Below, piece by piece: positions 1 to 64,000 of a DNA stretch of 64,000 nt. Within the stretch, counting starts at the first letter, position 1. Each line of letters opens with the position of its first letter. Source of the stretch: Psychrobacter submarinus (lineage in GTDB: Bacteria > Pseudomonadota > Gammaproteobacteria > Pseudomonadales > Moraxellaceae); contig NZ_CAJHBQ010000001.1 in NCBI RefSeq assembly GCF_904846685.1, positions 1,178,001 through 1,242,000 on the forward strand, given 5' to 3'. The notes beneath the pieces are model-generated. The model was given only the letters and a program-made list of their open reading frames with translations, ran no database searches and was not told the DNA's origin. Both the position numbers and the translations under genes were made by a program.

Positions 1-1
1 T

Positions 2-1375
2 ATCAATGCTCACGCTGCAGCCTCAGATATCAAATGGTATGGCACCGACTTCAACCCCTCACAAGCCAGTTTTGCAAAGGAGCTATCAAGTATCTCAGGT
101 AGCGACGCGCAGCTGTTTGACCAGTCTTTTAGCGAGTTTTGCAACCGTGAGGACTTGCCCGATTTTGATTTTATCGGCCTGCATGGTATTTGGTCATGGG
201 TCTCTAACGAGAACCGCGACATTATCGCTGACTTTATTCGCCGCAAACTCAAAGTAGGCGGTGTCCTCTATATCAGCTACAACACTTTGCCAGGGTGGTC
301 AGCGGCTTCTCCCATTCGCCATATGCTCACCGAGCACGATCACATGCACGGTAGCCGCGGCCAAGGTATGGGAAAACGTGTCGAAGCTTCCATCAAATTC
401 ACTCAAGAGCTGTTGACGCTTTGTCAGCCACTCGTCCAGCAAGTGCCTTCTATACCCAAACGCTTAGAAGACATCGGTCAGCAAAACCCCAATTACTTGG
501 CTCACGAATACTTTAACCGCGATTGGCAGCCGATGTATTTCTCTGAGATGGCAGATTGGTTGTCTCCAACGAAGACTAGCTTTGCTTGTTCCGCCAATTT
601 TTTGGAGGACTATAAGCCTAGTAGTTACAATAGCGAGCAGCTCAACTTTATAGAAAGCTTAGACGATCCTATGTTCGCCCAAAGCGTCAAAGACTATATG
701 CACAATAAGCAGTTTCGCCGCGACTATTGGGTAAAAGGCGCGCGTAAAGTGTCTACGGCCAAACTAGAACAAACGTGGCATCAATTGCGCTTTATGATGA
801 TCAGTAGCGCCGAAGACATCAAATACGAAGTGAGTGGCGCAGCTGGTAATATCAATCTACGTGAAGACATCTACAAGCAGATCATCACCTTACTAGCTGA
901 CTATCAAATTCACTCAGTAGCGTCGCTACAGCAGCAGCTACCGGAGGACTTTCAGCAAAGCTGGCTGTTTGAGTCTTTGGCAATTTTGTACAGTCAAGGC
1001 GCTATTGTATTGCTACAAGATGACGAGACTATTGATAAAGTGCGAGCGCGCTGCAATAAGCTCAACGCTTATGTCATGCAGCAAAGCTTAGTCAGCCCCG
1101 AGCTCAATGCCTTAGTCAGTCCGTTGACGGGTAGTGCACTGACTTATGGCCGCTTCCCTTTGATATTCTTGCACGCTTACACAAAAGGTAAGAAGACACG
1201 GGAGCAATGGGTTGATTATGCTTGGCAAGCGCTGAAAAAAAACGGTCAGCTGCTGCTCAAAGACGGTAACACTCTAAGAGAAGAAAAAGACAATATTGCG
1301 GAGTTAAATCGCATGGTTGAGGACTTTGAAAACCATACGTTACCGCTTGCTAAGCGCTTGCAAATCGTTGCTTGA
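2..1375 (+). CDS. SAM-dependent methyltransferase with regulatory domain, 5' truncated by window edge
   Basis: The frame is open from base 2, so the gene enters from the left; 457 residues are visible. Early residues (WYGTDFNPSQASFAKEL) look like the acidic end of the second strand of a class I SAM-binding fold. They are followed by DFDFIGLHGIWSWV and a strand ending GGVLYISYNTLPGW, typical of methyltransferases that carry a methyltransferase regulatory domain (PF10119 type). The rest is helical and ends in a region (LKKNGQLLLKDGNTLREE) seen at the C-terminus of that family. The substrate is unknown. A strong terminator follows 45 bases after the stop. The missing N-terminus should hold the glycine-rich SAM motif. 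The family call is by recognition. Confidence 0.75.
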   Translation: MNAHAAASDIKWYGTDFNPSQASFAKELSSISGSDAQLFDQSFSEFCNREDLPDFDFIGLHGIWSWVSNENRDIIADFIRRKLKVGGVLYISYNTLPGWSAASPIRHMLTEHDHMHGSRGQGMGKRVEASIKFTQELLTLCQPLVQQVPSIPKRLEDIGQQNPNYLAHEYFNRDWQPMYFSEMADWLSPTKTSFACSANFLEDYKPSSYNSEQLNFIESLDDPMFAQSVKDYMHNKQFRRDYWVKGARKVSTAKLEQTWHQLRFMMISSAEDIKYEVSGAAGNINLREDIYKQIITLLADYQIHSVASLQQQLPEDFQQSWLFESLAILYSQGAIVLLQDDETIDKVRARCNKLNAYVMQQSLVSPELNALVSPLTGSALTYGRFPLIFLHAYTKGKKTREQWVDYAWQALKKNGQLLLKDGNTLREEKDNIAELNRMVEDFENHTLPLAKRLQIVA

Positions 1376-1413
1376 CGCTCGATACCAATGATTGACGGGC
1401 GTAAAACACAGAC

Positions 1414-1453
1414 AAAAAAAACCCTCACTATTATATAAATAGTGAGGGTTTTT
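1414..1453. terminator. Rho-independent terminator, probably bidirectional
   Basis: A 12-bp perfect stem (left arm from 1421, ACCCTCACTATT; right arm ending at 1449) has a short ATATA loop. It is preceded by a run of A and followed by a run of T, so it can stop the methyltransferase transcript on the plus strand and the tRNA transcript on the minus strand. Confidence 0.85.
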
Positions 1454-1486
1454 GCTATGTCTTGTATAAAAGACAGTAGCCATATT

Positions 1487-1561
1487 TGGAGCGGGATAAG
1501 AGATTCGAACTCTCGACCCCAACCTTGGCAAGGTTATGCTCTACCACTGAGCTAATCCCGC
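1487..1561 (-). tRNA. tRNA-Gly (anticodon GCC)
   Basis: The reverse complement folds as a complete tRNA. It has a 7-bp acceptor stem GCGGGAT/ATCCCGC, a D arm with GCTC and GAGC, an anticodon stem TAACC/GGTTG around loop TTGCCAA (anticodon GCC), a T arm GAGAG-TTCGAAT-CTCTT, discriminator T and an encoded CCA. It is 75 nt long including CCA. It reads GGC and GGU glycine codons. Confidence 0.97.
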
Positions 1562-1977
1562 ATAAATCAAAGCGTATCGTTAATAAATATTAATGACTAC
1601 GTCTCGATAGGATGGCTATTTTAGCAACTATTTTGCCGGTGTCAATATATTTTTTTAAATTTTGCTTGTTTTAATTACGTTTGGCACCGCTAAACTGCCG
1701 AATATTCGGTTATCTCTTTGATAATTTAGCGATTATTTATTAACGCATCTTTTAAGTTTAGCTGGGATCTTTTTATAACCTTTAGGCTCTATCCAGCTAT
1801 CACCTATTACTTATGACAGAGATGTACTTACATTTGCATGTAGTAATGTTACTTTTACTGCACTAGTCTTGTGACAGTAGGCTTATTATACTATGGCATA
1901 CCTTAGAGTAGATTTGCGAGACTTTAACTTTGTATTATTTTAATAAGTATTAATTATTAACAGCGAGGATGTTTATT
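1562..1977. other. Gene-free AT-rich stretch upstream of the M48 protease
   Basis: There is no open frame of note on either strand. The stretch holds the upstream region of the minus-strand tRNA and the leader of the M48 gene. I could not fix a promoter with a good -35/-10 pair. Confidence 0.4.
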
Positions 1978-2790
1978 ATGAAAAAATTGCTCACTACGTC
2001 ACTGATGGCGGCTTCATTATCGACACTTGGACTGGCTGGCTGTACGAGCACTACCAATACAGGCGCTGTCGGCGTCGATCGTCAGCAGCTATTACTGGTC
2101 TCTGATGAAGAGGTGCTACAACTCTCTGCCAAAAGCTACAATCAAGTGCTACAAAAAGCGCGCCAAGAGCGGGTATTAGATACTAATCCAGCGCAGCTAC
2201 AACGCCTAAAAAGAATTGCTAATCGCTTAGTCGGTCAAGTTAGTGTTTATCGTCCTGATGCTGCTCAGTGGAACTGGGAGGTTCATACCATTAAGTCACA
2301 GCAGCTCAACGCTTCGGTATTACCAGGCGGTAAAATCCTGTTTTATTCTGGCATTATCGATCGCTTGAACCTAACTGATGATGAGATTGCTGCCATTATG
2401 GGTCATGAGATATCACACGCGCTACGTGAGCATTCTCGTGAACGTATTTCTCGCGAATATGCCACGCAGACTGGTATTGGCCTTGCAGCAAGTGTCTTTG
2501 GTCTCTCGCAAGGTCAAGCGCAGCTAGCAGGTCTTGCCGGTGATCTTGGTTTGAGCCGTCCGCATAGCCGCACCCAAGAGTCTGAGGCCGACCAAATCGG
2601 ACTTGAGCTAATGGCACGTGCTGGCTACAACCCGCAAGCGGCTATCACCTTATGGCAAAAAATGCAGCGCGCTAGTCAAGGTGAGCCACCTCAGTTTTTG
2701 AGTACTCACCCGGCAAGCAGTACACGTATCTCACAAATGCAGGCATTAATGCCTAAAGTGATGCCACTGTATCAAAAAACGCGCCGTTAG
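1978..2790 (+). CDS. M48-family metallopeptidase, outer-membrane or periplasmic lipoprotein
   Basis: A zinc metalloprotease of the Oma1/LoiP/BepA type, likely acting on misfolded envelope proteins. It has a lipoprotein signal with lipobox LAGC (C22). The zinc motif is H143-E-I-S-H147, followed by a third ligand in ESEAD at about E203. Length is 270 aa. I chose ATG 1978 because GCGAGG at 1963-1968 is a Shine-Dalgarno (SD) at about 9 bases; the in-frame ATG at 1969 directly abuts it. The gene is monocistronic, with a terminator 25 bases downstream. Catalytic residues are visible; the substrate is not known. Confidence 0.88.
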   Translation: MKKLLTTSLMAASLSTLGLAGCTSTTNTGAVGVDRQQLLLVSDEEVLQLSAKSYNQVLQKARQERVLDTNPAQLQRLKRIANRLVGQVSVYRPDAAQWNWEVHTIKSQQLNASVLPGGKILFYSGIIDRLNLTDDEIAAIMGHEISHALREHSRERISREYATQTGIGLAASVFGLSQGQAQLAGLAGDLGLSRPHSRTQESEADQIGLELMARAGYNPQAAITLWQKMQRASQGEPPQFLSTHPASSTRISQMQALMPKVMPLYQKTRR

Positions 2791-2814
2791 TGGTTAATAC
2801 GAACAGTCTTAACA

Positions 2815-2848
2815 ACAGGGCTTGGATACATTCATGCCCTGTTTTTTT
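2815..2848 (+). terminator. Rho-independent terminator after the M48 gene
   Basis: A stem of ACAGGGC (2815-2821) with GCCCTGT (2836-2842) is followed by a run of seven or eight T. It lies 25 bases after the M48 stop codon. Confidence 0.85.
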
Positions 2849-3005
2849 GTGACTGCTGTTTCTGTTATAAAAAGCAGTCTCATAAAAGAGCAGTATCATA
2901 ATAGTTTGACAAAGAGCGCGTTTAGCACTTGTAAGCTTTGCTCTGGTATAATGCTTCCATCTATTTTTATCAAATCAGCACAGTGTTGACTATTGAAGGA
3001 CTGTT

Positions 3006-3335
3006 ATGACGACTACCGCCCCTACTGCTATCGCCCTTGAAGACAAGCTGCAAGAGTTACAGCCGCAATATCTAGACTTAGTCAATGAGTCAATGAATCA
3101 TGCTGGTTACTTTGACGGTAAAGAGAGTCACTTCAAGCTAACGCTAGTTAGTGAAGCCTTTGCAGGCAAGCGTTTGGTTGCGCGCCATCAGCTTGTCTAT
3201 CAGCTGGTAGATCCACTGCTAACCTCGCAAGGCGGTACTGTGCATGCGCTTGCGATCCACGCTTACACCCCTACTGAGTGGCAACAGCAAACCCAAAGCC
3301 CTGAGAGCCCGCTATGTGCAGGACAAAATAAATAA
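3006..3335 (+). CDS. bolA: BolA/IbaG-family protein
   Basis: A 109-aa BolA-like protein. The conserved core runs from about residue 35 (ESHFKLTLVSEAFAGKRLVA), then RHQLVYQLV, and ends with HALAIHAYTPTEW. BolA proteins partner with monothiol glutaredoxins in iron-sulfur handling and can affect morphology and transcription under stress. An SD GAAGGA stands about 7 bases before ATG 3006. The next gene, sirB2, follows 69 bases later on the same strand, so cotranscription is possible. BolA and IbaG cannot be separated with certainty here; the HAxxI(H)A pattern and length fit BolA. Confidence 0.85.
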   Translation: MTTTAPTAIALEDKLQELQPQYLDLVNESMNHAGYFDGKESHFKLTLVSEAFAGKRLVARHQLVYQLVDPLLTSQGGTVHALAIHAYTPTEWQQQTQSPESPLCAGQNK

Positions 3336-3404
3336 GCGCTGTCACTGCGCTAGATTCGCTTAGACTGACTAGTGCTGAGCTTACTCTACAAGGAATAAGA
3401 TTCA

Positions 3405-3764
3405 ATGAAACATCTACACATGCTATTAGTATTTATATTGATTGGGCTATTTATTTACCAGAGCGTTTTGGTGTTAAGCGCTAATCGCCGCGCGCCGCGT
3501 CCGGTTAAGATTGCCAATCACATATTATATGCCTTAGTGATAGTCACAGGGGCTTGGATGCTGATGCAATTGATGAGTGTGAACGCGCCTGTACAGTGGG
3601 TATTTGCCAAAATTATACTGTTAGTCGCCGCAATCAGTGCTAGCGCCAAAGCTTTCAACGTCAATGCTGCGCCAACTCAAAGTAAAGTCGGTATTCTTAT
3701 CGCCGGCGTCGCTTATATAGGGATTGTCATCTTGGCGTATGCGAAACCTGCAAACTTATTTTAA
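3405..3764 (+). CDS. SirB2-family inner-membrane protein
   Basis: A 119-aa protein with four predicted membrane helices: about residues 4-26, 40-60, 65-85 and 93-115. It opens with MKHLHMLLV, typical of the SirB2 family, whose histidine near the N-terminus is conserved. SirB2 was named for up-regulating invasion genes in Salmonella, but a biochemical role is not established. An SD AAGGAA lies upstream of ATG 3405. It may form a small operon with bolA. Confidence 0.8.
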   Translation: MKHLHMLLVFILIGLFIYQSVLVLSANRRAPRPVKIANHILYALVIVTGAWMLMQLMSVNAPVQWVFAKIILLVAAISASAKAFNVNAAPTQSKVGILIAGVAYIGIVILAYAKPANLF

Positions 3765-3824
3765 TATCATAAGCTCGCTATATTTGCTATCTTAAATACC
3801 TCCTACTGGTTCAACGGAGTTTTT

Positions 3825-4226
3825 ATGAAAACCTTTACCGCAGCAGCATTACTTGCCACCGCTGGCATCTTTACGCTTTCGGGCTGTGCAACCAGTGGCA
3901 ATCTCACCCCGCAGTATGTGCCGCCAAGCACTTATCAAAGCTACGACTGTCAAGCGCTCGCTCAAGAGTACAATCGCGTTGAGCGCTATGTCAATGCGAC
4001 GCAAAAGCAGCAATCGAGCCTGTCGGCATCAGGAGTCGGCGTCGGCATCTCTGCTGGACGCTGGGGTATCTCGCCTAATATTAGCTTTGGCGTGGGTCGA
4101 AGTAACGATAGTAAAGCGCGTGATGCGAAGCTATCGCGTCTATACGGTGAAGCCGACGCTATCATTCAAACGGCACGTATAAAACGCTGTAGCTTTGCCA
4201 ATGGTATTAAGATTTATGGAGAGTAA
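3825..4226 (+). CDS. Small hypothetical lipoprotein
   Basis: 133 aa with a clear lipoprotein signal peptide and lipobox LSGC (C21). The mature part has a helical stretch (CQALAQEYNRVERYVNATQK) and a glycine-rich segment (SGVGVGISAGRWGI and FGVGRSN) that could form strands or a membrane-seeking loop. It ends with RIKRCSFANGIKIYGE, giving two cysteines besides the lipidated one. I do not recognise a characterised family; similar lipoproteins occur in Moraxellaceae and relatives. ATG 3825 has SD CGGAG. A family A repeat lies between this gene and its likely terminator at 4583. Confidence 0.75.
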   Translation: MKTFTAAALLATAGIFTLSGCATSGNLTPQYVPPSTYQSYDCQALAQEYNRVERYVNATQKQQSSLSASGVGVGISAGRWGISPNISFGVGRSNDSKARDAKLSRLYGEADAIIQTARIKRCSFANGIKIYGE

Positions 4227-4263
4227 GCTTTATTTGATGTCTATTTTGACTTATAGATAATTA

Positions 4264-4566
4264 AGGCGTGTTGAACATTCGACCATGGCACTGACAGAGA
4301 CTATTTTTTAGGCGATTTGCAGATAAAAATGGTAAGTTTAGTCGTTCTAAGCGTCTATTTTTATCAATAAAGCGGCAAAAAATAGTCCTGTCCCTGTTGT
4401 TGTCGTGAGGGCTGATGCTAAAATCGCCCTAGTCGTTGCGACTGTTTAAATAAAATCAGCTAACCAATGCAATAAGCATTATCTGCAATTTTAACGACGA
4501 CTAGAACACAGCTTTGATTAACTAGTAGCGATCAGCAGTGCGTATTTGTGAATGTTCAACACGCCC
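4264..4566 (+). repeat. Family A MITE-like element, copy 1 (303 bp)
   Basis: The element is bounded by inverted termini, left AGGCGTGTTGAACATTCG and right ending CGAATGTTCAACACGCCC-like with a few changes, and flanked by TA on both sides (4262-4263 and 4567-4568). It is nearly identical over its full length to 34375-34677 and related, inverted, to 21921-22197. It has no coding capacity. The internal hairpin is at 4322-4365. Confidence 0.88.
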
Positions 4567-4582
4567 TAATGACTCTTTTAGC

Positions 4583-4617
4583 AAAAAGCCAATACGCTAT
4601 CCACGTATTGGCTTTTT
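4583..4617. terminator. Bidirectional terminator between the lipoprotein gene and trxC
   Basis: AAAAAGCCAATACG pairs with CGTATTGGCTTTTT around a 7-base loop. Runs of A before and T after the stem let it serve the plus-strand lipoprotein gene and the minus-strand trxC. Confidence 0.85.
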
Positions 4618-4653
4618 ATGTGGTTTTGAATGTATTGAGTATTAAGTTAAGCG

Positions 4654-5091
4654 CTATCCTTGCAAGCTTTGCACCCACTGCACAATCTGATCTCTAGGCA
4701 GCGCTCCTGACTGGCGAGCGACTTCTTTCCCGCCTCTAAACGCCACCATCGTCGGTAGACTGCGAATGTTATAAGCCGCCGCTGCTTGCTCGTACTTGTC
4801 CGTTTGCAGCTTAGCAAACACCACTTGCGGCAGTTGCCCTGCCGCCTCTTTAAACTGCGGTGCCATCATCAAGCACGGCTGACACCAACTTGCCCAAAAG
4901 TCGATCACCGTCAACACTTCATTCTTTTGAATGACTTTATTTACCGTTTGCGCAGTTAGCTCCTGCGGGCTTGCAGTCAGTAAAGACTTGGCGCATTTAC
5001 CACAGTTGGGCGCTGCGCTAAGACGATCGTTTGGCAGACGATTGGTCGCTTGGCAATTGGGGCAAACGATATGTAAACTCTCAGTACTCAT
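4654..5091 (-). CDS. trxC: Thioredoxin 2 (TrxC), zinc-binding
   Basis: A 145-aa thioredoxin with an N-terminal zinc ribbon (C10, C13, C30, C33) and a thioredoxin fold carrying the active site W69-C70-Q71-P72-C73. The family norm is WCGPC, so the glycine is replaced by glutamine, which may shift redox potential. The cis-proline loop (SLPTM) is present. TrxC reduces disulfides in the cytoplasm and in E. coli belongs to the OxyR regulon. SD AAGGA precedes ATG 5091. It lies next to a group of sulfur genes transcribed in the same direction, which suggests a role in disulfide or persulfide reduction there (inference). Confidence 0.92.
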   Translation of the reverse strand: MSTESLHIVCPNCQATNRLPNDRLSAAPNCGKCAKSLLTASPQELTAQTVNKVIQKNEVLTVIDFWASWCQPCLMMAPQFKEAAGQLPQVVFAKLQTDKYEQAAAAYNIRSLPTMVAFRGGKEVARQSGALPRDQIVQWVQSLQG

Positions 5092-5192
5092 AACTTAGTC
5101 CTTCTTTATTAATTTTCTTTTATTAGTTTTATATCTTGCAAATGAAAAAACTTAGCTCAAATTATTATTCTAATATTTGTACAAATTTCCTT

Positions 5193-5813
5193 CTATAGCT
5201 TTTTCTTAGCCGAGCCGCTATAGACATAACTCATAGGCTTGGGTCCGGGTAAGTATTCCTCATTTAACTCCTCAAGAGTAAAACCGCCCGCTGTAATCAG
5301 TGCAGCAATATCACGGTCTAAATGACAGCCACCCGCCATAGGCTTCCATAGCGGTGTCAGACGGCGCTGCCAACGCTTGACGCTCGCATCAGGTGCAAGA
5401 CCATGCTCACAAAATAGCAGCCGACCTTCAGGTTTGAGTAGCCGCGCCATCTCTGTTAGCGCCGGTATCGGATCATCAATGCTACAAAGCGTAAAAGTCA
5501 TGACGATAGTATCAAAACGCGCGCGCTCTGCATCAATGCCATAGATATCCGCGGCGATAGTCTCGACAGGAATATCAATCTGCTTCGCCCGTTTATATGC
5601 CAACGTCTGCATTTGCGCCGCGGGATCAATTCCAATAATAGAAGTCACTTTACTGGCGTCATAAAATTCTAAATTAAGACCGCTACCGATGCCAATCTCT
5701 AGCACTTCCCCTATCGCTTGTGGCACAATGTTGGCGCGTGCCTTCATCACTTGACCCGTACCGCACGCCATATCGATCATCTTGGGTAATACATACTGCT
5801 GATAGATATTCAT
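5193..5813 (-). CDS. METTL7-like class I SAM-dependent methyltransferase
   Basis: 206 aa. SAM motif I is VLEIGIGSGLNLEFY at about residues 37-51, followed by IIGIDPA and FDTIVMTFTLCSIDDP. After the fourth strand comes LLFCEHGLAPDASVKRWQRR, then PLWKPMAGGCHLDRD. This EH-G-A…W…P.W….GC.L.R layout is that of METTL7/TMT1-type methyltransferases, whose human members methylate small thiols and H2S. Older annotation would call it UbiE/Coq5-like. ATG 5813 has SD AAGGA. It runs in the same direction as the DUF2892 gene and persulfide dioxygenase, 110 bases downstream of the former. Thiol methylation is an inference from family resemblance and neighbours. Confidence 0.72.
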   Translation of the reverse strand: MNIYQQYVLPKMIDMACGTGQVMKARANIVPQAIGEVLEIGIGSGLNLEFYDASKVTSIIGIDPAAQMQTLAYKRAKQIDIPVETIAADIYGIDAERARFDTIVMTFTLCSIDDPIPALTEMARLLKPEGRLLFCEHGLAPDASVKRWQRRLTPLWKPMAGGCHLDRDIAALITAGGFTLEELNEEYLPGPKPMSYVYSGSAKKKL

Positions 5814-5923
5814 AGATTTTTCCTTATATGAGGGTTATCAACAATCATATAATTATAATCTATACCTTTACCATTACTGTATGGTTGATAGCTTATGAAT
5901 ACCGCAGATGAATAAGACTATAA

Positions 5924-6106
5924 CTATGCCTTACAAGTATTGATGCCCAGCAAGGAATAGAGCACGCAAGAACGGAATAAACCGGTAAGCAGGGGTATCA
6001 AACCAATAACGCCCCATAAGCTTTGGTAATAAAACCCTAACGCAATAATGACTACACCTGCGATGATACGTATCGTTCTATCGGTACGACCCACATTGAT
6101 TTTCAT
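5924..6106 (-). CDS. DUF2892 (YgaP-like) inner-membrane protein
   Basis: 60 aa, starting MKINVGRTDRTIRII, the classic DUF2892 opening, with two hydrophobic segments at about residues 12-30 and 32-50 and a C-terminal cysteine-containing tail (INTCKA). In YgaP this domain is the membrane anchor of a rhodanese. Here it is free-standing, 38 bases downstream of the persulfide dioxygenase gene, so it is probably cotranscribed. SD AAGGAG lies before ATG 6106. Confidence 0.85.
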   Translation of the reverse strand: MKINVGRTDRTIRIIAGVVIIALGFYYQSLWGVIGLIPLLTGLFRSCVLYSLLGINTCKA

Positions 6107-6144
6107 AACTTACTCCTTAAGATAATAAAATAGATATGACGACG

Positions 6145-7011
6145 CTATAGCGAATTGATAGGTACTTTTAGATAGCGAACGCCATTGGCCTCAGGTTCCG
6201 GAAACCGCCCGGCGTCAATATTGACCTGTACTGACGGAATAATTAACCTTGGCATGGCAAGGGTGGCATCACGGCGCTCACGCATCTGCACAAACTCCGC
6301 TTCATTGATACCGTCTTTAACATGAATATTAGCAAGCTTTTGCGCAGCTACGGTGGTACTAGGACAATGCTGGCGGCCTTGACTAGGATAGTCATGACAC
6401 AGATAAATTACCGTATCCTCGGGTAGCGACAGCAGCTTTTGGATAGAGTGATACAGCGTCTTGGCATCGCCGCCTGGGAAATCACAACGAGCCGTGCCCA
6501 CGTCTGGGGCGAAGATAGTATCACCGACAAACACCACGCTCTTTTCATTATCCGTAGCCACATAAGCCATATCTGCAGGTGTGTGCCCTGGTACATGCAT
6601 CACGGTAATGGCAATATCACCCAAAGTCAGAACCGTCGCTTCATCGGTCAAGATATCGAACTGGCTGGCATCGGTGCGAAAGCTCGTATCGAAGTTATAG
6701 ACTTGCTTAAATATCTTTTGTACTTCAGTGATATATTTACCGATAACCAACTGGCCGCCAAGCTCATCTTTGACATGAATGGCCGCTGACATATGATCAG
6801 CATGCGCATGAGTCTCGATAATATAGACCAGCTGCCAGTTCTGCTCGCGTACAAACTCAAGCACTTCATCGATGCTATCTGTGCTGGTCCTCCCCGACTT
6901 GGGATCAAAGTCCAATACCGGATCGATAATAGCGCAGAGCTGCTGCGCGCTATCTGCTAAGACATGAGTATAAGTTTCGGTATCTTGATGTAAAAAAGAA
7001 TGTACTTGCAT
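6145..7011 (-). CDS. ETHE1/Blh-type persulfide dioxygenase (MBL-fold hydrolase)
   Basis: 288 aa, metallo-beta-lactamase fold, a non-heme iron enzyme that oxidises glutathione persulfide to sulfite. Metal motif THAHADH is at about residues 68-74, then HVPGHTPADMAY, a FVGDTIFAPDVG strand and YLCHDYPSQG as later ligands. The C-terminal part (MPRLIIPSVQVNIDAG) is typical of the bacterial Blh/ETHE1 group. I chose ATG 7011 (MQVHSFLHQDTE) because GAGGTAAG stands just before it; the frame remains open 28 codons upstream into AT-rich DNA without an SD. It is divergent from the ArsR-type regulator, the arrangement known from bigR loci. Confidence 0.9.
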   Translation of the reverse strand: MQVHSFLHQDTETYTHVLADSAQQLCAIIDPVLDFDPKSGRTSTDSIDEVLEFVREQNWQLVYIIETHAHADHMSAAIHVKDELGGQLVIGKYITEVQKIFKQVYNFDTSFRTDASQFDILTDEATVLTLGDIAITVMHVPGHTPADMAYVATDNEKSVVFVGDTIFAPDVGTARCDFPGGDAKTLYHSIQKLLSLPEDTVIYLCHDYPSQGRQHCPSTTVAAQKLANIHVKDGINEAEFVQMRERRDATLAMPRLIIPSVQVNIDAGRFPEPEANGVRYLKVPINSL

Positions 7012-7251
7012 GCTTACCTCGTTTATTGATGATTCGTTAAAAGCTGATTGTTTATTATTTTTATAACGCTTAGCTCTATACCGGTAATATAACATCTATA
7101 CTACTATTTATAAATTTATATAATGTAATTTATGATAATATAGTTTATTATAAAGTGTCTTAGCTGATTAATGTTAGAATATAGATAATCAATCTTTGAT
7201 AATGGCTCAATTTATATCAATAAGATAATCGTGATATCCCAAGGAGATTAC
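7012..7251. promoter_or_regulatory. Divergent control region between persulfide dioxygenase and ArsR regulator
   Basis: 240 bases, very AT-rich around 7085-7165 with overlapping A/T dyads (for example TTTATAAATTTATATAA near 7109 and TTTATTATAAAG near 7144). ArsR-family repressors of the BigR type bind AT-rich palindromes in exactly this position. No single operator can be fixed by eye. Confidence 0.4.
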
Positions 7252-7623
7252 TTGACTACTTTTACCTTAGATAAGAGGTCATCGACCCATACAGCGGACG
7301 ATACCACGCAGGATTTGGCAGCGATTGACTTAGCCAAACAAATGCGGCAGTCTTCACAGCAAGCCAGCCAGCTACTCAAGTCGCTATCGCACCCCGATCG
7401 CTTATTGCTGCTATGCCAGTTGACCCAAGGCGAGTACTGCGTAAGCGAGCTTGAGACGTTGGTCGGTGTCGGTCAACCAAGCCTATCGCAGCAGCTTGGC
7501 ATCTTGCGTAAAGACGAGCTAGTGGCGACGCGCCGCGAAGGTAAGCAGATTTACTACCGTATCGCCAGCGACGATGCTCTGGCAGTACTGCAGCTGCTAT
7601 ATGAGCGCTTTTGTGCCAAATAG
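7252..7623 (+). CDS. ArsR-family regulator, BigR/SqrR-like persulfide sensor
   Basis: 123 aa winged-helix repressor. The core KSLSHPDRLLLLCQLTQGEY is followed by the recognition helix region VGQPSLSQQLGILR and the wing LVATRREGKQIYYRI. Cysteines sit in LCQL, EYCV and the C-terminal FCAK. A pair formed by the EYCV and FCAK cysteines matches the two sensing cysteines of BigR/SqrR, which form a tetrasulfide with persulfide. The start is best placed at TTG 7252 because AAGGAGATT at 7241-7249 is a good SD for it; a GTG at 7231 lies upstream of that SD. It probably autoregulates and represses the dioxygenase operon. Confidence 0.82.
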   Translation: MTTFTLDKRSSTHTADDTTQDLAAIDLAKQMRQSSQQASQLLKSLSHPDRLLLLCQLTQGEYCVSELETLVGVGQPSLSQQLGILRKDELVATRREGKQIYYRIASDDALAVLQLLYERFCAK

Positions 7624-7712
7624 CTTTGAGAGTATGAATGAACGCTAAGCTCTTTGTCGCTCCCATTTGCCACTGTATAAGCAACACTGTATTAGGATAA
7701 TGGCGTACTGAT

Positions 7713-9422
7713 ATGGCCTCTATTGCCACTCGTCTCATACCCGCTTGGCTGCGTCACTATTCGTTTGCCGCCCTGCCTGCTGATGTGATTGCCGGACTGG
7801 TAGTCGGCATATTGGTTATTCCGCAGAGCTTAGGTTATGCGGTGCTCGCCGGCCTGCCCCCTGTGTATGGTCTGTACGCGGCTATCGTGCCCGTTATCGT
7901 CTACGCGTGGATCGGCTCGAGCAATGTACAAGCGGTCGGCCCGGTGGCGATCACTGCGATTATGACCGCGAGCGCTTTGAGCACTTATGGTGATCAAGGG
8001 GCGGAGCAATATGTGCTTATGGCAAGCCTGCTCGCCCTCATGGTAGGCGCGTTATTATGGATCGCAGGCAGGCTTAAGCTTGGCTGGATTATGCAGTTTA
8101 TTAGCCGCGGGGTCTCCGCAGGCTTCATCAGCGGCGCAGCAGTACTCATCTTTGTCAGTCAGCTCAAATACCTCACCGCCATCCCAGTCACTGGTAATAG
8201 CTTGATCGGCTACTTGTCAAGCATACAGCAGTTCGCGCAGCAGCTACACCCGCTAACATTATTGATCGGTGTCATCTCCTTTGTATTACTAGTCGCCAAC
8301 CGTTATGGCGGCAAGTGGCTTTGGCGCTCTTGGCTCTCGGCTAGGCAGGCGAAATGGGCGGAGCGCTTGTTTCCGCTTATTTTATTAATAGTTGCTATTA
8401 TCTTGAGTGTCATCGGTCACTGGTCCGCACATAACGTCGCCACTATCGGTAGCATCCCGCATGGCCTGCCAAGCTTAACGCTACCGCATCTGCCAGACTG
8501 GCGTGAAGCGGCTAATCTGTTACCAACCGCAGGACTGATGGCGCTGATTGTCTTCGTCTCTAGTAGCTCAGTGGCCAGTACCTATGCCCGACTGCGCGAT
8601 GAGCGCTTCGATGCCAATCGCGAGCTGACCGGCTTGGGACTGGCGAATATTGCAGGTGGCCTGTTTCAGAGCTTTGCGGTAGCTGGCGGCTTTTCGCGCA
8701 CAGCTATCAATGCCGACTCAGGCGCTAGGACGCAACTGGCAAGCTTTGTCACCGTAGCCGTTATGGTCGCAGCTTTGCTATTTTTTGGTGATGTGCTGGC
8801 GCCATTGCCTTATGCGATTCTTGGCGCTATCATCATGGCCTCTATTATCGGGCTAATAGATATCGCAACCTTAAAATCGGCTTGGCAGCGCGATCGCTTA
8901 GATGCCGCGAGCTTTATCGCCGCTTTTGCAGGGGTGTTGATATTTGGTCTTAATACCGGTCTAGTCATCGGCCTAATGGTGTCTTTTGCTAGTCTAATTT
9001 GGCAGTCGAGTCATCCGCACGTGGCTATCGTTGGGCAATTGGCGGAGACTGGACACTTTCGCAATATTCATCGTCATAGCGTCGTCACTTATGAGCATCT
9101 ATTGATGATACGTATCGATGAGAGTTTATTCTTTGGTAACACCGACTCTATCCATCGCCGCATTCTGCAAGCGACCAAGGACTATAGCGACGCCCGTGAG
9201 ATTATCCTGATTATGTCGGCGGTCAATCATATTGACCTTACCGCGCAAGAGATGCTGATTACCTTAAATAGAGAGCTTGCCGCTGATGATAAGCATCTGC
9301 ATTTTAGCTTTATCAAAGGGCCTGTAATGGATAATATTGAGCATACGCCACTGATTACTGAGCTGTCAGGGCAAGTGTTTTTGAGTACCAATGCGGCGGT
9401 AAACGCGCTAAAAGATCTGTAA
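7713..9422 (+). CDS. SulP/SLC26-family anion transporter
   Basis: 569 aa. The membrane part opens with the SulP signature region (ADVIAGLVVGILVIPQSLGY) and continues with about 12 hydrophobic segments to about residue 430. A conserved GLANIAGGLFQSF stretch and a C-terminal STAS domain (about 440-560) are present. Members move sulfate, bicarbonate or other anions. It is 89 bases downstream of the ArsR gene and likely in its operon. Persulfide dioxygenase yields sulfite, so a role in sulfite or sulfate movement is plausible; direction and substrate are not shown by the sequence. An IS5 element begins 20 bases after the stop. Confidence 0.88.
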   Translation: MASIATRLIPAWLRHYSFAALPADVIAGLVVGILVIPQSLGYAVLAGLPPVYGLYAAIVPVIVYAWIGSSNVQAVGPVAITAIMTASALSTYGDQGAEQYVLMASLLALMVGALLWIAGRLKLGWIMQFISRGVSAGFISGAAVLIFVSQLKYLTAIPVTGNSLIGYLSSIQQFAQQLHPLTLLIGVISFVLLVANRYGGKWLWRSWLSARQAKWAERLFPLILLIVAIILSVIGHWSAHNVATIGSIPHGLPSLTLPHLPDWREAANLLPTAGLMALIVFVSSSSVASTYARLRDERFDANRELTGLGLANIAGGLFQSFAVAGGFSRTAINADSGARTQLASFVTVAVMVAALLFFGDVLAPLPYAILGAIIMASIIGLIDIATLKSAWQRDRLDAASFIAAFAGVLIFGLNTGLVIGLMVSFASLIWQSSHPHVAIVGQLAETGHFRNIHRHSVVTYEHLLMIRIDESLFFGNTDSIHRRILQATKDYSDAREIILIMSAVNHIDLTAQEMLITLNRELAADDKHLHFSFIKGPVMDNIEHTPLITELSGQVFLSTNAAVNALKDL

Positions 9423-9458
9423 TCATTCAGTTTTTTAGTAACAGACCTCTTGCAAAAG

Positions 9459-9902
9459 TCATAGGTTAAGCTCGGAATTAATGATACCAGCAAACAGCTT
9501 CATTCTAAGATCATAGCGCTGACGACGGTTGCGATATTTATGAGCCACGATTTTAAACAACTTGATTAAGCCTATTTTGTGCTCAACCACAATACGGAAC
9601 TTTGCCAGATAGTGATTGGCCTGTTTGCATATCTCCAGTAACTGACCACCACGTGGCTTTTTAAAAGGGGTGAAGGTTTGCTTATGTAGCTTTGCTATAC
9701 CTTGATAGCCACTATCTGCTAGTAATTTAGCATTGTCAGGAAGCCAATCAGGACAAGTATCTTTATAGAGCTTAAAATCGTGGATTGACCCTTTGCAGGT
9801 TTGCACATCAAGTATCAAGCCGGTTTGCCAATGGACGATAACCTGCGCTTTTAAGGTGTGTTGTTTTTTCTTGCCGCTGTAGTAGTCGCTTTGGTTTTTT
9901 TT
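9459..9902 (-). CDS. IS5 transposase, C-terminal frame
   Basis: This frame has no start of its own and continues the transposase after a -1 shift. From 9902 it reads KKNQSDYYSGKKKQHTLKAQ, the conserved IS5 region, then the second catalytic aspartate in LLADSGYQG and the catalytic glutamate in FRIVVEHKIGLIK. It ends AGIINSELNL 16 bases inside the terminal repeat. The run of eight A (T at 9895-9902 on the plus strand) is the switch point. Either a programmed -1 shift on A-AAA-AAA or a one-base deletion explains it. Confidence 0.8.
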   Translation of the reverse strand, partial: KKNQSDYYSGKKKQHTLKAQVIVHWQTGLILDVQTCKGSIHDFKLYKDTCPDWLPDNAKLLADSGYQGIAKLHKQTFTPFKKPRGGQLLEICKQANHYLAKFRIVVEHKIGLIKLFKIVAHKYRNRRQRYDLRMKLFAGIINSELNL

Positions 9903-10291
9903 GGACGCTCAATAGGGGTTTCGGTGGCATCGACGATGACGACTGACCAATTGATGTCCTCATCGACACGACTAGGCAGCTTTTTAGGCAATTCAAACTT
10001 GCCAGAGTCAATCAGTGTGTCTTCTACTTTACGAATGATACGGCTAGCAGAAGACTCATGAATACCAAAGTCCATACTGATATGATAAAGCGTGCGGTAT
10101 TCACGCCAATAAGTCAGGGCTAGTAGTATCTGCTCCTTAAGACTGAGCACACTTGGTCTGCCTGATTTGGTCTTAGATGCTTCATGCTCTTGCATGGCAT
10201 CAAGCATCTCATAAAAGGTGGCTTTATGAATGCCAGTGTAGCGTTTAAAACCAGCGTTACTTTGTTTGAGTAGCTTATCTATGTTTGGCAT
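9851..10291 (-). CDS. IS5 transposase, N-terminal frame
   Basis: 146 aa starting MPNIDKLLKQ, with an HTH-like segment (SLKEQILLALTYWREYRTLY, then GIHESSASRIIRKVE) and the first catalytic aspartate in VVIVDATETPIERPKK. After RPKK the frame continues out of phase (TKATTTAARKNNTP) and stops, while the conserved continuation is in the -1 frame. Alone it lacks two of the three DDE residues and would not be a transposase, though it may act as a regulator as in other two-frame IS elements. Confidence 0.8.
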   Translation of the reverse strand: MPNIDKLLKQSNAGFKRYTGIHKATFYEMLDAMQEHEASKTKSGRPSVLSLKEQILLALTYWREYRTLYHISMDFGIHESSASRIIRKVEDTLIDSGKFELPKKLPSRVDEDINWSVVIVDATETPIERPKKTKATTTAARKNNTP

Positions 10292-10484
10292 GGTTCCTAG
10301 ACAGTTATGAATGTTTCAGTTATTGTAAAATTCTCTGCTACTTTTGCAAGAGGTCTAATGGTGATACTTTATTGCTATTATAGTCTTATATCTTATATTG
10401 CATATTATTTGACAATACACCGTTACTTACGTTACTTACCACGTTTAGCCTTATTCAACTTTATCTAGATAACCGACTGAAATT

Positions 10485-10811
10485 ATGACTGACAATCTTA
10501 CGATTTATAAGCAAATATACCCATCGCAATGCGCGAAACTTGCCCAGCTTGGCTATCGCTCAGTCATCAATATTCGCCCTGATGATGAACATGTCAGCCA
10601 GCCGACAAGCCTTGATTTAGCAAGTGCTAGTGAGCAAGCTAATTTGGCTTATGAGTATCTGCCATTCGATGATGAGCGTCTAAGTACGCTGACCGTCGAG
10701 CAGTTCGCGCGCTTTTATCATGACTGCCCCAAGCCGATATTGATGTTTTGCGGCACGGGCGCACGCGCCAAACTCTTATACCAGAGCGCTTTGATGCAAG
10801 GTCTACTATAA
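10485..10811 (+). CDS. DUF442 (TIGR01244-type) sulfurtransferase/phosphatase-like protein, copy 1
   Basis: 108 aa. It has the opening YPSQCAKLAQLGYRSVINIRP and the P-loop FCGTGARAKLLYQ (C-x4-R), a rhodanese/phosphatase-like fold of the DUF442 family. In Blh proteins of bigR loci this domain is fused to a persulfide dioxygenase; here it is free. It shares layout with the neighbour at 10931 (IN.RPD.E…QPTS.D), so the two are tandem paralogues. The P-loop is less canonical than in copy 2. It was probably part of the SulP operon before the IS5 insertion. Confidence 0.8.
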   Translation: MTDNLTIYKQIYPSQCAKLAQLGYRSVINIRPDDEHVSQPTSLDLASASEQANLAYEYLPFDDERLSTLTVEQFARFYHDCPKPILMFCGTGARAKLLYQSALMQGLL

Positions 10812-10930
10812 CCGTTACATAGCGTATCTTTTATTCTAACGCTATTCATCCTACTCTTTACCCTGCTTATTGACTATTTTATTCCTTAAACCTTTCAACC
10901 TTTAATATCGACAATAAAAAAGGAGCTCGC

Positions 10931-11263
10931 ATGAGCCACCAAATCAGTATTACCGGTCAAATTACGCCGGACCAAGTCCCTATGATCGCCGAAAACGGCT
11001 TTAAAACCATTATCAATAACCGTCCTGATGGCGAAGAACCTAACCAACCGACCAGCGCTGATATTGAGGCCGCTGCAAAGGAGGCAGGACTGGCCTATAA
11101 AGAGATCTCGTTTGCCGGTAGTGAGCTCAATCAAAACCATGTCGAAGAGTTTGCCGACTTTTTTAATCAGGCCGAGCAGCCGATCTTAATATTCTGCCGT
11201 ACTGGCAATCGCTCAACCGGCATTTATGAAGCGGCAAAGCAGATGGATTTATTAGATGATTGA
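10931..11263 (+). CDS. DUF442 (TIGR01244-type) sulfurtransferase/phosphatase-like protein, copy 2
   Basis: 110 aa. It opens ISITGQITPDQVPMIAENGF and carries NNRPDGEEPNQPTSADI and the P-loop FCRTGNRSTG, the canonical CRTGxRS loop of the family. An SD AAGGAG is placed before ATG 10931. It lies 119 bases after copy 1, with a terminator 35 bases downstream. It likely carries sulfane sulfur on the loop cysteine and supplies or receives persulfide in the neighbouring pathway (inference from family and locus). Confidence 0.85.
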   Translation: MSHQISITGQITPDQVPMIAENGFKTIINNRPDGEEPNQPTSADIEAAAKEAGLAYKEISFAGSELNQNHVEEFADFFNQAEQPILIFCRTGNRSTGIYEAAKQMDLLDD

Positions 11264-11294
11264 TAGTATTCATAAGCGCCTCACATGATAGCAA

Positions 11295-11331
11295 TAAAAA
11301 ACGCCCGTTCAGATCTGAATGGGCGTTTGCC
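11295..11331. terminator. Rho-independent terminator closing the sulfur cluster
   Basis: AACGCCCGTTC pairs with GAATGGGCGTT (one G-T) around AGATCT. It is preceded by a run of A, so it may also serve hsdR on the opposite strand. Confidence 0.7.
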
Positions 11332-11394
11332 GTTATGGTCATCTCGATATTCTAACTCAAGCAGATACAGCTAGGTTTTTAAGATATACATACG

Positions 11395-13770
11395 TTAACT
11401 GACTTCTCTGACTGCATAAAGGTGTTCTTGAAATTTAACAAAGGTCTCTCGAATCGACTTAATATCGCCAAGCTCTCTTTTTGCGTCGGCGATGGCTTGG
11501 TATTTGAGCTCTAATAAGTCTGGAAGCTTGGCATCATCGAGCTCACTCACCCCTTGCTCCACATACTGCTCTAACACAAAATTTAAAAAGTCCTGCTGGT
11601 TTTTGCTGTAGTCGTGCAAATAAATTTTGGCTTTATCCGCGCGCGTGACTCTAGGCACGAGATCCTTGTGATAAGCGACATAGCTTAAGACATCAAACAA
11701 ATCGCTGTCTTCACCATGTATCAGGTGTTGTAAGTCTTTTAATTGAGAGTCGGTATAGCCTTTTTCACTCAAGTCGGTCAGTAGCTTGCGTCTGGTACTT
11801 GGCAGGCTCCAAATTTTACGTAGCTCATCTTCATTATGAAAAAATGCCGGTAAGTCGTCAAAGAGCTGCTCGATAAACTCTAGCGCTGATATCGGCGTGC
11901 CTGAGGGACTCCAAAACGAGGTCTTGATCATAGAGTCGATTTCGCGCGTTTTGTGATCAGACAGCGTTACTTTGATCATCTTGCGTGGCGCGATTTCACA
12001 GACGCAAGGGATATTGCCACATTCGATACATACTTCGGGTTCTGGTTTTTCACAGACGCAAGGTCGCTCGCCGCATATATTGCAGGGTCTTGGACCGCCA
12101 CCTTCATCTTCAGGCTCGATAGGTTCACCGTCCCATTCAGGGTCTTTAAAGTGATCATGAGCATCGACAAAGTCGTAAATCGTAAAGTAATCTTTACCCT
12201 CAAACAAGCGCGTGCCACGACCGACGATTTGTTTGAATTCCACCATAGAGTTAACAGGGCGCATGAGGACGATGTTTCTGATCTCTGGCGCATCCACCCC
12301 TGTACTGAGCTTTTGTGAGGTGGTCAAAATAGTGGGGATGCTCTTTTCGTTATCTTGAAAGTCGCGTAGATGGCGCTCGCCGATTTTGCCATCATCAGCG
12401 GTGACTCGGTGGCAGTAGTTGGTGCTGCGACTCGTAGCATATTGATTGATCAAATCTCTGATAGCAGCAGCATGAATTTGGGTCGCACAAAAGACCAGGG
12501 TTTTTTGGTTTTGATTGATTAGACTCATAAACAGCTTGACGCGGTACTCTTCTCGCGCTTTGATTTCGATGACTCTATTGAAGTCGGCCTCAACATATTC
12601 TCGCCCCTCTTCAATATCGCCCTCTACCGTGTCATCGGAGGTATAGGTATAGTCATCAAGGGTGGTGGCGATCTCTTTGACCTTAAACGGGGTCAAAAAC
12701 CCATCATTAATGCCCTCTTTTAACTTGTAGCTATAGACAGGCTCGCCAAAATAGTCATAGGTATCGGCATTGACGTCACGCTTTGGGGTAGCGGTTAGTC
12801 CGAGCTGCACGGCAGGCGAGAAGTATTCCATAATCGCGCGCCATGAGCTCTCGTCATTGGCGCCGCCGCGATGACACTCATCGATGATAATACAGTCAAA
12901 GAAGTCTGGTGGATAGTCGCCAAAGTACGGTGAGTCGTCAGGGCCGCTCATAAAGGTCTGAAAAATGGTAAAAAACACGCTGCCGTTCTTGGGGATGCGC
13001 CCTGTTTTTTTGATCTCGCTAGGTTTGATACGCACTAAGGCGTCTTCATCAAAGGCATTAAAGGCGTTAAAGGCTTGGTCGGCGAGTATGTTGCGGTCGG
13101 CCAAAAACAGGATGCGCGGGCGTCTTAAGCCATCGCGCTTTAGGTTCCATTTGGCATGAAACAGCTTCCATGCAATCTGAAAGGCGATGGCGGTTTTGCC
13201 AGTACCAGTCGCTAGAGTGAGCAAGATTCTGTCTTGCTTGGCGGCGATGGCGTCCAGCACTTTGGCAATGGCGTTTTGCTGATAGTAGCGCGGTTGCCAC
13301 GTGCCGCCGCGGTCTTCGAAGGGAATGGCAAATAAGCGCTGTTGCCAGTGAGTTATCTCCAGCTGCTCAGTGTCTACAGGCGTCGGATAAGTCATCTCCC
13401 ACAGCTCATCTGGCGTAGGAAATGTTAAGACATCACCCTCCACCCCTTGCTGCATATCGACGCTATAAATCTGTACGCCATTGGTGCAGTAGGTGAAGCG
13501 AATATTTAGGCGCTCAGCATAGTCTTTGGCTTGCCCGAGCCCTTGGGTGTAATAGTCGTCTCTTTTTTTGGCCTCAATCACGCCGATCTGTCGGTTTTTG
13601 TACTCCAGCACGTAGTCGGCAAATAAGGCATTGGCGCGGCGGCCTTGACCAATCAGGCGACCCTTAGTGATGGGAAACTCCAAACGCAAACGGCTGTCCT
13701 CGACCACGCCCCAGCCTGCAGCGCGTAGAGCGGGTTCGATGAGGTCATGTTTGGTCTGCGCTTCGTTCAT
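11395..13770 (-). CDS. hsdR: Type I restriction enzyme R subunit (HsdR)
   Basis: 791 aa. An N-terminal nuclease domain carries the PD-(D/E)xK-like run FADYVLEYKNRQIGVIEAKK at about residues 50-70. The helicase motor has Walker A ATGTGKTAIAF (K about 192), the DECH box at 297-300 (IIIDECHRGG), a LGLTATP motif and VGRGTRLF. After the motor comes a cysteine cluster (CNICGERPCVC, then CIECGNIPCVC) that looks like two small metal-binding knuckles, then an EcoEI-type C-terminal domain. It translocates DNA and cleaves it when HsdMS finds unmethylated sites. It is last gene of the hsdM-hsdS-(AlbA_2)-hsdR row, and the frame is intact. Confidence 0.93.
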   Translation of the reverse strand: MNEAQTKHDLIEPALRAAGWGVVEDSRLRLEFPITKGRLIGQGRRANALFADYVLEYKNRQIGVIEAKKRDDYYTQGLGQAKDYAERLNIRFTYCTNGVQIYSVDMQQGVEGDVLTFPTPDELWEMTYPTPVDTEQLEITHWQQRLFAIPFEDRGGTWQPRYYQQNAIAKVLDAIAAKQDRILLTLATGTGKTAIAFQIAWKLFHAKWNLKRDGLRRPRILFLADRNILADQAFNAFNAFDEDALVRIKPSEIKKTGRIPKNGSVFFTIFQTFMSGPDDSPYFGDYPPDFFDCIIIDECHRGGANDESSWRAIMEYFSPAVQLGLTATPKRDVNADTYDYFGEPVYSYKLKEGINDGFLTPFKVKEIATTLDDYTYTSDDTVEGDIEEGREYVEADFNRVIEIKAREEYRVKLFMSLINQNQKTLVFCATQIHAAAIRDLINQYATSRSTNYCHRVTADDGKIGERHLRDFQDNEKSIPTILTTSQKLSTGVDAPEIRNIVLMRPVNSMVEFKQIVGRGTRLFEGKDYFTIYDFVDAHDHFKDPEWDGEPIEPEDEGGGPRPCNICGERPCVCEKPEPEVCIECGNIPCVCEIAPRKMIKVTLSDHKTREIDSMIKTSFWSPSGTPISALEFIEQLFDDLPAFFHNEDELRKIWSLPSTRRKLLTDLSEKGYTDSQLKDLQHLIHGEDSDLFDVLSYVAYHKDLVPRVTRADKAKIYLHDYSKNQQDFLNFVLEQYVEQGVSELDDAKLPDLLELKYQAIADAKRELGDIKSIRETFVKFQEHLYAVREVS

Positions 13771-13868
13771 AGTATTTCCATCAAATAGCCATCAAAAAGC
13801 AATCTCTTGCTATCACAGGGCTTAGCTACTTCAATTGTTGTATTTATCAAATAACCATCAAATAAGAT

Positions 13869-14525
13869 TTAAGCCCAAAAAGGAATATAACTTCTATGTT
13901 TTCTTGAGTTGCTAGTAGGGTCTTCATCTTTAATTAGCTCTGCTTCGTAGGTGTCTTTAATAATTCTAGAAGCAATAGCTGCATTTTTTGCCTCAATTTT
14001 AAACCGCTCTCTTAGGCTCTCATTACTCATTTTTTCATTTGAAACATACTTTAAACAAGCATGTTGGTAACAAGCTCTTATTTTCTCTTTCTTATCTAAG
14101 TTCTTTAATCCGCGATAACTATAAAGGGTGACTGTGGTTCTATGCTCTTGTACTTTTACCTGAATAGGTGGCAATTGGTACAGCTCGTTATAAAATATGA
14201 CTTTATCCAGTCCACTGCCTTTTTCTTCACAAAAACCCATTCGTCTCATAATATCAGCAATAGTGTCATTTCTTGAGATATAAGAATCGATAAACCTATC
14301 TGGAGTAATTAAAGGATCTCCAGGATTTGATATCTCTATCCTATCTTGAAAGATTTCTATCATAGGAAACCCTTTAACAGAAAAATCCTGATGAATTAAT
14401 GCGTTTGCAATTAATTCTCTGATGGCAATCTCTGGGTACATACGAGAATCTTGACGTAATACCTTTCCTATCTCTTCATTTGCAGGAAGCTGACTATAGT
14501 CTATTAAAAATAAAACTGTCATCAA
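13869..14525 (-). pseudogene. AlbA_2/HATPase_c_4 ATP-binding protein, C-terminal remnant
   Basis: 218 codons corresponding to the ATP-binding and winged-helix half of AlbA_2 proteins that often sit between hsdS and hsdR. Visible motifs are IAIRELIANALIHQDFS (the N box of a GHKL ATPase), IEIFQDRIEISNPGDP, CEEKGSGLDKVIF and the family's typical end YIPFWA. The N-terminal AlbA_2 domain is absent. Its first residues are instead found in frame-disrupted form at 14613-14702, with a family B repeat between. The start at 14525 is arbitrary because upstream sequence is repeat DNA. The gene is most likely dead, though a truncated ATPase could still be made. Confidence 0.8.
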
Positions 14526-14532
14526 TTCAAAT

Positions 14533-14602
14533 GCGCTACTGGTATAAGTTTTTCTTGCGTGCTGCTATCACAGAGGCTGCGGAAAATTCACTCCAGTAGC
14601 GC
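14533..14602 (-). repeat. Family B palindromic repeat, copy 1 (70 bp)
   Basis: It starts GCGCTACTGG and ends CCAGTAGCGC, with similarity between the arms for about 20 bases. It matches 57901-57979 and 59889-59970 on the opposite strand, sharing TGAATTT near one end and AGCAGCACGCA in the middle. It lies exactly between the two remnants of the AlbA_2 gene. Confidence 0.78.
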
Positions 14603-14612
14603 TATAACACTT

Positions 14613-14702
14613 TTAAATTGAGTTTACTATATTAACCCATTCACTCTCATAAGGCTGTTTTACTAGTTCATCTAATAAGGCTTTTAGTTGCATTGTATTC
14701 AT
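14613..14702 (-). pseudogene. AlbA_2 protein, N-terminal remnant (29 codons)
   Basis: ATG 14702, 15 bases after the hsdS stop, opens a frame reading LKALLDELVKQPYESEWV, the first helix and strand of an AlbA_2 domain. The usual continuation EFKHN is lost, and the frame ends at TAA 14613 after NIVNSI. The position directly after hsdS and before the C-terminal part shows that both belonged to one gene with the middle deleted. Confidence 0.75.
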
Positions 14703-14717
14703 AAGTAAAACACTGAT

Positions 14718-15058
14718 TTAATGAGTAGGGTTTGGCTCGTTGCAGGTCAACTTACCAGCAAAGGCTTGTTCTAACAGGGACTTTTTAAGGTCTTCGAGGT
14801 TGGTTAGTTTTTGTTGGTATTTGATAATAAGTTCTTCATTGTAATCAAGTATTTTATCTAATTTAGCAACGATTTGTTCTTGTTCTTCGATTAATTTTGG
14901 AAAGTTTATAAAAGTATCATCAAATGAATAATTATTTATTTGAGGTACATTTGCTCCATTGCTTAATTCATTTAAATCAACTGTTTTAAACCAGAAATAT
15001 AAATAGTCAGAAGTTATATCTTTAGAAGGTATTAAAGCCATAGTATTTAAATCTACTA
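14718..15058 (-). pseudogene. hsdS: HsdS specificity subunit, C-terminal part (after IS630 insertion)
   Basis: The native codons read VDLNTMALIPSKD, the second half of the second target-recognition domain. The C-terminal conserved region follows (LIEEQEQIVAKLDKILDYNE with coiled-coil helix, then LKKSLLEQAFAGKL). Removing the IS630 element and one TA joins this in frame to the upstream part, giving KPT-I-VDLNT. Codons upstream of 15058 belong to the IS end. Without a start of its own it is probably not made, apart from a TTG in the IS terminus. Confidence 0.88.
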
Positions 15059-15061
15059 TAG

Positions 15062-15628
15062 TCAATGCACTACAAAAGAGTTATGTTTTGGATGAATATC
15101 ATAAAACAATTTAGATAAGTCATTTTCCATCCAACCTTGGCGTAAAAACTTCACTTGAGCCCACTTTTTCTCGATGGGATTTAAGTCAGGACTATAAGGA
15201 GGTAAGAATAATAGCCTGTGACCATGCCTGTTAAGCAGCTTTTGAACGCGCTTATGAAAGGCTGCATTATCCATAACGATTACACATTTTCTCTTAAGCT
15301 TTGGTATCAGCGTGAACTTGCACCAGTGATAGAAAATCTTTTTATTAATGTTGGTCTTTAAGCAATTGAGTGCAAACAGCGTTTTGCCATATAGTGCACC
15401 AATGACGTTGGTTCGATCTTTGGCTTGCCAATTGTAACTGCCAATGCAGGGGCTACCAATGGGTGCATAACCACAAGGACGCATCGTTTCACTCTCAAAC
15501 CCACTTTCGTCCATATAGACAATAGCAAAGCCTTGAGCAATGTAGTGGTTAAGCTTGGCTAGATAAGTCGCTCTTTTCACAGGACAGGCTTTGGGATGCT
15601 CAAGTGTCTTTTTTTTTGCTAACACCAA
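15062..15628 (-). CDS. IS630 transposase, catalytic frame
   Basis: 188 codons carrying all three catalytic positions: VYMDESGFE, VIMDNAAFHK and NPIEKKWAQVK. It overlaps the helix-turn-helix frame by 29 bases around a run of nine A (T at 15609-15617 on the plus strand). The joined protein would read GVSKKKTLEHPKACPVKRAT. Continuing from the first frame needs a +1 (or -2) shift at the A run. This may be slippage or a one-base insertion that inactivates the element. Confidence 0.85.
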   Translation of the reverse strand: MVLAKKKTLEHPKACPVKRATYLAKLNHYIAQGFAIVYMDESGFESETMRPCGYAPIGSPCIGSYNWQAKDRTNVIGALYGKTLFALNCLKTNINKKIFYHWCKFTLIPKLKRKCVIVMDNAAFHKRVQKLLNRHGHRLLFLPPYSPDLNPIEKKWAQVKFLRQGWMENDLSKLFYDIHPKHNSFVVH

Positions 15629-15905
15629 TACGCTTTAAGGCTTTACTGATGCCTGTTGGGCTACAATCAAAACGCTGTGCTCGCTCATAGTGATAATCGT
15701 CAGGGTGGTCTTTGACATCTTGAGCTAAGGCTTCATCCTCTATTTTGTAGGGCTTAATATATCGAGTGGTTTTACTATGAAGACGCTTTTTCCACTTCTG
15801 GATAGTCGTTGGACTGATATCATAGAAAACAGCAGCTTCAGCAAAGGTCATGCCCTCATCTAAGCTTTTTAAGACTTGTTTGCGATAATCTAGGGAGTAA
15901 GTCAT
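15600..15905 (-). CDS. IS630 transposase, N-terminal HTH frame
   Basis: 101 aa starting MTYSLDYRKQVLKSLDEG, with two HTH segments: FAEAAVFYDISPTTIQKWK and FDCSPTGISKALKRIGVS. It stops a few codons after a run of lysines encoded by nine A. The catalytic domain lies in the overlapping frame. Confidence 0.85.
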   Translation of the reverse strand: MTYSLDYRKQVLKSLDEGMTFAEAAVFYDISPTTIQKWKKRLHSKTTRYIKPYKIEDEALAQDVKDHPDDYHYERAQRFDCSPTGISKALKRIGVSKKKDT

Positions 15906-15966
15906 GGTTATTTATTGTGGTAGTCGTTTAGTTGATTTATTTTATAACATTTTTGTGGTCAGGTGA

Positions 15967-16851
15967 CTATATAGTAGGTTTTACAATCCTTCTTTTTTTA
16001 TTCGTTGCAATAGCTCCGCCTCTCTTTGGAAATATAACAGAACCTTTTGGAATAATTTGGCTTTCATTTATATCTTTAAAATTTACATATCGACTTGAGG
16101 ATACAATATCAACTTCATTTCCTGCGAGGTTCATATCACCTACTTTGGTATAAATAACCTCGCCAATGTCTTTTTCGATATCTTTTGATACAGTTTTACC
16201 ACTTTTTAATATAAGTACATCCTTAACAACCTCTCTTCGCCAACCCTCACCTTTTTGACTAAATATGTCATTTAGTTTCGATTGAAACAGCTCTTTGGCA
16301 TTTTCAATGTTTTTTTCGATGTTGGCTTGCGCCTGCTCTATCGCTGCAAACGCATCGTCAAGAATAGCGACGATTTGTTGTTGTTCTTCGATGGGTGGAA
16401 TTGGGATTTGAACAGAACTCACTAAAGCTATATTTAAATTTCTTACAGTAGAGCCTGCAGCCAATCTATCAAATTCTTTAAAAATATAAGGTGAGCCTAA
16501 CAAGTAATAAAGATAATCTTTATTGAGTAAATTATCTTCTTTCTCTTTTAAAACTAACCATCCATCATGAATACAACCTCTAGTCTTCATAATATAAGGT
16601 CTTCCAAAACTCATAGAATTAGATAGAAGAAAATCACCTTCTTCTACTAATCTTGTTTTGTGTAACCCATCTTTTGATATTTTTTGCTTAGTCTCATAAA
16701 TATATTTACTTGATGCTGTTGCATCACTAATTTTTATCCAATTTAAACCATCTTCTGATTCTGTAATATATTTTTTTATTGGACGAGGTGAACCACCTCT
16801 TGCAATTTCCATTACATTGCCTAACTTTTTTAACTCCCAACCCTTTTTCAT
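15967..16851 (-). pseudogene. hsdS: HsdS specificity subunit, N-terminal part (TRD1 plus central region)
   Basis: 294 aa. The first target-recognition domain covers about residues 1-150 and the central conserved coiled coil follows (PPIEEQQQIVAILDDAF through NAKELFQSKLNDIF, about 152-200). The start of the second target-recognition domain (from about 205) runs to KKRRIVKPTI, where the stop TAG is formed by the IS630 end. The ATG overlaps the hsdM stop by 4 bases (ATGA), so translation is coupled. A half HsdS with one recognition domain and one conserved region can in some systems pair with itself and work on a palindromic site, so this part may not be dead. Confidence 0.88.
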
Positions 16852-18305
16852 ATCAACTCCTTAATCTGAGCCAATATCTCATTGGTTTCTTCGTCTAGAG
16901 CTTCCATTTCTGCCAATATTTCCTCTGGACGGCGTAGCGGTGCTTCCTCAGGCAGATTTGGGTTCTTAGGGGATAAATCTAACGTATCTTCGTCTAGCCC
17001 ATTGACATTATAAGTCCAAGACTTTTCGGTCTCAGGTTTGGTTACTTGCAGCTCCAAAAACTCCGCCATGTCGGTATCATTAAGCGGATTGGTCTTGCCC
17101 ATATTTCGACCCGCATCTAATTGGTAGTACCAAATATTCTTAGTCGGCTCGCCCTTAGTGAAGAACAGCACCACCGTCTTGACCCCAGCGCCGGTGAACG
17201 TGCCTGCTGGCATATCCAAGATCGTATGCAGATTACAGCTGTTTAATAAATGCTCACGCAGCGCCGCCGTAGCATTATCCGTATTACTCAAAAAGGTATT
17301 TTTTATGACGATAGCGGCGCGGCCACCGGTCTTGAGACTCTTGATAAAGTGCTGTAAGAATAAGGATGCCGTCTCACCGGTCTTGATATCGAAGTTTTGT
17401 TGCACCTCGGCGCGCTCTTTACCGCCGAATGGTGGATTGGCCAATATCACATGATGACGGTCTTTTTCTTGAATATCACGGATGCTCTCGCTCAGCGTAT
17501 TGGTGTGCACTAGATTGGGCGCCTCAACGCCGTGGAGTATCATATTCATGATACCGATGACATAGGCGAGGTTCTTTTTTTCTTTACCGTATAGCGTATC
17601 TTCTTGCAGGGTTTTTAGATTGCCTGTGGTCTTATCCATGCGCTCATATAGATACTCGTAGGACTCACATAAAAACCCGCATGAGCCTGCCGCACCGTCA
17701 TAGATGGTCTCGCCAATCTGCGGATCTATCACCTGTATCATGGCGCGAATAAGCGGTCTTGGTGTGTAGTACTGCCCGCCGTTACGTCCCGCGTTGCCCA
17801 TGTTTTTGATTTTGGTCTCGTACAGATGGCTCAGTTCGTGCTTATCCTTTGACGCGCGAAACGGCAGCGCGTCGGCATATTCCAAAATCTCGCGCAAGAT
17901 ATAGCCGCTTTGGATTTTGTTTTTGAGCTCAGAGAATATCTCACCGATTTTATATTCGATGGTTTTGGGATTGTCCGCGGTTTTTTTGAACCCTGCCAGA
18001 TAAGGAAACAACTCATAATCGACGAACTGCACCAAGTCCGGCCCTGTCATAGCGCTATGGTGGTCAAGCTTGCCGTCAGCGTCTTTTGGCATCGCCCAAT
18101 TCGGCCAGCGGTACTTGTCCTCTAAGATAAACGAGTAGTCCTCGCCGCGCAGCTCCGCTTCGTCCGCTTTATCTTGCTCAAGCTCGTCTAAGTAGCGCAG
18201 GAACATCACCCAAGAGGTCTGACCGATGTAGTCAAGCTCGCTATCTGCGCCTGAGTCTTTGTAGAGTAGATCGTCGATGTTTTTAAAGGCTTGTTCAAAA
18301 TTCAT
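16848..18305 (-). CDS. hsdM: Type I DNA methyltransferase subunit (HsdM)
   Basis: 485 aa N6-adenine methyltransferase. It has an N-terminal helical HsdM_N domain (MNFEQAFKNIDDLLYKDSGA), a GQYYTPRPLI motif before the SAM site, the SAM motif DGAAGSCGFL at about residue 204 and the catalytic NPPFGG at about 288. It methylates the site chosen by HsdS and forms the core of the restriction complex. The first gene of the operon, followed by hsdS with a 4-base overlap. The frame is intact, so loss of specificity would come from the hsdS insertion. Confidence 0.95.
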   Translation of the reverse strand: MNFEQAFKNIDDLLYKDSGADSELDYIGQTSWVMFLRYLDELEQDKADEAELRGEDYSFILEDKYRWPNWAMPKDADGKLDHHSAMTGPDLVQFVDYELFPYLAGFKKTADNPKTIEYKIGEIFSELKNKIQSGYILREILEYADALPFRASKDKHELSHLYETKIKNMGNAGRNGGQYYTPRPLIRAMIQVIDPQIGETIYDGAAGSCGFLCESYEYLYERMDKTTGNLKTLQEDTLYGKEKKNLAYVIGIMNMILHGVEAPNLVHTNTLSESIRDIQEKDRHHVILANPPFGGKERAEVQQNFDIKTGETASLFLQHFIKSLKTGGRAAIVIKNTFLSNTDNATAALREHLLNSCNLHTILDMPAGTFTGAGVKTVVLFFTKGEPTKNIWYYQLDAGRNMGKTNPLNDTDMAEFLELQVTKPETEKSWTYNVNGLDEDTLDLSPKNPNLPEEAPLRRPEEILAEMEALDEETNEILAQIKELI

Positions 18306-18528
18306 AAATCAGGGTCTTATTTTTTATTTTGCAAAAGGGATATGCGGTCAGTTGCTATCAGCACGACTATAGTTGCTTAAATGGGCGGGTAGGTCAATAG
18401 CAGCATGATATTTAATCCGTTGTATGACAGGGGCGGTTTGAGAGCGTGAATCGATTATGTGTGTTTGGCACTATGTCTCAAACACAGTTGGCTAGAAACG
18501 CATGGCGTAATGAGCTACAAAGTTTATG

Positions 18529-18563
18529 AAAAAAACCACCTCAAAAGAGATGGCTAATTTTTA
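18529..18563 (-). terminator. Terminator downstream of the alanine symporter gene
   Basis: Read on the minus strand, CCATCT pairs with AGGTGG (one G-T) around CTTTTG, followed by a run of T. It closely resembles the terminator of ahpF at 20226-20256. Confidence 0.65.
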
Positions 18564-18596
18564 AGAACCAATATAAAACCTACTGCATTACTCAGA

Positions 18597-20045
18597 CTAT
18601 TTCTTCTGATCCAATGCTTCTTTCACCGCCTCTTTACCCCAAGCGCTGAGGTCAATATCCAACTTCTCATACTCTTGCGCATCGAATAAAGGCTCTTTGA
18701 CCCCAGCTTTTAATTGTCTTGCAAAGTCATTGAGCAAACGCTTGGCTCGCGGGAATAACATAATCAATGCCAATAAGTTGGCTAGCGCCAGTACGCCCAT
18801 GAGAGGATCAGCGAAGAAGAACACAGTGGTTGCCGCTGGCGCAACTGCACCGACGAATAATATCGCAATAACCACAATGCGTAAGACCAAAGTCGCCATT
18901 TTGATATTCTTTTTGACCAAAAAGTTAATCGCATTTTCGCCCATATAATAATTATACATAATAGAGCTGAGGGCGAATAACAATAACGCTATGGTCAAGA
19001 TATACTGCGACCAATCGCCAAGCTGATTACTCAATGCTTGCTGCGCCAGTACAATACCATCTACTTCAGCCCCTGGCTGATATACTCCGCTCAGTAAAAT
19101 CATAAACGCCGTTGCACTACACACTACAATCGTATCAATGAACACCGATAACGACTGCGAGATACCTTGGCTCACAGGATGCGTGGCATACGCAGTGGCT
19201 GCAATATTGGGCGCAGAGCCCAAACCTGCCTCATTAGAGAAGAGGCCACGCTTCATACCTTGCTCAATCGCCACACCAATACCACCGCCCACGACAGACT
19301 CGATACCAAAAGCATTTTTTACAATCAAAACCAACAATGCCGGTAATTCTGTAAAGTTCAGCCCTATGATAATAAGCGCCATAGCGATATAGATGAGCGC
19401 CATCACCGGAATAACCACATCGGCGACTTTAGCAATACGCTGGATGCCGCCAAAGACAATAAAGCCACCTGCAATCACCAATACTACGCCCGATATCCAA
19501 CGCTCAATCCCAAAGCTTTCAAGCGCAGAACCGGCAACCGTATTACCTTGGAACGCCACAAACCCAATGGAAAAAGACAATAGCAAGGAGATAGCATAAA
19601 TGACCGCGAGCCAACGATAATCTTTACCCAAGCCATGTAAGATATAAGTCGCAGGACCACCGCTAAAATTCCCATCAGCATCTTTACGCTTATAGAGCTG
19701 AGCCAAACTACACTCAACAATACTGGTCATCATGCCAATCAAGGCGACGACCCACATCCAAAATACAGCACCCGGACCACCCAAAGAAATGGCCACGGCA
19801 ACGCCCGCGATATTACCGCCACCGACACGTCCACCGATAGAGACCAGTAAGGCCTGACGAGCGGAAATACCCTCGTCTCCTACCTCATCCGTCTTAAATA
19901 CCCTAAACATGCGCTTAAAATATCTAAATTGGGCGAACCTACCTACAATAGTAAATAATAGTCCAAAAATTATGAGCATTGGGATGAGCGCCCAACCCCA
20001 TGTTAAGTCGCCAATTTGAGTAAAAAACGCTTCAATATACCCCAT
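18597..20045 (-). CDS. Sodium:alanine symporter, AGCS family
   Basis: 482 aa with about 11 membrane helices. The family signature GGRVGGGNIAGVAVAISLGG is at about residues 72-91, followed by MTSIVECSLAQLYK and GGPATYIL. It couples inward alanine or glycine movement to sodium in the inner membrane. An SD GAGGAA precedes ATG 20045. It stands alone between the restriction locus and ahpF. Substrate choice between alanine and glycine cannot be read from the sequence. Confidence 0.92.
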   Translation of the reverse strand: MGYIEAFFTQIGDLTWGWALIPMLIIFGLLFTIVGRFAQFRYFKRMFRVFKTDEVGDEGISARQALLVSIGGRVGGGNIAGVAVAISLGGPGAVFWMWVVALIGMMTSIVECSLAQLYKRKDADGNFSGGPATYILHGLGKDYRWLAVIYAISLLLSFSIGFVAFQGNTVAGSALESFGIERWISGVVLVIAGGFIVFGGIQRIAKVADVVIPVMALIYIAMALIIIGLNFTELPALLVLIVKNAFGIESVVGGGIGVAIEQGMKRGLFSNEAGLGSAPNIAATAYATHPVSQGISQSLSVFIDTIVVCSATAFMILLSGVYQPGAEVDGIVLAQQALSNQLGDWSQYILTIALLLFALSSIMYNYYMGENAINFLVKKNIKMATLVLRIVVIAILFVGAVAPAATTVFFFADPLMGVLALANLLALIMLFPRAKRLLNDFARQLKAGVKEPLFDAQEYEKLDIDLSAWGKEAVKEALDQKK

Positions 20046-20225
20046 GGCTGCTTCCTCAAATTAAATGATGCCTCGGTAGGTTTTTTGATACTGGTATTGC
20101 ATCAAAAGCATTACAGTAGAAATGCGCTCTAATACCAACAATACTACTTTTTTGAATAAAAGCTACCTTATTTTGTCGATTAAATAAACGCTTTTCTATG
20201 ACAGATTAATCCTTATATAAAATCC

Positions 20226-20256
20226 ATAAAAAAAACCACCTCAAAAGAGGTGGTTT
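20226..20256 (-). terminator. Terminator of ahpF
   Basis: AACCACCT (20234-20241) pairs with AGGTGGTT (20248-20255) around a CAAAAG loop; read on the minus strand it is followed by a run of about nine T. It lies 23 bases after the ahpF stop. Confidence 0.88.
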
Positions 20257-20278
20257 ATGTTTAAAGCTCATATATCAC

Positions 20279-21865
20279 TTACTGCATTACCAAATATTCA
20301 AATGCACTTAAGGCGGCTTTACTACCTTCGCCCATAGCAATATTGATCTGCTTAAACGGTACAGTGGTCACGTCACCACAAGCGAAGATACCTTTGCGGT
20401 CAGTACGGCAGCGCTCATCGATTTCAATCTCGCCAAAGCGGTTTAGATCGACGAAGCCTTTGATAAAGTCCGTGTTTGGCACAAGACCAATCTGAACAAA
20501 CACCCCTGCCAAATCGCGCTCATGAGTATCGCCTGTATTGCGATCTTCAAAGACGATAGAGCTGACTTTACCATCAGTGGCTTTAATCTCTTGCGTTGCC
20601 GCGTTGGTGATAAACTCGATATTGTCTTTTTCTTTGGCTTTATTAATGAGTACCTGATCGGCCTTTAGCTCGTCAGCGAACTCAAGAACCGTCACGTGTT
20701 TGACGATACCGGCCAAATCAAGCGCCGCCTCAACGCCTGAGTTACCACCGCCGATCACTGAGATGTCTTTATCTTTAAAGAAAGGACCATCACAGTGCGC
20801 GCAATATGCCACGCCTTTACCGATGTTCTCTTCTTCACCTGGGACGCCAAGCTTACGCCACTGCGCGCCAGTCGCAAGGATGATACTACGCGTCTCAAAC
20901 TGCTCGCCAGTGTTCAGATGGATGCTGTAGTTTTCTTCCTCAGTCTCATCGATCTCTTTGACCGTCACGTGCTGCTTGAGGGTAATATTGTACTCTTGCA
21001 GATGCTTCTCAAAGTCTGCTGATAAGTGCGTACCTGTGGTTAGTGGCACTGAGATTAAGTTCTCGATGTCCTGCGTGTCTTTGACCTGACCACCGATACG
21101 ATCAGCCACCATAGCGACTTTTAGACCCTTACGCGCGGTATAAATCGCGGCGGCAACACCAGCGGGACCGGCACCAATGATCGTGACGTCTTGCTGCTCT
21201 AGTTGCTCGCTATCATCGCCGCCCTCGCTTAGTAGATCAGGGAACTGCTCTTGTAGCTTCTCAATCAGTTTAGCGGTATCGATAAGGCCATTAGCGAACG
21301 GTTTACCGTTTAAGAATACGGCGGGCACGCCCTGAATATTATTGGCTTCGACTTGCTCTTGGAACAGTGCGCCATCGATCATCTCGTTACTGATATTATC
21401 GTTTAGTAGGGCGAACTGATTTAATGCCTGCACGACTTCTGGGCAACTGTGGCAAGATAACGATACATAAGTCTGAAACTCTAGCGGCTTATTAAAGCGC
21501 TTCACGAGCTTCTGGATACCTACGTCAAGTTTGAGCGTATGACCGCCGGCCTGCAAAATAGCTAAAATCAGTGAAGTAAATTCGTGACCGCCTGGAATAC
21601 CACTAAAGACGATACCGTTATCGACAACTTCACCATCGATATGACTACGTACTGCAAAGCTGATTGGGCTTGGTAAGCTGCTATCGATATAGTCTGCTTG
21701 GTCCAGCTCAAACTTAATCTTATCCGTTGTTCCAGCGATTTTGGTCAAAAAATCAACTAGCTCAGCGCGTTTTTCGTGCTCGCCTGTACCTAGTACGAAG
21801 CTAATAGGACGAGTCATATTTTCGCTATAGCTTTTTACTGCATCTAATAAACTTTGGTCTATCAT
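20279..21865 (-). CDS. ahpF: Alkyl hydroperoxide reductase subunit F
   Basis: 528 aa. The N-terminal part holds two thioredoxin-like folds with the disulfide C-H-S-C ([11 protein letters not shown]). The C-terminal part is a thioredoxin-reductase-like flavoprotein with an FAD motif ([20 protein letters not shown]), the redox pair in [10 protein letters not shown], an NADH motif ([18 protein letters not shown]) and GIFACGDVT. It passes electrons from NADH to AhpC. I chose ATG 21865 ([10 protein letters not shown]) because AAGGA lies 6 bases before it; a TTG two codons earlier overlaps the spacer. ahpC lies 1.27 kb upstream with a plus-strand gene between, so the two are separate transcripts. 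Confidence 0.95.
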
Positions 21866-21920
21866 AATCAATCCTTATTTTTATAACATAAAAAATACTA
21901 AGTTCATTTGCTTAAAGTTA

Positions 21921-22197
21921 GGGCGTGTTGAACATTCGCAAATAGGCACTGCTGATCGCTAAAATTGTTCCAGACAAGGCACAAAGCGACGATAATGCAG
22001 ATGCCTTAGCGAGATTTGTAACGCAGTATGGGGCAATTTTAGCATCAGCCCCAACGATAAAAGCAGGGGACAGGACTCTTTTTTGCCGCTTCATCGTTAA
22101 AAATAAGCGTTTAGAATGACTAAACTTATTATTTTTAACATCGAATCGCCTAAAAAATAGTCGCTGTCAGTGCCATGGTCGAATGTTCAACACGCCC
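21921..22197 (-). repeat. Family A MITE-like element, copy 3 (277 bp, inverted)
   Basis: Termini GGGCGTGTTGAACATTCG and CGAATGTTCAACACGCCC are perfect inverted repeats flanked by TA (21919-21920, 22198-22199). Its reverse complement aligns along copies 1 and 2 (GCACTGACAG, ACTATTTTTTAGGCGAT, AAGCGGCAAAAAA, GGGCTGATGCTAAAAT) but is more diverged and shorter in the middle. The hairpin region is 22096-22139. Confidence 0.9.
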
Positions 22198-22199
22198 TA

Positions 22200-22597
22200 A
22201 AGTATTGGGCTAATTCAGCTTTATTCTTAGCTGGCTAATACGCTACTACTCTTATGCCCCTAACTGTTGATAAAGCTATTATCGGACGTTTTAGGACCAT
22301 GGACAAGCGGATAAAGTCAAACCATATGTTTTATAAAACAAATCATAAAAGATATATCATCTAGTAATTTAAACCTATTATTAATAAATCACCCTAGAAC
22401 CCACCCTGTTATTTCGCTACAATCGAGAGAAGTGCTAAGAAAAACGACTGTTTTTAGGAGTAGTCACTCTAATAAATGCAGTGCCTTTATACCAGTAGCT
22501 CTTGGCGCTTTAGAGTCTTAAATTCATTAATGGTTTTAATCATTATGCGTGGACAGTCGTTTATAACGACTTGACGCTTACTAACAAGGATGAAAAC
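22200..22597. other. Gene-free stretch upstream of the YdcH-like gene
   Basis: There is no open frame of interest. An AT-rich part at 22320-22380 may hold promoters for ahpF (minus) or the YdcH-like gene (plus), but no clear elements stand out. Confidence 0.35.
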
Positions 22598-22846
22598 ATG
22601 AGAAAGACTGATACCCTGCAAGATAATAGAGAGATTATTGACGAGCTTAGACAAAAAGATAGCCACTTCGCGGTGATATTTGATGAGCATGCTCAGCTCG
22701 ACGAGCAAATTAATAGGCTAGAAAAAGACCGCGTCACGCAAGCGAGCTGGGACGATGAGATTGAACAGATGAAACGACGAAAGCTGCAACTCAAAGATGA
22801 GATTTATAGAGTCATTGATAAAAACCAACTACAGTCACACGCTTAA
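22598..22846 (+). CDS. YdcH-like (DUF465) small protein
   Basis: 82 aa, highly charged and helical: a short N-terminal part, then DSHFAVIFDEHAQLDEQINR, the typical DUF465 helix-turn, and an amphipathic C-terminal helix (EIEQMKRRKLQLKDEIYRVI). The function of the family is unknown. I placed the start at ATG 22598 because AAGGATG is well spaced before it; an in-frame codon at 22571 lies upstream of that SD. A strong terminator follows. Confidence 0.8.
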   Translation: MRKTDTLQDNREIIDELRQKDSHFAVIFDEHAQLDEQINRLEKDRVTQASWDDEIEQMKRRKLQLKDEIYRVIDKNQLQSHA

Positions 22847-22921
22847 TGACGATTTAAAACCAATAAAAACTTTTTTAGGTTATAAAGATTTTTGGTGATA
22901 AAGAGTAGTAGATAACGATAA

Positions 22922-22957
22922 TAAAGCCCTCATCACACTATGCTGATGAGGGCTTTG
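22922..22957 (+). terminator. Rho-independent terminator of the YdcH-like gene
   Basis: AAAGCCCTCATCA pairs with TGATGAGGGCTTT around an 8-base loop, 76 bases after the stop. Confidence 0.85.
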
Positions 22958-23023
22958 TTATCAGCATAAATAACCTAAGATAAACATTGGGTAAAATCTG
23001 GTGTCAAAGCTGTAAATGCAAGT

Positions 23024-23060
23024 AAAAAAAGACCCTATCAGCATCTGCTAATAGGGTCTT
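23024..23060 (-). terminator. Rho-independent terminator of ahpC
   Basis: Read on the minus strand, AGACCCTAT pairs with ATAGGGTCT around a 12-base loop and is followed by a run of seven T. Confidence 0.88.
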
Positions 23061-23130
23061 CATCTATAATACTGGTCAAATATAAGTAATGATCAGTGCT
23101 ATAAAGTTATCTCAATAGTGTATCAACTAC

Positions 23131-23697
23131 TTAGATTTTACCAACCAAATCTAGGCTTGGTTTTAGGGTTGCTTGACCTTGCTCCCAAGCGGCTGGACAT
23201 ACTTCGCCGTCGTTGTCACGAACGTACTGAGCGGCTTTTACTTTACGTACCACATCTTTTGCACTACGGCCAATACCTAGGTCATGGATTTCAGCTACTT
23301 TAATGAGGCCATCTGGATCAACGATGAAAGTACCGCGAAGCGCTGCGTTGTCTTCTTCGATCATGATGTTAAAACCACGAGTGATTTTACCAGTGCCATC
23401 ACCCAACATTGGGAAAGTGACTTTGCCAATCGCTTCTGAAGAGTCGTGCCATGCTTTGTGCACGAAATGCGTGTCAGTTGATACTGAGTACACTTCTACG
23501 CCTAAGTCTTTTAGCTCTTGATAATGGCTTGCCATGTCTTCAAGCTCAGTTGGGCAAACAAACGTGAAGTCATGTGGATAAAACATGAATACAGCCCAAT
23601 TGCCTTTGACGTCGTCTGAGGTGATAGTTTTGAACTCACCATTTACAAACGCTTCGGTTGAAAACTCTGGGATTTCTTGATTAATAATAGCGGCCAT
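23131..23697 (-). CDS. ahpC: Alkyl hydroperoxide reductase subunit C (2-Cys peroxiredoxin)
   Basis: 188 aa. The peroxidatic cysteine is in YPHDFTFVCPTELEDMA and the resolving cysteine in DGEVCPAAW; the GDGTG (GGLG-type) region is also present. It reduces hydrogen peroxide and alkyl peroxides and is recycled by AhpF. SD AGGAGC lies before ATG 23697. Divergent oxyR lies 375 bases upstream, which fits direct OxyR control. Confidence 0.96.
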   Translation of the reverse strand: MAAIINQEIPEFSTEAFVNGEFKTITSDDVKGNWAVFMFYPHDFTFVCPTELEDMASHYQELKDLGVEVYSVSTDTHFVHKAWHDSSEAIGKVTFPMLGDGTGKITRGFNIMIEEDNAALRGTFIVDPDGLIKVAEIHDLGIGRSAKDVVRKVKAAQYVRDNDGEVCPAAWEQGQATLKPSLDLVGKI

Positions 23698-24072
23698 GAG
23701 TGGCTCCTTTTTGTGAAGTTTATGGTTACAAGATAATGATAGTTAATCGATGATTTCTATGTAGGAGCTAAAGTCATAAAGCGACCTACATTATAGTATC
23801 ATGTAAGCGACTGCTAATAATTAATTGTTCAATTAATATTGCTGCCGGCTTTACCTATCTGGGTTACAAGACAAACTATACGCGAATTTCATGGTTAATC
23901 CAGTTAAAAGTTTTTAATTTGATGTTTTGTTTTATTAATCTTGTTAAACTATTCTATCCGCTGTTATTTGTAAAATAATGATACGTAAAGCGGCTATATC
24001 TATCGGTTTGTGAGCGATAAGATAAACCAATACTTCCGAAGAATTTTATCTAAATGGTATTAGAGAGTCCCT
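23698..24072. promoter_or_regulatory. Divergent ahpC-oxyR control region
   Basis: 375 bases without genes separate ahpC and oxyR. OxyR normally binds such regions. Fragments ATAG and CTAT occur near 23739-23760 but not at the canonical spacing, so I do not mark an operator. Confidence 0.5.
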
Positions 24073-24981
24073 ATGATTACTTTACGTCAACTCGAGTTTG
24101 CCTTGGCCGTTGCCAAGCATCGTCACTTCAAGCGCGCCGCCGAAGAGTGCAATATTTCACAGTCTGCGCTGAGTCTCGGTATCGCAGAGCTAGAAAAGCA
24201 GCTCGATACGCAAATATTTGAGCGTAATAACAAGCAAGTGCTGATTACCCCTATCGGGCAAGATATCTTGACACGCGCCCAGCGTATATTTTCTGAGGTC
24301 AATGATCTTACGACTCGCGCTCATAGTCATCAAGCGCCGCTAGCTTATCCGATGACGGTTGGCATCATTCCGACCATTGCGCCGTATCTATTGCCTAAAG
24401 TCTTACCCGCTCTTCGCGCGCATCATCCTGAATTTCGCATGACGATCGTTGAGCAGCAAACCGAGCGCTTGCTCGAACAAGTGCGCTATGGTCATATCGA
24501 TACCGCTATTATTGCACTGCCTTATGCGGTCGATGGACTACACAGCTTCGAGTTTTGGTCAGAGAACTTTTTTGCGGTATTCCCCAATGATGATGTACAC
24601 GCCAAGCTTGATAGCATTAGCTCAGATGAGCTAGCGACCGCGAATCTGATGCTATTGGGCGAGGGTCACTGCTTAACTGATCAGACCTTATCCGTCTGTC
24701 ATTTCGATCGCGCTGAGATGAAATCAAGTTTTTCTGATGCCAGTCTAAACACCCTAATTCAGATGGCGCTAGCGAATATGGGTACAACGCTGGTCCCTGA
24801 AATGGCGCTCGATCAGCTGCATCTACATAACCAAAACGCGGTCGCTGTGCCACTTGCCGAGGCCGGACCGCATCGTCACATTGCCTTTGTCACGCGTCTA
24901 AACTACGCTCGTGTCGATGACGTAAATCTACTGGGTAATGTGTTTAAACAAGCATTAGAAGAAGCGGCCAATAAGAGCTAA
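24073..24981 (+). CDS. oxyR: OxyR, LysR-type peroxide sensor
   Basis: 302 aa. The N-terminal HTH (LRQLEFALAVAKHRHFKRAA then SQSALSLGIAELEKQL) is followed by an effector domain. The redox cysteines lie in GEGHCLTDQTLSVC, nine residues apart like C199 and C208 of E. coli OxyR. It senses hydrogen peroxide by disulfide formation and activates ahpC and other genes. Its position divergent from ahpC supports the call. The HD hydrolase gene begins 7 bases after its stop and may be cotranscribed. Confidence 0.94.
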   Translation: MITLRQLEFALAVAKHRHFKRAAEECNISQSALSLGIAELEKQLDTQIFERNNKQVLITPIGQDILTRAQRIFSEVNDLTTRAHSHQAPLAYPMTVGIIPTIAPYLLPKVLPALRAHHPEFRMTIVEQQTERLLEQVRYGHIDTAIIALPYAVDGLHSFEFWSENFFAVFPNDDVHAKLDSISSDELATANLMLLGEGHCLTDQTLSVCHFDRAEMKSSFSDASLNTLIQMALANMGTTLVPEMALDQLHLHNQNAVAVPLAEAGPHRHIAFVTRLNYARVDDVNLLGNVFKQALEEAANKS

Positions 24982-24987
24982 GCAAAT

Positions 24988-25647
24988 ATGACCGACCTCT
25001 TGCAAACCAGCTCTCGTCTTAGTCAATGCTTTGAGAAGCATCTACTATCGGCCACAAATAGCGATATTAAGCCTGCGCAAGCTCATGCGCTTTGGCAGGA
25101 TATCGCCAATCGTTACAATGAGTCTACTCGCGCTTATCATACGCTCACACATTTGCAGCAGCTTTTTTGTCAGTTTGAGCAGATTGACCATAAGCTACAG
25201 CAGCCGGCTATTATTGCCTTAGCATTGTTTTATCATGACGTGATTTATGCGCCGATACGTAATGATAATGAGCTAAAAAGCGCTGAGTATGCAGTGCAAG
25301 TCTTAGATAAATATTTGACCTCTAAACAGGTTAAACGTATTTACGATCTAATAATGATGACTGCAGATCATCAGCTTACTGACCATGCCGACCTTGACGC
25401 CGCCTATTTGCTCGATATGGATTTATCTGTTTTAGGCGCAAGTTGGCCTGAGTATGAAGAATATGCTAAATCGGTGCGACAAGAGTATGCTCATGTTGTA
25501 AAAGTGGCGTATCGAGTAGGACGCACGCAAGTATTAAAGGGCTTGCTCGCCCATCCGAGACTGTATTTAACGGACTATTACTATCAGCGCTTAGAAGCTC
25601 AAGCGCGTAAGAATATCAGGCGGGAGCTTACTTTACTTGCAGCTTGA
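24988..25647 (+). CDS. HD-domain predicted metal-dependent phosphohydrolase
   Basis: 219 aa. Family hallmarks: RAYHTLTHLQQLF near residue 50, LALFYHDVIY at about 80 and AYLLDMDLSVLG at about 140, metal ligands of a small HD family often listed under the misleading name NMDA receptor subunit. The real substrate is unknown. It sits 7 bases after oxyR without a strong SD, so translation may be coupled. Its 3' end overlaps the convergent methyltransferase gene by 20 bases. Confidence 0.8.
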   Translation: MTDLLQTSSRLSQCFEKHLLSATNSDIKPAQAHALWQDIANRYNESTRAYHTLTHLQQLFCQFEQIDHKLQQPAIIALALFYHDVIYAPIRNDNELKSAEYAVQVLDKYLTSKQVKRIYDLIMMTADHQLTDHADLDAAYLLDMDLSVLGASWPEYEEYAKSVRQEYAHVVKVAYRVGRTQVLKGLLAHPRLYLTDYYYQRLEAQARKNIRRELTLLAA

Positions 25648-26230
25648 TAAATAGCTCACTGCCTTGGCGCGCAGAGTGAGAGTTATAGCAAGGCTCCATG
25701 ATTTCAATAGAAAAATGCGACTCAAAGCGCTGCTTATACTCTTCGACGTCACCGCCAAACGGTGGATGAGTATGGCCAAAACCCCTATCAAATAGCAACC
25801 CTACTAGCTTACCTTTTGGCTTTAATAAACCGGCCATCTGCTGTACATATTCGTCACGGCGCTGCGGGTTTATCGCACAAAAAAACGTCTGCTCAAGCGC
25901 CCAGTCAAACTGATAGCGCTCAGGTGATAATTCAAAAAAGTCGGCGCAAACTAAGTGCTCAGATGGAAAGTTAGGATAACGTCTAGCAAAGTCGGCAATC
26001 GGCGCAGGCGCAAAGTCTAATAACGTGACGTTAGTAAATCCTTGCTCATAAAGATAACCGACTTCATAAGCATTGCCCGCGCCCGGCACTAAGATAGCAT
26101 CATGCTTTGCCGACTCAGGTAATTGGTCGATATAGGCTTTGAGCGGCGGTGATACCTGTCTCATATCCCAACCGATACTGTCGGTTTCGTAGCGCTGCTG
26201 CCAAAACTTGGATTGATTAACGTTATCCAT
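25628..26230 (-). CDS. TPMT-family SAM-dependent methyltransferase
   Basis: 200 aa. It opens NQSKFWQQRYETDSIGWDM, has the SAM motif AILVPGAGNAYEVGYLYEQG, and continues LDFAPAPIADFARRYP, ALEQTFFCAINP and LLFDRGFGHTHPPFGG, all typical of the thiopurine S-methyltransferase family. Bacterial members methylate thiols, selenite or tellurite species; which one here is not known. SD AGGCT stands before ATG 26230. It lies 82 bases downstream of the YgjP gene with a family A remnant palindrome in between. Confidence 0.85.
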   Translation of the reverse strand: MDNVNQSKFWQQRYETDSIGWDMRQVSPPLKAYIDQLPESAKHDAILVPGAGNAYEVGYLYEQGFTNVTLLDFAPAPIADFARRYPNFPSEHLVCADFFELSPERYQFDWALEQTFFCAINPQRRDEYVQQMAGLLKPKGKLVGLLFDRGFGHTHPPFGGDVEEYKQRFESHFSIEIMEPCYNSHSARQGSELFIKLQVK

Positions 26231-26286
26231 AACCTAGCCTTTTTCTAAAACACATGAGACAAACAAAACAAAGATTTCGATAATTA

Positions 26287-26312
26287 GGGCGTGTTGAACA
26301 TTCAACACGCCC
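26287..26312. repeat. Family A minimal copy: 26-bp palindrome of fused termini
   Basis: Two family A termini meet head to head, forming a perfect 12-bp stem (GGGCGTGTTGAA) around CA, flanked by TA at 26285-26286 and 26313-26314. It can form a hairpin on either strand. The G at 26312 and the following TA make the stop codon of the YgjP gene. Confidence 0.9.
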
Positions 26313-26995
26313 TAATCTAACGTCCCGTCTTTACCTGCTAATGTATCATGCCACTGTTTATATTCCGGCATCGCTGTGGCTACCGTTTGCCAAAACTCAC
26401 GGCTGTGATTAGCATGATGTAGATGACATAACTCATGGACAATGACGTACTCGCAGCACTCTATAGGATAAGCAGGCAAGTATACTGATAGCCAAATACG
26501 GCGTGCGCGCGTATTGCAACTGCCCCAACGCGTGTGCATTTTTTTAATACGCGTCTCTGCCGCTTCTGCCCCAACTATTGGCTGCCACTTCTCAAACAAC
26601 GCTGGCATAACTTGTAAAAGCTGCTGACGATAAAGCGCGATTTTTTTATCGTGACTGAGTATAAAGTCCTGCTGCTCGCCCCATAACCATAAAGGTTCAG
26701 CGAGTTTAGGTAAACCAGCTTGGGATTGTCGCTGCTGTTTACGTTGGTAATTTTCTAGCACTTGCGGATGGTGCGCTAATGCCCACGCGACACGCTTATC
26801 GATAAACTGCGCCATTTGTATGGTGCTTACATATCCTGGCACAGAGACGGTTAAGAGATTGGGTTTTAGCCGAAAGTTGATGTTTTTAACGCGTTTTTTA
26901 CTGATTTGCAGCTCAATATTAGCTGCCGCCAAACGCTCGATAGCGCTTTGCAATAAAGGCGTCCTATGTTTATCAATGAGGTTTTGGCTAGGCAC
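26312..26995 (-). CDS. YgjP-type M48/DUF45 metallopeptidase
   Basis: 227 aa. Zinc motif HELCHLHHANHSREFW near residue 190; the upstream TRWGSCNTRARRIWLSVYL stretch is the classic WGSC signature of the YgjP/SprT-like family. GTG 26995 is the start, 9 bases after the stop of the DUF1513 gene, suggesting coupling. The stop TAG is made of the TA duplication and first base of a family A repeat, so the C-terminus may have been slightly altered. The cellular substrate is unknown. Confidence 0.87.
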   Translation of the reverse strand: MPSQNLIDKHRTPLLQSAIERLAAANIELQISKKRVKNINFRLKPNLLTVSVPGYVSTIQMAQFIDKRVAWALAHHPQVLENYQRKQQRQSQAGLPKLAEPLWLWGEQQDFILSHDKKIALYRQQLLQVMPALFEKWQPIVGAEAAETRIKKMHTRWGSCNTRARRIWLSVYLPAYPIECCEYVIVHELCHLHHANHSREFWQTVATAMPEYKQWHDTLAGKDGTLD

Positions 26996-27004
26996 GGAGC
27001 ACTC

Positions 27005-28408
27005 TCATAAAAGTGCCTGCAAATGATTGTCAAAAGACATTTTGTGCGTCACGCTATCAGTAATGATAGCAGTGCGATCAGGGGTCAGTAAAGTCGTTAT
27101 CTGCCCTTGCCCATCGCTGACAATAAAACCGCCTTGCTCGCCTACGCGCACTGACGCGCCTGCACAATCAGGCAAGGGCACTGAGTCTATCAGCTGGCGG
27201 GTGGTTAAGTCATAAATAGCCGCGCAGCCGCCGATAGGCGTGGTCACACAGAGTAGATTACGCTCGCTGTCAACCGCGACGCTAGCGATATACTGATGAA
27301 AGCGCTGCCACTCATCATTAGGCATGGTGAGCGGCTCGAATTCAGCATCGCCGAGCTGATGCGTCAGTACCAAGGGCACATTAATATGCCGCTCGCCTTG
27401 AAACTGCACCCCTATCATCACTGTGCCGTCATTATGTATAGCCAGATGACGAATACTCATCTGATTATGCTCAGGGGTGATTTGCTCTAGGAGCTTGCCT
27501 GTATGACGATTGAGATAAACCAAAGACGGCTGCATGCTGTCTAGATTTAGCTCCTCGCGCGAGGCCTGCTCGGTTTTGATACCGCCATTAGCGACGATTA
27601 AAGTCTCGCCATCAGGATGCATAATCAGCTCATGCGGACCGATACCATGTGAGTCAAATTCGCCCGTTTTTTGATAGCCATTAGCAGCGTTATAAATGCC
27701 TATTTTACCCTCTAAGCTGACCGTATCGTTTTCGGTAATATACAGCTGGGCGCCATCCGAACTATAGCAAGCATGACCATAAAAGTGCCGATCGGTAGCG
27801 GCTTTGATAGTGTGTTTGACTTGCCCCTTTGCGGTATCTAGCACCCAAAAGCCTTCACTAGGACGGCGACCCATGACGACCACATCGCGCGATTGGGTGT
27901 TTTTGGTAGCCATAGGCTGCACCACGATATCGTGCACGCGCTCAGGCATAGTGGTTTGCCAGACGAGTTGCCGATCAGCGTCGATACCGACAACGCCAAA
28001 GTCATGATCATTGTCATTGTGCGTGTTTTTGCTATTAGCCAAGCTTACGCTTTTAGGCATTGCTGCCACTCCGCTCACCCAGCAGACTGGGCGCGGTAAC
28101 ATAGTGGTGGTATGACGTTCAGCTAGCGCATTTGCCTTATCCTCAATAATTACCGCTTGCGCGCTATTAACAGGATAATTTTGATAAGCCAACTTTGCTT
28201 GCTGATAAGCGTACTGTAGGCGCGGTAGTGGTGCTGATGAATGCATTTTAGCGCTGATGCCAATCACATAGTCTTGCAAACGCGCTTCTGGCTGTCGCTG
28301 CTTACGATAATAATGATGCACGCCAACTATCGCCGCTGTCGCAGTCACAGTCGCGGATAGAGTTCTCAAAAAGTCATTAGAAGCCGGATTTGACGTTTTA
28401 TTTTGCAT
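27005..28408 (-). CDS. DUF1513 beta-propeller protein of the iron-uptake cluster
   Basis: 467 aa. An N-terminal hydrophobic stretch (about residues 14-28) may be a signal or anchor. The rest looks like a beta-propeller, with GHACYSSDGAQLYITEND and IGPHELIMHPDGETLIVANG typical of DUF1513. This family is found next to imelysin and DUF1111 genes in Fur-controlled clusters; its molecular role is not defined. It follows the second imelysin gene by 90 bases in the same direction. Confidence 0.85.
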   Translation of the reverse strand: MQNKTSNPASNDFLRTLSATVTATAAIVGVHHYYRKQRQPEARLQDYVIGISAKMHSSAPLPRLQYAYQQAKLAYQNYPVNSAQAVIIEDKANALAERHTTTMLPRPVCWVSGVAAMPKSVSLANSKNTHNDNDHDFGVVGIDADRQLVWQTTMPERVHDIVVQPMATKNTQSRDVVVMGRRPSEGFWVLDTAKGQVKHTIKAATDRHFYGHACYSSDGAQLYITENDTVSLEGKIGIYNAANGYQKTGEFDSHGIGPHELIMHPDGETLIVANGGIKTEQASREELNLDSMQPSLVYLNRHTGKLLEQITPEHNQMSIRHLAIHNDGTVMIGVQFQGERHINVPLVLTHQLGDAEFEPLTMPNDEWQRFHQYIASVAVDSERNLLCVTTPIGGCAAIYDLTTRQLIDSVPLPDCAGASVRVGEQGGFIVSDGQGQITTLLTPDRTAIITDSVTHKMSFDNHLQALL

Positions 28409-28498
28409 TACTATTTCTCGTAGTTTTGTAGTCAGCTATCATAAGTCTTTGACTCATTATTTATAAAACGATAAACCCTTAGCTTAACCACCAACATT

Positions 28499-29656
28499 CT
28501 AGTCTCCGTCGGTGCTATTGAAACCAACACGTATGCCAAGCGTAGGAATCAGTTGGCGTTTGATGACTCGGGTAATCTCTGCCATCTGCTCAAGCAACTG
28601 CTGCTGATCGGCCTTGTCCGCTTGGGTTATGTCCTCAGGCATTTGCGCGAGCAAAGTCGTGGTCTGCGCCAAGGAAGTCGATAGATTATTACCGACGACG
28701 CTCTCTTTTTTACTATTCAAGATGGCGCTGAGTACCGGATCTGTCAGCGCTTTGTTTAAGGTTGCAAGCTTCGCATTAATGATCGCGCGGCTTTGCCCTG
28801 CTGTAGCTGCTGGCACGTGACCTTTGGCGGTACCTGTGAGGCCTAAGGGCTGATCAATAGCGCTCGACTTGGTGGTCTCAATCATGGATAGCAACGAGTT
28901 AAACCACTGATTGAGGCCTTGATCGCTATTGGCAGTTTTATCGATAGCGAGTAGCTGGACGGCATCACTACGCCAATTATTTTCGATCGCTGTTAGACGA
29001 TCCGCCAAAGCGCTACTGGCACCAATGACATAAGCGCACTGCGCGGCATCTAAGCTATCATTGGCATACAAGACCTCCTCTAAACCCGGCACACCTTGGA
29101 CAATAGCGCTTTCATCAGCGAGCTGCGCTTTGGTCAAATTTGGATTGGCCGCTATTAGCTCAGCGACGCCGTCATGCACCAGACCGCGCTCATCAGGGTA
29201 ATAGTTAATATATAGATTGCTCATGCTCTCAGTTGCGGGGCCAAAGTTAATCATCTCGGCACTGGCCCATGCTTGCGCTAATACGAGCCATTGATTGCGC
29301 AGCTCTTGTAGCTCAATACCACTGACAGGCGCTTGCTGGCAGTGTTTTTTCGCTAACTTATGCAAGCTTGCACTGTGTTGAGCGGCGTCCGCGTAAGTGG
29401 GAATGATCAGATCATCGGCGACATGAGTGAGGTAGGTTTCTTCGGTCTCCGCGCTAATCTCTACAGGGGTAATGTCAGCTGAAGCGCTAGCAGCTGCACC
29501 GGTTGTCTCTGTTGCCGCGCTATTTTCTTCGACCACTTTTGGGCGGTCGTTGTCAGTGGCGGGCTTGTCATCGGCAGGTTTGACGCAGCTGATAAGTATG
29601 CCTGCACTCAATGCCGATAATGCCATCACTAATAAAGGATTGGTGTTACTTTTCAT
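28499..29656 (-). CDS. Imelysin-family (M75-like) lipoprotein, second copy
   Basis: 385 aa with lipobox LISC (cysteine about 24). The imelysin fold is supported by LVLAQAWASAEMINFGPA and by GVPGLEEVLYANDSL, where the first imelysin has GYHAIEFLLWG. The GxHxxE motif is therefore degenerate (glycine-leucine for the histidine step), as in IrpA-like members. Probably periplasmic and membrane-anchored, acting in iron or heme-linked uptake with the di-heme protein. The start of the mature part is Ala/Thr/Glu rich (a flexible linker). Confidence 0.85.
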   Translation of the reverse strand: MKSNTNPLLVMALSALSAGILISCVKPADDKPATDNDRPKVVEENSAATETTGAAASASADITPVEISAETEETYLTHVADDLIIPTYADAAQHSASLHKLAKKHCQQAPVSGIELQELRNQWLVLAQAWASAEMINFGPATESMSNLYINYYPDERGLVHDGVAELIAANPNLTKAQLADESAIVQGVPGLEEVLYANDSLDAAQCAYVIGASSALADRLTAIENNWRSDAVQLLAIDKTANSDQGLNQWFNSLLSMIETTKSSAIDQPLGLTGTAKGHVPAATAGQSRAIINAKLATLNKALTDPVLSAILNSKKESVVGNNLSTSLAQTTTLLAQMPEDITQADKADQQQLLEQMAEITRVIKRQLIPTLGIRVGFNSTDGD

Positions 29657-29686
29657 ATTTTTCTCGGTATATTTAGACTGTACTGA

Positions 29687-31339
29687 CTATAACGACTTTA
29701 AAAAAGCGTTAAGCTCAGCTCGGCCTTGTTTATCAAGTTTTAGCACTGTTTGTTGTTGACTCTGCGCTTCGCCGCCATGCCAGAGCACCGCTTCCATCAG
29801 CGTGCGCGCCCGTCCATCATGCAAAAACGTCGCTTGCGGATCGACCGTTTGCGCAAGGCCTATGCCCCAGAGCGCAGGCGTGCGCCACTGATAAGAGTTG
29901 GCTAGGAACTCAACTTGCGCATCCTTTGGCGGCAATGCGCCGGCGATCGTTCGATCGGCAAGATCATCGCCCATGTCATGCAAGAGCAAATCGGTATAAG
30001 GATAAATCACTTGTCCATGCTGCTCAAGATGATCATCGTCCGTTTTTGGTAGCTCATATCTGGGCGTATGACAACTTTGACAGCCGATCTCATAAAAGCG
30101 TTTTTTACCCGCTAGTACTAGCTCACTATCAGCATCACGGCGATGCGGCACAGCTAAGTTGCGAGTATAAAACTCCACAAATCTGGCAACCTCATCGCTG
30201 ACTTCGACAGGCGACTTGCCATCCCCTTGATCATCAGCGCCAGTGGTTGCGTTAAGACAAGCGGTTTGTAACGGCGTGCAAGACTCATTAGGACGAATCC
30301 TTGAGGTCAGCCCCATGTCTTCATTAAAGGCGCTCTGATTTTGGGTTAAGAGCTTCGTTTGCCCCGCTTTCCAGCCAAAGCGGCCCAGTGCCGTTTTGCC
30401 CGTTTGTGGATCCATAACCCAATTAAAGGTACCGCGAATACCATCGTTATTTCTATCCTCACTATCGGCTTGTTTTTTGATATCGGCATCAGGGATTTGC
30501 TCAAGCAAGCCAAGCCCTATCATCGGCAAAGCTACCCTTGGTGACACCATAAGCTCATCATCAAAATCACCGTAGCCTGGATGGGTCAATTCAAAAGTTG
30601 GCGCACGTAGCGTTTCGATATGACCATCAGTAAAGGTTACTGGTTTATCCGTCCAAGTCACGGTGACTTGCGCCTCAGCCGGCACGCCTTGAATACCGCG
30701 ATCTTGCAGCTGACCGCCGTACATCGGATGCACAATTTTTTCGATTAAGGAGTTACCCAGCTGCTGGCGCTCTTCATCCGTTGTCGCTGGCATAGCGAGA
30801 CGAATCAATAAGCTATCGGCATCATCTTCGCTAGTCATCGGCGCGTGACCACGGCCATCTTTGACATGGCAGGACTGACAAGCGGCGACGTTGAATAACG
30901 CGCCAAGACCATCGCGGCTATCGGTGCTAGCGGGCGCGACCACCCAAGGCTGCTTAAAAAAAGCATTCCCAATAAAAAAGTCGCCTTTACGCGAGGCCGT
31001 CAAGTTAGAAGACGGTTTTGAGTAGCTCTCGCTACTGGTAATGGTGATACCAGTGTCGCCGCCCTGCTTAATCTCTTGTGGATCAAAAGTCGCCAAAGTC
31101 TGCATCGGCACGCCTGCCAACTGCTCTATGGTTTGCGTGCGCTCGGCAGATAGCGCTGAGTCTGATATGGTCTCTTTTTCTAAAACAGTCTCTTCGTCCG
31201 AGATATTTTCTGCTGGCTGGCAAGCTACTAAGGCCAGTACTGATAGGCTTAGCGTTATATTTAATACCTTATTGAATGGTGCAGACTTGAGCTTCACTAG
31301 TTTAGATACTGGTGTTGAGGCTGATGAGATGACACTCAT
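29687..31339 (-). CDS. DUF1111 di-heme oxidoreductase-like lipoprotein
   Basis: 550 aa. Signal with lipobox LVAC (about residue 40). Two heme-binding motifs: CQSCHVKDGRGH at about residue 150 and CQSCHTPRYELP at about 425. It is annotated elsewhere as thiol oxidoreductase or di-heme protein and recurs in imelysin iron clusters. Likely periplasmic electron transfer to iron. Cytochrome c maturation needs the ccm genes found at 59-63 kb. It is 30 bases upstream of the second imelysin gene, so cotranscribed. Confidence 0.88.
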   Translation of the reverse strand: MSVISSASTPVSKLVKLKSAPFNKVLNITLSLSVLALVACQPAENISDEETVLEKETISDSALSAERTQTIEQLAGVPMQTLATFDPQEIKQGGDTGITITSSESYSKPSSNLTASRKGDFFIGNAFFKQPWVVAPASTDSRDGLGALFNVAACQSCHVKDGRGHAPMTSEDDADSLLIRLAMPATTDEERQQLGNSLIEKIVHPMYGGQLQDRGIQGVPAEAQVTVTWTDKPVTFTDGHIETLRAPTFELTHPGYGDFDDELMVSPRVALPMIGLGLLEQIPDADIKKQADSEDRNNDGIRGTFNWVMDPQTGKTALGRFGWKAGQTKLLTQNQSAFNEDMGLTSRIRPNESCTPLQTACLNATTGADDQGDGKSPVEVSDEVARFVEFYTRNLAVPHRRDADSELVLAGKKRFYEIGCQSCHTPRYELPKTDDDHLEQHGQVIYPYTDLLLHDMGDDLADRTIAGALPPKDAQVEFLANSYQWRTPALWGIGLAQTVDPQATFLHDGRARTLMEAVLWHGGEAQSQQQTVLKLDKQGRAELNAFLKSL

Positions 31340-31431
31340 AAAGTGACCTTATTTCCTAATGGGTTATTCGTAGGAAGGGTTGTGGCATAAGATACTGAAT
31401 ACAAAACGCTTTTTAAGCAGGGATATATCTA

Positions 31432-31467
31432 AATAAAAACACGTTGCCAAACTCAGTTGACAACGTG
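31432..31467 (-). terminator. Terminator or attenuator inside the iron cluster
   Basis: Read on the minus strand, CACGTTG and CAACGTG form a stem with a 14-base loop, followed by TTTTTATTT. It lies between the first imelysin and DUF1111 genes, so it could partly separate their expression. Confidence 0.7.
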
Positions 31468-31595
31468 CCTGTTGTATCAACGCCTAGATAGCGCTACCAA
31501 TAGCTTTATCATGAAACCATGTCAGTATAGCAAAATCAAGCGCTTACCAAAATTGCTCTTATCAATACATACTGACTTAGCAAATATGCTGCAGA

Positions 31596-31660
31596 GTTTT
31601 GATTCTAAGTTTTGATTCTAAGTTTTGATGCTAAGCTTTGATAATAAGTTTTGATGCTAA
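31596..31660. repeat. Tandem array, 13 bp x 5
   Basis: Five 13-base units: GTTTTGATTCTAA twice, GTTTTGATGCTAA, GCTTTGATAATAA, GTTTTGATGCTAA. The last unit overlaps the stop codon of the first imelysin gene. The spacer up to the DUF1111 gene (31340-31656) holds only this array and the stem at 31432. Confidence 0.93.
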
Positions 31661-33102
31661 AACTGCGAGCCTGCATCAGCATCTAAGTTATCAATACCGA
31701 CCGCTTTGGCCGCGCTCTCGATACCAGCGGTCAGCTCTTGTAAGCTATTGATACTATTTTCGATCCAACTGCGGCGCTTGTTTTGCTCTTCAGCGGTGAT
31801 GCCTTGCTTTGCTGCTTGACCGACGGTCGCTATCATCTGATCGACTTTAATGCCTTCGTTTTCGCCTTTTTCAACGACCACATTAAAGGCATCCTCTACG
31901 CGTTTAAAGTCAGCAGTGAGCTTATCAGCTTCGGCCGTGTGACCTTTATCAACGAGATACTGTTTGACACCATAGCCGCCCACTGATTTACCATCGACGG
32001 TTTTGTAAGTACCATTAAACACATTTTGGATACCGCGCGCATTATTAGCATAACTTAGATGAGTCAAGTCACTAAAGCACTCATGCTCATCTTCAGTCGA
32101 GCCGGTGACAAAGGCCACTTGCATACGCTCAGAGGCCAGCTCACCTAAGGCAAGGCTGCCCATCTGATACATGATCTGACGCAGTGCATTATCACCGCGG
32201 CGCTCAAGTAAGTCACTACGTAAAGTATTTTCGCTCGCAGGCTGCCACTCGGCTTCCATCGCGCTCAAATCATCGACTAATAATTGAGTTGCCGCTTTTA
32301 GATACTCACCACGGCGCTCACATATACTCGCATCGGTATTAACCGTATCACCGCTAGTACATTCGCCCTCAGTAGTCAGATAGTCGCTAACAGGACGATT
32401 GCCTGCGCCTTCAGAGACGCCATTAGTATCTTGACCCCAAAGCAGAAACTCAATGGCATGATAGCCCGTCGTCACATTGGCTTCGCTACCGCCAATCTCG
32501 CTCATTTCAGCCAATAGATCAGGGCTAATTGTACTGGTATCTTGCTGAATACTGCCGACTGCAATGCTATCGCTATTGATAATATTATCTTGGCTATTGT
32601 ACTCGCCTTGATAATCATCGCTGACGTAATCAATGAGCGCCTCATCAAGTGGCCAAGCATTGACTTGCCCTTCCCAGCCGTCGACGCTAGCTATTTCACG
32701 CTCATCATTTGCGCTGACAAAACCTTCCTCAAAGCGGAAGATTTCAGTCTGCGAATACGGCTGACGCGCTGCTTTATATGCCGCTTTTGCTGCCTCAAGA
32801 TTCGCCTCAGTAGGCGCCTCGACATACGTGTTGACGGCGTTTTGTAAGTCTTTTGCGGTCTCAAGCGAGTCTTTATAAGCGGCGTGCGCCATATCTGCAT
32901 AGCTGACTAGTAGCCTATCAATTCCCGCTTGCTCTGCTGCTGACCCTGCATTGGTAGTCTCAGTTTGCGTGGTTTGTGTCTCAGCCGCCACCCCGTCCTC
33001 ATCGGTCTGCTTGGTACAGCCTGATAGCAGCAATAAACCCGCTAGAGCCGCTGCTAAAGTCGTGGGCAGAATTCTACGGTTCGGCGCGGTATTGATAGTC
33101 AT
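31657..33102 (-). CDS. Imelysin-family (M75) iron-regulated lipoprotein, first copy
   Basis: 481 aa. I chose ATG 33102 (MTINTAPNRR) because AAGG is 6 bases before it; an ATG two codons upstream abuts that SD, and the open frame further upstream runs through the Fur box. Lipobox LSGC. Imelysin motif GYHAIEFLLWGQDTNG (GxHxxE) at about residue 200, and FEEGFVSANDEREIASVDGW before it. IrpA/ICMP-type proteins bind iron in the periplasm. First gene of the cluster with a Fur box 55 bases upstream. Confidence 0.9.
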   Translation of the reverse strand: MTINTAPNRRILPTTLAAALAGLLLLSGCTKQTDEDGVAAETQTTQTETTNAGSAAEQAGIDRLLVSYADMAHAAYKDSLETAKDLQNAVNTYVEAPTEANLEAAKAAYKAARQPYSQTEIFRFEEGFVSANDEREIASVDGWEGQVNAWPLDEALIDYVSDDYQGEYNSQDNIINSDSIAVGSIQQDTSTISPDLLAEMSEIGGSEANVTTGYHAIEFLLWGQDTNGVSEGAGNRPVSDYLTTEGECTSGDTVNTDASICERRGEYLKAATQLLVDDLSAMEAEWQPASENTLRSDLLERRGDNALRQIMYQMGSLALGELASERMQVAFVTGSTEDEHECFSDLTHLSYANNARGIQNVFNGTYKTVDGKSVGGYGVKQYLVDKGHTAEADKLTADFKRVEDAFNVVVEKGENEGIKVDQMIATVGQAAKQGITAEEQNKRRSWIENSINSLQELTAGIESAAKAVGIDNLDADAGSQF

Positions 33103-33156
33103 GGGCATCCTTAGTAAGACCTTATATATAAAATAGTAGTGTTTGCGAATTATATT

Positions 33157-33175
33157 GTTATTGATAACTATTATC
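33157..33175 (-). promoter_or_regulatory. Fur box upstream of the imelysin cluster
   Basis: By eye, 15 of 19 bases match the Fur consensus GATAATGATAATCATTATC (sequence GTTATTGATAACTATTATC). A 17-base dyad TTGATAACTATTATCAA lies within 33161-33177. It is 55 bases upstream of the start codon, a fitting operator position. Confidence 0.85.
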
Positions 33176-33256
33176 AACTATAAATTAAGCCGATTTTAAT
33201 TCACTTTTACGCAGCTTTTATATCAAATTTATGTCCGTTAGAAGCTTTTTTTAAAC

Positions 33257-33287
33257 AAAAAAAAGCCAGCGTAAGCTGACTTTTAAT
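33257..33287 (-). terminator. Terminator of the OmpA-type lipoprotein gene
   Basis: On the minus strand, AGTCAGC pairs with GCTGGCT (one mismatch) around TTAC and is followed by a run of eight T. Confidence 0.75.
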
Positions 33288-33331
33288 TATTGATTTGACG
33301 ATATAAACCAGTTATAACCTTATGTTATGGC

Positions 33332-33988
33332 TTAGTTGACACTCTGTGGAGAGTTGATAGTTAACTCAACACGGCGGTTTTGCTGACGGCCATAGTCTGT
33401 GTCGTTATTAGCGATTGGACGCGATTCACCGTAAGCGACGACATTAATACGGTTAGAGGCTACACCGCGAGCGCTCAAATAGTTCGCTACTGAATAAGCG
33501 CGATCTCTTGACAGACCCATGTTATAAGAAGCAGCACCGCGACTATCAGTGTGACCAGCGATATTTACCGTTGTTTGATTGTACTGATTCATAGTAGAAG
33601 CCAGCTTATCAAGCGTAGGCTTGAATGAAGGGCTTAAGGTCGCATCATCAAAACCGAAAGTAATATTGCCTGGCATGACTAGATCAATGTCACCTGTCGT
33701 TGGGTTCTGCTCAACAGTAACGCCAGTGCCTGCCATTTGCTGCTCAAGCTGCTTGGCCTGACGCTCCATGTAATAGCCCACGCCTGCGCCTAGTGCTGCA
33801 CCGATAGCAGCATCGCGACCTGTCTTTTCGCCGCCTGTTGCTTTAGAGATTACCGCGCCGCCTGCTGCACCTGCTAGAGTACCTAAAGCAGTTTTATTTA
33901 GACGCTGCTGTCCGGTGTTTGGATCAGTAGTACAGCCGCTTAAAGCTAGACCTGATGCTACTGCTGCAATCATAAGTTGGTTACGCAT
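33332..33988 (-). CDS. OmpA-family lipoprotein with glycine zipper (YiaD-like)
   Basis: 218 aa. Lipobox LSGC (C19); glycine-zipper segment from about 33 to 75 (LGTLAGAAGGAVISKATGG then AAIGAALGAGVGYYMER); C-terminal OmpA domain from about 100, with VNIAGHTDSRGAASYNMGLS and RRVELTI. It anchors the outer membrane to peptidoglycan through the conserved Asp and Arg. SD GAGAGGAAA lies before ATG 33988. A terminator follows. Confidence 0.92.
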   Translation of the reverse strand: MRNQLMIAAVASGLALSGCTTDPNTGQQRLNKTALGTLAGAAGGAVISKATGGEKTGRDAAIGAALGAGVGYYMERQAKQLEQQMAGTGVTVEQNPTTGDIDLVMPGNITFGFDDATLSPSFKPTLDKLASTMNQYNQTTVNIAGHTDSRGAASYNMGLSRDRAYSVANYLSARGVASNRINVVAYGESRPIANNDTDYGRQQNRRVELTINSPQSVN

Positions 33989-34374
33989 AATTATTTCCTC
34001 TCAAATTGAATGAATAGTTATAATGTATATAGTATCACTTAAAAATGTTGCTACTTTATTTTGATAATCAGTGACTTTTAATTAACGCTTGGTGACTAAA
34101 GCTTTATAACAATCGCTTTTGACACCTTGAACGACTAATAACGACGACAAGCCCGTTCAGATAGCTAATATTTGTTGAAACGCTATACTCCTAGTTGATT
34201 ATATTTTTACTTTATCCTTAAGCAAAAAATTATAGCGATTACAAAAATAGCTCACTGGTCATTTATGACAATCGTTACTATTATGACCAGACGACGCTAT
34301 CTATGTGTAATATTTTGTCATACCTCTGTACAAAAACTGCATAAATTGTCTTTGATTGATGTCATTTATTACTA
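33989..34374. other. Gene-free stretch between the OmpA-type gene and the family A repeat
   Basis: There is no coding frame. It holds the upstream region of the minus-strand OmpA-type gene; no defined promoter seen. Confidence 0.35.
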
Positions 34375-34677
34375 GGCCGTATTGAACATTCGACCATGGC
34401 ACTGACAGAGACTATTTTTTAGGCGATTTGCAGATAAAAATGGTAAGTTTAGTTGTTCTAAGCGTCTATTTTTATCAATAAAGCGGCAAAAAATAGTCCT
34501 GTCCCTATTGTTGTAGTAAGGGCTGATGCTAAAATCGCCCTAGTCGTTGCGACTGTTTAAATAAAATCAGCTAACCAATGCAATAAGCATTATCTGCAAT
34601 TTTAACGACGACTAGGACACAGCTTTGATAAACTAGTAGCGATCAGCAGTGCGCATTTGTGGATGTTCAACACGCCC
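34375..34677 (+). repeat. Family A MITE-like element, copy 2 (303 bp)
   Basis: Same length and nearly the same sequence as copy 1 (only scattered single-base changes), flanked by TA (34373-34374, 34678-34679). The left terminus has decayed (GGCCGTATTGAACATTCG); the right terminus is intact. Internal hairpin at 34433-34476. The remaining 280 bases up to 34958 hold only the leader of the acyltransferase gene. Confidence 0.9.
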
Positions 34678-34958
34678 TATATAAACCGAATTTCATTGAG
34701 TGGTCTAGTAGAATTATCCTCGTTTAGTTACTCTTTAATGATTAATGTAGCTAATATTAGTGGTTATTAGTGATAGCTGAGTTAATGAGACGATCGTTTC
34801 AGTACTATTATTTACGTTTACACTCGTACACTGATCGAAAAAACTGCTAAAATCGATGCTATTTTCAGTCGTTATCATTTGGTTTTAGTCATCAACATTC
34901 GCTAGATTTTGGTGATGACCACTCGGTAGGCGCTCCGTGATATCAGTAAGGATACTTT

Positions 34959-35930
34959 ATGAAACTCGCCACATTTATGCAAAAACTCCATCAGCGTACA
35001 CCAAAGCTTGGCAAAGCGGTTTCTTTGACCACTGCTACGGGCGTGATTACTGGTACTAGTATGGCAGCAGGCTTGCCAGTATGGTTGATGGGTGCAGCCA
35101 AAGTCATTACCGGCTCAAAAGTAGCTGATAAAACGGTCATTAATGTGACCAATCGCTGGATTCATAGTAATAATGCGCTGATAGATAATATTTTACCTAA
35201 TAAGGATTGGCGTATCAGCCTGCCTGAAGATATCAGCTCTGAGGGTAAGTATCTACTGATTAGCAATCATCAATCGTGGGTCGATACCAGTATTGTGCAG
35301 TACATTAGTGAAAACCGTTTGCCACTGACGCGCTTTTTTACCAAGTTTGAGCTTATCTACATCCCAGTTATTGGTCAGGCTTTTTATTTTTTGGACTTCC
35401 CGATGATGCGCCGCCATTCCAAAGAAGCCATTGCAAAAAACCCAGCACTCAAGGGTAAAGACATCGAAGAGGCCAAGCGTGCCTGCGCTTTGTTAAAAAA
35501 CAAACCCTTCACCCTACTCAACTATATCGAAGGTACCCGCTTTACTCCAGCGAAGCGCGATGCACAAAACGCCCCTTATACGCATCTGCTCAAACCGCGT
35601 GCAGGAGGGCTAGCGCTGGCTATCAATGCTTTAGGAGATGAGATTGATGGGATTTTGGATATGACTATTGTCTATCCCGATGGCATACCGACTTATAGTG
35701 ATTTATGGAAAGGAAATATCAAGCGCTTAGGCGTGGAGGTACGCTACATTGACATACCCAAACAACTACTGATCGATATGCAAAGCAATGATTATCAAAC
35801 CAATACCGCAATAAAAGAGCAGTTTTTTGCTTGGGTTGACAAGGCTTGGCAAGCAAAAGATCAGCGTATCACTGAGATGCTGGCTGATTTTGAAAAAAAC
35901 TCTGAAAATGATACTGTGTCTGCCGCTTAA
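34959..35930 (+). CDS. Acyltransferase, PlsC/YihG-like
   Basis: 323 aa. N-terminal hydrophobic region (about 20-50); acyltransferase motif SNHQSWVDTSI (H-x4-D) at about residue 106; LDFPMMRR and the substrate-binding EGTRFTPAKR at about 185. Similar to lysophospholipid or 1-acylglycerol-3-phosphate acyltransferases of the inner membrane (YihG/YihI-group). The precise acyl acceptor is not shown. SD AAGGA precedes ATG 34959. Confidence 0.88.
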   Translation: MKLATFMQKLHQRTPKLGKAVSLTTATGVITGTSMAAGLPVWLMGAAKVITGSKVADKTVINVTNRWIHSNNALIDNILPNKDWRISLPEDISSEGKYLLISNHQSWVDTSIVQYISENRLPLTRFFTKFELIYIPVIGQAFYFLDFPMMRRHSKEAIAKNPALKGKDIEEAKRACALLKNKPFTLLNYIEGTRFTPAKRDAQNAPYTHLLKPRAGGLALAINALGDEIDGILDMTIVYPDGIPTYSDLWKGNIKRLGVEVRYIDIPKQLLIDMQSNDYQTNTAIKEQFFAWVDKAWQAKDQRITEMLADFEKNSENDTVSAA

Positions 35931-36040
35931 ACTCAGCTAAACTCTTAACTTATGCTTTGTCTTAATTCGACTTCATATGGTAGTACTCAGCTCAAACCAC
36001 GCAAACTTTATACATCTACAACTTAACAAAAGGGATAACT

Positions 36041-37096
36041 GTGTCCGCACCTCATAGCGCTGCCAAGCCAACTATAGACCCAAAGCTATCCCCAGAGCGT
36101 CCAAAGCCCAATCGCTTCAAGCTGACTTACGATATCATCATGATTATCGTCATCAGTATCGATCTGTTTTTGATTAGTCTTGATGCTATCTTGATGAGTA
36201 GCTTTAGTGGTAATGTCGCAGGGTGGCTGTCACTCACTGAAGCGCTAAGCTGGTACAGAGAAGTACTGCACGAGCCCCTGCGTACTCTAGGTGGATTTTT
36301 TACGCTTTTTTTGATTTTTGAGCTGCTGGTGCGCTGGGCGATTGCTATCAAAGAAAACGTCTATTATCGTTGGTTTTTCTTCCCCTTTGTGCACTGGTAT
36401 GAAGTGCTTGGTTGCTTCCCGCAATTGCGGGCGCTACGGCTGTTTCGAGTCGTGATTATCGGTCGTCGTCTCTATCAGCTTGGCTATCAAGTATTGCCTC
36501 AGCCTTGGTTGAATAGAATTAAATTTTATATCGATCTAGTACTAGAAGAGTTATCAGATCGAGTAATACTTACCGCTATCGATAACTATCGGCAACAGCT
36601 TACTAATCCGGTGACTCAAAAATCACTTATCAAATCAAGCTTAGGCGACAATCGTGATGACATTGAGGCCGTATTACTCGACTTGCTACGCTCTGAGCTA
36701 GTACCAAAGCTGCGCAAAATTAACAACTCATCCACGGGTGAGGATATTATCGCTCAAGAGTTGGGTCATGCTATCCAAGACGGCATTGCTAATACGCCTG
36801 AGCTGCATCGCTTGCTACGCTTGATTCCTATCGCAGGCGGTCTTATTGAGTCGCAACTGCAAAGCATCGCGCACAATATCGGCGTCAACACAGCGACTTC
36901 ACTCAATGCACGGCTGCTTGATGACAAAAACTTAGACCCTCTTATGATGGCCATTGCTAAAGGAGTGGCACAGCTTGATATCGACCACCCTGCTCTAAAT
37001 ACCCTGATCGCAAAGATTATCAGTGACAGCTTAATCGCCTTTGAGGCGCAAGTAAAAATACAGCAATGGAAACATCAAGATATGCTAAGATTTTGA
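36041..37096 (+). CDS. Hypothetical membrane protein with voltage-sensor-like N-terminus
   Basis: 351 aa, GTG start with SD AAAAGGGA. Hydrophobic segments at about residues 31-55, 83-105 and 118-150; the last includes arginines at regular spacing (RALRLFRVVIIGRRLYQLGY), resembling an S4-like segment of an ion channel, but no pore or selectivity filter follows. The C-terminal two thirds are soluble and helical. Close relatives in Moraxellaceae are annotated only as hypothetical. The start is well supported; the function is unknown. Confidence 0.75.
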   Translation: MSAPHSAAKPTIDPKLSPERPKPNRFKLTYDIIMIIVISIDLFLISLDAILMSSFSGNVAGWLSLTEALSWYREVLHEPLRTLGGFFTLFLIFELLVRWAIAIKENVYYRWFFFPFVHWYEVLGCFPQLRALRLFRVVIIGRRLYQLGYQVLPQPWLNRIKFYIDLVLEELSDRVILTAIDNYRQQLTNPVTQKSLIKSSLGDNRDDIEAVLLDLLRSELVPKLRKINNSSTGEDIIAQELGHAIQDGIANTPELHRLLRLIPIAGGLIESQLQSIAHNIGVNTATSLNARLLDDKNLDPLMMAIAKGVAQLDIDHPALNTLIAKIISDSLIAFEAQVKIQQWKHQDMLRF

Positions 37097-37386
37097 TTGG
37101 TGCTTTTTTATTCATACCTTTCTTAATAACTTTATTATTACTTTTTTGAACAATGCTTTAAATAATAGTTTTTTTGTAGACATGAACGCTTTTATCAAAA
37201 GAAGAATAGGGTCTGTTAAAGCTGCTAATTTTTATGCCTAAAGGCTTGTTAATCTCTAGTCACCCTTAGTACACTGTCAGCTTATTATCATTGATAGTAA
37301 ATGTCTGATAATCATCATAAACATCGTTTTATTCTGTTACTCTTACTCTGTAGTGTTTCAAGCTTAGTCTTTTAAGGATTTATATC

Positions 37387-38217
37387 ATGACCATGACGGA
37401 TACTGACCGCCAAACTGCTACTCCTGCTATGACTTTGTATGGCAAGATGCTAACGTTTTCGCGCTTACAACTGCATACTAACGACTTGAGCTTGATTGAT
37501 GCACAACTGGCAACCACCCTTAGTAATAAGACCAGCAATATACCTGTCATTATTGATAGTAGCGTCGAGCAAGACTTGCCAGCTTTGGTTGAATTTCTGT
37601 GGTCATGGGGGCTACAGCCTATTGGCGCAGTCACTGGTATACTCGAAGAGCAAGCGCGCACGCAGCGTCTGGCTATTTTTCCTGCTGATGGTAAGCGTAT
37701 TGAACGGATTTTACCTGTCAAAAAACCCATCACGCAGCCGGCAGCCGATAGTAGCGCTCAAGCTAATGACACCCCCAATAATAGCGCTAGCAATACCGCA
37801 GATGCGTTAACGACTGACTCTCAAGCTAGTAGCGCTTCGGCAGCGACAGACTCCGAGTCTTGGCTACCTGCTGAACATATCACCAGTATGATTTATGATC
37901 AAATGCTACGCTCAGGTCAAAGCCTAAATCACGTTGGCGGCGACTTAATCTTGACCAATAGTATCAACAGCGGCGCCGAAGCGATTACGGATAATAGCTT
38001 GCACGTGTACGGCCGTGCCCAAGGGCGACTGGTGGCAGGTGCAACAGGCGACAAAGATGCTCGTATATTCTGCCAAGTATTCAATCCTTCGTTAGTTTCA
38101 GTCGCCGGTACTTATTGTCTACGCGACAACATACCGCAAGATATCATCGACAAATCAGTGCAAGTGCGTTTTGTAGAAGGTGAAGGCTTAGTATTTACGG
38201 TTATGGATGGTGCCTAA
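37387..38217 (+). CDS. minC: Septum site-determining protein MinC
   Basis: 276 aa. The N-terminal FtsZ-inhibiting domain (about 1-110) has LPALVEFLWSWGLQPIGAV. A Ser/Ala/Asn-rich linker (about 120-160) follows, then the C-terminal beta-helix domain (GQSLNHVGGDLILTNSINSG, then ADNSLHVYGRAQGRL-like, ARIFCQVFNPSLVSVAGTY). SD AAGGA before ATG 37387. MinC with MinD blocks Z-ring assembly near the poles. It is followed by an unusually long 490-base spacer before minD. Confidence 0.94.
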   Translation: MTMTDTDRQTATPAMTLYGKMLTFSRLQLHTNDLSLIDAQLATTLSNKTSNIPVIIDSSVEQDLPALVEFLWSWGLQPIGAVTGILEEQARTQRLAIFPADGKRIERILPVKKPITQPAADSSAQANDTPNNSASNTADALTTDSQASSASAATDSESWLPAEHITSMIYDQMLRSGQSLNHVGGDLILTNSINSGAEAITDNSLHVYGRAQGRLVAGATGDKDARIFCQVFNPSLVSVAGTYCLRDNIPQDIIDKSVQVRFVEGEGLVFTVMDGA

Positions 38218-38707
38218 TTCTTGCTGTAGTCAACCTTTGAGAGAGAATGTTGACTCATAAGAAATATAACGGTAGTTTACCGTAACAAAACTACGCTATC
38301 ATAGCTTTGATAATTCGCCATTATAGATAAATATTTTTATACGATATTGGTAAACATTGAATTAATATAGCTTAAAGGATAATGGCGGTAGCAACTGTAA
38401 CTCTCTACCGATTTATGTTAGGGTTATGAGCGCAAACTGTATAGTCGAACCACTATTAAAGTGTTACAGCGTTAGACTCGTTTAGCCTACTACTGTAGTA
38501 CTTGCACTCGTCTGCCTTGTACCACTTTTAATATTGATTGACTATAAATAAATCTTAAGCTTGAAAGCGTGCTGATGGTTCTGATAAATAAATATAAGTA
38601 TTTAGCGAATTCAACCAGCATTTGACGAATTAAAACTTATTCAATAGCGATATCATTAGGGTCTAAAAGGGACTCTAGTTTTCATTCATTCATAGGAGTG
38701 TGCCACT
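38218..38707. other. 490-base spacer between minC and minD
   Basis: There is no open frame of note and no clear terminator. It is AT-rich and could hold a separate minDE promoter, but I cannot fix one. Confidence 0.45.
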
Positions 38708-39520
38708 GTGGCAAAGATTGTTGTAATCACTTCAGGCAAAGGCGGCGTCGGTAAAACCACGACTAGTGCCTCTTTTTCCGCCGGTTTAGCATTACGTGGC
38801 TATAAGACAGTGGTCATTGATTTTGATGTTGGCCTGCGTAACTTAGACTTAATCATGGGCTGTGAGAACCGTATTGTCTATGACTTCGTTGATGTTATTA
38901 ACGGTAACGCCCGCTTGTCGCAGGCTTTAGTCAAAGACAAGCAGCTTGAGAACTTATATATATTGCCTGCTAGTCAGACCCGTGACAAAGATGCGCTTAC
39001 TGATGAAGGCGTCGCTGAGGTTATGGCTGAGCTGTCCAAGCAGTTTGACTATATTATCTGTGACTCTCCTGCCGGTATCGAGCGCGGCGCCCAGCTAGCT
39101 ATGTACCACGCTGATGAAGCTATCATCGTCACTAACCCTGAAATCTCATCTGTACGTGACTCTGATCGCATCATTGGTATATTGCAAAGTCGCACTAAGA
39201 AAATCGAAGAGAATCAAGGAAGCGTGCGCGAGCATCTGGTCATCAGTCGCTATAACGCTGAGCGCGCGGCGGCTAATGAGATGATGGACATTGACACTAT
39301 CTCAAATGACATTCTAAAAGTGCCTTTGCTTGGCGTCATCCCTGAGAGTCATTCTGTACTTGAAGCCTCTAACCATGGTGAGCCGGTGATTCACTACACC
39401 GATTCGGTAGCCGGTCAATGTTATGATGATATTGTTGCGCGCTTCTTAGGAGAAGAGCGACCATTACGTCATATCGATGTGAAGAAAAAGAGTCTATTAC
39501 AGCGCTGGTTTGGGGGTTAA
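38708..39520 (+). CDS. minD: Septum site-determining ATPase MinD
   Basis: 270 aa, GTG start. Deviant Walker [14 protein letters not shown] at residues 10-20; switch region [20 protein letters not shown]-type Walker B ([14 protein letters not shown]); C-terminal membrane-targeting amphipathic helix [11 protein letters not shown]. It binds membrane when ATP-loaded and recruits MinC; MinE drives its oscillation. SD-like AGGAG lies 9 bases before the GTG. minE starts 2 bases after its stop. Confidence 0.97.
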
Positions 39521-39522
39521 GG

Positions 39523-39813
39523 ATGAGTAAAAAGAAAGGATTTTGGAGCAGTTTATTTGGCACAGATGACAACCGCAGTGGCGGCAGTGCCAACATGGCA
39601 ACCGAACGATTAAAAGTCATCGTTGCTAGTGAAAACCGCTTAAATAGTCGGCTGACTACAGACCGTATCGAAAAAATGAAACGTGAGATACTAGAAGTGG
39701 TCAATAAATACGTCAACGGCGTTCAGATCGATGATGTCAATATCAATCATCGCTCCGAAGATAGTCTCGATGTATTAGAGATGAATATTAATCTGCCTGA
39801 GCATAAGCGCTAA
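39523..39813 (+). CDS. minE: Cell division topological specificity factor MinE
   Basis: 96 aa. The N-terminal membrane-sensing helix ([13 protein letters not shown]) is followed by the MinD-binding segment [14 protein letters not shown] and the dimer domain ending [20 protein letters not shown] overlaps the end of minD, so the two are translationally linked. A strong terminator follows 105 bases later. Confidence 0.96.
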
Positions 39814-39917
39814 TCTCGTTAGCTTGTACTATTATAAGCTCCCTAACTATAAGCATTCTGTAAGTTAAGCGCTCTATAGATATGAGTAGCCCTAAAAAAA
39901 GCCCTAAATACTAAGCT

Positions 39918-39957
39918 CCCCTAAATACTAAGTCTAAGTATTTAGGGGTTTTTAGCG
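39918..39957 (+). terminator. Rho-independent terminator after minE
   Basis: CCCCTAAATACT pairs with AGTATTTAGGGG around a 10-base loop; T-run 39949-39953. Confidence 0.88.
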
Positions 39958-40030
39958 TTTTCTTCTCATCGACTTTTAGGCTTGTTACCCTTACGCTAAA
40001 TTGACTAAATAAATAATAGATTTAGAAAGC

Positions 40031-40567
40031 TTACTGGCTAAGCGTGACGAGCTGATGCGCAATCTTGTCTAAATCTGGTACGATATAGGGCGTCTCTTCA
40101 ATGACAATTGCTTGATACAAGTAAGAGGGGATTGACTCTTCGCTTACCTTATCATCATTTACGCTTTTAGCTGTGGTGCTCTCTTCTGCATACTCTTTAG
40201 GTAACTCGCTATCTTGAACCTCAGAGATACTGACTTCAATGCGGCGCAGCTCACCTTTAGTGAATAAAGCTAAGCGCTCCTCGGCCGTATTACCTTCCAA
40301 TATCACCACTCTATCTGGCGCTTGCTCTGTCGCTAACAAACGAAATACCGCGACTGACTGCTGTTGCCAAGTATAAGTTGTAACAGACTCCTCGCTTTTC
40401 GCTACGTCGCTATAATCCTGATTATAGTCCAGGCTATCTAGTATCAGTGAGCTTGGTACGATCCAATCTGGTTGATTCATCGCTGGGATAATAGTCGCTT
40501 CAAGCATGCCATTTGCGGCAGTCAATAGACTAACGGCTTCAAAGGAATGTTTCTTTATCTGACTCAT
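40031..40567 (-). CDS. Hypothetical protein, possible ChpC/CheW-like partner of ChpA
   Basis: 178 aa, acidic, without signal or membrane helix. It lies downstream of chpA in the same direction, in the place where ChpC (a CheW-like adaptor) occurs in Pseudomonas. The pattern of short strands (WIVPSSLILDSLDY, SVAVFRLLA, RVVILEGN, ALFTKGELRRIEVSI) fits a degenerate CheW-like fold, but there is no firm motif. A ChpC role is an inference from place and fold. Confidence 0.55.
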   Translation of the reverse strand: MSQIKKHSFEAVSLLTAANGMLEATIIPAMNQPDWIVPSSLILDSLDYNQDYSDVAKSEESVTTYTWQQQSVAVFRLLATEQAPDRVVILEGNTAEERLALFTKGELRRIEVSISEVQDSELPKEYAEESTTAKSVNDDKVSEESIPSYLYQAIVIEETPYIVPDLDKIAHQLVTLSQ

Positions 40568-40708
40568 ATATCACTCACAGTAGATATAAAGGTTACTTAA
40601 TAAGCAACTCAAGCCTTTGATAGCTCAAAAGCTTAACAAAGACTTTGGTTTTCTTTGATTGTCATTACTAATTTTCAGTCGTTAATGCTGCAGATATAAG
40701 CTTTATGC

Positions 40709-43700
40709 TTATGCCTGTTGCTTGTCATCGATTTTTATATTTAGCAATGTTTGAATTTTTTCTAGTAACTCGCTTTCTTGGAAAGGCTTACCCATATAAT
40801 CATTGACGCCAGTCTCGAAAGCACGCGTACGATGTTTATCCCCAGTACGCGAGGTAATCATGATAATCGGAATCTGCTGCAAACGCTGGTTATTACGGAC
40901 TTGAGTCGCAACCTCAAAACCATCCATACGCGGCATCTCGATATCGAGCAATATTAGATCAGGCGTTGATTGTTGTAAGATCTCCATAGCATCGACTCCG
41001 TCTTTGGCGACTACGGCGTTTAGACCTTGACGCTCTAAGAAACGAGAAGTCACCTTACGTACCGTCACGGAGTCATCGACAACTAAGATGGTTGGTTTGC
41101 GCTCTGCCGCTTCAAGATCAGCTTTTGGCTTAGCAGCTTGAGGCGCAGTCACTGTCTTAATGGTCGACTGACGTAGTAGTGCAATGATATCTAATATCAG
41201 CATCACTGAGCCATCGCCCATAATAGTAGCGGCTGAAATACCATCTAAATGCGACAGCTGTTGGCCCATAGGCTTAACTACCACCTCGATACGGGAGCCT
41301 GCAATCTGATCGACTTGTAACGCTAAATTCTGACCTGAGCTATTTTTTACGATGATAACCGGTAGGCTTGTATTGGTGTTCATCATCAGCTCATTGAACT
41401 GACTACCCAATATTAGCTCATTGAGATAACGGACGCGGTAGTCTTTATCTTCAATCTGCATGGTTTCTTTGTTGGAATGATAATAGTCGTATAGCGCTTC
41501 TGGATTAACTCGGACTACCCTCTCGATTTGAATCAGCGGAATAGCGTAATAACGATCCGCTACTCGGACGACCAAGGCGTCAGAGACGGCTACTGTCAAT
41601 GGTATGCGCATAGTGAAGCGTGTACCCTCGCCGGTCTTTGAGCTAACAGAGACGGCTCCGCCCAACTGGCGAATTTCGCTTGCGACCACATCCATGCCGA
41701 CCCCGCGGCCAGAGATTTGGGTGACTTGCTTTGAAGTCGTTACCCCAGCGTTAAAGACGTACTGCATGATCTCAACATCAGTATATTGATACTCGCTTGG
41801 GTTAATCAGGCCCTCTAAGACTGCTTTTTCGCGAACTTCATTGACGTCGATACCGCGGCCGTCATCGGTGAGATGAATGACCACTTCGCTACCTTCGCGT
41901 AAAACCTCTAAGGTAATATGGCCACTACGATCTTTACCTGTTGCTAGGCGCTCTTGTGGACTCTCAACCCCGTGATCCACAGCGTTACGCAGCATGTGCT
42001 CTAAAGGCGAAGTAATGCGCTCTAGAATGGTTCTATCTAGCTCGTCATCTGCGGTAATAATCGTTAGATCTACCGACTTATTTAGCTCGTTTGCGGTTTG
42101 CCTGACGATAAGATCTAAGCGCGGTTTGAGACGTAAGAACGGTACCATCCGCGAGTTCATTAGACCGTCTTGCAGCTCAGTTTGGGTACGAGATAGTTGC
42201 AGCAGCAAGTTTTCGTTATCTCGGGTTTTTTCGAGCAGTGTATTATTAATATCGATTAAATCTGAGGCGGACTCCGACAATGATTTTGATAACTGATTGA
42301 GTGAGGAATACTGATCCATCTCTAGCGGGTCAAAATCCTCAGTCTGAATTAACTCTTCATCAATTTGCGATAGAATCTGTGCCTCAAGCTCAATCTCCAT
42401 ACGGCGTAGCTGATCAGCAAGACGCTGAACCGTAGAGCTCATCTCGCCGATACTGCCTGTCAGGCTGCTCATACCCATATCGATACGAGCGCGGTTGATG
42501 GCCGACTCCCCTGATAGGTTAATCATGTGCTCAACTAAGCTACCAGAGATTCGGATCATCTCATCACTGCTATCCATACTGCGCTCAGGCTCAGCGAAAC
42601 TACCAGACATAGCCGGCATCTGACGGATATCTATGTCGCCGCGTATCGCGCTCTGTTTGTCTTGCACAGCCAATATCGCGCTAATCTCAGTCTGTAATGA
42701 CTCGGCAGGTATATGCCTAGAGGACAGCGTGTCTTTGCTAAAGTCTTGCAACGCGTTGATCAGCGCCGTCGGCATAGCAGGATTAATATGATGTTTGAGG
42801 ACAAATACCGCATCTTTTAGCCAATCATGACAGCTGATTAATAGCTCAGAGATAACTTTGGTCGCTGGACGACGCCCAATCGCTAATGATTCATATACGC
42901 TTTCCATCTGATGGGCAAGATCAGCGATACCATTGGCCGCTACCATACGCGCGCCACCTTTGATGGTGTGCAAGTCGCGCTGCAGCGTCTGTACGGCTGC
43001 CACATCACTGGTATTGTTTAAAAATAATTGTAGATACTTTTGGCTATTTTCGACCAGCTCTTCTGCTTCTTCTAAGAAAACATCCAAAATATCTATATCG
43101 GGCAAGCCGTTTGACCAAGAGTTGGCTATCAACGCCTCTAAGCTAATGGTTTCAACAGCGTCGGTTGGCTCTATATGATCCTCGCTATCAGCTGTTGCCG
43201 TCTGCGCAGGATTCTTGAGAATTGGTAATTTTAGCGTAACGGTTTGCGGTAGTTCGCCTTGCTGCTCAAATTCATCTAGCTGCTCGATGAGATCACGCGT
43301 CCAAAACGACTGCTGATAACGCGCGACGTATTCAAGCTGCATTGACAAGGTATCTTGTATCATTTGCATGACACTGACCCATTGCAGCGTCGCTGTTACT
43401 TTTTCATTAGTAAAGGCTTCATAGATGCTTTCTGCAGCGTGAGTCAGATCACCAATACTACGAATACCCGCCATCCGTGCACCACCTTTAATGGTATGCA
43501 AATGACGCTGCAATATTTTTAGCGTGCTGATATCAGCGACATCTTGACGCCACTGATTGAAAGTTTGGGCAATCGCGCTATCGAGCTCTTGCGCCTCTTC
43601 TAAGAAGATCTCTAACAGCTCGACATCGGTATTGACGGCCTCTAACTGTAACTCCTCTACTGAGATACTTTCGACAACAGGCTGCACATCCATAGCCTCG

Positions 43701-46576
43701 CTTGCTACTGATAATAGCGCTTTACTCTCAGCGTCACTCTTGCTAGTAGCGGCAAGCTCGCCGGCATGACGCTGACGGTGACTGCTGATAGCGGCTTGCA
43801 AATCATCGAGTATAGACTGATTCACTTTGAACGACATACGGCCCGCAAGCGAGTCAAATAAAGCCACCAAATGAGTATGCGCGGCCAATAATGCAGCTTG
43901 AATATGGCTATCATCACTCGCTTGCGGCGCATCAGTTAGATAGTGATAACTGTCAGCTAGCGCGGTTAATATCGCTGTGAACTTCGGCGACTTGGCAGTA
44001 CTATTTGCTAAGCGCGAGATCTGCTGTGCTATTTGCTCGATATAAGCCTTAAGCGGCTCTATACTGAGCTCATTGAACGCCTCTGATAACTGCCATTCTG
44101 CATCTAACAAAGTATCGATATCTAATGCTAATAGCTGCTCTATACTGAGCTCATTATCAGTTTGCGTGTTTGGTTCCTCCGAGCTATCTAGCATTGCTTG
44201 TAGCGACTCAACATCTTGCTTACTTTGGCTAGTCGCTGTCGAAGAATGCTGCTGGATATTTCCTTCATAAGCATCGAGATAGCCTTTGATAAGCGCGACC
44301 GACTGTGCTAACGCTTCTATATGTTGAGCGCTAAGCGGGGTATCGTGCTTTTGCAAGTGCTCTAAGCTTTTTTCAATCGTTGCACTCACATCACTGATAG
44401 CGGCCAGCGCATTAGAACCCGAAGCGGCGCGCAGGGTATGAAAAGCCCTGACAATCTCTTCACTCACTTGTACGGGCGGCTGATGCTGATGGGTACTAAT
44501 AAAGTCATCAATTTGCTGTAATAACTCTTTGGCTTCTTCTACAAATATATCGAGGATTTCGCGCTCCTCGCCGCTTTGCGGTGCTATAACGATAGATTTT
44601 TCGGTCATCATATCCTTGATAGAGTGGATGTTTTTTAACATCGTCTCAGCGCTACTGACTGCATCAACAGCTGGCTTATCCTGCATACTCTCATCGTCTA
44701 TATCACTCACAACTATAGTACTATCTACCGGCGCAAGCTCATCAGTAGCCGTACTGTCTGTAGCTGTAGCACTCGTTGCCGACACGTCTTTAGCAGCTAG
44801 CGCACTATAACTAAACTCATCGCCCAACTGCTGACTATAAGCGTTTGCAGCAGCGACCCACAGTGGCACCATAGCTGGATAGTCCTGCTTGCCTTCCGCA
44901 AAGGTGTTAACAATCTCAGGATAAGCGGCTAAAACATCAGCCACCAACTGCTTCATATCGTCCGATGGCGTCAGACTCTTATCAAGCCATCGATTAAGCA
45001 TAGACTCTAATGCCCAAGCAAGCTCAGCACTGTAGTTAGCACCTACCATACGGCCTGAGCCTTTTAGAGTATGAAAGCCGCGTCTAACATCAGTTAAGCT
45101 CGCGACATTTGTATCATCTAGCTGCCAATTGTCATAAAGCGGCACGATCTCTTCTAAGACCTCATAAGCCTCTTCTATGAATATCTCTTTGATGTCGGGG
45201 TCAGCGTCATCAGCGTCTGCAGGCATCTGCTTTGTTTGTTCGATAAAAGAAGCAAGTACAGCCGGTATCTGCGGCGCGGCGATATTATCAGACTCAGTGG
45301 TTACTGGTGGCTGAGCTTGCAATGGCAGCTGTGACTCAGAAGCGGACGCCTCTGTCACATTAGCTTCATCCCTCTCATCTTGTACTTCCATACCGTGAGA
45401 TAACGGCAAGCCGGCAAGTAAGTTATGGCTTTGCAAAATAATCAAAGCAGGGTCGAATTGTGGCGGCTGAGCGGCGCTAAAGTTGGCAATCAAAGTCGGT
45501 AGCTCCTCTACCGCTTGTGCCACTAAGCTTACGACCTCATCGTTCACTGGCAAAGACTGGTCTAGTAGATGAATCAGTATATTTTCGATAGCATACGCTA
45601 TCTCACTGATGCTAAAAGCGCCAATCATCCGCCCTGAGCCTTTGAGGGTATAAAAGTTATGATGTATCGCCGTTAATGGCGTCAAGTCATGGATATCTTG
45701 TTGCCAAACAGGCAATAAGCTCGTTAACTCTGCCAAACTCTCTGTGGCTTCCTCGATAAAGATCTGACGGATCTCTTCGTTCATATCAAAGACGTCAGGC
45801 TGCACTTGCGCTTTCGCCGCTTGCCAAGCTGTCAAGGCAGCCGCATTATTGTCATCAAAGCGGGTTTTGTCAGCATCAACAAAGCTAGCATTTTTATCGT
45901 TATGCATCATTGTCATTTGCACGGACAACTTTTCAATCAGCGCGCGCGATGTGCCATCTAATGTAGCAAGCGTGCTCATATTAATATAAACCGTCACCAG
46001 CAGCTTATCGAGTAGATGAGCAAAAGAGCGTTGGTCTAACTCTCTTACTGTTTTAGCGGCTATTTCTTGCTGAGTAGCAGTCTGCTGATAGCTCGTCTCA
46101 AGCAGCTGATCTAACCCTGATAATAAGGGCACGTAATCTTGTGGTAGAGGTTCTTGGTTATGCGCTAAATTCCGCAGCCAAAGCTCCGCTAAGTACCATA
46201 AGCGCTGCTGTTTACTAGCGCTCTCTTGATATAGATCAACGCCTTGCCATAAGTAATGACAAGCTTTTGCAAGGGCCGTCAAGGCTGCAGCATCGTTGCT
46301 GTTGGTATTTAATAGCTGCTGCACTCGCTGCCGCCATCCAGTCAATAACTGCTGATACTGCTTTGGCTTTAGAGGTTTTGTTGGCGAGTATTTAGGAGGA
46401 TAGTCAGGCTCATTCGCCTTAGTCAACAAAGAGCCAATCGACCTATAAAATTGGGTGATCTGCTCAGCAGTAGCATCCGTGCTGCTCTGCCAGCCATCAG
46501 ACAGCTGTGATAATTGCTCTTTTGACAAAGGCAGCAATGATCCTAGCGCCGCGATATCATTAGGCTGGTTTTTCAT
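40709..46576 (-). CDS. chpA: ChpA/PilL-type hybrid chemosensory histidine kinase with multiple HPt domains
   Basis: 1955 aa. Recognisable HPt histidines: HHNFYTLKGSGRMIGA (about 306), GFHTLKGSGRMVGA (about 500), AFHTLRAASGSNA (about 710), LHTIKGGARMAG (about 1025) and LHTIKGGARMVAA (about 1203). Then dimer and kinase core with RNAVDHGVESP (about 1533) and DDGRGID, a CheW domain (about 1650-1800) and a receiver (ILVVDDSVTVRKV, phospho-Asp at about 1878 in LLDIEMPRMDG). It controls type IV pilus extension, retraction and cAMP signalling through PilG and PilH. Pseudomonas ChpA is longer with more HPt-like units. Confidence 0.93.
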   Translation of the reverse strand: MKNQPNDIAALGSLLPLSKEQLSQLSDGWQSSTDATAEQITQFYRSIGSLLTKANEPDYPPKYSPTKPLKPKQYQQLLTGWRQRVQQLLNTNSNDAAALTALAKACHYLWQGVDLYQESASKQQRLWYLAELWLRNLAHNQEPLPQDYVPLLSGLDQLLETSYQQTATQQEIAAKTVRELDQRSFAHLLDKLLVTVYINMSTLATLDGTSRALIEKLSVQMTMMHNDKNASFVDADKTRFDDNNAAALTAWQAAKAQVQPDVFDMNEEIRQIFIEEATESLAELTSLLPVWQQDIHDLTPLTAIHHNFYTLKGSGRMIGAFSISEIAYAIENILIHLLDQSLPVNDEVVSLVAQAVEELPTLIANFSAAQPPQFDPALIILQSHNLLAGLPLSHGMEVQDERDEANVTEASASESQLPLQAQPPVTTESDNIAAPQIPAVLASFIEQTKQMPADADDADPDIKEIFIEEAYEVLEEIVPLYDNWQLDDTNVASLTDVRRGFHTLKGSGRMVGANYSAELAWALESMLNRWLDKSLTPSDDMKQLVADVLAAYPEIVNTFAEGKQDYPAMVPLWVAAANAYSQQLGDEFSYSALAAKDVSATSATATDSTATDELAPVDSTIVVSDIDDESMQDKPAVDAVSSAETMLKNIHSIKDMMTEKSIVIAPQSGEEREILDIFVEEAKELLQQIDDFISTHQHQPPVQVSEEIVRAFHTLRAASGSNALAAISDVSATIEKSLEHLQKHDTPLSAQHIEALAQSVALIKGYLDAYEGNIQQHSSTATSQSKQDVESLQAMLDSSEEPNTQTDNELSIEQLLALDIDTLLDAEWQLSEAFNELSIEPLKAYIEQIAQQISRLANSTAKSPKFTAILTALADSYHYLTDAPQASDDSHIQAALLAAHTHLVALFDSLAGRMSFKVNQSILDDLQAAISSHRQRHAGELAATSKSDAESKALLSVASEAMDVQPVVESISVEELQLEAVNTDVELLEIFLEEAQELDSAIAQTFNQWRQDVADISTLKILQRHLHTIKGGARMAGIRSIGDLTHAAESIYEAFTNEKVTATLQWVSVMQMIQDTLSMQLEYVARYQQSFWTRDLIEQLDEFEQQGELPQTVTLKLPILKNPAQTATADSEDHIEPTDAVETISLEALIANSWSNGLPDIDILDVFLEEAEELVENSQKYLQLFLNNTSDVAAVQTLQRDLHTIKGGARMVAANGIADLAHQMESVYESLAIGRRPATKVISELLISCHDWLKDAVFVLKHHINPAMPTALINALQDFSKDTLSSRHIPAESLQTEISAILAVQDKQSAIRGDIDIRQMPAMSGSFAEPERSMDSSDEMIRISGSLVEHMINLSGESAINRARIDMGMSSLTGSIGEMSSTVQRLADQLRRMEIELEAQILSQIDEELIQTEDFDPLEMDQYSSLNQLSKSLSESASDLIDINNTLLEKTRDNENLLLQLSRTQTELQDGLMNSRMVPFLRLKPRLDLIVRQTANELNKSVDLTIITADDELDRTILERITSPLEHMLRNAVDHGVESPQERLATGKDRSGHITLEVLREGSEVVIHLTDDGRGIDVNEVREKAVLEGLINPSEYQYTDVEIMQYVFNAGVTTSKQVTQISGRGVGMDVVASEIRQLGGAVSVSSKTGEGTRFTMRIPLTVAVSDALVVRVADRYYAIPLIQIERVVRVNPEALYDYYHSNKETMQIEDKDYRVRYLNELILGSQFNELMMNTNTSLPVIIVKNSSGQNLALQVDQIAGSRIEVVVKPMGQQLSHLDGISAATIMGDGSVMLILDIIALLRQSTIKTVTAPQAAKPKADLEAAERKPTILVVDDSVTVRKVTSRFLERQGLNAVVAKDGVDAMEILQQSTPDLILLDIEMPRMDGFEVATQVRNNQRLQQIPIIMITSRTGDKHRTRAFETGVNDYMGKPFQESELLEKIQTLLNIKIDDKQQA

Positions 46577-46785
46577 AAGGTGGCCCCAAATCGTTTATAT
46601 TGCGAGTCTTATCCAGTATTGACTGACTGACAGCGAAGCGGCCACAAAGACTCGTTGTCAGACTATAACTATAATGACCAAAGCCGTTATAAAAATAGCG
46701 CGATGACGATAAGCTGTGGCTCATCTTCTACCCTCAGTAGTGGTCTAGATACCAAATACCTGTATTGCCCTTTAAGGTCAAGGCA

Positions 46786-48177
46786 CTAGACAATCTCTTC
46801 GACATCCTCAAAATGTTCTTCATCATTAGAGACTTTGAAACCAGTCACTGACTCTTGCAAGGCGGCTGCCATCTCATTTAGCTCACCGACTGAGCGCGCG
46901 GTTGCCATCGTACCTGAGGAGGTTTGTGAGGTAATGCCTTGAATAATCGTCATGGTATTAGAGATCTGACCGGCAGATGCGGCCTGCTGCTGTGCAGTGT
47001 TTGAGATACTCTCAATTAGATCGGCCAAAGTATTCGATACCTGTTGCACCTCTTCTAGGGCCTCACCTGCATCTTTGGCTAAGCGAGCACCGCGGACGAC
47101 CTCAGAGGTCGTTGACTCCATTGAAGTCACCGCTTCACTGGTATCGGCCTGAATGGTATTCACCAAAGTTTTGATCTGTTTGGTGGCGTTGGCTGAGCGC
47201 TCTGCTAGACGCTGTACTTCATCAGCAACGACCGCGAAGCCTCGACCAGCCTCCCCTGCCATTGATGCCTGAATAGCGGCGTTCAATGCCAGAACGTTAG
47301 TTTGATCAGCAATATCGTTAATCAAGCTAACGATATCCCCAATCTCTTGCGAGGACTCACCTAGACGCTTAATACGCTTAGAGGTTTCTTGAATCTGATC
47401 ACGAATGACGTTCATACCTTCTATCGAACGCTGAACGACCTCTGCACCATTATGAGCAATCGCAACCGAGCGCTGGGCAACATTCGCCGACTCAGTAGCG
47501 TTGTTAGAAACTTGGTCAATTGAGAGGGTCATCTCGTTAATCGCTTTAGAGACGCTGGCAATCTCTTGCGTTTGGTTTTCAGAAGCCTCCACCAACTCGA
47601 CGGCGTTAACCTGAGTTTGTTCGGTAGAGTTTGTGACTCGGTCCGCCGTCTCATTAATAACCAATACCAGCTCACGTAACTGCTCGATGGCAAAGTTAAC
47701 AGAGTCAGCAATCGCCCCTGTAAAATCCTCTGATACCGTAGCATTCACTGTCAGGTCACCATCTGCCAAGTCGGCGAGCTCATCAAGTAAGCGCAAAATA
47801 GCCATCTGGTTACGCTCGTTTTCTTCTTGGATCTGACTTGAGCGTTCTGATTCGACATTGGCCTCTTGACGACGACGCAGCGTTTCTTGCTCAATCAGTA
47901 AGCGCTCATTGGCACTTCGTTCTTTAAGCAGCCGTGACAAAGCGTAAGCTGCCCCGATTAGCGCGACTATAAAGATAATAGCAGGCAAAGATATCAGCTG
48001 ATTAAAATCAGTCACATATTGGCTGATTGACGCCAGTGAGCTGACAAGCCATATCAAACAGGCCACACTCACTAAAGCAAAAACGGCTAATACAACTCTC
48101 CACTTGCTTGCAGCTTCTTTTACAGCTGGTGTTTGGTTACTGGCACCAGTATTAGGACTTTTTATAACATCACTCAT
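46786..48177 (-). CDS. pilJ: PilJ-type methyl-accepting chemotaxis protein, without periplasmic sensor domain
   Basis: 463 aa from ATG 48177, chosen because AAGGA lies 9 bases upstream; the in-frame TTG at 48195 precedes that SD. Two membrane helices (about 27-47 and 61-80) are joined by only about 13 residues, so there is almost no periplasmic part. A HAMP-like linker and the long signalling coiled coil follow, with the conserved hairpin [19 protein letters not shown]. Pseudomonas PilJ (682 aa) has large periplasmic PilJ domains. Place between pilI and chpA supports the call; the missing sensor is directly visible. Confidence 0.88.
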
Positions 48178-48348
48178 CGTGCTTATTCCTTTCAAACCGT
48201 GGTCTAAGTTATATCATGACTGAATTGACTCATTGTGCGTGCTGAATCCACTCTTTGCTCTATTTATCTCGCTGTTAATATTTAATATAACGAGCGTATT
48301 CCAAAAACGATAGCCGCAAGCTTTAACGGTTAAAACTTGCGACCACAC

Positions 48349-48879
48349 TTATATGGCGGCATCTATATAGCGCTTATCTTGCGCCAGTAAGCTTGGCATA
48401 AAAACAAACCAATCTTTTTCATCTTTGTGAAACTTACCATGATTATAAGGTGCAAAAGCTGAATCACTAGGCAGAGCTTCCGGCCGGTATTGATCTTGGG
48501 TGAACTGCTCAATGCCTAAGACTTTATCGACAATGAGACCGGAGAATACCGTATGATGATCGATGACCAATACCTTTCTTGAGCTGTCTTGAGCTGAGCT
48601 GCTTGGTGTCTGTAAGAACTTTGCCAAATCTGTCAGTGGTAACAATCGTCCACGTACATTGGCAATACCGAGTAGCCAAGGCTGAACTAACGGCATGCTA
48701 GTGTATTCAGGCATCGTCAGTATCTCCGCCACCTCACCTAGAGGCGCCACCAAACGCTGACCACTACTCTCAAACACCACCCCGCGCCAGTCATAGTCTT
48801 TTCTACCCTGACGACCGCTGCTGCGCGAATTAGCCAAATCAGCCAGACGCAATAGCTCAATAAACCCTCTAGAAGCCAC
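48349..48879 (-). CDS. pilI: PilI, CheW-like adaptor
   Basis: 176 aa CheW domain (GVVFESSGQRLVAPLGEVAE, then WLLGIANVRGRLLPLTDLAK). GTG 48879 is the start, 3 bases after the pilH stop, with GGAG just upstream, so translation is coupled. It links the PilJ receptor with ChpA kinase. Confidence 0.92.
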   Translation of the reverse strand: MASRGFIELLRLADLANSRSSGRQGRKDYDWRGVVFESSGQRLVAPLGEVAEILTMPEYTSMPLVQPWLLGIANVRGRLLPLTDLAKFLQTPSSSAQDSSRKVLVIDHHTVFSGLIVDKVLGIEQFTQDQYRPEALPSDSAFAPYNHGKFHKDEKDWFVFMPSLLAQDKRYIDAAI

Positions 48880-48882
48880 AAC

Positions 48883-49245
48883 TTACTCCATAACTTTACG
48901 AATAATGCGCATAAGCTCAAGCTCGTTGATAGGCTTGGTCAGATACTCGGTTGCGCCTTGACGCTTACCCCATACTCTATCTGTTTCTTGACTCTTAGTG
49001 CTGATAATGACTACTGGGATGTGCTTGGTCGTACGATCGCGAGTGATTTTACGAGTGGCCTGAAAACCATTCATCTCAGGCATGACGACATCCATCAAAA
49101 TCACATCTGGTACATGCTCGGTAGCCATCTGATAGCCTTCGATACCATTGGTAGCCTCTATAACTTGAAAGTTATTTTTAGCCAATATGTCGCGAAATTT
49201 TGCCATCTCAGACGGCGAGTCATCAATGACTAAAACAGTGGTCAT
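48883..49245 (-). CDS. pilH: PilH, CheY-like response regulator
   Basis: 120 aa single receiver domain: DDSPSEM at the N-terminus, phospho-Asp in VILMDVVMPEMNG, and KPIN at the end. In the Pil-Chp system PilH counteracts PilG (retraction or phosphate sink). SD AAGGAA before ATG 49245; the last codons adjoin pilI. Confidence 0.93.
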   Translation of the reverse strand: MTTVLVIDDSPSEMAKFRDILAKNNFQVIEATNGIEGYQMATEHVPDVILMDVVMPEMNGFQATRKITRDRTTKHIPVVIISTKSQETDRVWGKRQGATEYLTKPINELELMRIIRKVME

Positions 49246-49336
49246 GATTGTTTCCTTTGTAATGAGTATCCGTAGGATCTGTTATAAAAATTTGCCAAAA
49301 TGAGTGGGGAGTATAATCTATAAAACCCAAAAGCAA

Positions 49337-49714
49337 TTAGCGATAATGACTGATAGCTTCAAATAGCTCATCTTTACTAAATGGCTTCGTCAAATACTCA
49401 TCAGAGCCAACGATACGCCCGCGAGCTTTGTCAAATAAGCCATCTTTAGACGACAGCATAATGACGGGCTTATCAGCATAATTAGGGTTGTTCTTTATCA
49501 AAGCACAAGTCTGATAACCATCTAAACGCGGCATCATAATATCAACAAAGATAATATCTGGATTGTTATCTACAATTTTTGCTAACGCATCAAAGCCATC
49601 AATAGCGGTAATCACCTCGCAGCCTGCTTTTTTTAGCAAGGTCTCTGCGGTACGGCGCATGGTTTTTGAGTCATCAATCACCATGACGGTTAGCCCTTCA
49701 AAATTACTGTCCAT
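49337..49714 (-). CDS. pilG: PilG, CheY-like response regulator
   Basis: 125 aa single receiver: VMVIDDSKTMRRTAE, phospho-Asp in IIFVDIMMPRLDG, and YLTKPFSKDELFEAI. In twitching systems PilG promotes pilus extension. First gene of the pilGHIJ-chpA row, with SD AGGAT before ATG 49714. Confidence 0.93.
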   Translation of the reverse strand: MDSNFEGLTVMVIDDSKTMRRTAETLLKKAGCEVITAIDGFDALAKIVDNNPDIIFVDIMMPRLDGYQTCALIKNNPNYADKPVIMLSSKDGLFDKARGRIVGSDEYLTKPFSKDELFEAISHYR

Positions 49715-50134
49715 TATTACTATCCTATAAACTTTAAAATTACTATCTATAGCTTAGACTCTAGTTATAGCTAAGGTGCTATAAAGGGTACTATAAATAG
49801 CTGATATTTTGCCTTATTATGCTGCTATTATTATCTACTTTGTTATTTTGTTTATAATTAGAGTCATATCAACTGCATAACATTCATACATTTATCCAAA
49901 ACTAACTGTTGTAATATGACGGCAACCTAACTGTATTACTATAAGTGTGTAAGATAAGTTACCTATATAAGACGAAAGTTATCATTATTTTAATAATATA
50001 CTAAACAAAGTATTAACAATACAAGATTGAATTGCAATTAATAAAACCGCCCAAGTCACTTTTTAGACACTTTAGCCTAAAATATGGCTCTATATTCCTT
50101 TTAACTTAGCTATTTGCTGTCAACGGTGACTGAT
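49715..50134. other. Divergent spacer between pilG and the HlyD-like gene
   Basis: 420 bases, AT-rich, no coding frame. It should hold the pil-chp promoter on the minus strand and the adaptor promoter on the plus strand; elements could not be fixed. Confidence 0.4.
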
Positions 50135-51526
50135 ATGATACGTTTTTCTTATCACAAAAATACTGCTTTATTTATCAGTATATTGCTAATGACAGCCTGT
50201 CAGCCGCCCGAAGATACGAGTCAATCGGCGATCGCGCAAAGTGAGCCGATGAGCGAGGACGCAGACTTATCTTTTATAGTCAATGACGATACCGTTACCT
50301 TATCTGCTGATAGTATTTTAAACCTTAAGTCCTCTCGTTATCAGCCAAGCCTTGGCCTACAAGGCGAGATAGAACCTATTAAACAATCAAAGTTTGTCAC
50401 TGCCAAAGCAGTCACTGTACAACAGGTGCTGGTTCAACAAGGTCAATGGGTAGAAGAAGGTACGCCCCTATTTATCTTGGCGCTACAGGATATCGATGAC
50501 AATAACATTGCTGGCAGCGCTGGATCACTGCCTCGTAATAACGAAGCTAAGAAGCAAGCTGACGATAGTGTAAATGCAGATAAGAAGCTAAGCGACAATA
50601 TAAATGACAGTATCATTGCAAATACCACTGAAAACATCCCTGACTCGTCGGGCGACAAAGTAACAAGTCGCGGTAACACTGATGGCCAACCAGCGCAGAA
50701 ACCTGCTGTAAAAGAACCCAAAGCTAATCCTAGGCTTGCTGACACTGCTCAATCGCCAAACGTTGAGTCAAACCTTGGATTAAGTAACGAGACTGCTAGC
50801 GAACAAGGCGCGAAGCAAGCCAACCCGCAATCTGCCCCTACCCCTGCTACAGAAAGAGAAAAACAACCAGAGTCGCAGCCGAGCACACAAACAACAGTAC
50901 AAAACGCTGCTATTATCGTTCGGGCCAGTTTTGCTGGACGAGTGACGACGCTGCCGGTAGCTAGTGGCGACAAGCTTGCAGCTGGTACGCTGCTGTTATC
51001 TTTAGCAGATGACACTCATTTGCAGTTTATTGCAACCCTGCCTATTCAAGCTGAACCACAGCTTTCTATCGGTCAGAACGTCAATTTCAGTACTCAAAGC
51101 CATCCTAGAAAATATACCGGCCAAATCAGTAAGCTGAGCGTTGGCGATGACCCAAATAAACTAAAAGTTCATGTACAAGTATTAAAGAACGATGCCAGCC
51201 GCGAAGGTAGTCTTAAGGCAGGTATGATTGCTACAGGCCGCGTTAATTATGGTCAAATAGCGGTAGGTACTATCGTCCCTGAGCTCGCTATACACGATGC
51301 TGATCTGAGCGCTTTAAAACGGCCTCCTTATCAGCCCATAACACCGCTTACTGCAAACGTTTGGATCGTCAAGCAGGATCAGCGCTTGACTCGCCAGCCT
51401 GTCGAGATCATCGAATACAATCCAGACACAGAACAGTACCTGATTGCTGGGGTTAACAATGATAGCTTGATTTGTTTAGCCGATTTACCAGTGGAATCTG
51501 CAGGTAAAAAAGTGGTTATCTCTTAA
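50135..51526 (+). CDS. HlyD/RND-adaptor-like periplasmic lipoprotein with a long low-complexity insertion
   Basis: 463 aa from ATG 50135 (MIRFSYHKNTA); the TTG at 50114 is an alternative. Lipobox LMTAC. The biotinyl-lipoyl-like domain starts as VTVQQVLVQQGQWVEEGTPLF (about 90-112) and its second half resumes as IVRASFAGRVTTLPVASGDKL (about 267). Between them lie about 140 residues rich in Asn, Ser, Asp, Lys and Gln, in place of the usual coiled-coil hairpin. A beta-barrel part (YTGQISKLSVGDDPNKLKVH) follows. No pump or outer-membrane partner gene adjoins, so its partner is unknown. Confidence 0.75.
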   Translation: MIRFSYHKNTALFISILLMTACQPPEDTSQSAIAQSEPMSEDADLSFIVNDDTVTLSADSILNLKSSRYQPSLGLQGEIEPIKQSKFVTAKAVTVQQVLVQQGQWVEEGTPLFILALQDIDDNNIAGSAGSLPRNNEAKKQADDSVNADKKLSDNINDSIIANTTENIPDSSGDKVTSRGNTDGQPAQKPAVKEPKANPRLADTAQSPNVESNLGLSNETASEQGAKQANPQSAPTPATEREKQPESQPSTQTTVQNAAIIVRASFAGRVTTLPVASGDKLAAGTLLLSLADDTHLQFIATLPIQAEPQLSIGQNVNFSTQSHPRKYTGQISKLSVGDDPNKLKVHVQVLKNDASREGSLKAGMIATGRVNYGQIAVGTIVPELAIHDADLSALKRPPYQPITPLTANVWIVKQDQRLTRQPVEIIEYNPDTEQYLIAGVNNDSLICLADLPVESAGKKVVIS

Positions 51527-51561
51527 CGTTACCAATGCAGATTTTTTTGATCTTGCAGCTT

Positions 51562-51583
51562 TCAGTGACAGATCTGTCACTGA
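51562..51583. promoter_or_regulatory. 22-bp perfect palindrome after the adaptor gene
   Basis: TCAGTGACAGATCTGTCACTGA reads the same on both strands; it lies 36 bases after the stop codon. There is no T-run, so it is more like an operator or protein site than a terminator. Confidence 0.55.
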
Positions 51584-51965
51584 TTGAAGCCGCTTCGTTG
51601 ACGCCGTTTTGACTCCTTAATGCTTTAGTAAAGCTGCAGTTTTAAATAGACAGTTACATTGTGTAGAAATATTAACAAAGCGCGTCTTGTTTGCTCAGGT
51701 GCTTTTTTGGCAAACTGATGATTGGATATGAAGCTTAGGTAAAAACACTAAGTGCAAAATCTTAGGTATAAAATATCAGTTTCAAAATATTAGCTATTAA
51801 AGGTTAAGCGTAAAGCGTTGTCTTTAATAATAGCGCTGAATCAAAAGGTACGAAAGGGCTGACTATAAATAATAATGATGTAGCCCTTATAAAAGAGTAC
51901 TTATTAAAATGATGGCAATATCTATTTAAGCATCTATCACTGAGAGTATTTTTAGGAGATGAACC
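51584..51965. other. Gene-free stretch upstream of the response regulator gene
   Basis: About 380 bases without genes; it should contain the promoter of the two-component genes. No defined elements beyond the palindrome at 51562. Confidence 0.35.
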
Positions 51966-52685
51966 ATGAGTAAGCAAATTTTATTGATTGAAGATGATCC
52001 AGATTTGGCTGAGCTTATTAGCGACTATCTAACAATGAACTATTACGATGTCCATCATGCCGGTCTTGGTCAAGAAGGGTTAGATATTTTAGACACCAAA
52101 GAGCGCGATATTGATTTGGTTGTGCTCGATCTTATGCTGCCGGACATGGATGGTATGCAAGTCTGTCAAAGAATCCGCAGTAATAGTAATATCACCAATA
52201 AGGTGCCTATTATCATGCTTACCGCCAAAGGAGATACGACTGACCGCGTTTTAGGACTTGAGATGGGTGCTGATGATTATATCGCTAAGCCATTTGAGCC
52301 ACGTGAGCTGTTGGCTCGTATTCGTGCAGTGATTCGTCGCCATGAGCAACCAAACCAAGCAGATAGTCAATCAGACAGCTTAACCTTTGGCCGTTTGAGC
52401 GTCTTTCCTGATAGCCACGAAGTCACTATCGACGATCAGCCGGTACGCTTGACGACGCATCAGTTTCAACTATTGCATTATTTTGCCACTCATTCAGGCA
52501 AAGTATTGAACCGCGAGCAGCTCTGGCAAGCGATGCCTAACGATGATAGCTCAGACAATATTGACCGCGCCATTGATGTACATATCTCGCGTCTGCGAGC
52601 GTTAATCGAAGACAACCCGCGTCAGCCAAAACGCATCATTACGGTACGCGGCGTTGGTTATCAATTTGCCACTGATCAGGTATGA
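51966..52685 (+). CDS. OmpR-family response regulator
   Basis: 239 aa. Receiver with LIEDDPDLAE, phospho-Asp in LVVLDLMLPDMDG and the KPFEP turn, then a winged-helix DNA-binding domain (LTTHQFQLLHYFATHSGKVL, RAIDVHISRLRALIEDN, VRGVGYQF). SD AGGAG before ATG 51966. The cognate kinase follows at once. The exact regulon is unknown; it resembles the RstA/CpxR group. Confidence 0.93.
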   Translation: MSKQILLIEDDPDLAELISDYLTMNYYDVHHAGLGQEGLDILDTKERDIDLVVLDLMLPDMDGMQVCQRIRSNSNITNKVPIIMLTAKGDTTDRVLGLEMGADDYIAKPFEPRELLARIRAVIRRHEQPNQADSQSDSLTFGRLSVFPDSHEVTIDDQPVRLTTHQFQLLHYFATHSGKVLNREQLWQAMPNDDSSDNIDRAIDVHISRLRALIEDNPRQPKRIITVRGVGYQFATDQV

Positions 52686-52741
52686 TATGCTTAGTATACG
52701 TATGCCTAGTATGCCAATAGCTATACACTTAGGATACATAC

Positions 52742-54895
52742 TTGCCTGATAGTAGAGACTCTTTAATGCAGCAGCTCGGTTTTCGTTCTGTTTTTGCCAA
52801 GTTATTTGCCAGTGTCATGCTGGCACTTACCTTATTTGCAGTCGCTATGGTGCTGTTGACGCAGCTGGTGCACGATAAAGATGCAGGCATCCGCTCAGAA
52901 GTCTTAGCGACACAAATTCTTGGGCAGATAGATCCTTTTTTGAACGATTTGAATGTCGCTGTCAGCAAAGATAATCGCCTGCAAGCTCGCTTTATGCTAG
53001 CGGTGGTCAAAAAAAGCTTCGATATCTTTGATGAGTCCCTGCAAGCGAAGATGGGCTTATATGACAACGACGGTCATCTACTGATGCAGACGGACAATAG
53101 CGATCTGCCCTTGCTGCTACCTGAAGAACCCTCTTTGATGACTCGTGTTTTTCCCTCCTTTGCCGATACTCCGCCCAACCAGCAAGCGCAAGTCTACAGT
53201 AGCACAGGCTATACCTTATTATATGAGTCGCGCTTACCACCCAAAAAACCCGTACTTTCTGCCGTCCTTAACCTCTTTACTGGTACACTGCTGCTGCTAA
53301 TGATTATGGCGGGCGTTCTTTGGTGGATTGCCCGGACCATGACTTGGCGAATCAATCAGTTAAGCCAGCAAATGATTCAATTGGGTGACGGCGACTTTAG
53401 CGTTCGGGTCAATGCTCGCGGCAATGATGAGATTGCTTCACTCGCGCATGGCTTCAATCAAGCGGCGCAAAAGATTGAGCATCTTATCAATGCTAATAAC
53501 TTACTCTTAGCCCACGCTTCGCATGAGCTGCGCACCCCTATTACCCGTATCCGTTTGCAGATCGAGATGATGGATATGCTAGCAAGCGCGATGCCAAATG
53601 ACATCAAAACCAAATTTGATAAACGCGCGCAAGCTATCAATCGCGACCTATCAGGTCTTAATGATTTGGTGGAGAGTATCTTATTAGTCAGCCGCTTGGA
53701 CGCCGGTCATGTGCTGCAGCAAGTTGAGCGTCTAGATCTGTATGATTTAATCAATCAGGAGCGCCAGCACTATTCTGAAGCTACGCTAATTGGTGAACAC
53801 TTAATTATCGATGGTCAATCGGCGATGCTGACTCACCTGATCCGTAACTTACTTAATAATGCGATGCTCCACGGCGTGCCTCCTGTTACCGTGTTTTTAT
53901 ATGGCGTGCAGCAGATCGAAGAGGCAGGCAATGTACCTGACTATCTGCTGCAATCGGTACTCAATAGTAGCTTTGCTGATTATGATAGCTTGGACGACAA
54001 GGATTATGAGACGTTAGATAACTCCAATCAGCCCCTAGGTAATGAGCTTGATCGTTTTATGAGCTCGCCTGTTGACGACAGTACTTTTAGTAACTCGGCA
54101 GAGAAAGATACGCCAGCACCTGTGCCACCTATTTATCGTAATGGTGAGAGTATCAGTATTGATTCTGTCGATGATGAGCTGTCTATAGACCATAACGGCG
54201 GCGCTGACGTAGCCACTAACGAGGCAACAGACGCTTTGACACAAAGTCCCAAACGAACATCAGTATCAGCGCACTCGTCTATTATCGATAGCGTTTATCT
54301 CTCTTGCTCCGCGCAGATCACAGCTGAGCAGATAGATCATATGCAAAATGCAACTTGGCAAGCCGCCTCCAAGACATTTTTAGCTAATGGTGAGACCAGT
54401 GTCAAGAAAGGTGTCAGTCAACCTATGCCGCTTAGCCATGATTCTACTGAATTAGTTGCTAACGATAGCGCACTAAGAAAAGCGGATGATAACGATAAGA
54501 CAGACGTAAAAACAGATACTGATGAGCGTAAGAGCGAGACAACGACCACTCCAAAAAAAGAAGGCTTATTCAAAAAACACCTCAAAAAAGCCAAAGCAGA
54601 GCCTGTGCGCCCTGTTCCTAAATATGCCGTTCTCGCGGTGATTGATGAGGGCTCGGGTATCCCTGAAGATAAGCGCGAAGAGATTTTCAGCCCTTTTGTA
54701 CGTTTGCAGCAAAAGAAGAAAGGCTCAGGCTTAGGGCTATCGCTAGTCTCACAAATCGTTAACGCGCATCAAGGCCGTATTTTGACAGATACTATCAACG
54801 GGCACACTCGTTTTTTGGTGGTGATACCGGTCAAGCATGATCCGCATTATAGCTATAAAGACAGTCAAAGCGTGCAGCCTAACATCAAGCGCTGA
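52742..54895 (+). CDS. Sensor histidine kinase with a 240-residue insertion in the ATPase domain
   Basis: 717 aa; TTG 52742 has SD TAGGA and is used, ATG 52766 is an alternative. Membrane helices at about 14-38 and 172-197 frame a short periplasmic sensor. HAMP (about 198-250); H box ASHELRTPITRI with H261; N box HLIRNLLNNAMLHG at about 365-378. The G1 box DEGSGIPEDKREEIF comes only at about 635 and the G2 box KGSGLGLSLV at about 663. The 240 residues between are acidic, Ser/Thr-rich, then a Lys-rich end, with no known domain. The frame is unbroken. Likely pairs with the upstream regulator. Confidence 0.88.
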   Translation: MPDSRDSLMQQLGFRSVFAKLFASVMLALTLFAVAMVLLTQLVHDKDAGIRSEVLATQILGQIDPFLNDLNVAVSKDNRLQARFMLAVVKKSFDIFDESLQAKMGLYDNDGHLLMQTDNSDLPLLLPEEPSLMTRVFPSFADTPPNQQAQVYSSTGYTLLYESRLPPKKPVLSAVLNLFTGTLLLLMIMAGVLWWIARTMTWRINQLSQQMIQLGDGDFSVRVNARGNDEIASLAHGFNQAAQKIEHLINANNLLLAHASHELRTPITRIRLQIEMMDMLASAMPNDIKTKFDKRAQAINRDLSGLNDLVESILLVSRLDAGHVLQQVERLDLYDLINQERQHYSEATLIGEHLIIDGQSAMLTHLIRNLLNNAMLHGVPPVTVFLYGVQQIEEAGNVPDYLLQSVLNSSFADYDSLDDKDYETLDNSNQPLGNELDRFMSSPVDDSTFSNSAEKDTPAPVPPIYRNGESISIDSVDDELSIDHNGGADVATNEATDALTQSPKRTSVSAHSSIIDSVYLSCSAQITAEQIDHMQNATWQAASKTFLANGETSVKKGVSQPMPLSHDSTELVANDSALRKADDNDKTDVKTDTDERKSETTTTPKKEGLFKKHLKKAKAEPVRPVPKYAVLAVIDEGSGIPEDKREEIFSPFVRLQQKKKGSGLGLSLVSQIVNAHQGRILTDTINGHTRFLVVIPVKHDPHYSYKDSQSVQPNIKR

Positions 54896-55087
54896 TGATA
54901 AGAGGTTATGAGCCCGGTAGCACTTGCCGCAGCTTGTCGTCCCCTTGCATGATTCCTCGTATTTGTACTGCACGATTGACAGTTGCCTGTGCCATATCAC
55001 TCAATATTATGCTATATTACCGCCCCTTATTCTATCGTTAACGCTAGTCCTTATTTACTTTATTCTCTATCAAATTTTGAGCATTCC

Positions 55088-55858
55088 ATGAGTGACATGA
55101 TCGTCCTAAATGATGTGATCAAAAGCTTTATGAGCGACCGCTCCATAAAAGGGGCCGATGGTAAGGCACATTGGTTTACTGCTGTGAAGCCGACCTCTTT
55201 GACGGTCAAACAAGGTGAGATCTTCGGTCTCATGGGCTATTCTGGCGCGGGCAAATCAACCCTACTACGCCTAATCAATATGCTAGAGCGTCCCGATAAT
55301 GGACAGGTCATCATTGATGGTACGGATTTGACCACTTTAACGGCGAGCGATTTACGTATCGCTCGTCATAACATTGGGATGATCTTTCAGCAGTTTAATC
55401 TAATGTCGAATCGTACGGTCTTTGACAATGTGGCATTTAATCTAACAGTATCAGGGTATCCTAGTCGTGATATTCACAAACGCGTCATGGAATGTTTAGA
55501 CATTGTCGATCTCACCGACCGCGCCAGTCATTACCCTGCGCAGCTCTCAGGCGGTCAGAAGCAGCGTGTCGGTATCGCGCGCGCGATTGCTCCGAGCCCT
55601 AAAGTATTGCTTGCTGATGAGCCTACCAGTGCACTCGACCCTGCTACTACCCGCAGCTTACTCACCTGCCTGCGTGATATTAATCAGCAGCTTGGGGTGA
55701 CTATTGTCATTGTCACCCACGAGATGAGCGTCATTCGTAGATTGTGCGATCGTGCCGCTCTTCTGCACGAAGGACAGCTACTTGAAGTTGCTCAAGTCCG
55801 TGACGGTCTGATTCAAGCCACCACTCCGATAGGCCAAGGCTTAGTCCACGAAGATTAG
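55088..55858 (+). CDS. metN: Methionine ABC transporter ATPase MetN, short form
   Basis: 256 aa from ATG 55088 (MSDMIVLNDVIKSF). Walker A GYSGAGKSTLLRL, signature LSGGQKQRVGIARAI, Walker B VLLADEPTSALDP and the switch histidine in IVIVTHEMSVI. The E. coli protein is 343 aa because of a C-terminal ACT-like NIL domain that mediates inhibition by methionine; that domain is absent here. metI follows after 30 bases. Confidence 0.92.
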   Translation: MSDMIVLNDVIKSFMSDRSIKGADGKAHWFTAVKPTSLTVKQGEIFGLMGYSGAGKSTLLRLINMLERPDNGQVIIDGTDLTTLTASDLRIARHNIGMIFQQFNLMSNRTVFDNVAFNLTVSGYPSRDIHKRVMECLDIVDLTDRASHYPAQLSGGQKQRVGIARAIAPSPKVLLADEPTSALDPATTRSLLTCLRDINQQLGVTIVIVTHEMSVIRRLCDRAALLHEGQLLEVAQVRDGLIQATTPIGQGLVHED

Positions 55859-55888
55859 CGATAACCTAATAAAGCAAGAGAAATAGAT

Positions 55889-56575
55889 ATGTTGACTGGT
55901 GCTGAATTATCCGCCTCGATTGATAAGTTACTGGCTCTAAAAAAAGAGATCTGGCAGGCAACCCTTGATACTTTTATTATGCTTGGTATCTCTACCACCG
56001 CGGCGGTGACTATCGGCGGACTCTTCGGCGTATTCTTGTTTTTATCGAGTGACCGGCAGTTTTTACAAAACAAAGCATTATACGGGGTGCTCGGCGGCGT
56101 CACGAACTTTATGCGCGCTTTTCCGTTCGTAATTTTGATGATTGCGATGAGCCCTTTAACCAAAGCTATTGTCGGTACCGGTATCGGTCCGATTGCCGCT
56201 TCCTTGGTACTGGCTATCGCTGGCTCCTTTTACTTTGCGCGCTTGGTAGAACAAAACCTGCGCGAAGTCCCGCGCGGAATCATTGAAGCCACCGAATCTA
56301 TGGGCGCTCGGCCCTTTACCATCATCAAAGTGCTCCTTAATGAGGCACGCTCAGGTATCGTATTATCAGTGACTATCTTGTGTATCAGCCTCCTCTCCTT
56401 TTCTGCAGCGGCTGGTATGATTGGCGGCGGCGGCTTGGGCGACTTAGCCATTCGTTACGGTTACTATCGCTATCAGACCGAAGTCATGGTGTTTATCGTC
56501 ATCATGCTCTCTGTCATGGTCATCTCGATTCAAGCCTTTGGTAATTGGCTGGCGACGCGTTTAGATAAGCGCTAG
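55889..56575 (+). CDS. metI: Methionine ABC transporter permease MetI
   Basis: 228 aa with five or so membrane helices. The permease EAA-type loop is EATESMGARPFTIIKVLLNEA, and GGGGLGDLAIRYGYYRYQ near the C-terminus is typical of MetI. It works with MetN and MetQ. Confidence 0.94.
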   Translation: MLTGAELSASIDKLLALKKEIWQATLDTFIMLGISTTAAVTIGGLFGVFLFLSSDRQFLQNKALYGVLGGVTNFMRAFPFVILMIAMSPLTKAIVGTGIGPIAASLVLAIAGSFYFARLVEQNLREVPRGIIEATESMGARPFTIIKVLLNEARSGIVLSVTILCISLLSFSAAAGMIGGGGLGDLAIRYGYYRYQTEVMVFIVIMLSVMVISIQAFGNWLATRLDKR

Positions 56576-56894
56576 TCTTAGCCTTTTTTGTCAAAGCACT
56601 ATGATCAACGCTTATAGTCAACGCTAGTGCTAATAAGACGTTGATAAAAAGGAGTTATCGACTCTCACTGCTGAGCACAAGCTTATGAATAATACGCCAC
56701 CTTTGATGTAGATTACTCATAAGCAAAACGCTTGACTTTATAAGGTACTAAAGTTACTTTTGTGCTCTTTTTACGCACAGGTTATTTAGCAGCATTGCTT
56801 GATTGTGAATACCCAACAGACTCTACTCTAATCATTGTTTTAATGGCTGATTGATAAGCCGTGACCCCTAATGCATTTTTATTAAGGATAATTT
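56576..56894. other. 319-base spacer between metI and metQ
   Basis: There is no gene or clear terminator. It may hold a second promoter for metQ. Confidence 0.35.
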
Positions 56895-57848
56895 ATGAAA
56901 TTAACAGATATCAGCCGCCAATTAGCGCTTGGACTTGCCACTGTCGGCGTCTCAGGCCTCGTATTAGTCGGCTGTAATAACTCCTCAGCGCCAGAAGCGA
57001 CCAAAGAAGCGCCAACTAACGAGACTGCAGCGGCGACCGATATCGATCCTGAGCACAGCAAAATCACTATAGGCACCACCGAAGGCGACTTCGCTGACAT
57101 GGTACGTAATCAAGTCAAAGGCTCACTTGAAGCGCAAGGTTATGAGGTTGAGCTCATTACCTTTACAGATTATGTCCGTCCTAATTTAGCCTTGGCTGAT
57201 GGCGACTTAGATATCAATATCTTTCAGCATAAGCCTTATCTCGATACTTTTAAGACTGAAAACGACCTAGATTTGATCGAAGTCTTTCAGGTGCCAACCG
57301 CGCCGCTAGGAATTTATTCGGGTAAAAAAAGTGACCTACAAGACGCTTATAAGGGTATGAGCGTCTCAGCGCCAAACGATCCAAGTAACTTCGCCCGTGC
57401 GCTAGTGATGATGGATGATCTAGGCTGGATTACCCTAAAAGACAATATCGATCCGCTAACCGCAGCCAAAACAGATATCGCTGATAATAGCAAATACGAT
57501 ATCAATATCGTTGAATTAGAAGCGGCGCAGCTGCCACGCGCGCGCGATGAAGTGGACTTTGCCGTTATCAATGGCAACTATGCAACCGATGCTGGTATCG
57601 AGCTGACTGAAGCGTTATTCCAAGAGCCAAGCTTTAATTATGTCAACTGGTCAGCGATTAAGTCAGCCGACGCTGATAAAAAGTGGGTGAAAGATGTCAC
57701 GAATGCTTATAACTCTGAAGCTTTTAAAGCGTACGCTAACGAGACTTTCCCAGGCTATAAATATCCAAAGATTTGGGATGCTAATGGCAACGAAGTGACT
57801 GCGACTGCTGGTACGGCGTCTGCTACTGGTAAAGTTGCTGCTGAGTAA
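56895..57848 (+). CDS. metQ: Methionine-binding lipoprotein MetQ (NLPA family)
   Basis: 317 aa. Lipobox LVGC, then a NLPA-type binding protein: ITIGTTEGDFADMVRNQVKG, VELITFTDYVRPNLALADGD, DLDINIFQHKPYLDTF. C-terminal tail Ala/Thr-rich. It captures methionine in the periplasm for MetNI. SD AAGGA before ATG 56895. Confidence 0.94.
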   Translation: MKLTDISRQLALGLATVGVSGLVLVGCNNSSAPEATKEAPTNETAAATDIDPEHSKITIGTTEGDFADMVRNQVKGSLEAQGYEVELITFTDYVRPNLALADGDLDINIFQHKPYLDTFKTENDLDLIEVFQVPTAPLGIYSGKKSDLQDAYKGMSVSAPNDPSNFARALVMMDDLGWITLKDNIDPLTAAKTDIADNSKYDINIVELEAAQLPRARDEVDFAVINGNYATDAGIELTEALFQEPSFNYVNWSAIKSADADKKWVKDVTNAYNSEAFKAYANETFPGYKYPKIWDANGNEVTATAGTASATGKVAAE

Positions 57849-57900
57849 GTTAAGCATTTTATTTTGAAATGACTACCGTTCAATTGCTTTAAGAGTATCG

Positions 57901-57979
57901 TAGCGCTACTTGAATGAATTTGACACAGCCTCAAAAAATAGCAGCACGCAGGTAAAATTTGCATCGGTAGCACATTCAT
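57901..57979 (+). repeat. Family B palindromic repeat, copy 2
   Basis: It starts TAGCGCTACTTGAATGAATT, has AGCAGCACGCAGGTAAAATTT in the middle (up to 20 bases quoted in part) and ends CGGTAGCACATTC. Similar to copies 1 and 3. It lies between the metQ stop and its terminator. Confidence 0.75.
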
Positions 57980-58017
57980 ATGTAAACAATTTTGTTTCAA
58001 GCAGATAACATGAGCAG

Positions 58018-58048
58018 CGCTCACTACTCTAGTAGTGGGCGTTTTTTT
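58018..58048 (+). terminator. Rho-independent terminator of metQ
   Basis: A 10-bp stem (CGCTCACTAC with GTAGTGGGCG) has loop TCTA and a following run of seven T. It lies 169 bases after the metQ stop because the family B repeat is in between. The rest up to 58312 is AT-rich without genes. Confidence 0.85.
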
Positions 58049-58312
58049 GATGCCTAGCTTTTGATTCATTTTCCGGTAAATCGCGGTTTATATGATCTCA
58101 AAATTTATATGTACAAATACAAAACCCTTTTACGAGTAAGGATTTGTAAATACAAAGACTAATTATTATCTATGTCGCTATGCCAATTAGGTTCTAGACT
58201 TTAAGAGACGTTACAAGCTGTTCGTACTTTGTAGAAAAGCGTCAGCTACCCTTTCGCTTAGAGTCGCTTTTTTTTATAGTGGATAAACATTTTTGGTAAC
58301 AAGGATAATAAT

Positions 58313-59161
58313 ATGAGCACAAAAAACTATACTATTCGCACGGCAGGACAAGCTAACATTCCAGTATTAGGACTAGGGACTTGGCAATCTACAGGTAACG
58401 ACTGTGTTGAAGTCGTCAGCAAAGCGCTGCAGATGGGCTATGAGCACATAGACACGGCGCAAGCTTACGGTAATGAAAAGCAGGTCGGTGAAGGTATCAA
58501 GCAATCAGGCGTGGCTCGTGATAAGTTCTTTTTGACCACTAAGATTTTCCCAGATGATATGAAGTTTGAACCTGAGAAGCTAAAAGCCGCCGCCGAGCAA
58601 TCGCTAAAAGATTTAGATACGGATTATGTAGATTTGCTGCTATTGCACTGGCCAGATGACCGTGTGCCTTTATCTGAGACCATTCCTGCACTGTGCGAGC
58701 TACAAAAACAAGGTCTGACTCGTCATATTGGCGTCTCTAACTTTAATATTGCCAACATAGTAGAGGCAAAAAAACACGCTGATGTGCCAATCGTCGTCAA
58801 TCAAATTGAGTTTCATCCGTTTATTAAGCAAGACAGCTTGCAGACCTTTTTGAATAATCATCATATTTTGTTAGAAGCTTACTCGCCCCTAGCGCGCGGT
58901 GATGTGTTCGATAATGAAGTGATTCAAAAAATCGCTGATAACCATAATGCCACACCGGCGCAAGTCTCATTAGCTTGGATACTCTCAGATAAAGATCGCG
59001 TCGCTATTCCTAAGACCTCTAACCCTGAGCATCTGCAAGGTAACTTAGACGCCACTAAGATCGAGCTCAGTGCTGATGAGTTAGAGCAGATCGGCAAGTT
59101 GGCCCGTAGCGATGGCCGTAAAATCGAGCATCCTGACTATTCACCACAATGGGACGACTGA
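58313..59161 (+). CDS. Aldo/keto reductase
   Basis: 282 aa. AKR tetrad visible: Asp in GYEHIDTAQAYGNEKQVG, with Tyr there, Lys in FFLTTKIFP and His in VDLLLLHWPDD. GVSNFN and the C-terminal NADPH loop IPKTSNPEHLQGN are present. Similar to 2,5-diketogluconate reductase (DkgB). Reduces aldehydes and ketones; substrate unknown. SD AAGGATAA before ATG 58313. Confidence 0.93.
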   Translation: MSTKNYTIRTAGQANIPVLGLGTWQSTGNDCVEVVSKALQMGYEHIDTAQAYGNEKQVGEGIKQSGVARDKFFLTTKIFPDDMKFEPEKLKAAAEQSLKDLDTDYVDLLLLHWPDDRVPLSETIPALCELQKQGLTRHIGVSNFNIANIVEAKKHADVPIVVNQIEFHPFIKQDSLQTFLNNHHILLEAYSPLARGDVFDNEVIQKIADNHNATPAQVSLAWILSDKDRVAIPKTSNPEHLQGNLDATKIELSADELEQIGKLARSDGRKIEHPDYSPQWDD

Positions 59162-59218
59162 TTTTAGAGGCTTTTTTCAATAGGCCAACTACTCTTGAAA
59201 ATAAAACCCTTGAACGCG

Positions 59219-59253
59219 AAAAAGCCACCGATATAAGTATTGGTGGCTTTCTT
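59219..59253 (+). terminator. Rho-independent terminator of the aldo/keto reductase gene
   Basis: AAAGCCACCGATA pairs with TATTGGTGGCTTT (one G-T) around TAAG. Confidence 0.85.
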
Positions 59254-59266
59254 ATTGCAGCGAACT

Positions 59267-59311
59267 GAGCTTTTAATATCTGAGCTTTTAATATCTAAGT
59301 TTTTAATAGCC
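59267..59311. repeat. Tandem array, 15 bp x 3
   Basis: GAGCTTTTAATATCT twice in perfect form and a third decayed unit AAGTTTTTAATAGCC, ending 3 bases before the ccmE stop codon. Confidence 0.9.
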
Positions 59312-59314
59312 GTT

Positions 59315-59815
59315 TTACTGCTGTAACGTTTCCGTTTTATGGATAGGCTCAGCAGGATTGTACTGCTCAGAGGCAGGAGCCAGACCCTTACGATTATTTT
59401 CTTTTAAAGACTCCGCCACCTCAACAGGCATATAATTTTCATCGTGCTTAGCCAAGACCTCACCGGCGACAAAAGTTTCGCCTTGCATTTTGCCCGTAGC
59501 GACAACGCCTGAATTTTCAGCGAATAAGTCTGGCAAGATACCTTGATAAGTGACCGGAACCGTCTCTGCAAAATCTGTGATAGCGAACTGCACACTTAAA
59601 GGGTCATCAGGAGCACGTTGTACGCTACCGGCGACGACCATACCGCCTGCGCGAATACGCTTATTTTGCGGCGCTTCACCTTGAGCAATCGCAGTCGGAT
59701 CAAAATAATAATCTGTTTGCTGTCCGATAGCATAGATGACGAGCACCACAGCGATAGCCGCACCTGCTAGCGTAAACATAACCCACATAAGCTTTTTACG
59801 TCGAACGGCGTTCAT
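59315..59815 (-). CDS. ccmE: Cytochrome c maturation heme chaperone CcmE
   Basis: 166 aa. One N-terminal membrane helix (about 10-28), then an OB-fold with the heme-binding histidine H124 in [25 protein letters not shown] is a further conserved stretch. It binds heme covalently in the periplasm and passes it to CcmF. SD AGAGGT before ATG 59815. The ccmF, ccmG and ccmH genes do not follow; the cluster ends here. Confidence 0.95.
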
Positions 59816-59888
59816 ATCTTACCTCTTTTATAAAATAGCTATTTTGCGCAGTAAATCTTACTGTAGTCTATTCACTATAAAAATGTCA

Positions 59889-59970
59889 TAGCGCTGCTGG
59901 GATGAATTTTAAGCAGCATCGAAAGATAACAGCACGCAAGTAAAATTTATACCAGTAGTAGCGCGTTCAA
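59889..59970 (+). repeat. Family B palindromic repeat, copy 3 (between ccmE and ccmD)
   Basis: It starts TAGCGCTGCTGGGATGAATT and ends CCAGTAGTAGCGC; the middle has ACAGCACGCAAGTAAAATTT. It occupies the 356-base ccmE-ccmD spacer, which otherwise shows no gene. Confidence 0.75.
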
Positions 59971-60171
59971 ATTTATAACAACTTTATTTTGAGCTAACTA
60001 TAGTAGCTTTATAACGTTTATATGGTAGCGTAGCTGGTACAAATCAATAAAACCGATAAAACCTGAGTAAACTGCTGCGGTCAAACCTAATTATTGGGAA
60101 ACTACTGTCACTAAAGGGACTATACAGTCCTAAGGAATTCTGAGAAGTATTAAGAAGCGCTAGCAGACATT

Positions 60172-60387
60172 TTATTTGGTCGCAGCGCTAGGCGGCTTAC
60201 TAGAATGGCGCTGCGCCTGACGCGCTTGTTGAATAGTTAACTGTTTTAGTAGCGTCTTTCTTTGCGCGCGGCTATAGAAAATAAAAGCCAAAACTAGGCC
60301 AACAGTAATCGCCCAGCAAGACCAAACAAAAACGCCATGCTCACCCATAGCAAAAAACTCCGAGAGGCTATAAAAGTAAGGCTGCAT
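60172..60387 (-). CDS. ccmD: Heme exporter protein CcmD
   Basis: 71 aa, one membrane helix (about 19-39), opening YSLSEFFAMGEHGVFVW, the typical CcmD pattern, and a basic C-terminus. It helps release holo-CcmE from CcmABC. SD TTAGGAGA before ATG 60387. Confidence 0.9.
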   Translation of the reverse strand: MQPYFYSLSEFFAMGEHGVFVWSCWAITVGLVLAFIFYSRAQRKTLLKQLTIQQARQAQRHSSKPPSAATK

Positions 60388-60484
60388 TTGTTCTCCTAAT
60401 GTACTTTCAAGGTACTTTAAAACGTAAACTACAATAGCGCGATGCTAAAACACTCAGAACATTTTGATATTATTAACGTTGTTA

Positions 60485-61273
60485 CTATTTACGTTGATTG
60501 CGGATGTATTCTTTGACCCAAGCTTTGCTTTGATCGCGGTTTAAGATTAGGGTATTGGTCCGATAGATCGCAAGTGCTGCTACTAATAAATAGCTCCCTA
60601 TCACCATGAGCAGCAATGGCAGCCACATGTCTGCTGACATTTTTGGCGCTTCGGTCAGCGTAAAGGTCGCGCCTTGATGTAGCGTATTCCACCACTCCAC
60701 TGAGTACTTGATTATCGGCAGATTCACCGCGCCGACGATGGATAAAATGGCGGCGGCTTTACCGCGATTAGAGGTATGCTCAAACGCAGCAAATAACGCC
60801 ATTACCCCTGCGTACAAAAACGCCAAAATCAGCATCGAGGTCAGACGCGCGTCCCACACCCAGTAAGTGCCCCAAGTAGGTTTGGCCCAAATTGAGCCGG
60901 TAAGTAAACTAATCACGCACAACAAAAACCCAAAAGGCGCGAGTGCTTGCGCCACTAAGCTTGCCGTCTTTATCTTCCACACCATAAAGATCACCCCTAA
61001 TACCGCTAGGGCAAAATAGATGGAGATCGCAAGACTGGCAGCAGGAACATGAATAAAAATAATACGGTAGCTATTACCTTGCAGATAATCAGGCGGCGCA
61101 AAGGCCAAACCCCAAATGCTGCCTATAGCCAGACAAATAGCCGCCAAAATACTAAGCCACTTCACCCAAGGCGAAAAGATACGAAAGAACTGCTTAGTCC
61201 CTACAGTAATCAAAAAACCTTGCCAAAGGCGCTGCCACATATTTGGCGATGAGATATTGTTGAGGTTGGGCAT
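60485..61273 (-). CDS. ccmC: Heme transporter/handling protein CcmC
   Basis: 262 aa, six membrane helices. The tryptophan-rich heme-handling motif is WGTYWVWDARLTSML, with conserved histidines in IFIHVPAAS and SVEWWNTLHQG. It loads heme onto CcmE. The start MPNLNNISS is used because no SD supports another; the frame is intact. Confidence 0.95.
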   Translation of the reverse strand: MPNLNNISSPNMWQRLWQGFLITVGTKQFFRIFSPWVKWLSILAAICLAIGSIWGLAFAPPDYLQGNSYRIIFIHVPAASLAISIYFALAVLGVIFMVWKIKTASLVAQALAPFGFLLCVISLLTGSIWAKPTWGTYWVWDARLTSMLILAFLYAGVMALFAAFEHTSNRGKAAAILSIVGAVNLPIIKYSVEWWNTLHQGATFTLTEAPKMSADMWLPLLLMVIGSYLLVAALAIYRTNTLILNRDQSKAWVKEYIRNQRK

Positions 61274-61344
61274 GGATTAGACCTATTACACAGCAAGTAA
61301 ATGAAGCAGGCTTATGAGAGAGTAATCATTAACAAAGCCAGTAA

Positions 61345-61385
61345 GATAAACTAGCACGATAAACTAGCAACGATAAGCTAGTCAT
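61345..61385. repeat. Short tandem repeat, 13-14 bp x 3
   Basis: GATAAACTAGCAC, GATAAACTAGCAAC and GATAAGCTAGTCAT in a row in the ccmB-ccmC spacer (61274-61549), which has no gene. Confidence 0.75.
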
Positions 61386-61549
61386 TATCACTAACGCCTT
61401 GTTTATAGTCGTTTTTTGCTCACCTTATCGTTGCTAGGTCACCAGCAAAAACGAGTATCCTCTATTATAGCAAAGTTGGCGCTTTTAACCACGCTGTAAA
61501 CTCAAAGCCTAAACTTTCGCACAGCTCATCGCTAAAACGCCTAATTGTT

Positions 61550-62308
61550 TTAATTCAGCCAAGACATTTTCAGCGTCATCGCAATCACCCAAGGCATTAC
61601 CAGTACGGAGATTATGCTACCCGCTAAGAGTAACGCCAAAATAGGCAAACCATTGAGGCCCGTCGCAAATAAGTCCACTGCACCTGTCGCAAAAATCAAT
61701 ACCGGTAGCTGCATCGGTAGCGCAATCAGAGGTACAAGCACCGCGCCGTTTTTTAGGGATAACGTTAAGCTACTGGCAATCGCCGAGAGCATCAGCAGCA
61801 TCGGACTACCAACGATAATCGACGCCATCAAGATACCCGCCTCAAACCAACTCAGGCCAAATAAAGGCACCGCCAATAAGCTCAGTAACGCCACAATACC
61901 ACTACTAAACAGCCAATGAATGGTGAGGCGCATCAGCACCCATAACGGTAGTGAGGCTTTGGCGACGACCAATTGCGCAAGCGTGCCGTTATCAAGTGCA
62001 GGCTTGAACAGTCCATCAACGCCCATAACTAAGGAAAGTAAAGCGGCAATCCACACCGCTGGCACTCCTAAGCGCTGCAATAGCTGCGGCTCGCTACCGA
62101 CGGCAAGCGGAAATAAAGTCACAATCACCAAAAACAGTACTAATGGATATAACCACTGTACTGCGCCTTGCTGCTTGACTTGCCATTCACGACGCCACAA
62201 TTGCATAAAGCTGATAGTGCGAGCAGCATTATTTATATCGCCAATATTAGCATCGCCATCATTATTGATATGGCCACTATTTATATTTTGTATGCGGCTC
62301 TCCGTCAT
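61550..62308 (-). CDS. ccmB: Heme exporter permease CcmB
   Basis: 252 aa with six membrane helices. The family stretches are LWRREWQVKQQG near the start, a LYPLVLFLVIVTLFPLAVG helix, DGLFKPALDNGTLAQLVVA and VPLIALPMQLPVLIFATGA. It forms the ABC transporter with CcmA. The first about 30 residues (Asn/Asp/Ile-rich) are an extra N-terminal tail. SD AAAGGG before ATG 62308. Confidence 0.93.
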   Translation of the reverse strand: MTESRIQNINSGHINNDGDANIGDINNAARTISFMQLWRREWQVKQQGAVQWLYPLVLFLVIVTLFPLAVGSEPQLLQRLGVPAVWIAALLSLVMGVDGLFKPALDNGTLAQLVVAKASLPLWVLMRLTIHWLFSSGIVALLSLLAVPLFGLSWFEAGILMASIIVGSPMLLMLSAIASSLTLSLKNGAVLVPLIALPMQLPVLIFATGAVDLFATGLNGLPILALLLAGSIISVLVMPWVIAMTLKMSWLN

Positions 62309-62388
62309 TCGTTACCCTTTCTAGCCCTTTATCCTATACACCTAGCATCATATATTGAACATAGCCCGTGCTTAATATAAGCAATGTC

Positions 62389-62438
62389 TAGCATTGGTTG
62401 GCATCACTTAGCATTGTTTAGCATGATTTAGCATTGTC
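62389..62438. repeat. Tandem array, 10 bp x 5
   Basis: Units TAGCATTGGT, TGGCATCACT, TAGCATTGTT, TAGCATGATT and TAGCATTGTC lie between ccmB and ccmA, 31 bases from the ccmA stop codon. The period is about one helical turn. Confidence 0.85.
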
Positions 62439-62469
62439 ATTACTGCAAAACAGTCGTTACCTAAACCCA

Positions 62470-63177
62470 TTACGGTATATCTAAATCTTCGTCATCTGAT
62501 AAATCAGGCTCTAGTGACTCATGTTCTGACAAGTCAAGATACGCTGACAAGTCCAGCACTTGATTGGCCACATTGACGGCCTGATGACTGGTCATTATTA
62601 TCGCTCCTCCTGCCGCAGCAAACGCTTGTAAGCGCTCTTGCATTCGCGCCACCATATCGACATCGAGTGCCGTAAACGGCTCATCAAGTAGCCATAAAGG
62701 GGTGACATCAGGGCTCAACAGGTAAAGGCGGGCTAAAGTAATACGCCGCGTCTGCCCAGCGGATAAGTGGCTTGAGCTGATGGTCTCAAAACCCTGCAAA
62801 CCCACCCAAGCTAAAGCTTCATCAATATCGTAGACGCTTGGCGTTATACCATATAGATTAAGCAAAAAAGTTAGGTTTTGGGCCACAGTGAGATTGGGAT
62901 GAATACCGAGCTGATGCGAGACGTATAATGGTTGCACTGGCAAACCTTGCTGACCTAGATAGTCTATGTGCCCTGTTAATACTGGCAATAGACCTGCTAG
63001 CTGCATCAGCAAGGTGGTTTTACCCGTACCATTAGCACCAATAAGATGACAAATATCGCCAGCTGCTAACTGCAGATCAACGCCCGCGCACAAAGGCGTC
63101 TCACCGCGTTGTACGGTCACATTGTTAAGCGCTAACACCGACATTGTTTGAGTAGCACAAAAAGATGACTCGTCCAT
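62470..63177 (-). CDS. ccmA: Heme exporter ATPase CcmA
   Basis: 235 aa. Walker A GANGTGKTTLLMQ, signature LSAGQTRRITLAR, Walker B LWLLDEPFTALD, H-loop in IIMTSHQ. The C-terminus is an acidic tail (LSEHESLEPDLSDDEDLD) of about 22 residues beyond the usual end. First gene of ccmABCDE on the minus strand; SD AGAGG before ATG 63177. Confidence 0.95.
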   Translation of the reverse strand: MDESSFCATQTMSVLALNNVTVQRGETPLCAGVDLQLAAGDICHLIGANGTGKTTLLMQLAGLLPVLTGHIDYLGQQGLPVQPLYVSHQLGIHPNLTVAQNLTFLLNLYGITPSVYDIDEALAWVGLQGFETISSSHLSAGQTRRITLARLYLLSPDVTPLWLLDEPFTALDVDMVARMQERLQAFAAAGGAIIMTSHQAVNVANQVLDLSAYLDLSEHESLEPDLSDDEDLDIP

Positions 63178-63422
63178 CGAAACCTCTTATCTATTATTGC
63201 CTGAGTATTGCCTTCACAGTTCAATACTCAGGCTCGTAGCGATTTTAGCATTCGCTTAAGAAACGGTCTGTAATCTACAAACTGATTATAAACAATCCTC
63301 ACAAGCATCTCGCACAAACATTCATTAAAAACATCCGTTACCTTCATGTCATAATACGCTATGCTAATACCACCACTGCAAACCTATAGTATAGCAAATA
63401 GTCGAATCTCATAATTTTAAAT

Positions 63423-64000
63423 ATGGCTGTAAATATGACCGCAAATACAACAATAGATACAACATCATCAAAGCCTACAAACAACTCTACGCCTGATACT
63501 TTACAGGGCAACTCATCCGGTCATAATGCCAATAAAGAGCAGCTGGCGGACTCCTCAATTCACAAGCTAATCGAGGCCCAGATTGAGTTTACGCAGCAGT
63601 GGCTCTGTCAGCAAGCTAAGCCGCTGGTCGATGACGCTTGGCAATGGCTTGGTACCCAGCCAATGCGTCAATATATAAGCTGTGAGGACTTGCAGCATCT
63701 TATTAATGACTGGCTCCTCACTCAGCCGATGACTGAAGTCATGCGCACCGATATTAGAGCTATCCTGCAGACTGTGATTTATCATCCTGTCAATGACAAC
63801 GTGCCGTTATCTGAGCTTGTCGATGAGACGCAAGTACAGACGCTAGCGAATTATATCGGCAGTCATCAGCAGCAGCGTAACGGACTGATACACGCGCTCA
63901 TCGGTAATGACACCTTCGCCGATCTGCTGACGCAAACCTTGTATCACGCTATCAATGACTTTATGGAAAGCACGTTAGATAAAGCGGGCGGCGTCGGTAA
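63423..64000 (+). CDS. Unknown protein, 3' end cut by window
   Basis: The frame from ATG 63423 stays open to the window end (192 codons). A Thr/Asn/Ser-rich start of about 40 residues leads into a helical part with Trp-rich segments (WLCQQAKPLVDDAWQWLG, then INDWLLTQPMTEVMR). No signal peptide or membrane helix is visible so far. I do not recognise it; relatives are probably hypothetical proteins of Moraxellaceae. The 245 bases before it are the divergent spacer with ccmA. Confidence 0.65.
   Translation, partial: MAVNMTANTTIDTTSSKPTNNSTPDTLQGNSSGHNANKEQLADSSIHKLIEAQIEFTQQWLCQQAKPLVDDAWQWLGTQPMRQYISCEDLQHLINDWLLTQPMTEVMRTDIRAILQTVIYHPVNDNVPLSELVDETQVQTLANYIGSHQQQRNGLIHALIGNDTFADLLTQTLYHAINDFMESTLDKAGGVG

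Follow-up and report, generated by a model that had tools for sequence, protein, structure and literature searches.

The locus examined here, in Psychrobacter submarinus, raises the question of whether a methyltransferase encoded among persulfide-detoxification genes belongs to the bacterial response to reactive sulfur. We analysed it within a window of 64,000 nucleotides (positions 1,178,001 to 1,242,000 of contig NZ_CAJHBQ010000001.1). The earlier note had placed a persulfide dioxygenase (SDO), a DUF2892 protein, a BigR-like ArsR, a SulP transporter, two DUF442 proteins and the methyltransferase (MT) together, and profile or structure matches confirmed all of them (Table 1). It had listed neither trxC, which lies directly downstream of MT, nor an IS5-family element that separates sulP from the DUF442 genes and whose transposase is split over two minus-strand ORFs (9459–9818 and 9851–10291). 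The IS5 element was not seen in 29 named Psychrobacter cluster loci.

Table 1. Features of the locus, with positions counted from the first nucleotide of the window
Feature	Position	Strand	Evidence
Hairpin (15 bp) then T run, after trxC; likely terminator	4583..4617	-	Fold of the stretch 3′ of trxC
Thioredoxin TrxC, final gene of minus-strand run	4654..5091	-	NF008229, 129.3 bits (cut-off 125)
MT, class I SAM-dependent, TMT1/METTL7-like (Mdd-type) family, 206 aa	5193..5813	-	TMT1 profile, hhalign, AF2 model
DUF2892/YgaP-like transmembrane protein, 60 aa	5924..6106	-	Pfam PF11127, 79.4 bits
Persulfide dioxygenase (SDO), unfused SDO half of Blh	6145..7011	-	NF040641, 339 bits
Conserved AT-rich block upstream of dioxygenase; candidate BigR operator/promoter	7107..7128	-	Intergenic alignment of 17 Psychrobacter loci
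BigR-type ArsR repressor	7252..7623	+	PDB 3pqj, 94.7 bits, both Cys aligned
SulP-family anion transporter with STAS domain	7713..9422	+	TIGR00815, 390.3 bits (cut-off 380.45)
IS5-family element	9443..10356		Perfect 17-bp terminal inverted repeats
DUF442 sulfur-transferase-like protein, first copy	10485..10811	+	PF04273, 58.4 bits
DUF442 sulfur-transferase-like protein, second copy	10931..11263	+	PF04273, 90.4 bits

The dioxygenase gene is predicted to encode a persulfide dioxygenase by its SDO domain and its kinship to ETHE1. The match covers positions 143–423 of the NF040641 model, the SDO half of Blh, and, being an unfused half, the protein falls below the full-length Blh cut-off of 625; its other scores were 326.6 bits with PDB 4ysk, a structure deposited under the title ‘Beta-lactamase domain protein’, and 72.8 bits with ETHE1 4chl. 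As its start, ATG at 7011 was preferred over a longer ORF to 7095. With TIGR01244 (cut-off 85.85) the first DUF442 copy stayed under the threshold at 67.0 bits and the second passed it at 101.7 bits. The nearest solved relatives of the ArsR protein are BigR (3pqj) and the ArsR-family regulator 6o8k (87.7 bits), which we take to be SqrR; a cysteine stands at each of the two cysteine places aligned with both structures, bearing out the two candidate sensing cysteines of the earlier note. Since its score with the NCBIfam BigR equivalog NF040642 (112.9 bits) is under the cut-off of 155, we name it BigR-type rather than a BigR equivalog. Its likely start is TTG at 7252, with AAGGAG upstream, GTG at 7231 being a longer alternative. 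The block upstream of the dioxygenase gene, our candidate operator or promoter, is a single site in the window and the genome at ≤3 mismatches; with no second copy in either, a separate operator for MT was rejected. According to the available text of PMC5823870, BigR binds its own operon at the -10 region and is inactivated via Cys42/Cys108.

The family of MT was assessed by profiles in both directions. A TMT1 profile scored MT at 69.0 bits (E 6.8e-20), and the runner-up methyltransferase locus in the same genome (14 of its own PF08241 loci were scored) reached 23.0 bits. In reverse, an MT-family profile gave the TMT1 proteins (n = 4) 102–121 bits versus 47.5, and TMT1 was the reciprocal best profile match of MT among the methyltransferases tested. 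Profile–profile comparison of MT and TMT1 by hhalign gave 99.9% (E 4.5e-35, 153 columns). The UbiE model, which the earlier note had suggested searching alongside METTL7/TMT1, returned 52.4 bits (TIGR01934, curated cut-off 158), and the UbiE label was rejected, as were BioC (TIGR02072, 40.2 bits versus 185), UbiG (TIGR01983, 30.1 bits versus 103) and, also by curated cut-offs, ArsM. The METTL7-like pattern reported in that note is real: a strict regular expression for it finds 154 of the 171 sequences in the family set (two of the 171 being copies of the window protein), and an alignment of 45 sequences, four of them TMT1 proteins, has 19 invariant columns, with E136, H137, Q149, P154, C163, L165 and R167 among them. 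MT carries the signature E-H ... Q ... P ... G-C-x-L-x-R, a feature picked from the noted pattern and the alignment. The E-H, Q, P, C, L and R residues are invariant in human TMT1A/TMT1B (METTL7A/B) and in MT; the human proteins are 24–26% identical to MT and bear an N-terminal extension. These comparisons support the assignment of MT as a relative of METTL7/TMT1. Long branches that meet, and forks left open, limit the tree of TMT1 with bacterial enzymes to placing the Psychrobacter clade, which fell among Pseudomonadaceae.

The AF2 model of MT (pLDDT 93.3) brings in a different chemistry. The closest solved fold to MT is a phospholipid N-methyltransferase, which counts against an S-methyltransferase, and MT matched the PE N-methyltransferase 8ys9 in the fold test; no TMT1 structure was among the 50 VIA-align matches listed, an absence that carries no inference. 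MT could be a phospholipid N-methyltransferase of the PmtA type, its location among sulfur genes being unrelated to its chemistry. However, the MT-family profile that ranks the four TMT1 proteins so highly gives 8ys9 69.2 bits (smaller profile), the 8ys9 match stops at position 139 with uncharacterised YcgJ scoring no worse (71.5), and the aligned region shows T, E and A in 8ys9 at the positions of E136, Q149 and W156, respectively. The PmtA label itself was rejected at 37.7 bits with the NCBIfam equivalog NF045882 (cut-off 390). Pseudomonas aeruginosa, for which one plasmid record holds a 65% relative, makes phosphatidylcholine only when choline is supplied, according to the available text of PMC3281885. 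Sulfur genes, moreover, adjoin MT in two lineages, and we consider a phospholipid substrate unlikely.

A close MT is carried by 36 of the 105 Psychrobacter genomes searched, about a third, and in all 36 it lies directly downstream of the dioxygenase gene, on the same strand and in the same slot. Of 20 MT-less loci sampled, 18 keep the cluster with the MT slot empty. Among the 29 named cluster loci with MT, trxC adjoins MT in every one and DUF2892 was detected in 12 (tblastn, E 1e-4). These counts support MT being fixed within the persulfide cluster of MT-bearing Psychrobacter, and the profile tests and synteny together exclude chance for the MT finding. On the cluster tree the presence of MT requires 7 changes, with at least 5 gains or losses forced by starred branches.

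The earlier note's expectation that relatives would be linked to sulfur genes held for the nearest ones and failed for most distant ones. In the Halopseudomonas group, the nearest outside relatives (64–70% identity), MT ends a sulfate/thiosulfate operon, cysP-cysT-cysW-cysA-MT, in all five loci with enough upstream DNA. Six other Pseudomonas loci had no cysP, and close relatives in Pseudomonas are located elsewhere, for example beside prp genes. Identity to relatives in groups f183 (Marinobacter) and f275 is 43–49%. For a protein to count as MddH, PMC13310141 asks for ≥40% identity and ≥70% coverage relative to a ratified MddH. A family-wide sulfur-gene link was rejected, with sulfur markers at 6 of 88 loci of wider relatives, hand-chosen from the matches, versus 6 of 60 controls placed some 60 kb off on those contigs. 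Each marker was one sequence, searched at E 1e-4; rhodanese, SoxA, cydAB and cysPTWA escaped this set and were added afterwards. The SDO marker accounts for five of the six control hits and two of the six test hits, and these may be ordinary metallo-beta-lactamase-fold proteins. Marker-free clustering of neighbours (111 loci versus 60) found no persulfide-gene family in seven or more loci; the commonest neighbour not in controls was cydA (9 versus 0). Single cases were rhodanese - MT - flavoprotein (L115), SoxA-like cytochrome - DUF442 - MT (L114) and ArsR - DUF2892 - SQR-III-like flavoprotein - ... - MT (L059). Fourteen plasmid loci, hand-picked from 211 plasmid records, had metal markers in 6, thiol-redox markers in 6 and sulfur markers in 3; a copper/metal-island reading was rejected given this hand-picked sample and metal markers in 1 of the 88 genome loci.

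The patchy presence of MT, with its forced gains or losses, the lack of sulfur enrichment around distant relatives and the scattered positions of close Pseudomonas relatives are what one would expect of a mobile accessory gene that has no part in sulfur stress, inserted at some time between SDO and trxC and retained there through synteny at the genus level. Against this stand the identical strand and slot in 36 of 36 genomes, the sister group's own arrangement, cysPTWA-MT, and a low dN (MT 0.11, SDO 0.09, TrxC 0.10, in the one pair tested, with dS saturated or incomputable), and we regard such a passenger as improbable.

The reciprocal profiles, hhalign and the invariant residues common to TMT1, together with the 36/36 linkage, the empty slots and the cysPTWA-MT operon of the nearest outside relatives, lead us to read the locus as a BigR-type reactive-sulfur detoxification cluster with a TMT1/Mdd-type S-methyltransferase built in and working as follows, to which we assign a probability of roughly 0.6. 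Persulfides would oxidise the BigR-type repressor and release it from the block in the bigR–dioxygenase intergenic region, switching on two gene runs: SDO - (DUF2892) - MT - trxC on the minus strand, and bigR - sulP - DUF442 - DUF442 on the plus strand. Sulfane sulfur would be moved by the DUF442 proteins and thioredoxin and converted to sulfite by SDO, and SulP, a candidate sulfite/sulfate exporter of presumed substrate and direction, would export the anion. MT would transfer the methyl group of SAM to H2S, and perhaps to methanethiol, yielding volatile MeSH/DMS. The MT substrate, co-transcription and the control of MT by BigR are what we infer here, and the arrangement suggests that sulfide is methylated as well as oxidised in MT-bearing Psychrobacter.

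MT could also be the S-methyltransferase of the cluster with a main substrate other than H2S, be it a persulfide or polysulfide, some other small thiol, or a thiol of foreign origin. Persulfides are what the cluster would sense and oxidise, one Mdd-like protein is inactive on H2S and MeSH (PMC12904073), and the available texts report that human TPMT, of another family, methylates di- and tetrasulfide (PMC13089183) and that human METTL7B methylates not only H2S but also alkyl thiols, captopril among them (PMC7921093). The characterised bacterial members in PMC12904073 nevertheless use H2S and MeSH, METTL7B does not accept glutathione or cysteine (PMC7921093, available text), and we judge a different main thiol unlikely.

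Acinetobacter baumannii belongs to the same bacterial family as Psychrobacter. Its yeeE-yedE-pdo2 operon likewise combines BigR with a persulfide dioxygenase but has other transporters, and the word ‘methyltransferase’ is absent from the available text of PMC7315123. The Xylella/Agrobacterium bigR operon (BigR, Blh, TauE) shares the two-cysteine repressor and the DUF442 and SDO activities, whereas in the Psychrobacter locus DUF442 and SDO are encoded separately, SulP takes the place of TauE, and trxC and MT are added (PMC5823870, available text). The mto-cluster of Methylophaga thiooxydans (mtoX, pdo, sqrB, sulP) also sets a persulfide dioxygenase and sulP beside methylated-sulfur metabolism, but in the opposite direction, with MeSH degraded by MtoX (PMC6548844, available text); our search for methanethiol oxidase (SBP56/MtoX) had no match in the Psychrobacter genome and was positive in 1 of 14 control genomes. 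Matches to methionine gamma-lyase in the genome were all under the curated cut-off. An SQR-III-like query, run with no positive control, gave no match, and nothing is concluded from this.

Bacterial methylation of H2S and MeSH by TMT1A/B-like enzymes is already published: MddH, MddM1 and MddM2 use both substrates and are sulfide- or MeSH-inducible (PMC12904073). MddH, the enzyme of Halomonas sp. EF61, resembles MT by published description in being UbiE-family, cytoplasmic, widespread in marine Gammaproteobacteria and similar to TMT1A/B; no report of it within a BigR locus was found in the available texts (PMC13360808, PMC12904073). The SAM-dependent MddM1 and MddM2 of Mycolicibacterium poriferae (210 and 204 aa) are similar to TMT1 and MddH, with mdd transcription induced by H2S and MeSH, but are mostly actinobacterial, and no BigR linkage was seen in their available description. 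We found no TMT1/Mdd-like methyltransferase in a BigR locus in the published literature. For mammals, methylation by TPMT has been proposed as an outlet that clears reactive sulfur beside SQOR/ETHE1 oxidation (PMC13089183, available text).

The physiological role of TMT1/Mdd enzymes has so far been argued from toxicity assays and induction. With a relative of these enzymes fixed in a persulfide-sensor locus, it can be asked in a clean genetic background whether H2S methylation belongs to the way bacteria respond to reactive sulfur; Psychrobacter species with MT and those lacking it form a natural experiment. We propose, tentatively and with less than even confidence, that one BigR-type sensor may switch on both oxidation to sulfite and SAM-dependent methylation, that Psychrobacter may be a sulfide-inducible source of methylated sulfur gas, and that TMT1 may be an old sulfide-defence family captured separately by bigR/SDO and cysPTWA. 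If true, this would join the literatures on bacterial volatile sulfur (MeSH/DMS) and on persulfide sensing.

The methyltransferase encoded in the window (MT, 206 aa) matches generic Pfam methyltransferase domains and reaches none of the curated NCBIfam models; identities as UbiE, BioC, UbiG, ArsM or PmtA were rejected, with scores far under the NCBIfam cut-offs. Using a profile built from 107 TMT1A/B sequences (the human METTL7A/B proteins), we obtained 69.0 bits (E 6.8e-20) for MT and 23.0 bits for the next-best protein among the ORFs of 14 PF08241 loci of its own genome. In the reverse test, a profile of the MT family (171 sequences, two being the window protein) gave four TMT1 proteins 102–121 bits and the next methyltransferase of the genome 47.5 bits, while direct profile–profile comparison of MT family and TMT1 gave 99.9% (E 4.5e-35), with the C-terminal signature falling inside the 153 aligned columns. 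The METTL7 motif that the earlier note had read in MT was confirmed: the 19 columns that are invariant across 45 aligned sequences, four of them TMT1, include E136, H137, Q149, P154, C163, L165 and R167.

MT lies in a minus-strand run, SDO (the persulfide dioxygenase gene)–DUF2892–MT–trxC, which ends at a hairpin and T run 3′ of trxC. The IS5-family element on the other side of the cluster encodes its transposase as two ORFs. In all 29 named cluster-bearing relatives (loci L002–L027, L029, L033 and L053) both DUF442 genes follow sulP at a distance of about 0.4 kb or less, and the element might uncouple DUF442 expression in the P. submarinus strain. Judged by eye from the ORF list, ORFs at window positions 11395–16851 resemble a type I restriction system, with large helicase-like and specificity-like subunits and a transposase-like ORF pair (15062–15905) between the specificity-like pieces.

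Features of the cluster, in window positions
Feature	Position	Strand	Basis or remark
trxC	4654-5091	-	ORF calls and domain models
methyltransferase MT	5193-5813	-	ORF calls and domain models
DUF2892/YgaP-like membrane protein, 60 aa	5924-6106	-	ORF calls and domain models
persulfide dioxygenase SDO	6145-7011	-	ORF calls and domain models
BigR-type ArsR	7252-7623	+	
SulP	7713-9422	+	
IS5-family element, perfect 17-bp ends	9443-10356		stands between sulP and the DUF442 genes
DUF442, first copy	10485-10811	+	
DUF442, second copy	10931-11263	+	

Among solved structures the ArsR protein is closest to BigR (3pqj, 94.7 bits), followed by another ArsR-family regulator (6o8k, 87.7 bits), presumably SqrR; both conserved cysteines of each structure align with cysteines in the window protein. 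We use the label 'BigR-type' because the protein scores 112.9 bits with the NCBIfam BigR model, under the cut-off of 155. An AT-rich block upstream of SDO, TTACATTATATAAATTNATAAA, is recognisable in an intergenic alignment of 17 Psychrobacter loci, including five that lack MT; with up to three mismatches allowed, it has a single occurrence in the window and a single one in the whole genome. BigR of Xylella and Agrobacterium reportedly recognises the -10 region of its own operon and is inactivated by a route involving Cys42 and Cys108 (PMC5823870). The block is a candidate operator.

The search of 105 Psychrobacter genomes gave a close MT (at least 68% identity) in 36, own genome counted. In all 36 it is the gene immediately 3′ of SDO and has the same orientation, with a gap of 41–599 bp; the SDO list for this count covered 49 of the 105 genomes, including all 36, and the two stop-separated SDO pieces of genome G049 were counted as one span. 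A second kind of MT (43–48% identity) is present in 12 other genomes (loci L092–L103) and in none of them directly downstream of SDO; weaker matches (37% identity or less) were set aside as belonging to other methyltransferases. SDO itself has a strong match (best E under 1e-50) in 100 of the 105 genomes; genome G097 is without one. From the 64 genomes with a strong SDO match and no close MT we hand-picked 20 loci, mainly on contig size. DUF442-DUF442-SulP and SDO-(DUF2892)-TrxC are kept with an empty MT slot in 18 of these, SDO stands alone in two, and a BigR match is present in 16. DUF2892 itself was detected in 12 of the 29 named MT-bearing cluster loci. On a tree of cluster proteins from 48 loci (30 with MT, 18 without), MT presence requires seven changes, at least five of them forced by starred branches, and none of 500 shuffles gave as low a number. 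Given this slot occupancy and these tree changes, MT is an accessory gene, gained or lost at a single place in the Psychrobacter cluster. SirB2, beyond trxC, is likewise syntenic, and part of the MT–SDO linkage is therefore inheritance. Between the window and L002, a single pair, dN is alike for MT (0.11), SDO (0.09) and TrxC (0.10), with dS saturated (2.1, 2.8) or not computable.

In the MT tree the Psychrobacter proteins form a single clade (96, starred) within a Pseudomonadaceae group, with Halopseudomonas nearest. In the Halopseudomonas group, MT is the last gene of a cysP-cysT-cysW-cysA-MT arrangement in all five loci with adequate upstream DNA (L028, L031, L032, L034 and L035, two of them titled Pseudomonas; MT identity 64–70%); in L030, L036, L037 and L055 the sequence starts too near MT for the upstream region to be read. 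For L028, CysP scores 502 bits, above the cut-off of 308, and CysA 489 bits with a cut-off of 502. Outside Psychrobacter, a sulfur role of MT is best supported by this operon, which is confined to one group. No cysP was found in six further Pseudomonas loci with 62–65% MT relatives (L038, L058 and L104–L107, the last four inferred to be Pseudomonas from group and tree). L058 is a P. aeruginosa megaplasmid, where the 65% relative has a DEAD-box helicase on one side and, on the other, a GntR regulator next to prp genes; none of the 12 annotated features shown is a sulfur gene.

Further out, the MT family was found in 84 of 244 genomes of the order, 28 of 369 of Gammaproteobacteria and 52 of 398 of the phylum (E up to 1e-30, own genome counted). 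None of the other genes of the window's cluster turned up in the remaining 27 of 56 named loci, of which two are second-kind Psychrobacter loci and several have short flanks. Among 88 MT loci that we selected from the wider matches, thiol-redox markers occurred in three (0 of 60 control places) and metal markers in one (0 of 60). Because sulfur markers were found at 6 of the 88 loci versus 6 of the 60 controls, the MT family has no general sulfur linkage; an association of MT relatives with sulfur genes holds for the Halopseudomonas group, with its cysPTWA-MT operon, and fails for most of the wider relatives. Three single loci are suggestive: L115 (peroxiredoxin, rhodanese, MT, flavoprotein), L114 (SoxA-like cytochrome, DUF442, MT) and L059 (ArsR, DUF2892, SQR-III-like flavoprotein, DUF2892, DUF302, DsbA-like, MT), the L059 flavoprotein scoring far under the cut-off of the SQR-III model.

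Two other neighbourhoods were observed. cydA lies within 6.5 kb at 9 of the 88 MT loci and 0 of the 60 controls: in seven loci of group f183, Marinobacter as judged by protein names (L109, L171, L175, L176, L181, L185 and L186), the MT relative is divergent from cydA (bd-type oxidase), and cydA was likewise noted near MT in L173 and L177. The A. baumannii cydAB genes are described as sulfide-induced and refractory to H2S (PMC7315123). Plasmid MT relatives of 36–48% identity (L060, L063–L065 and L067–L070, hand-picked, the controls being genome places only) stand amid copper/heavy-metal and thiol-disulfide genes, namely those for P-type ATPases, CcdA, TlpA, SCO and cupredoxin. Two of these plasmid loci also carry an isoprenylcysteine carboxylmethyltransferase-family gene near MT, a family to which we take MddA to belong.

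Bacterial H2S/MeSH S-methyltransferases are known: PMC12904073 describes MddM1 and MddM2, induction of mdd genes by H2S or MeSH, and an extended similarity common to MddM1, MddM2, MddH, TMT1A and TMT1B, with a shared ancestor possible. MddH of Halomonas sp. EF61 is summarised as widespread in marine bacteria (PMC13360808), and by the 40% rule of PMC13310141 MT could plausibly count as an MddH. For human TPMT, polysulfide methylation has been proposed as a clearance route alongside oxidation (PMC13089183). The BigR operons in the available parts of PMC5823870 (Blh/TauE) and PMC7315123 (yeeE-yedE-pdo2) include no S-methyltransferase; the pdo-sqr-sulP-mtoX cluster, as far as PMC6548844 presents it in its accessible part, is without a TMT1/Mdd-type enzyme, and none appears in that of PMC12423496. 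Among the papers listed from the open-licence literature, titles and abstract openings showed no report joining such an enzyme with a BigR locus, which is weak evidence of absence.

Collectively, the gene content, the family of MT and its placement are solid. The earlier note had proposed that MT adds a methylation branch to a bacterial persulfide response; of this, the genes and their arrangement stand, and we infer, as the best-supported explanation, that oxidation and methylation would work as a joint pathway under a BigR-type sensor. The cluster is a fresh variation on known things rather than a new kind of system.
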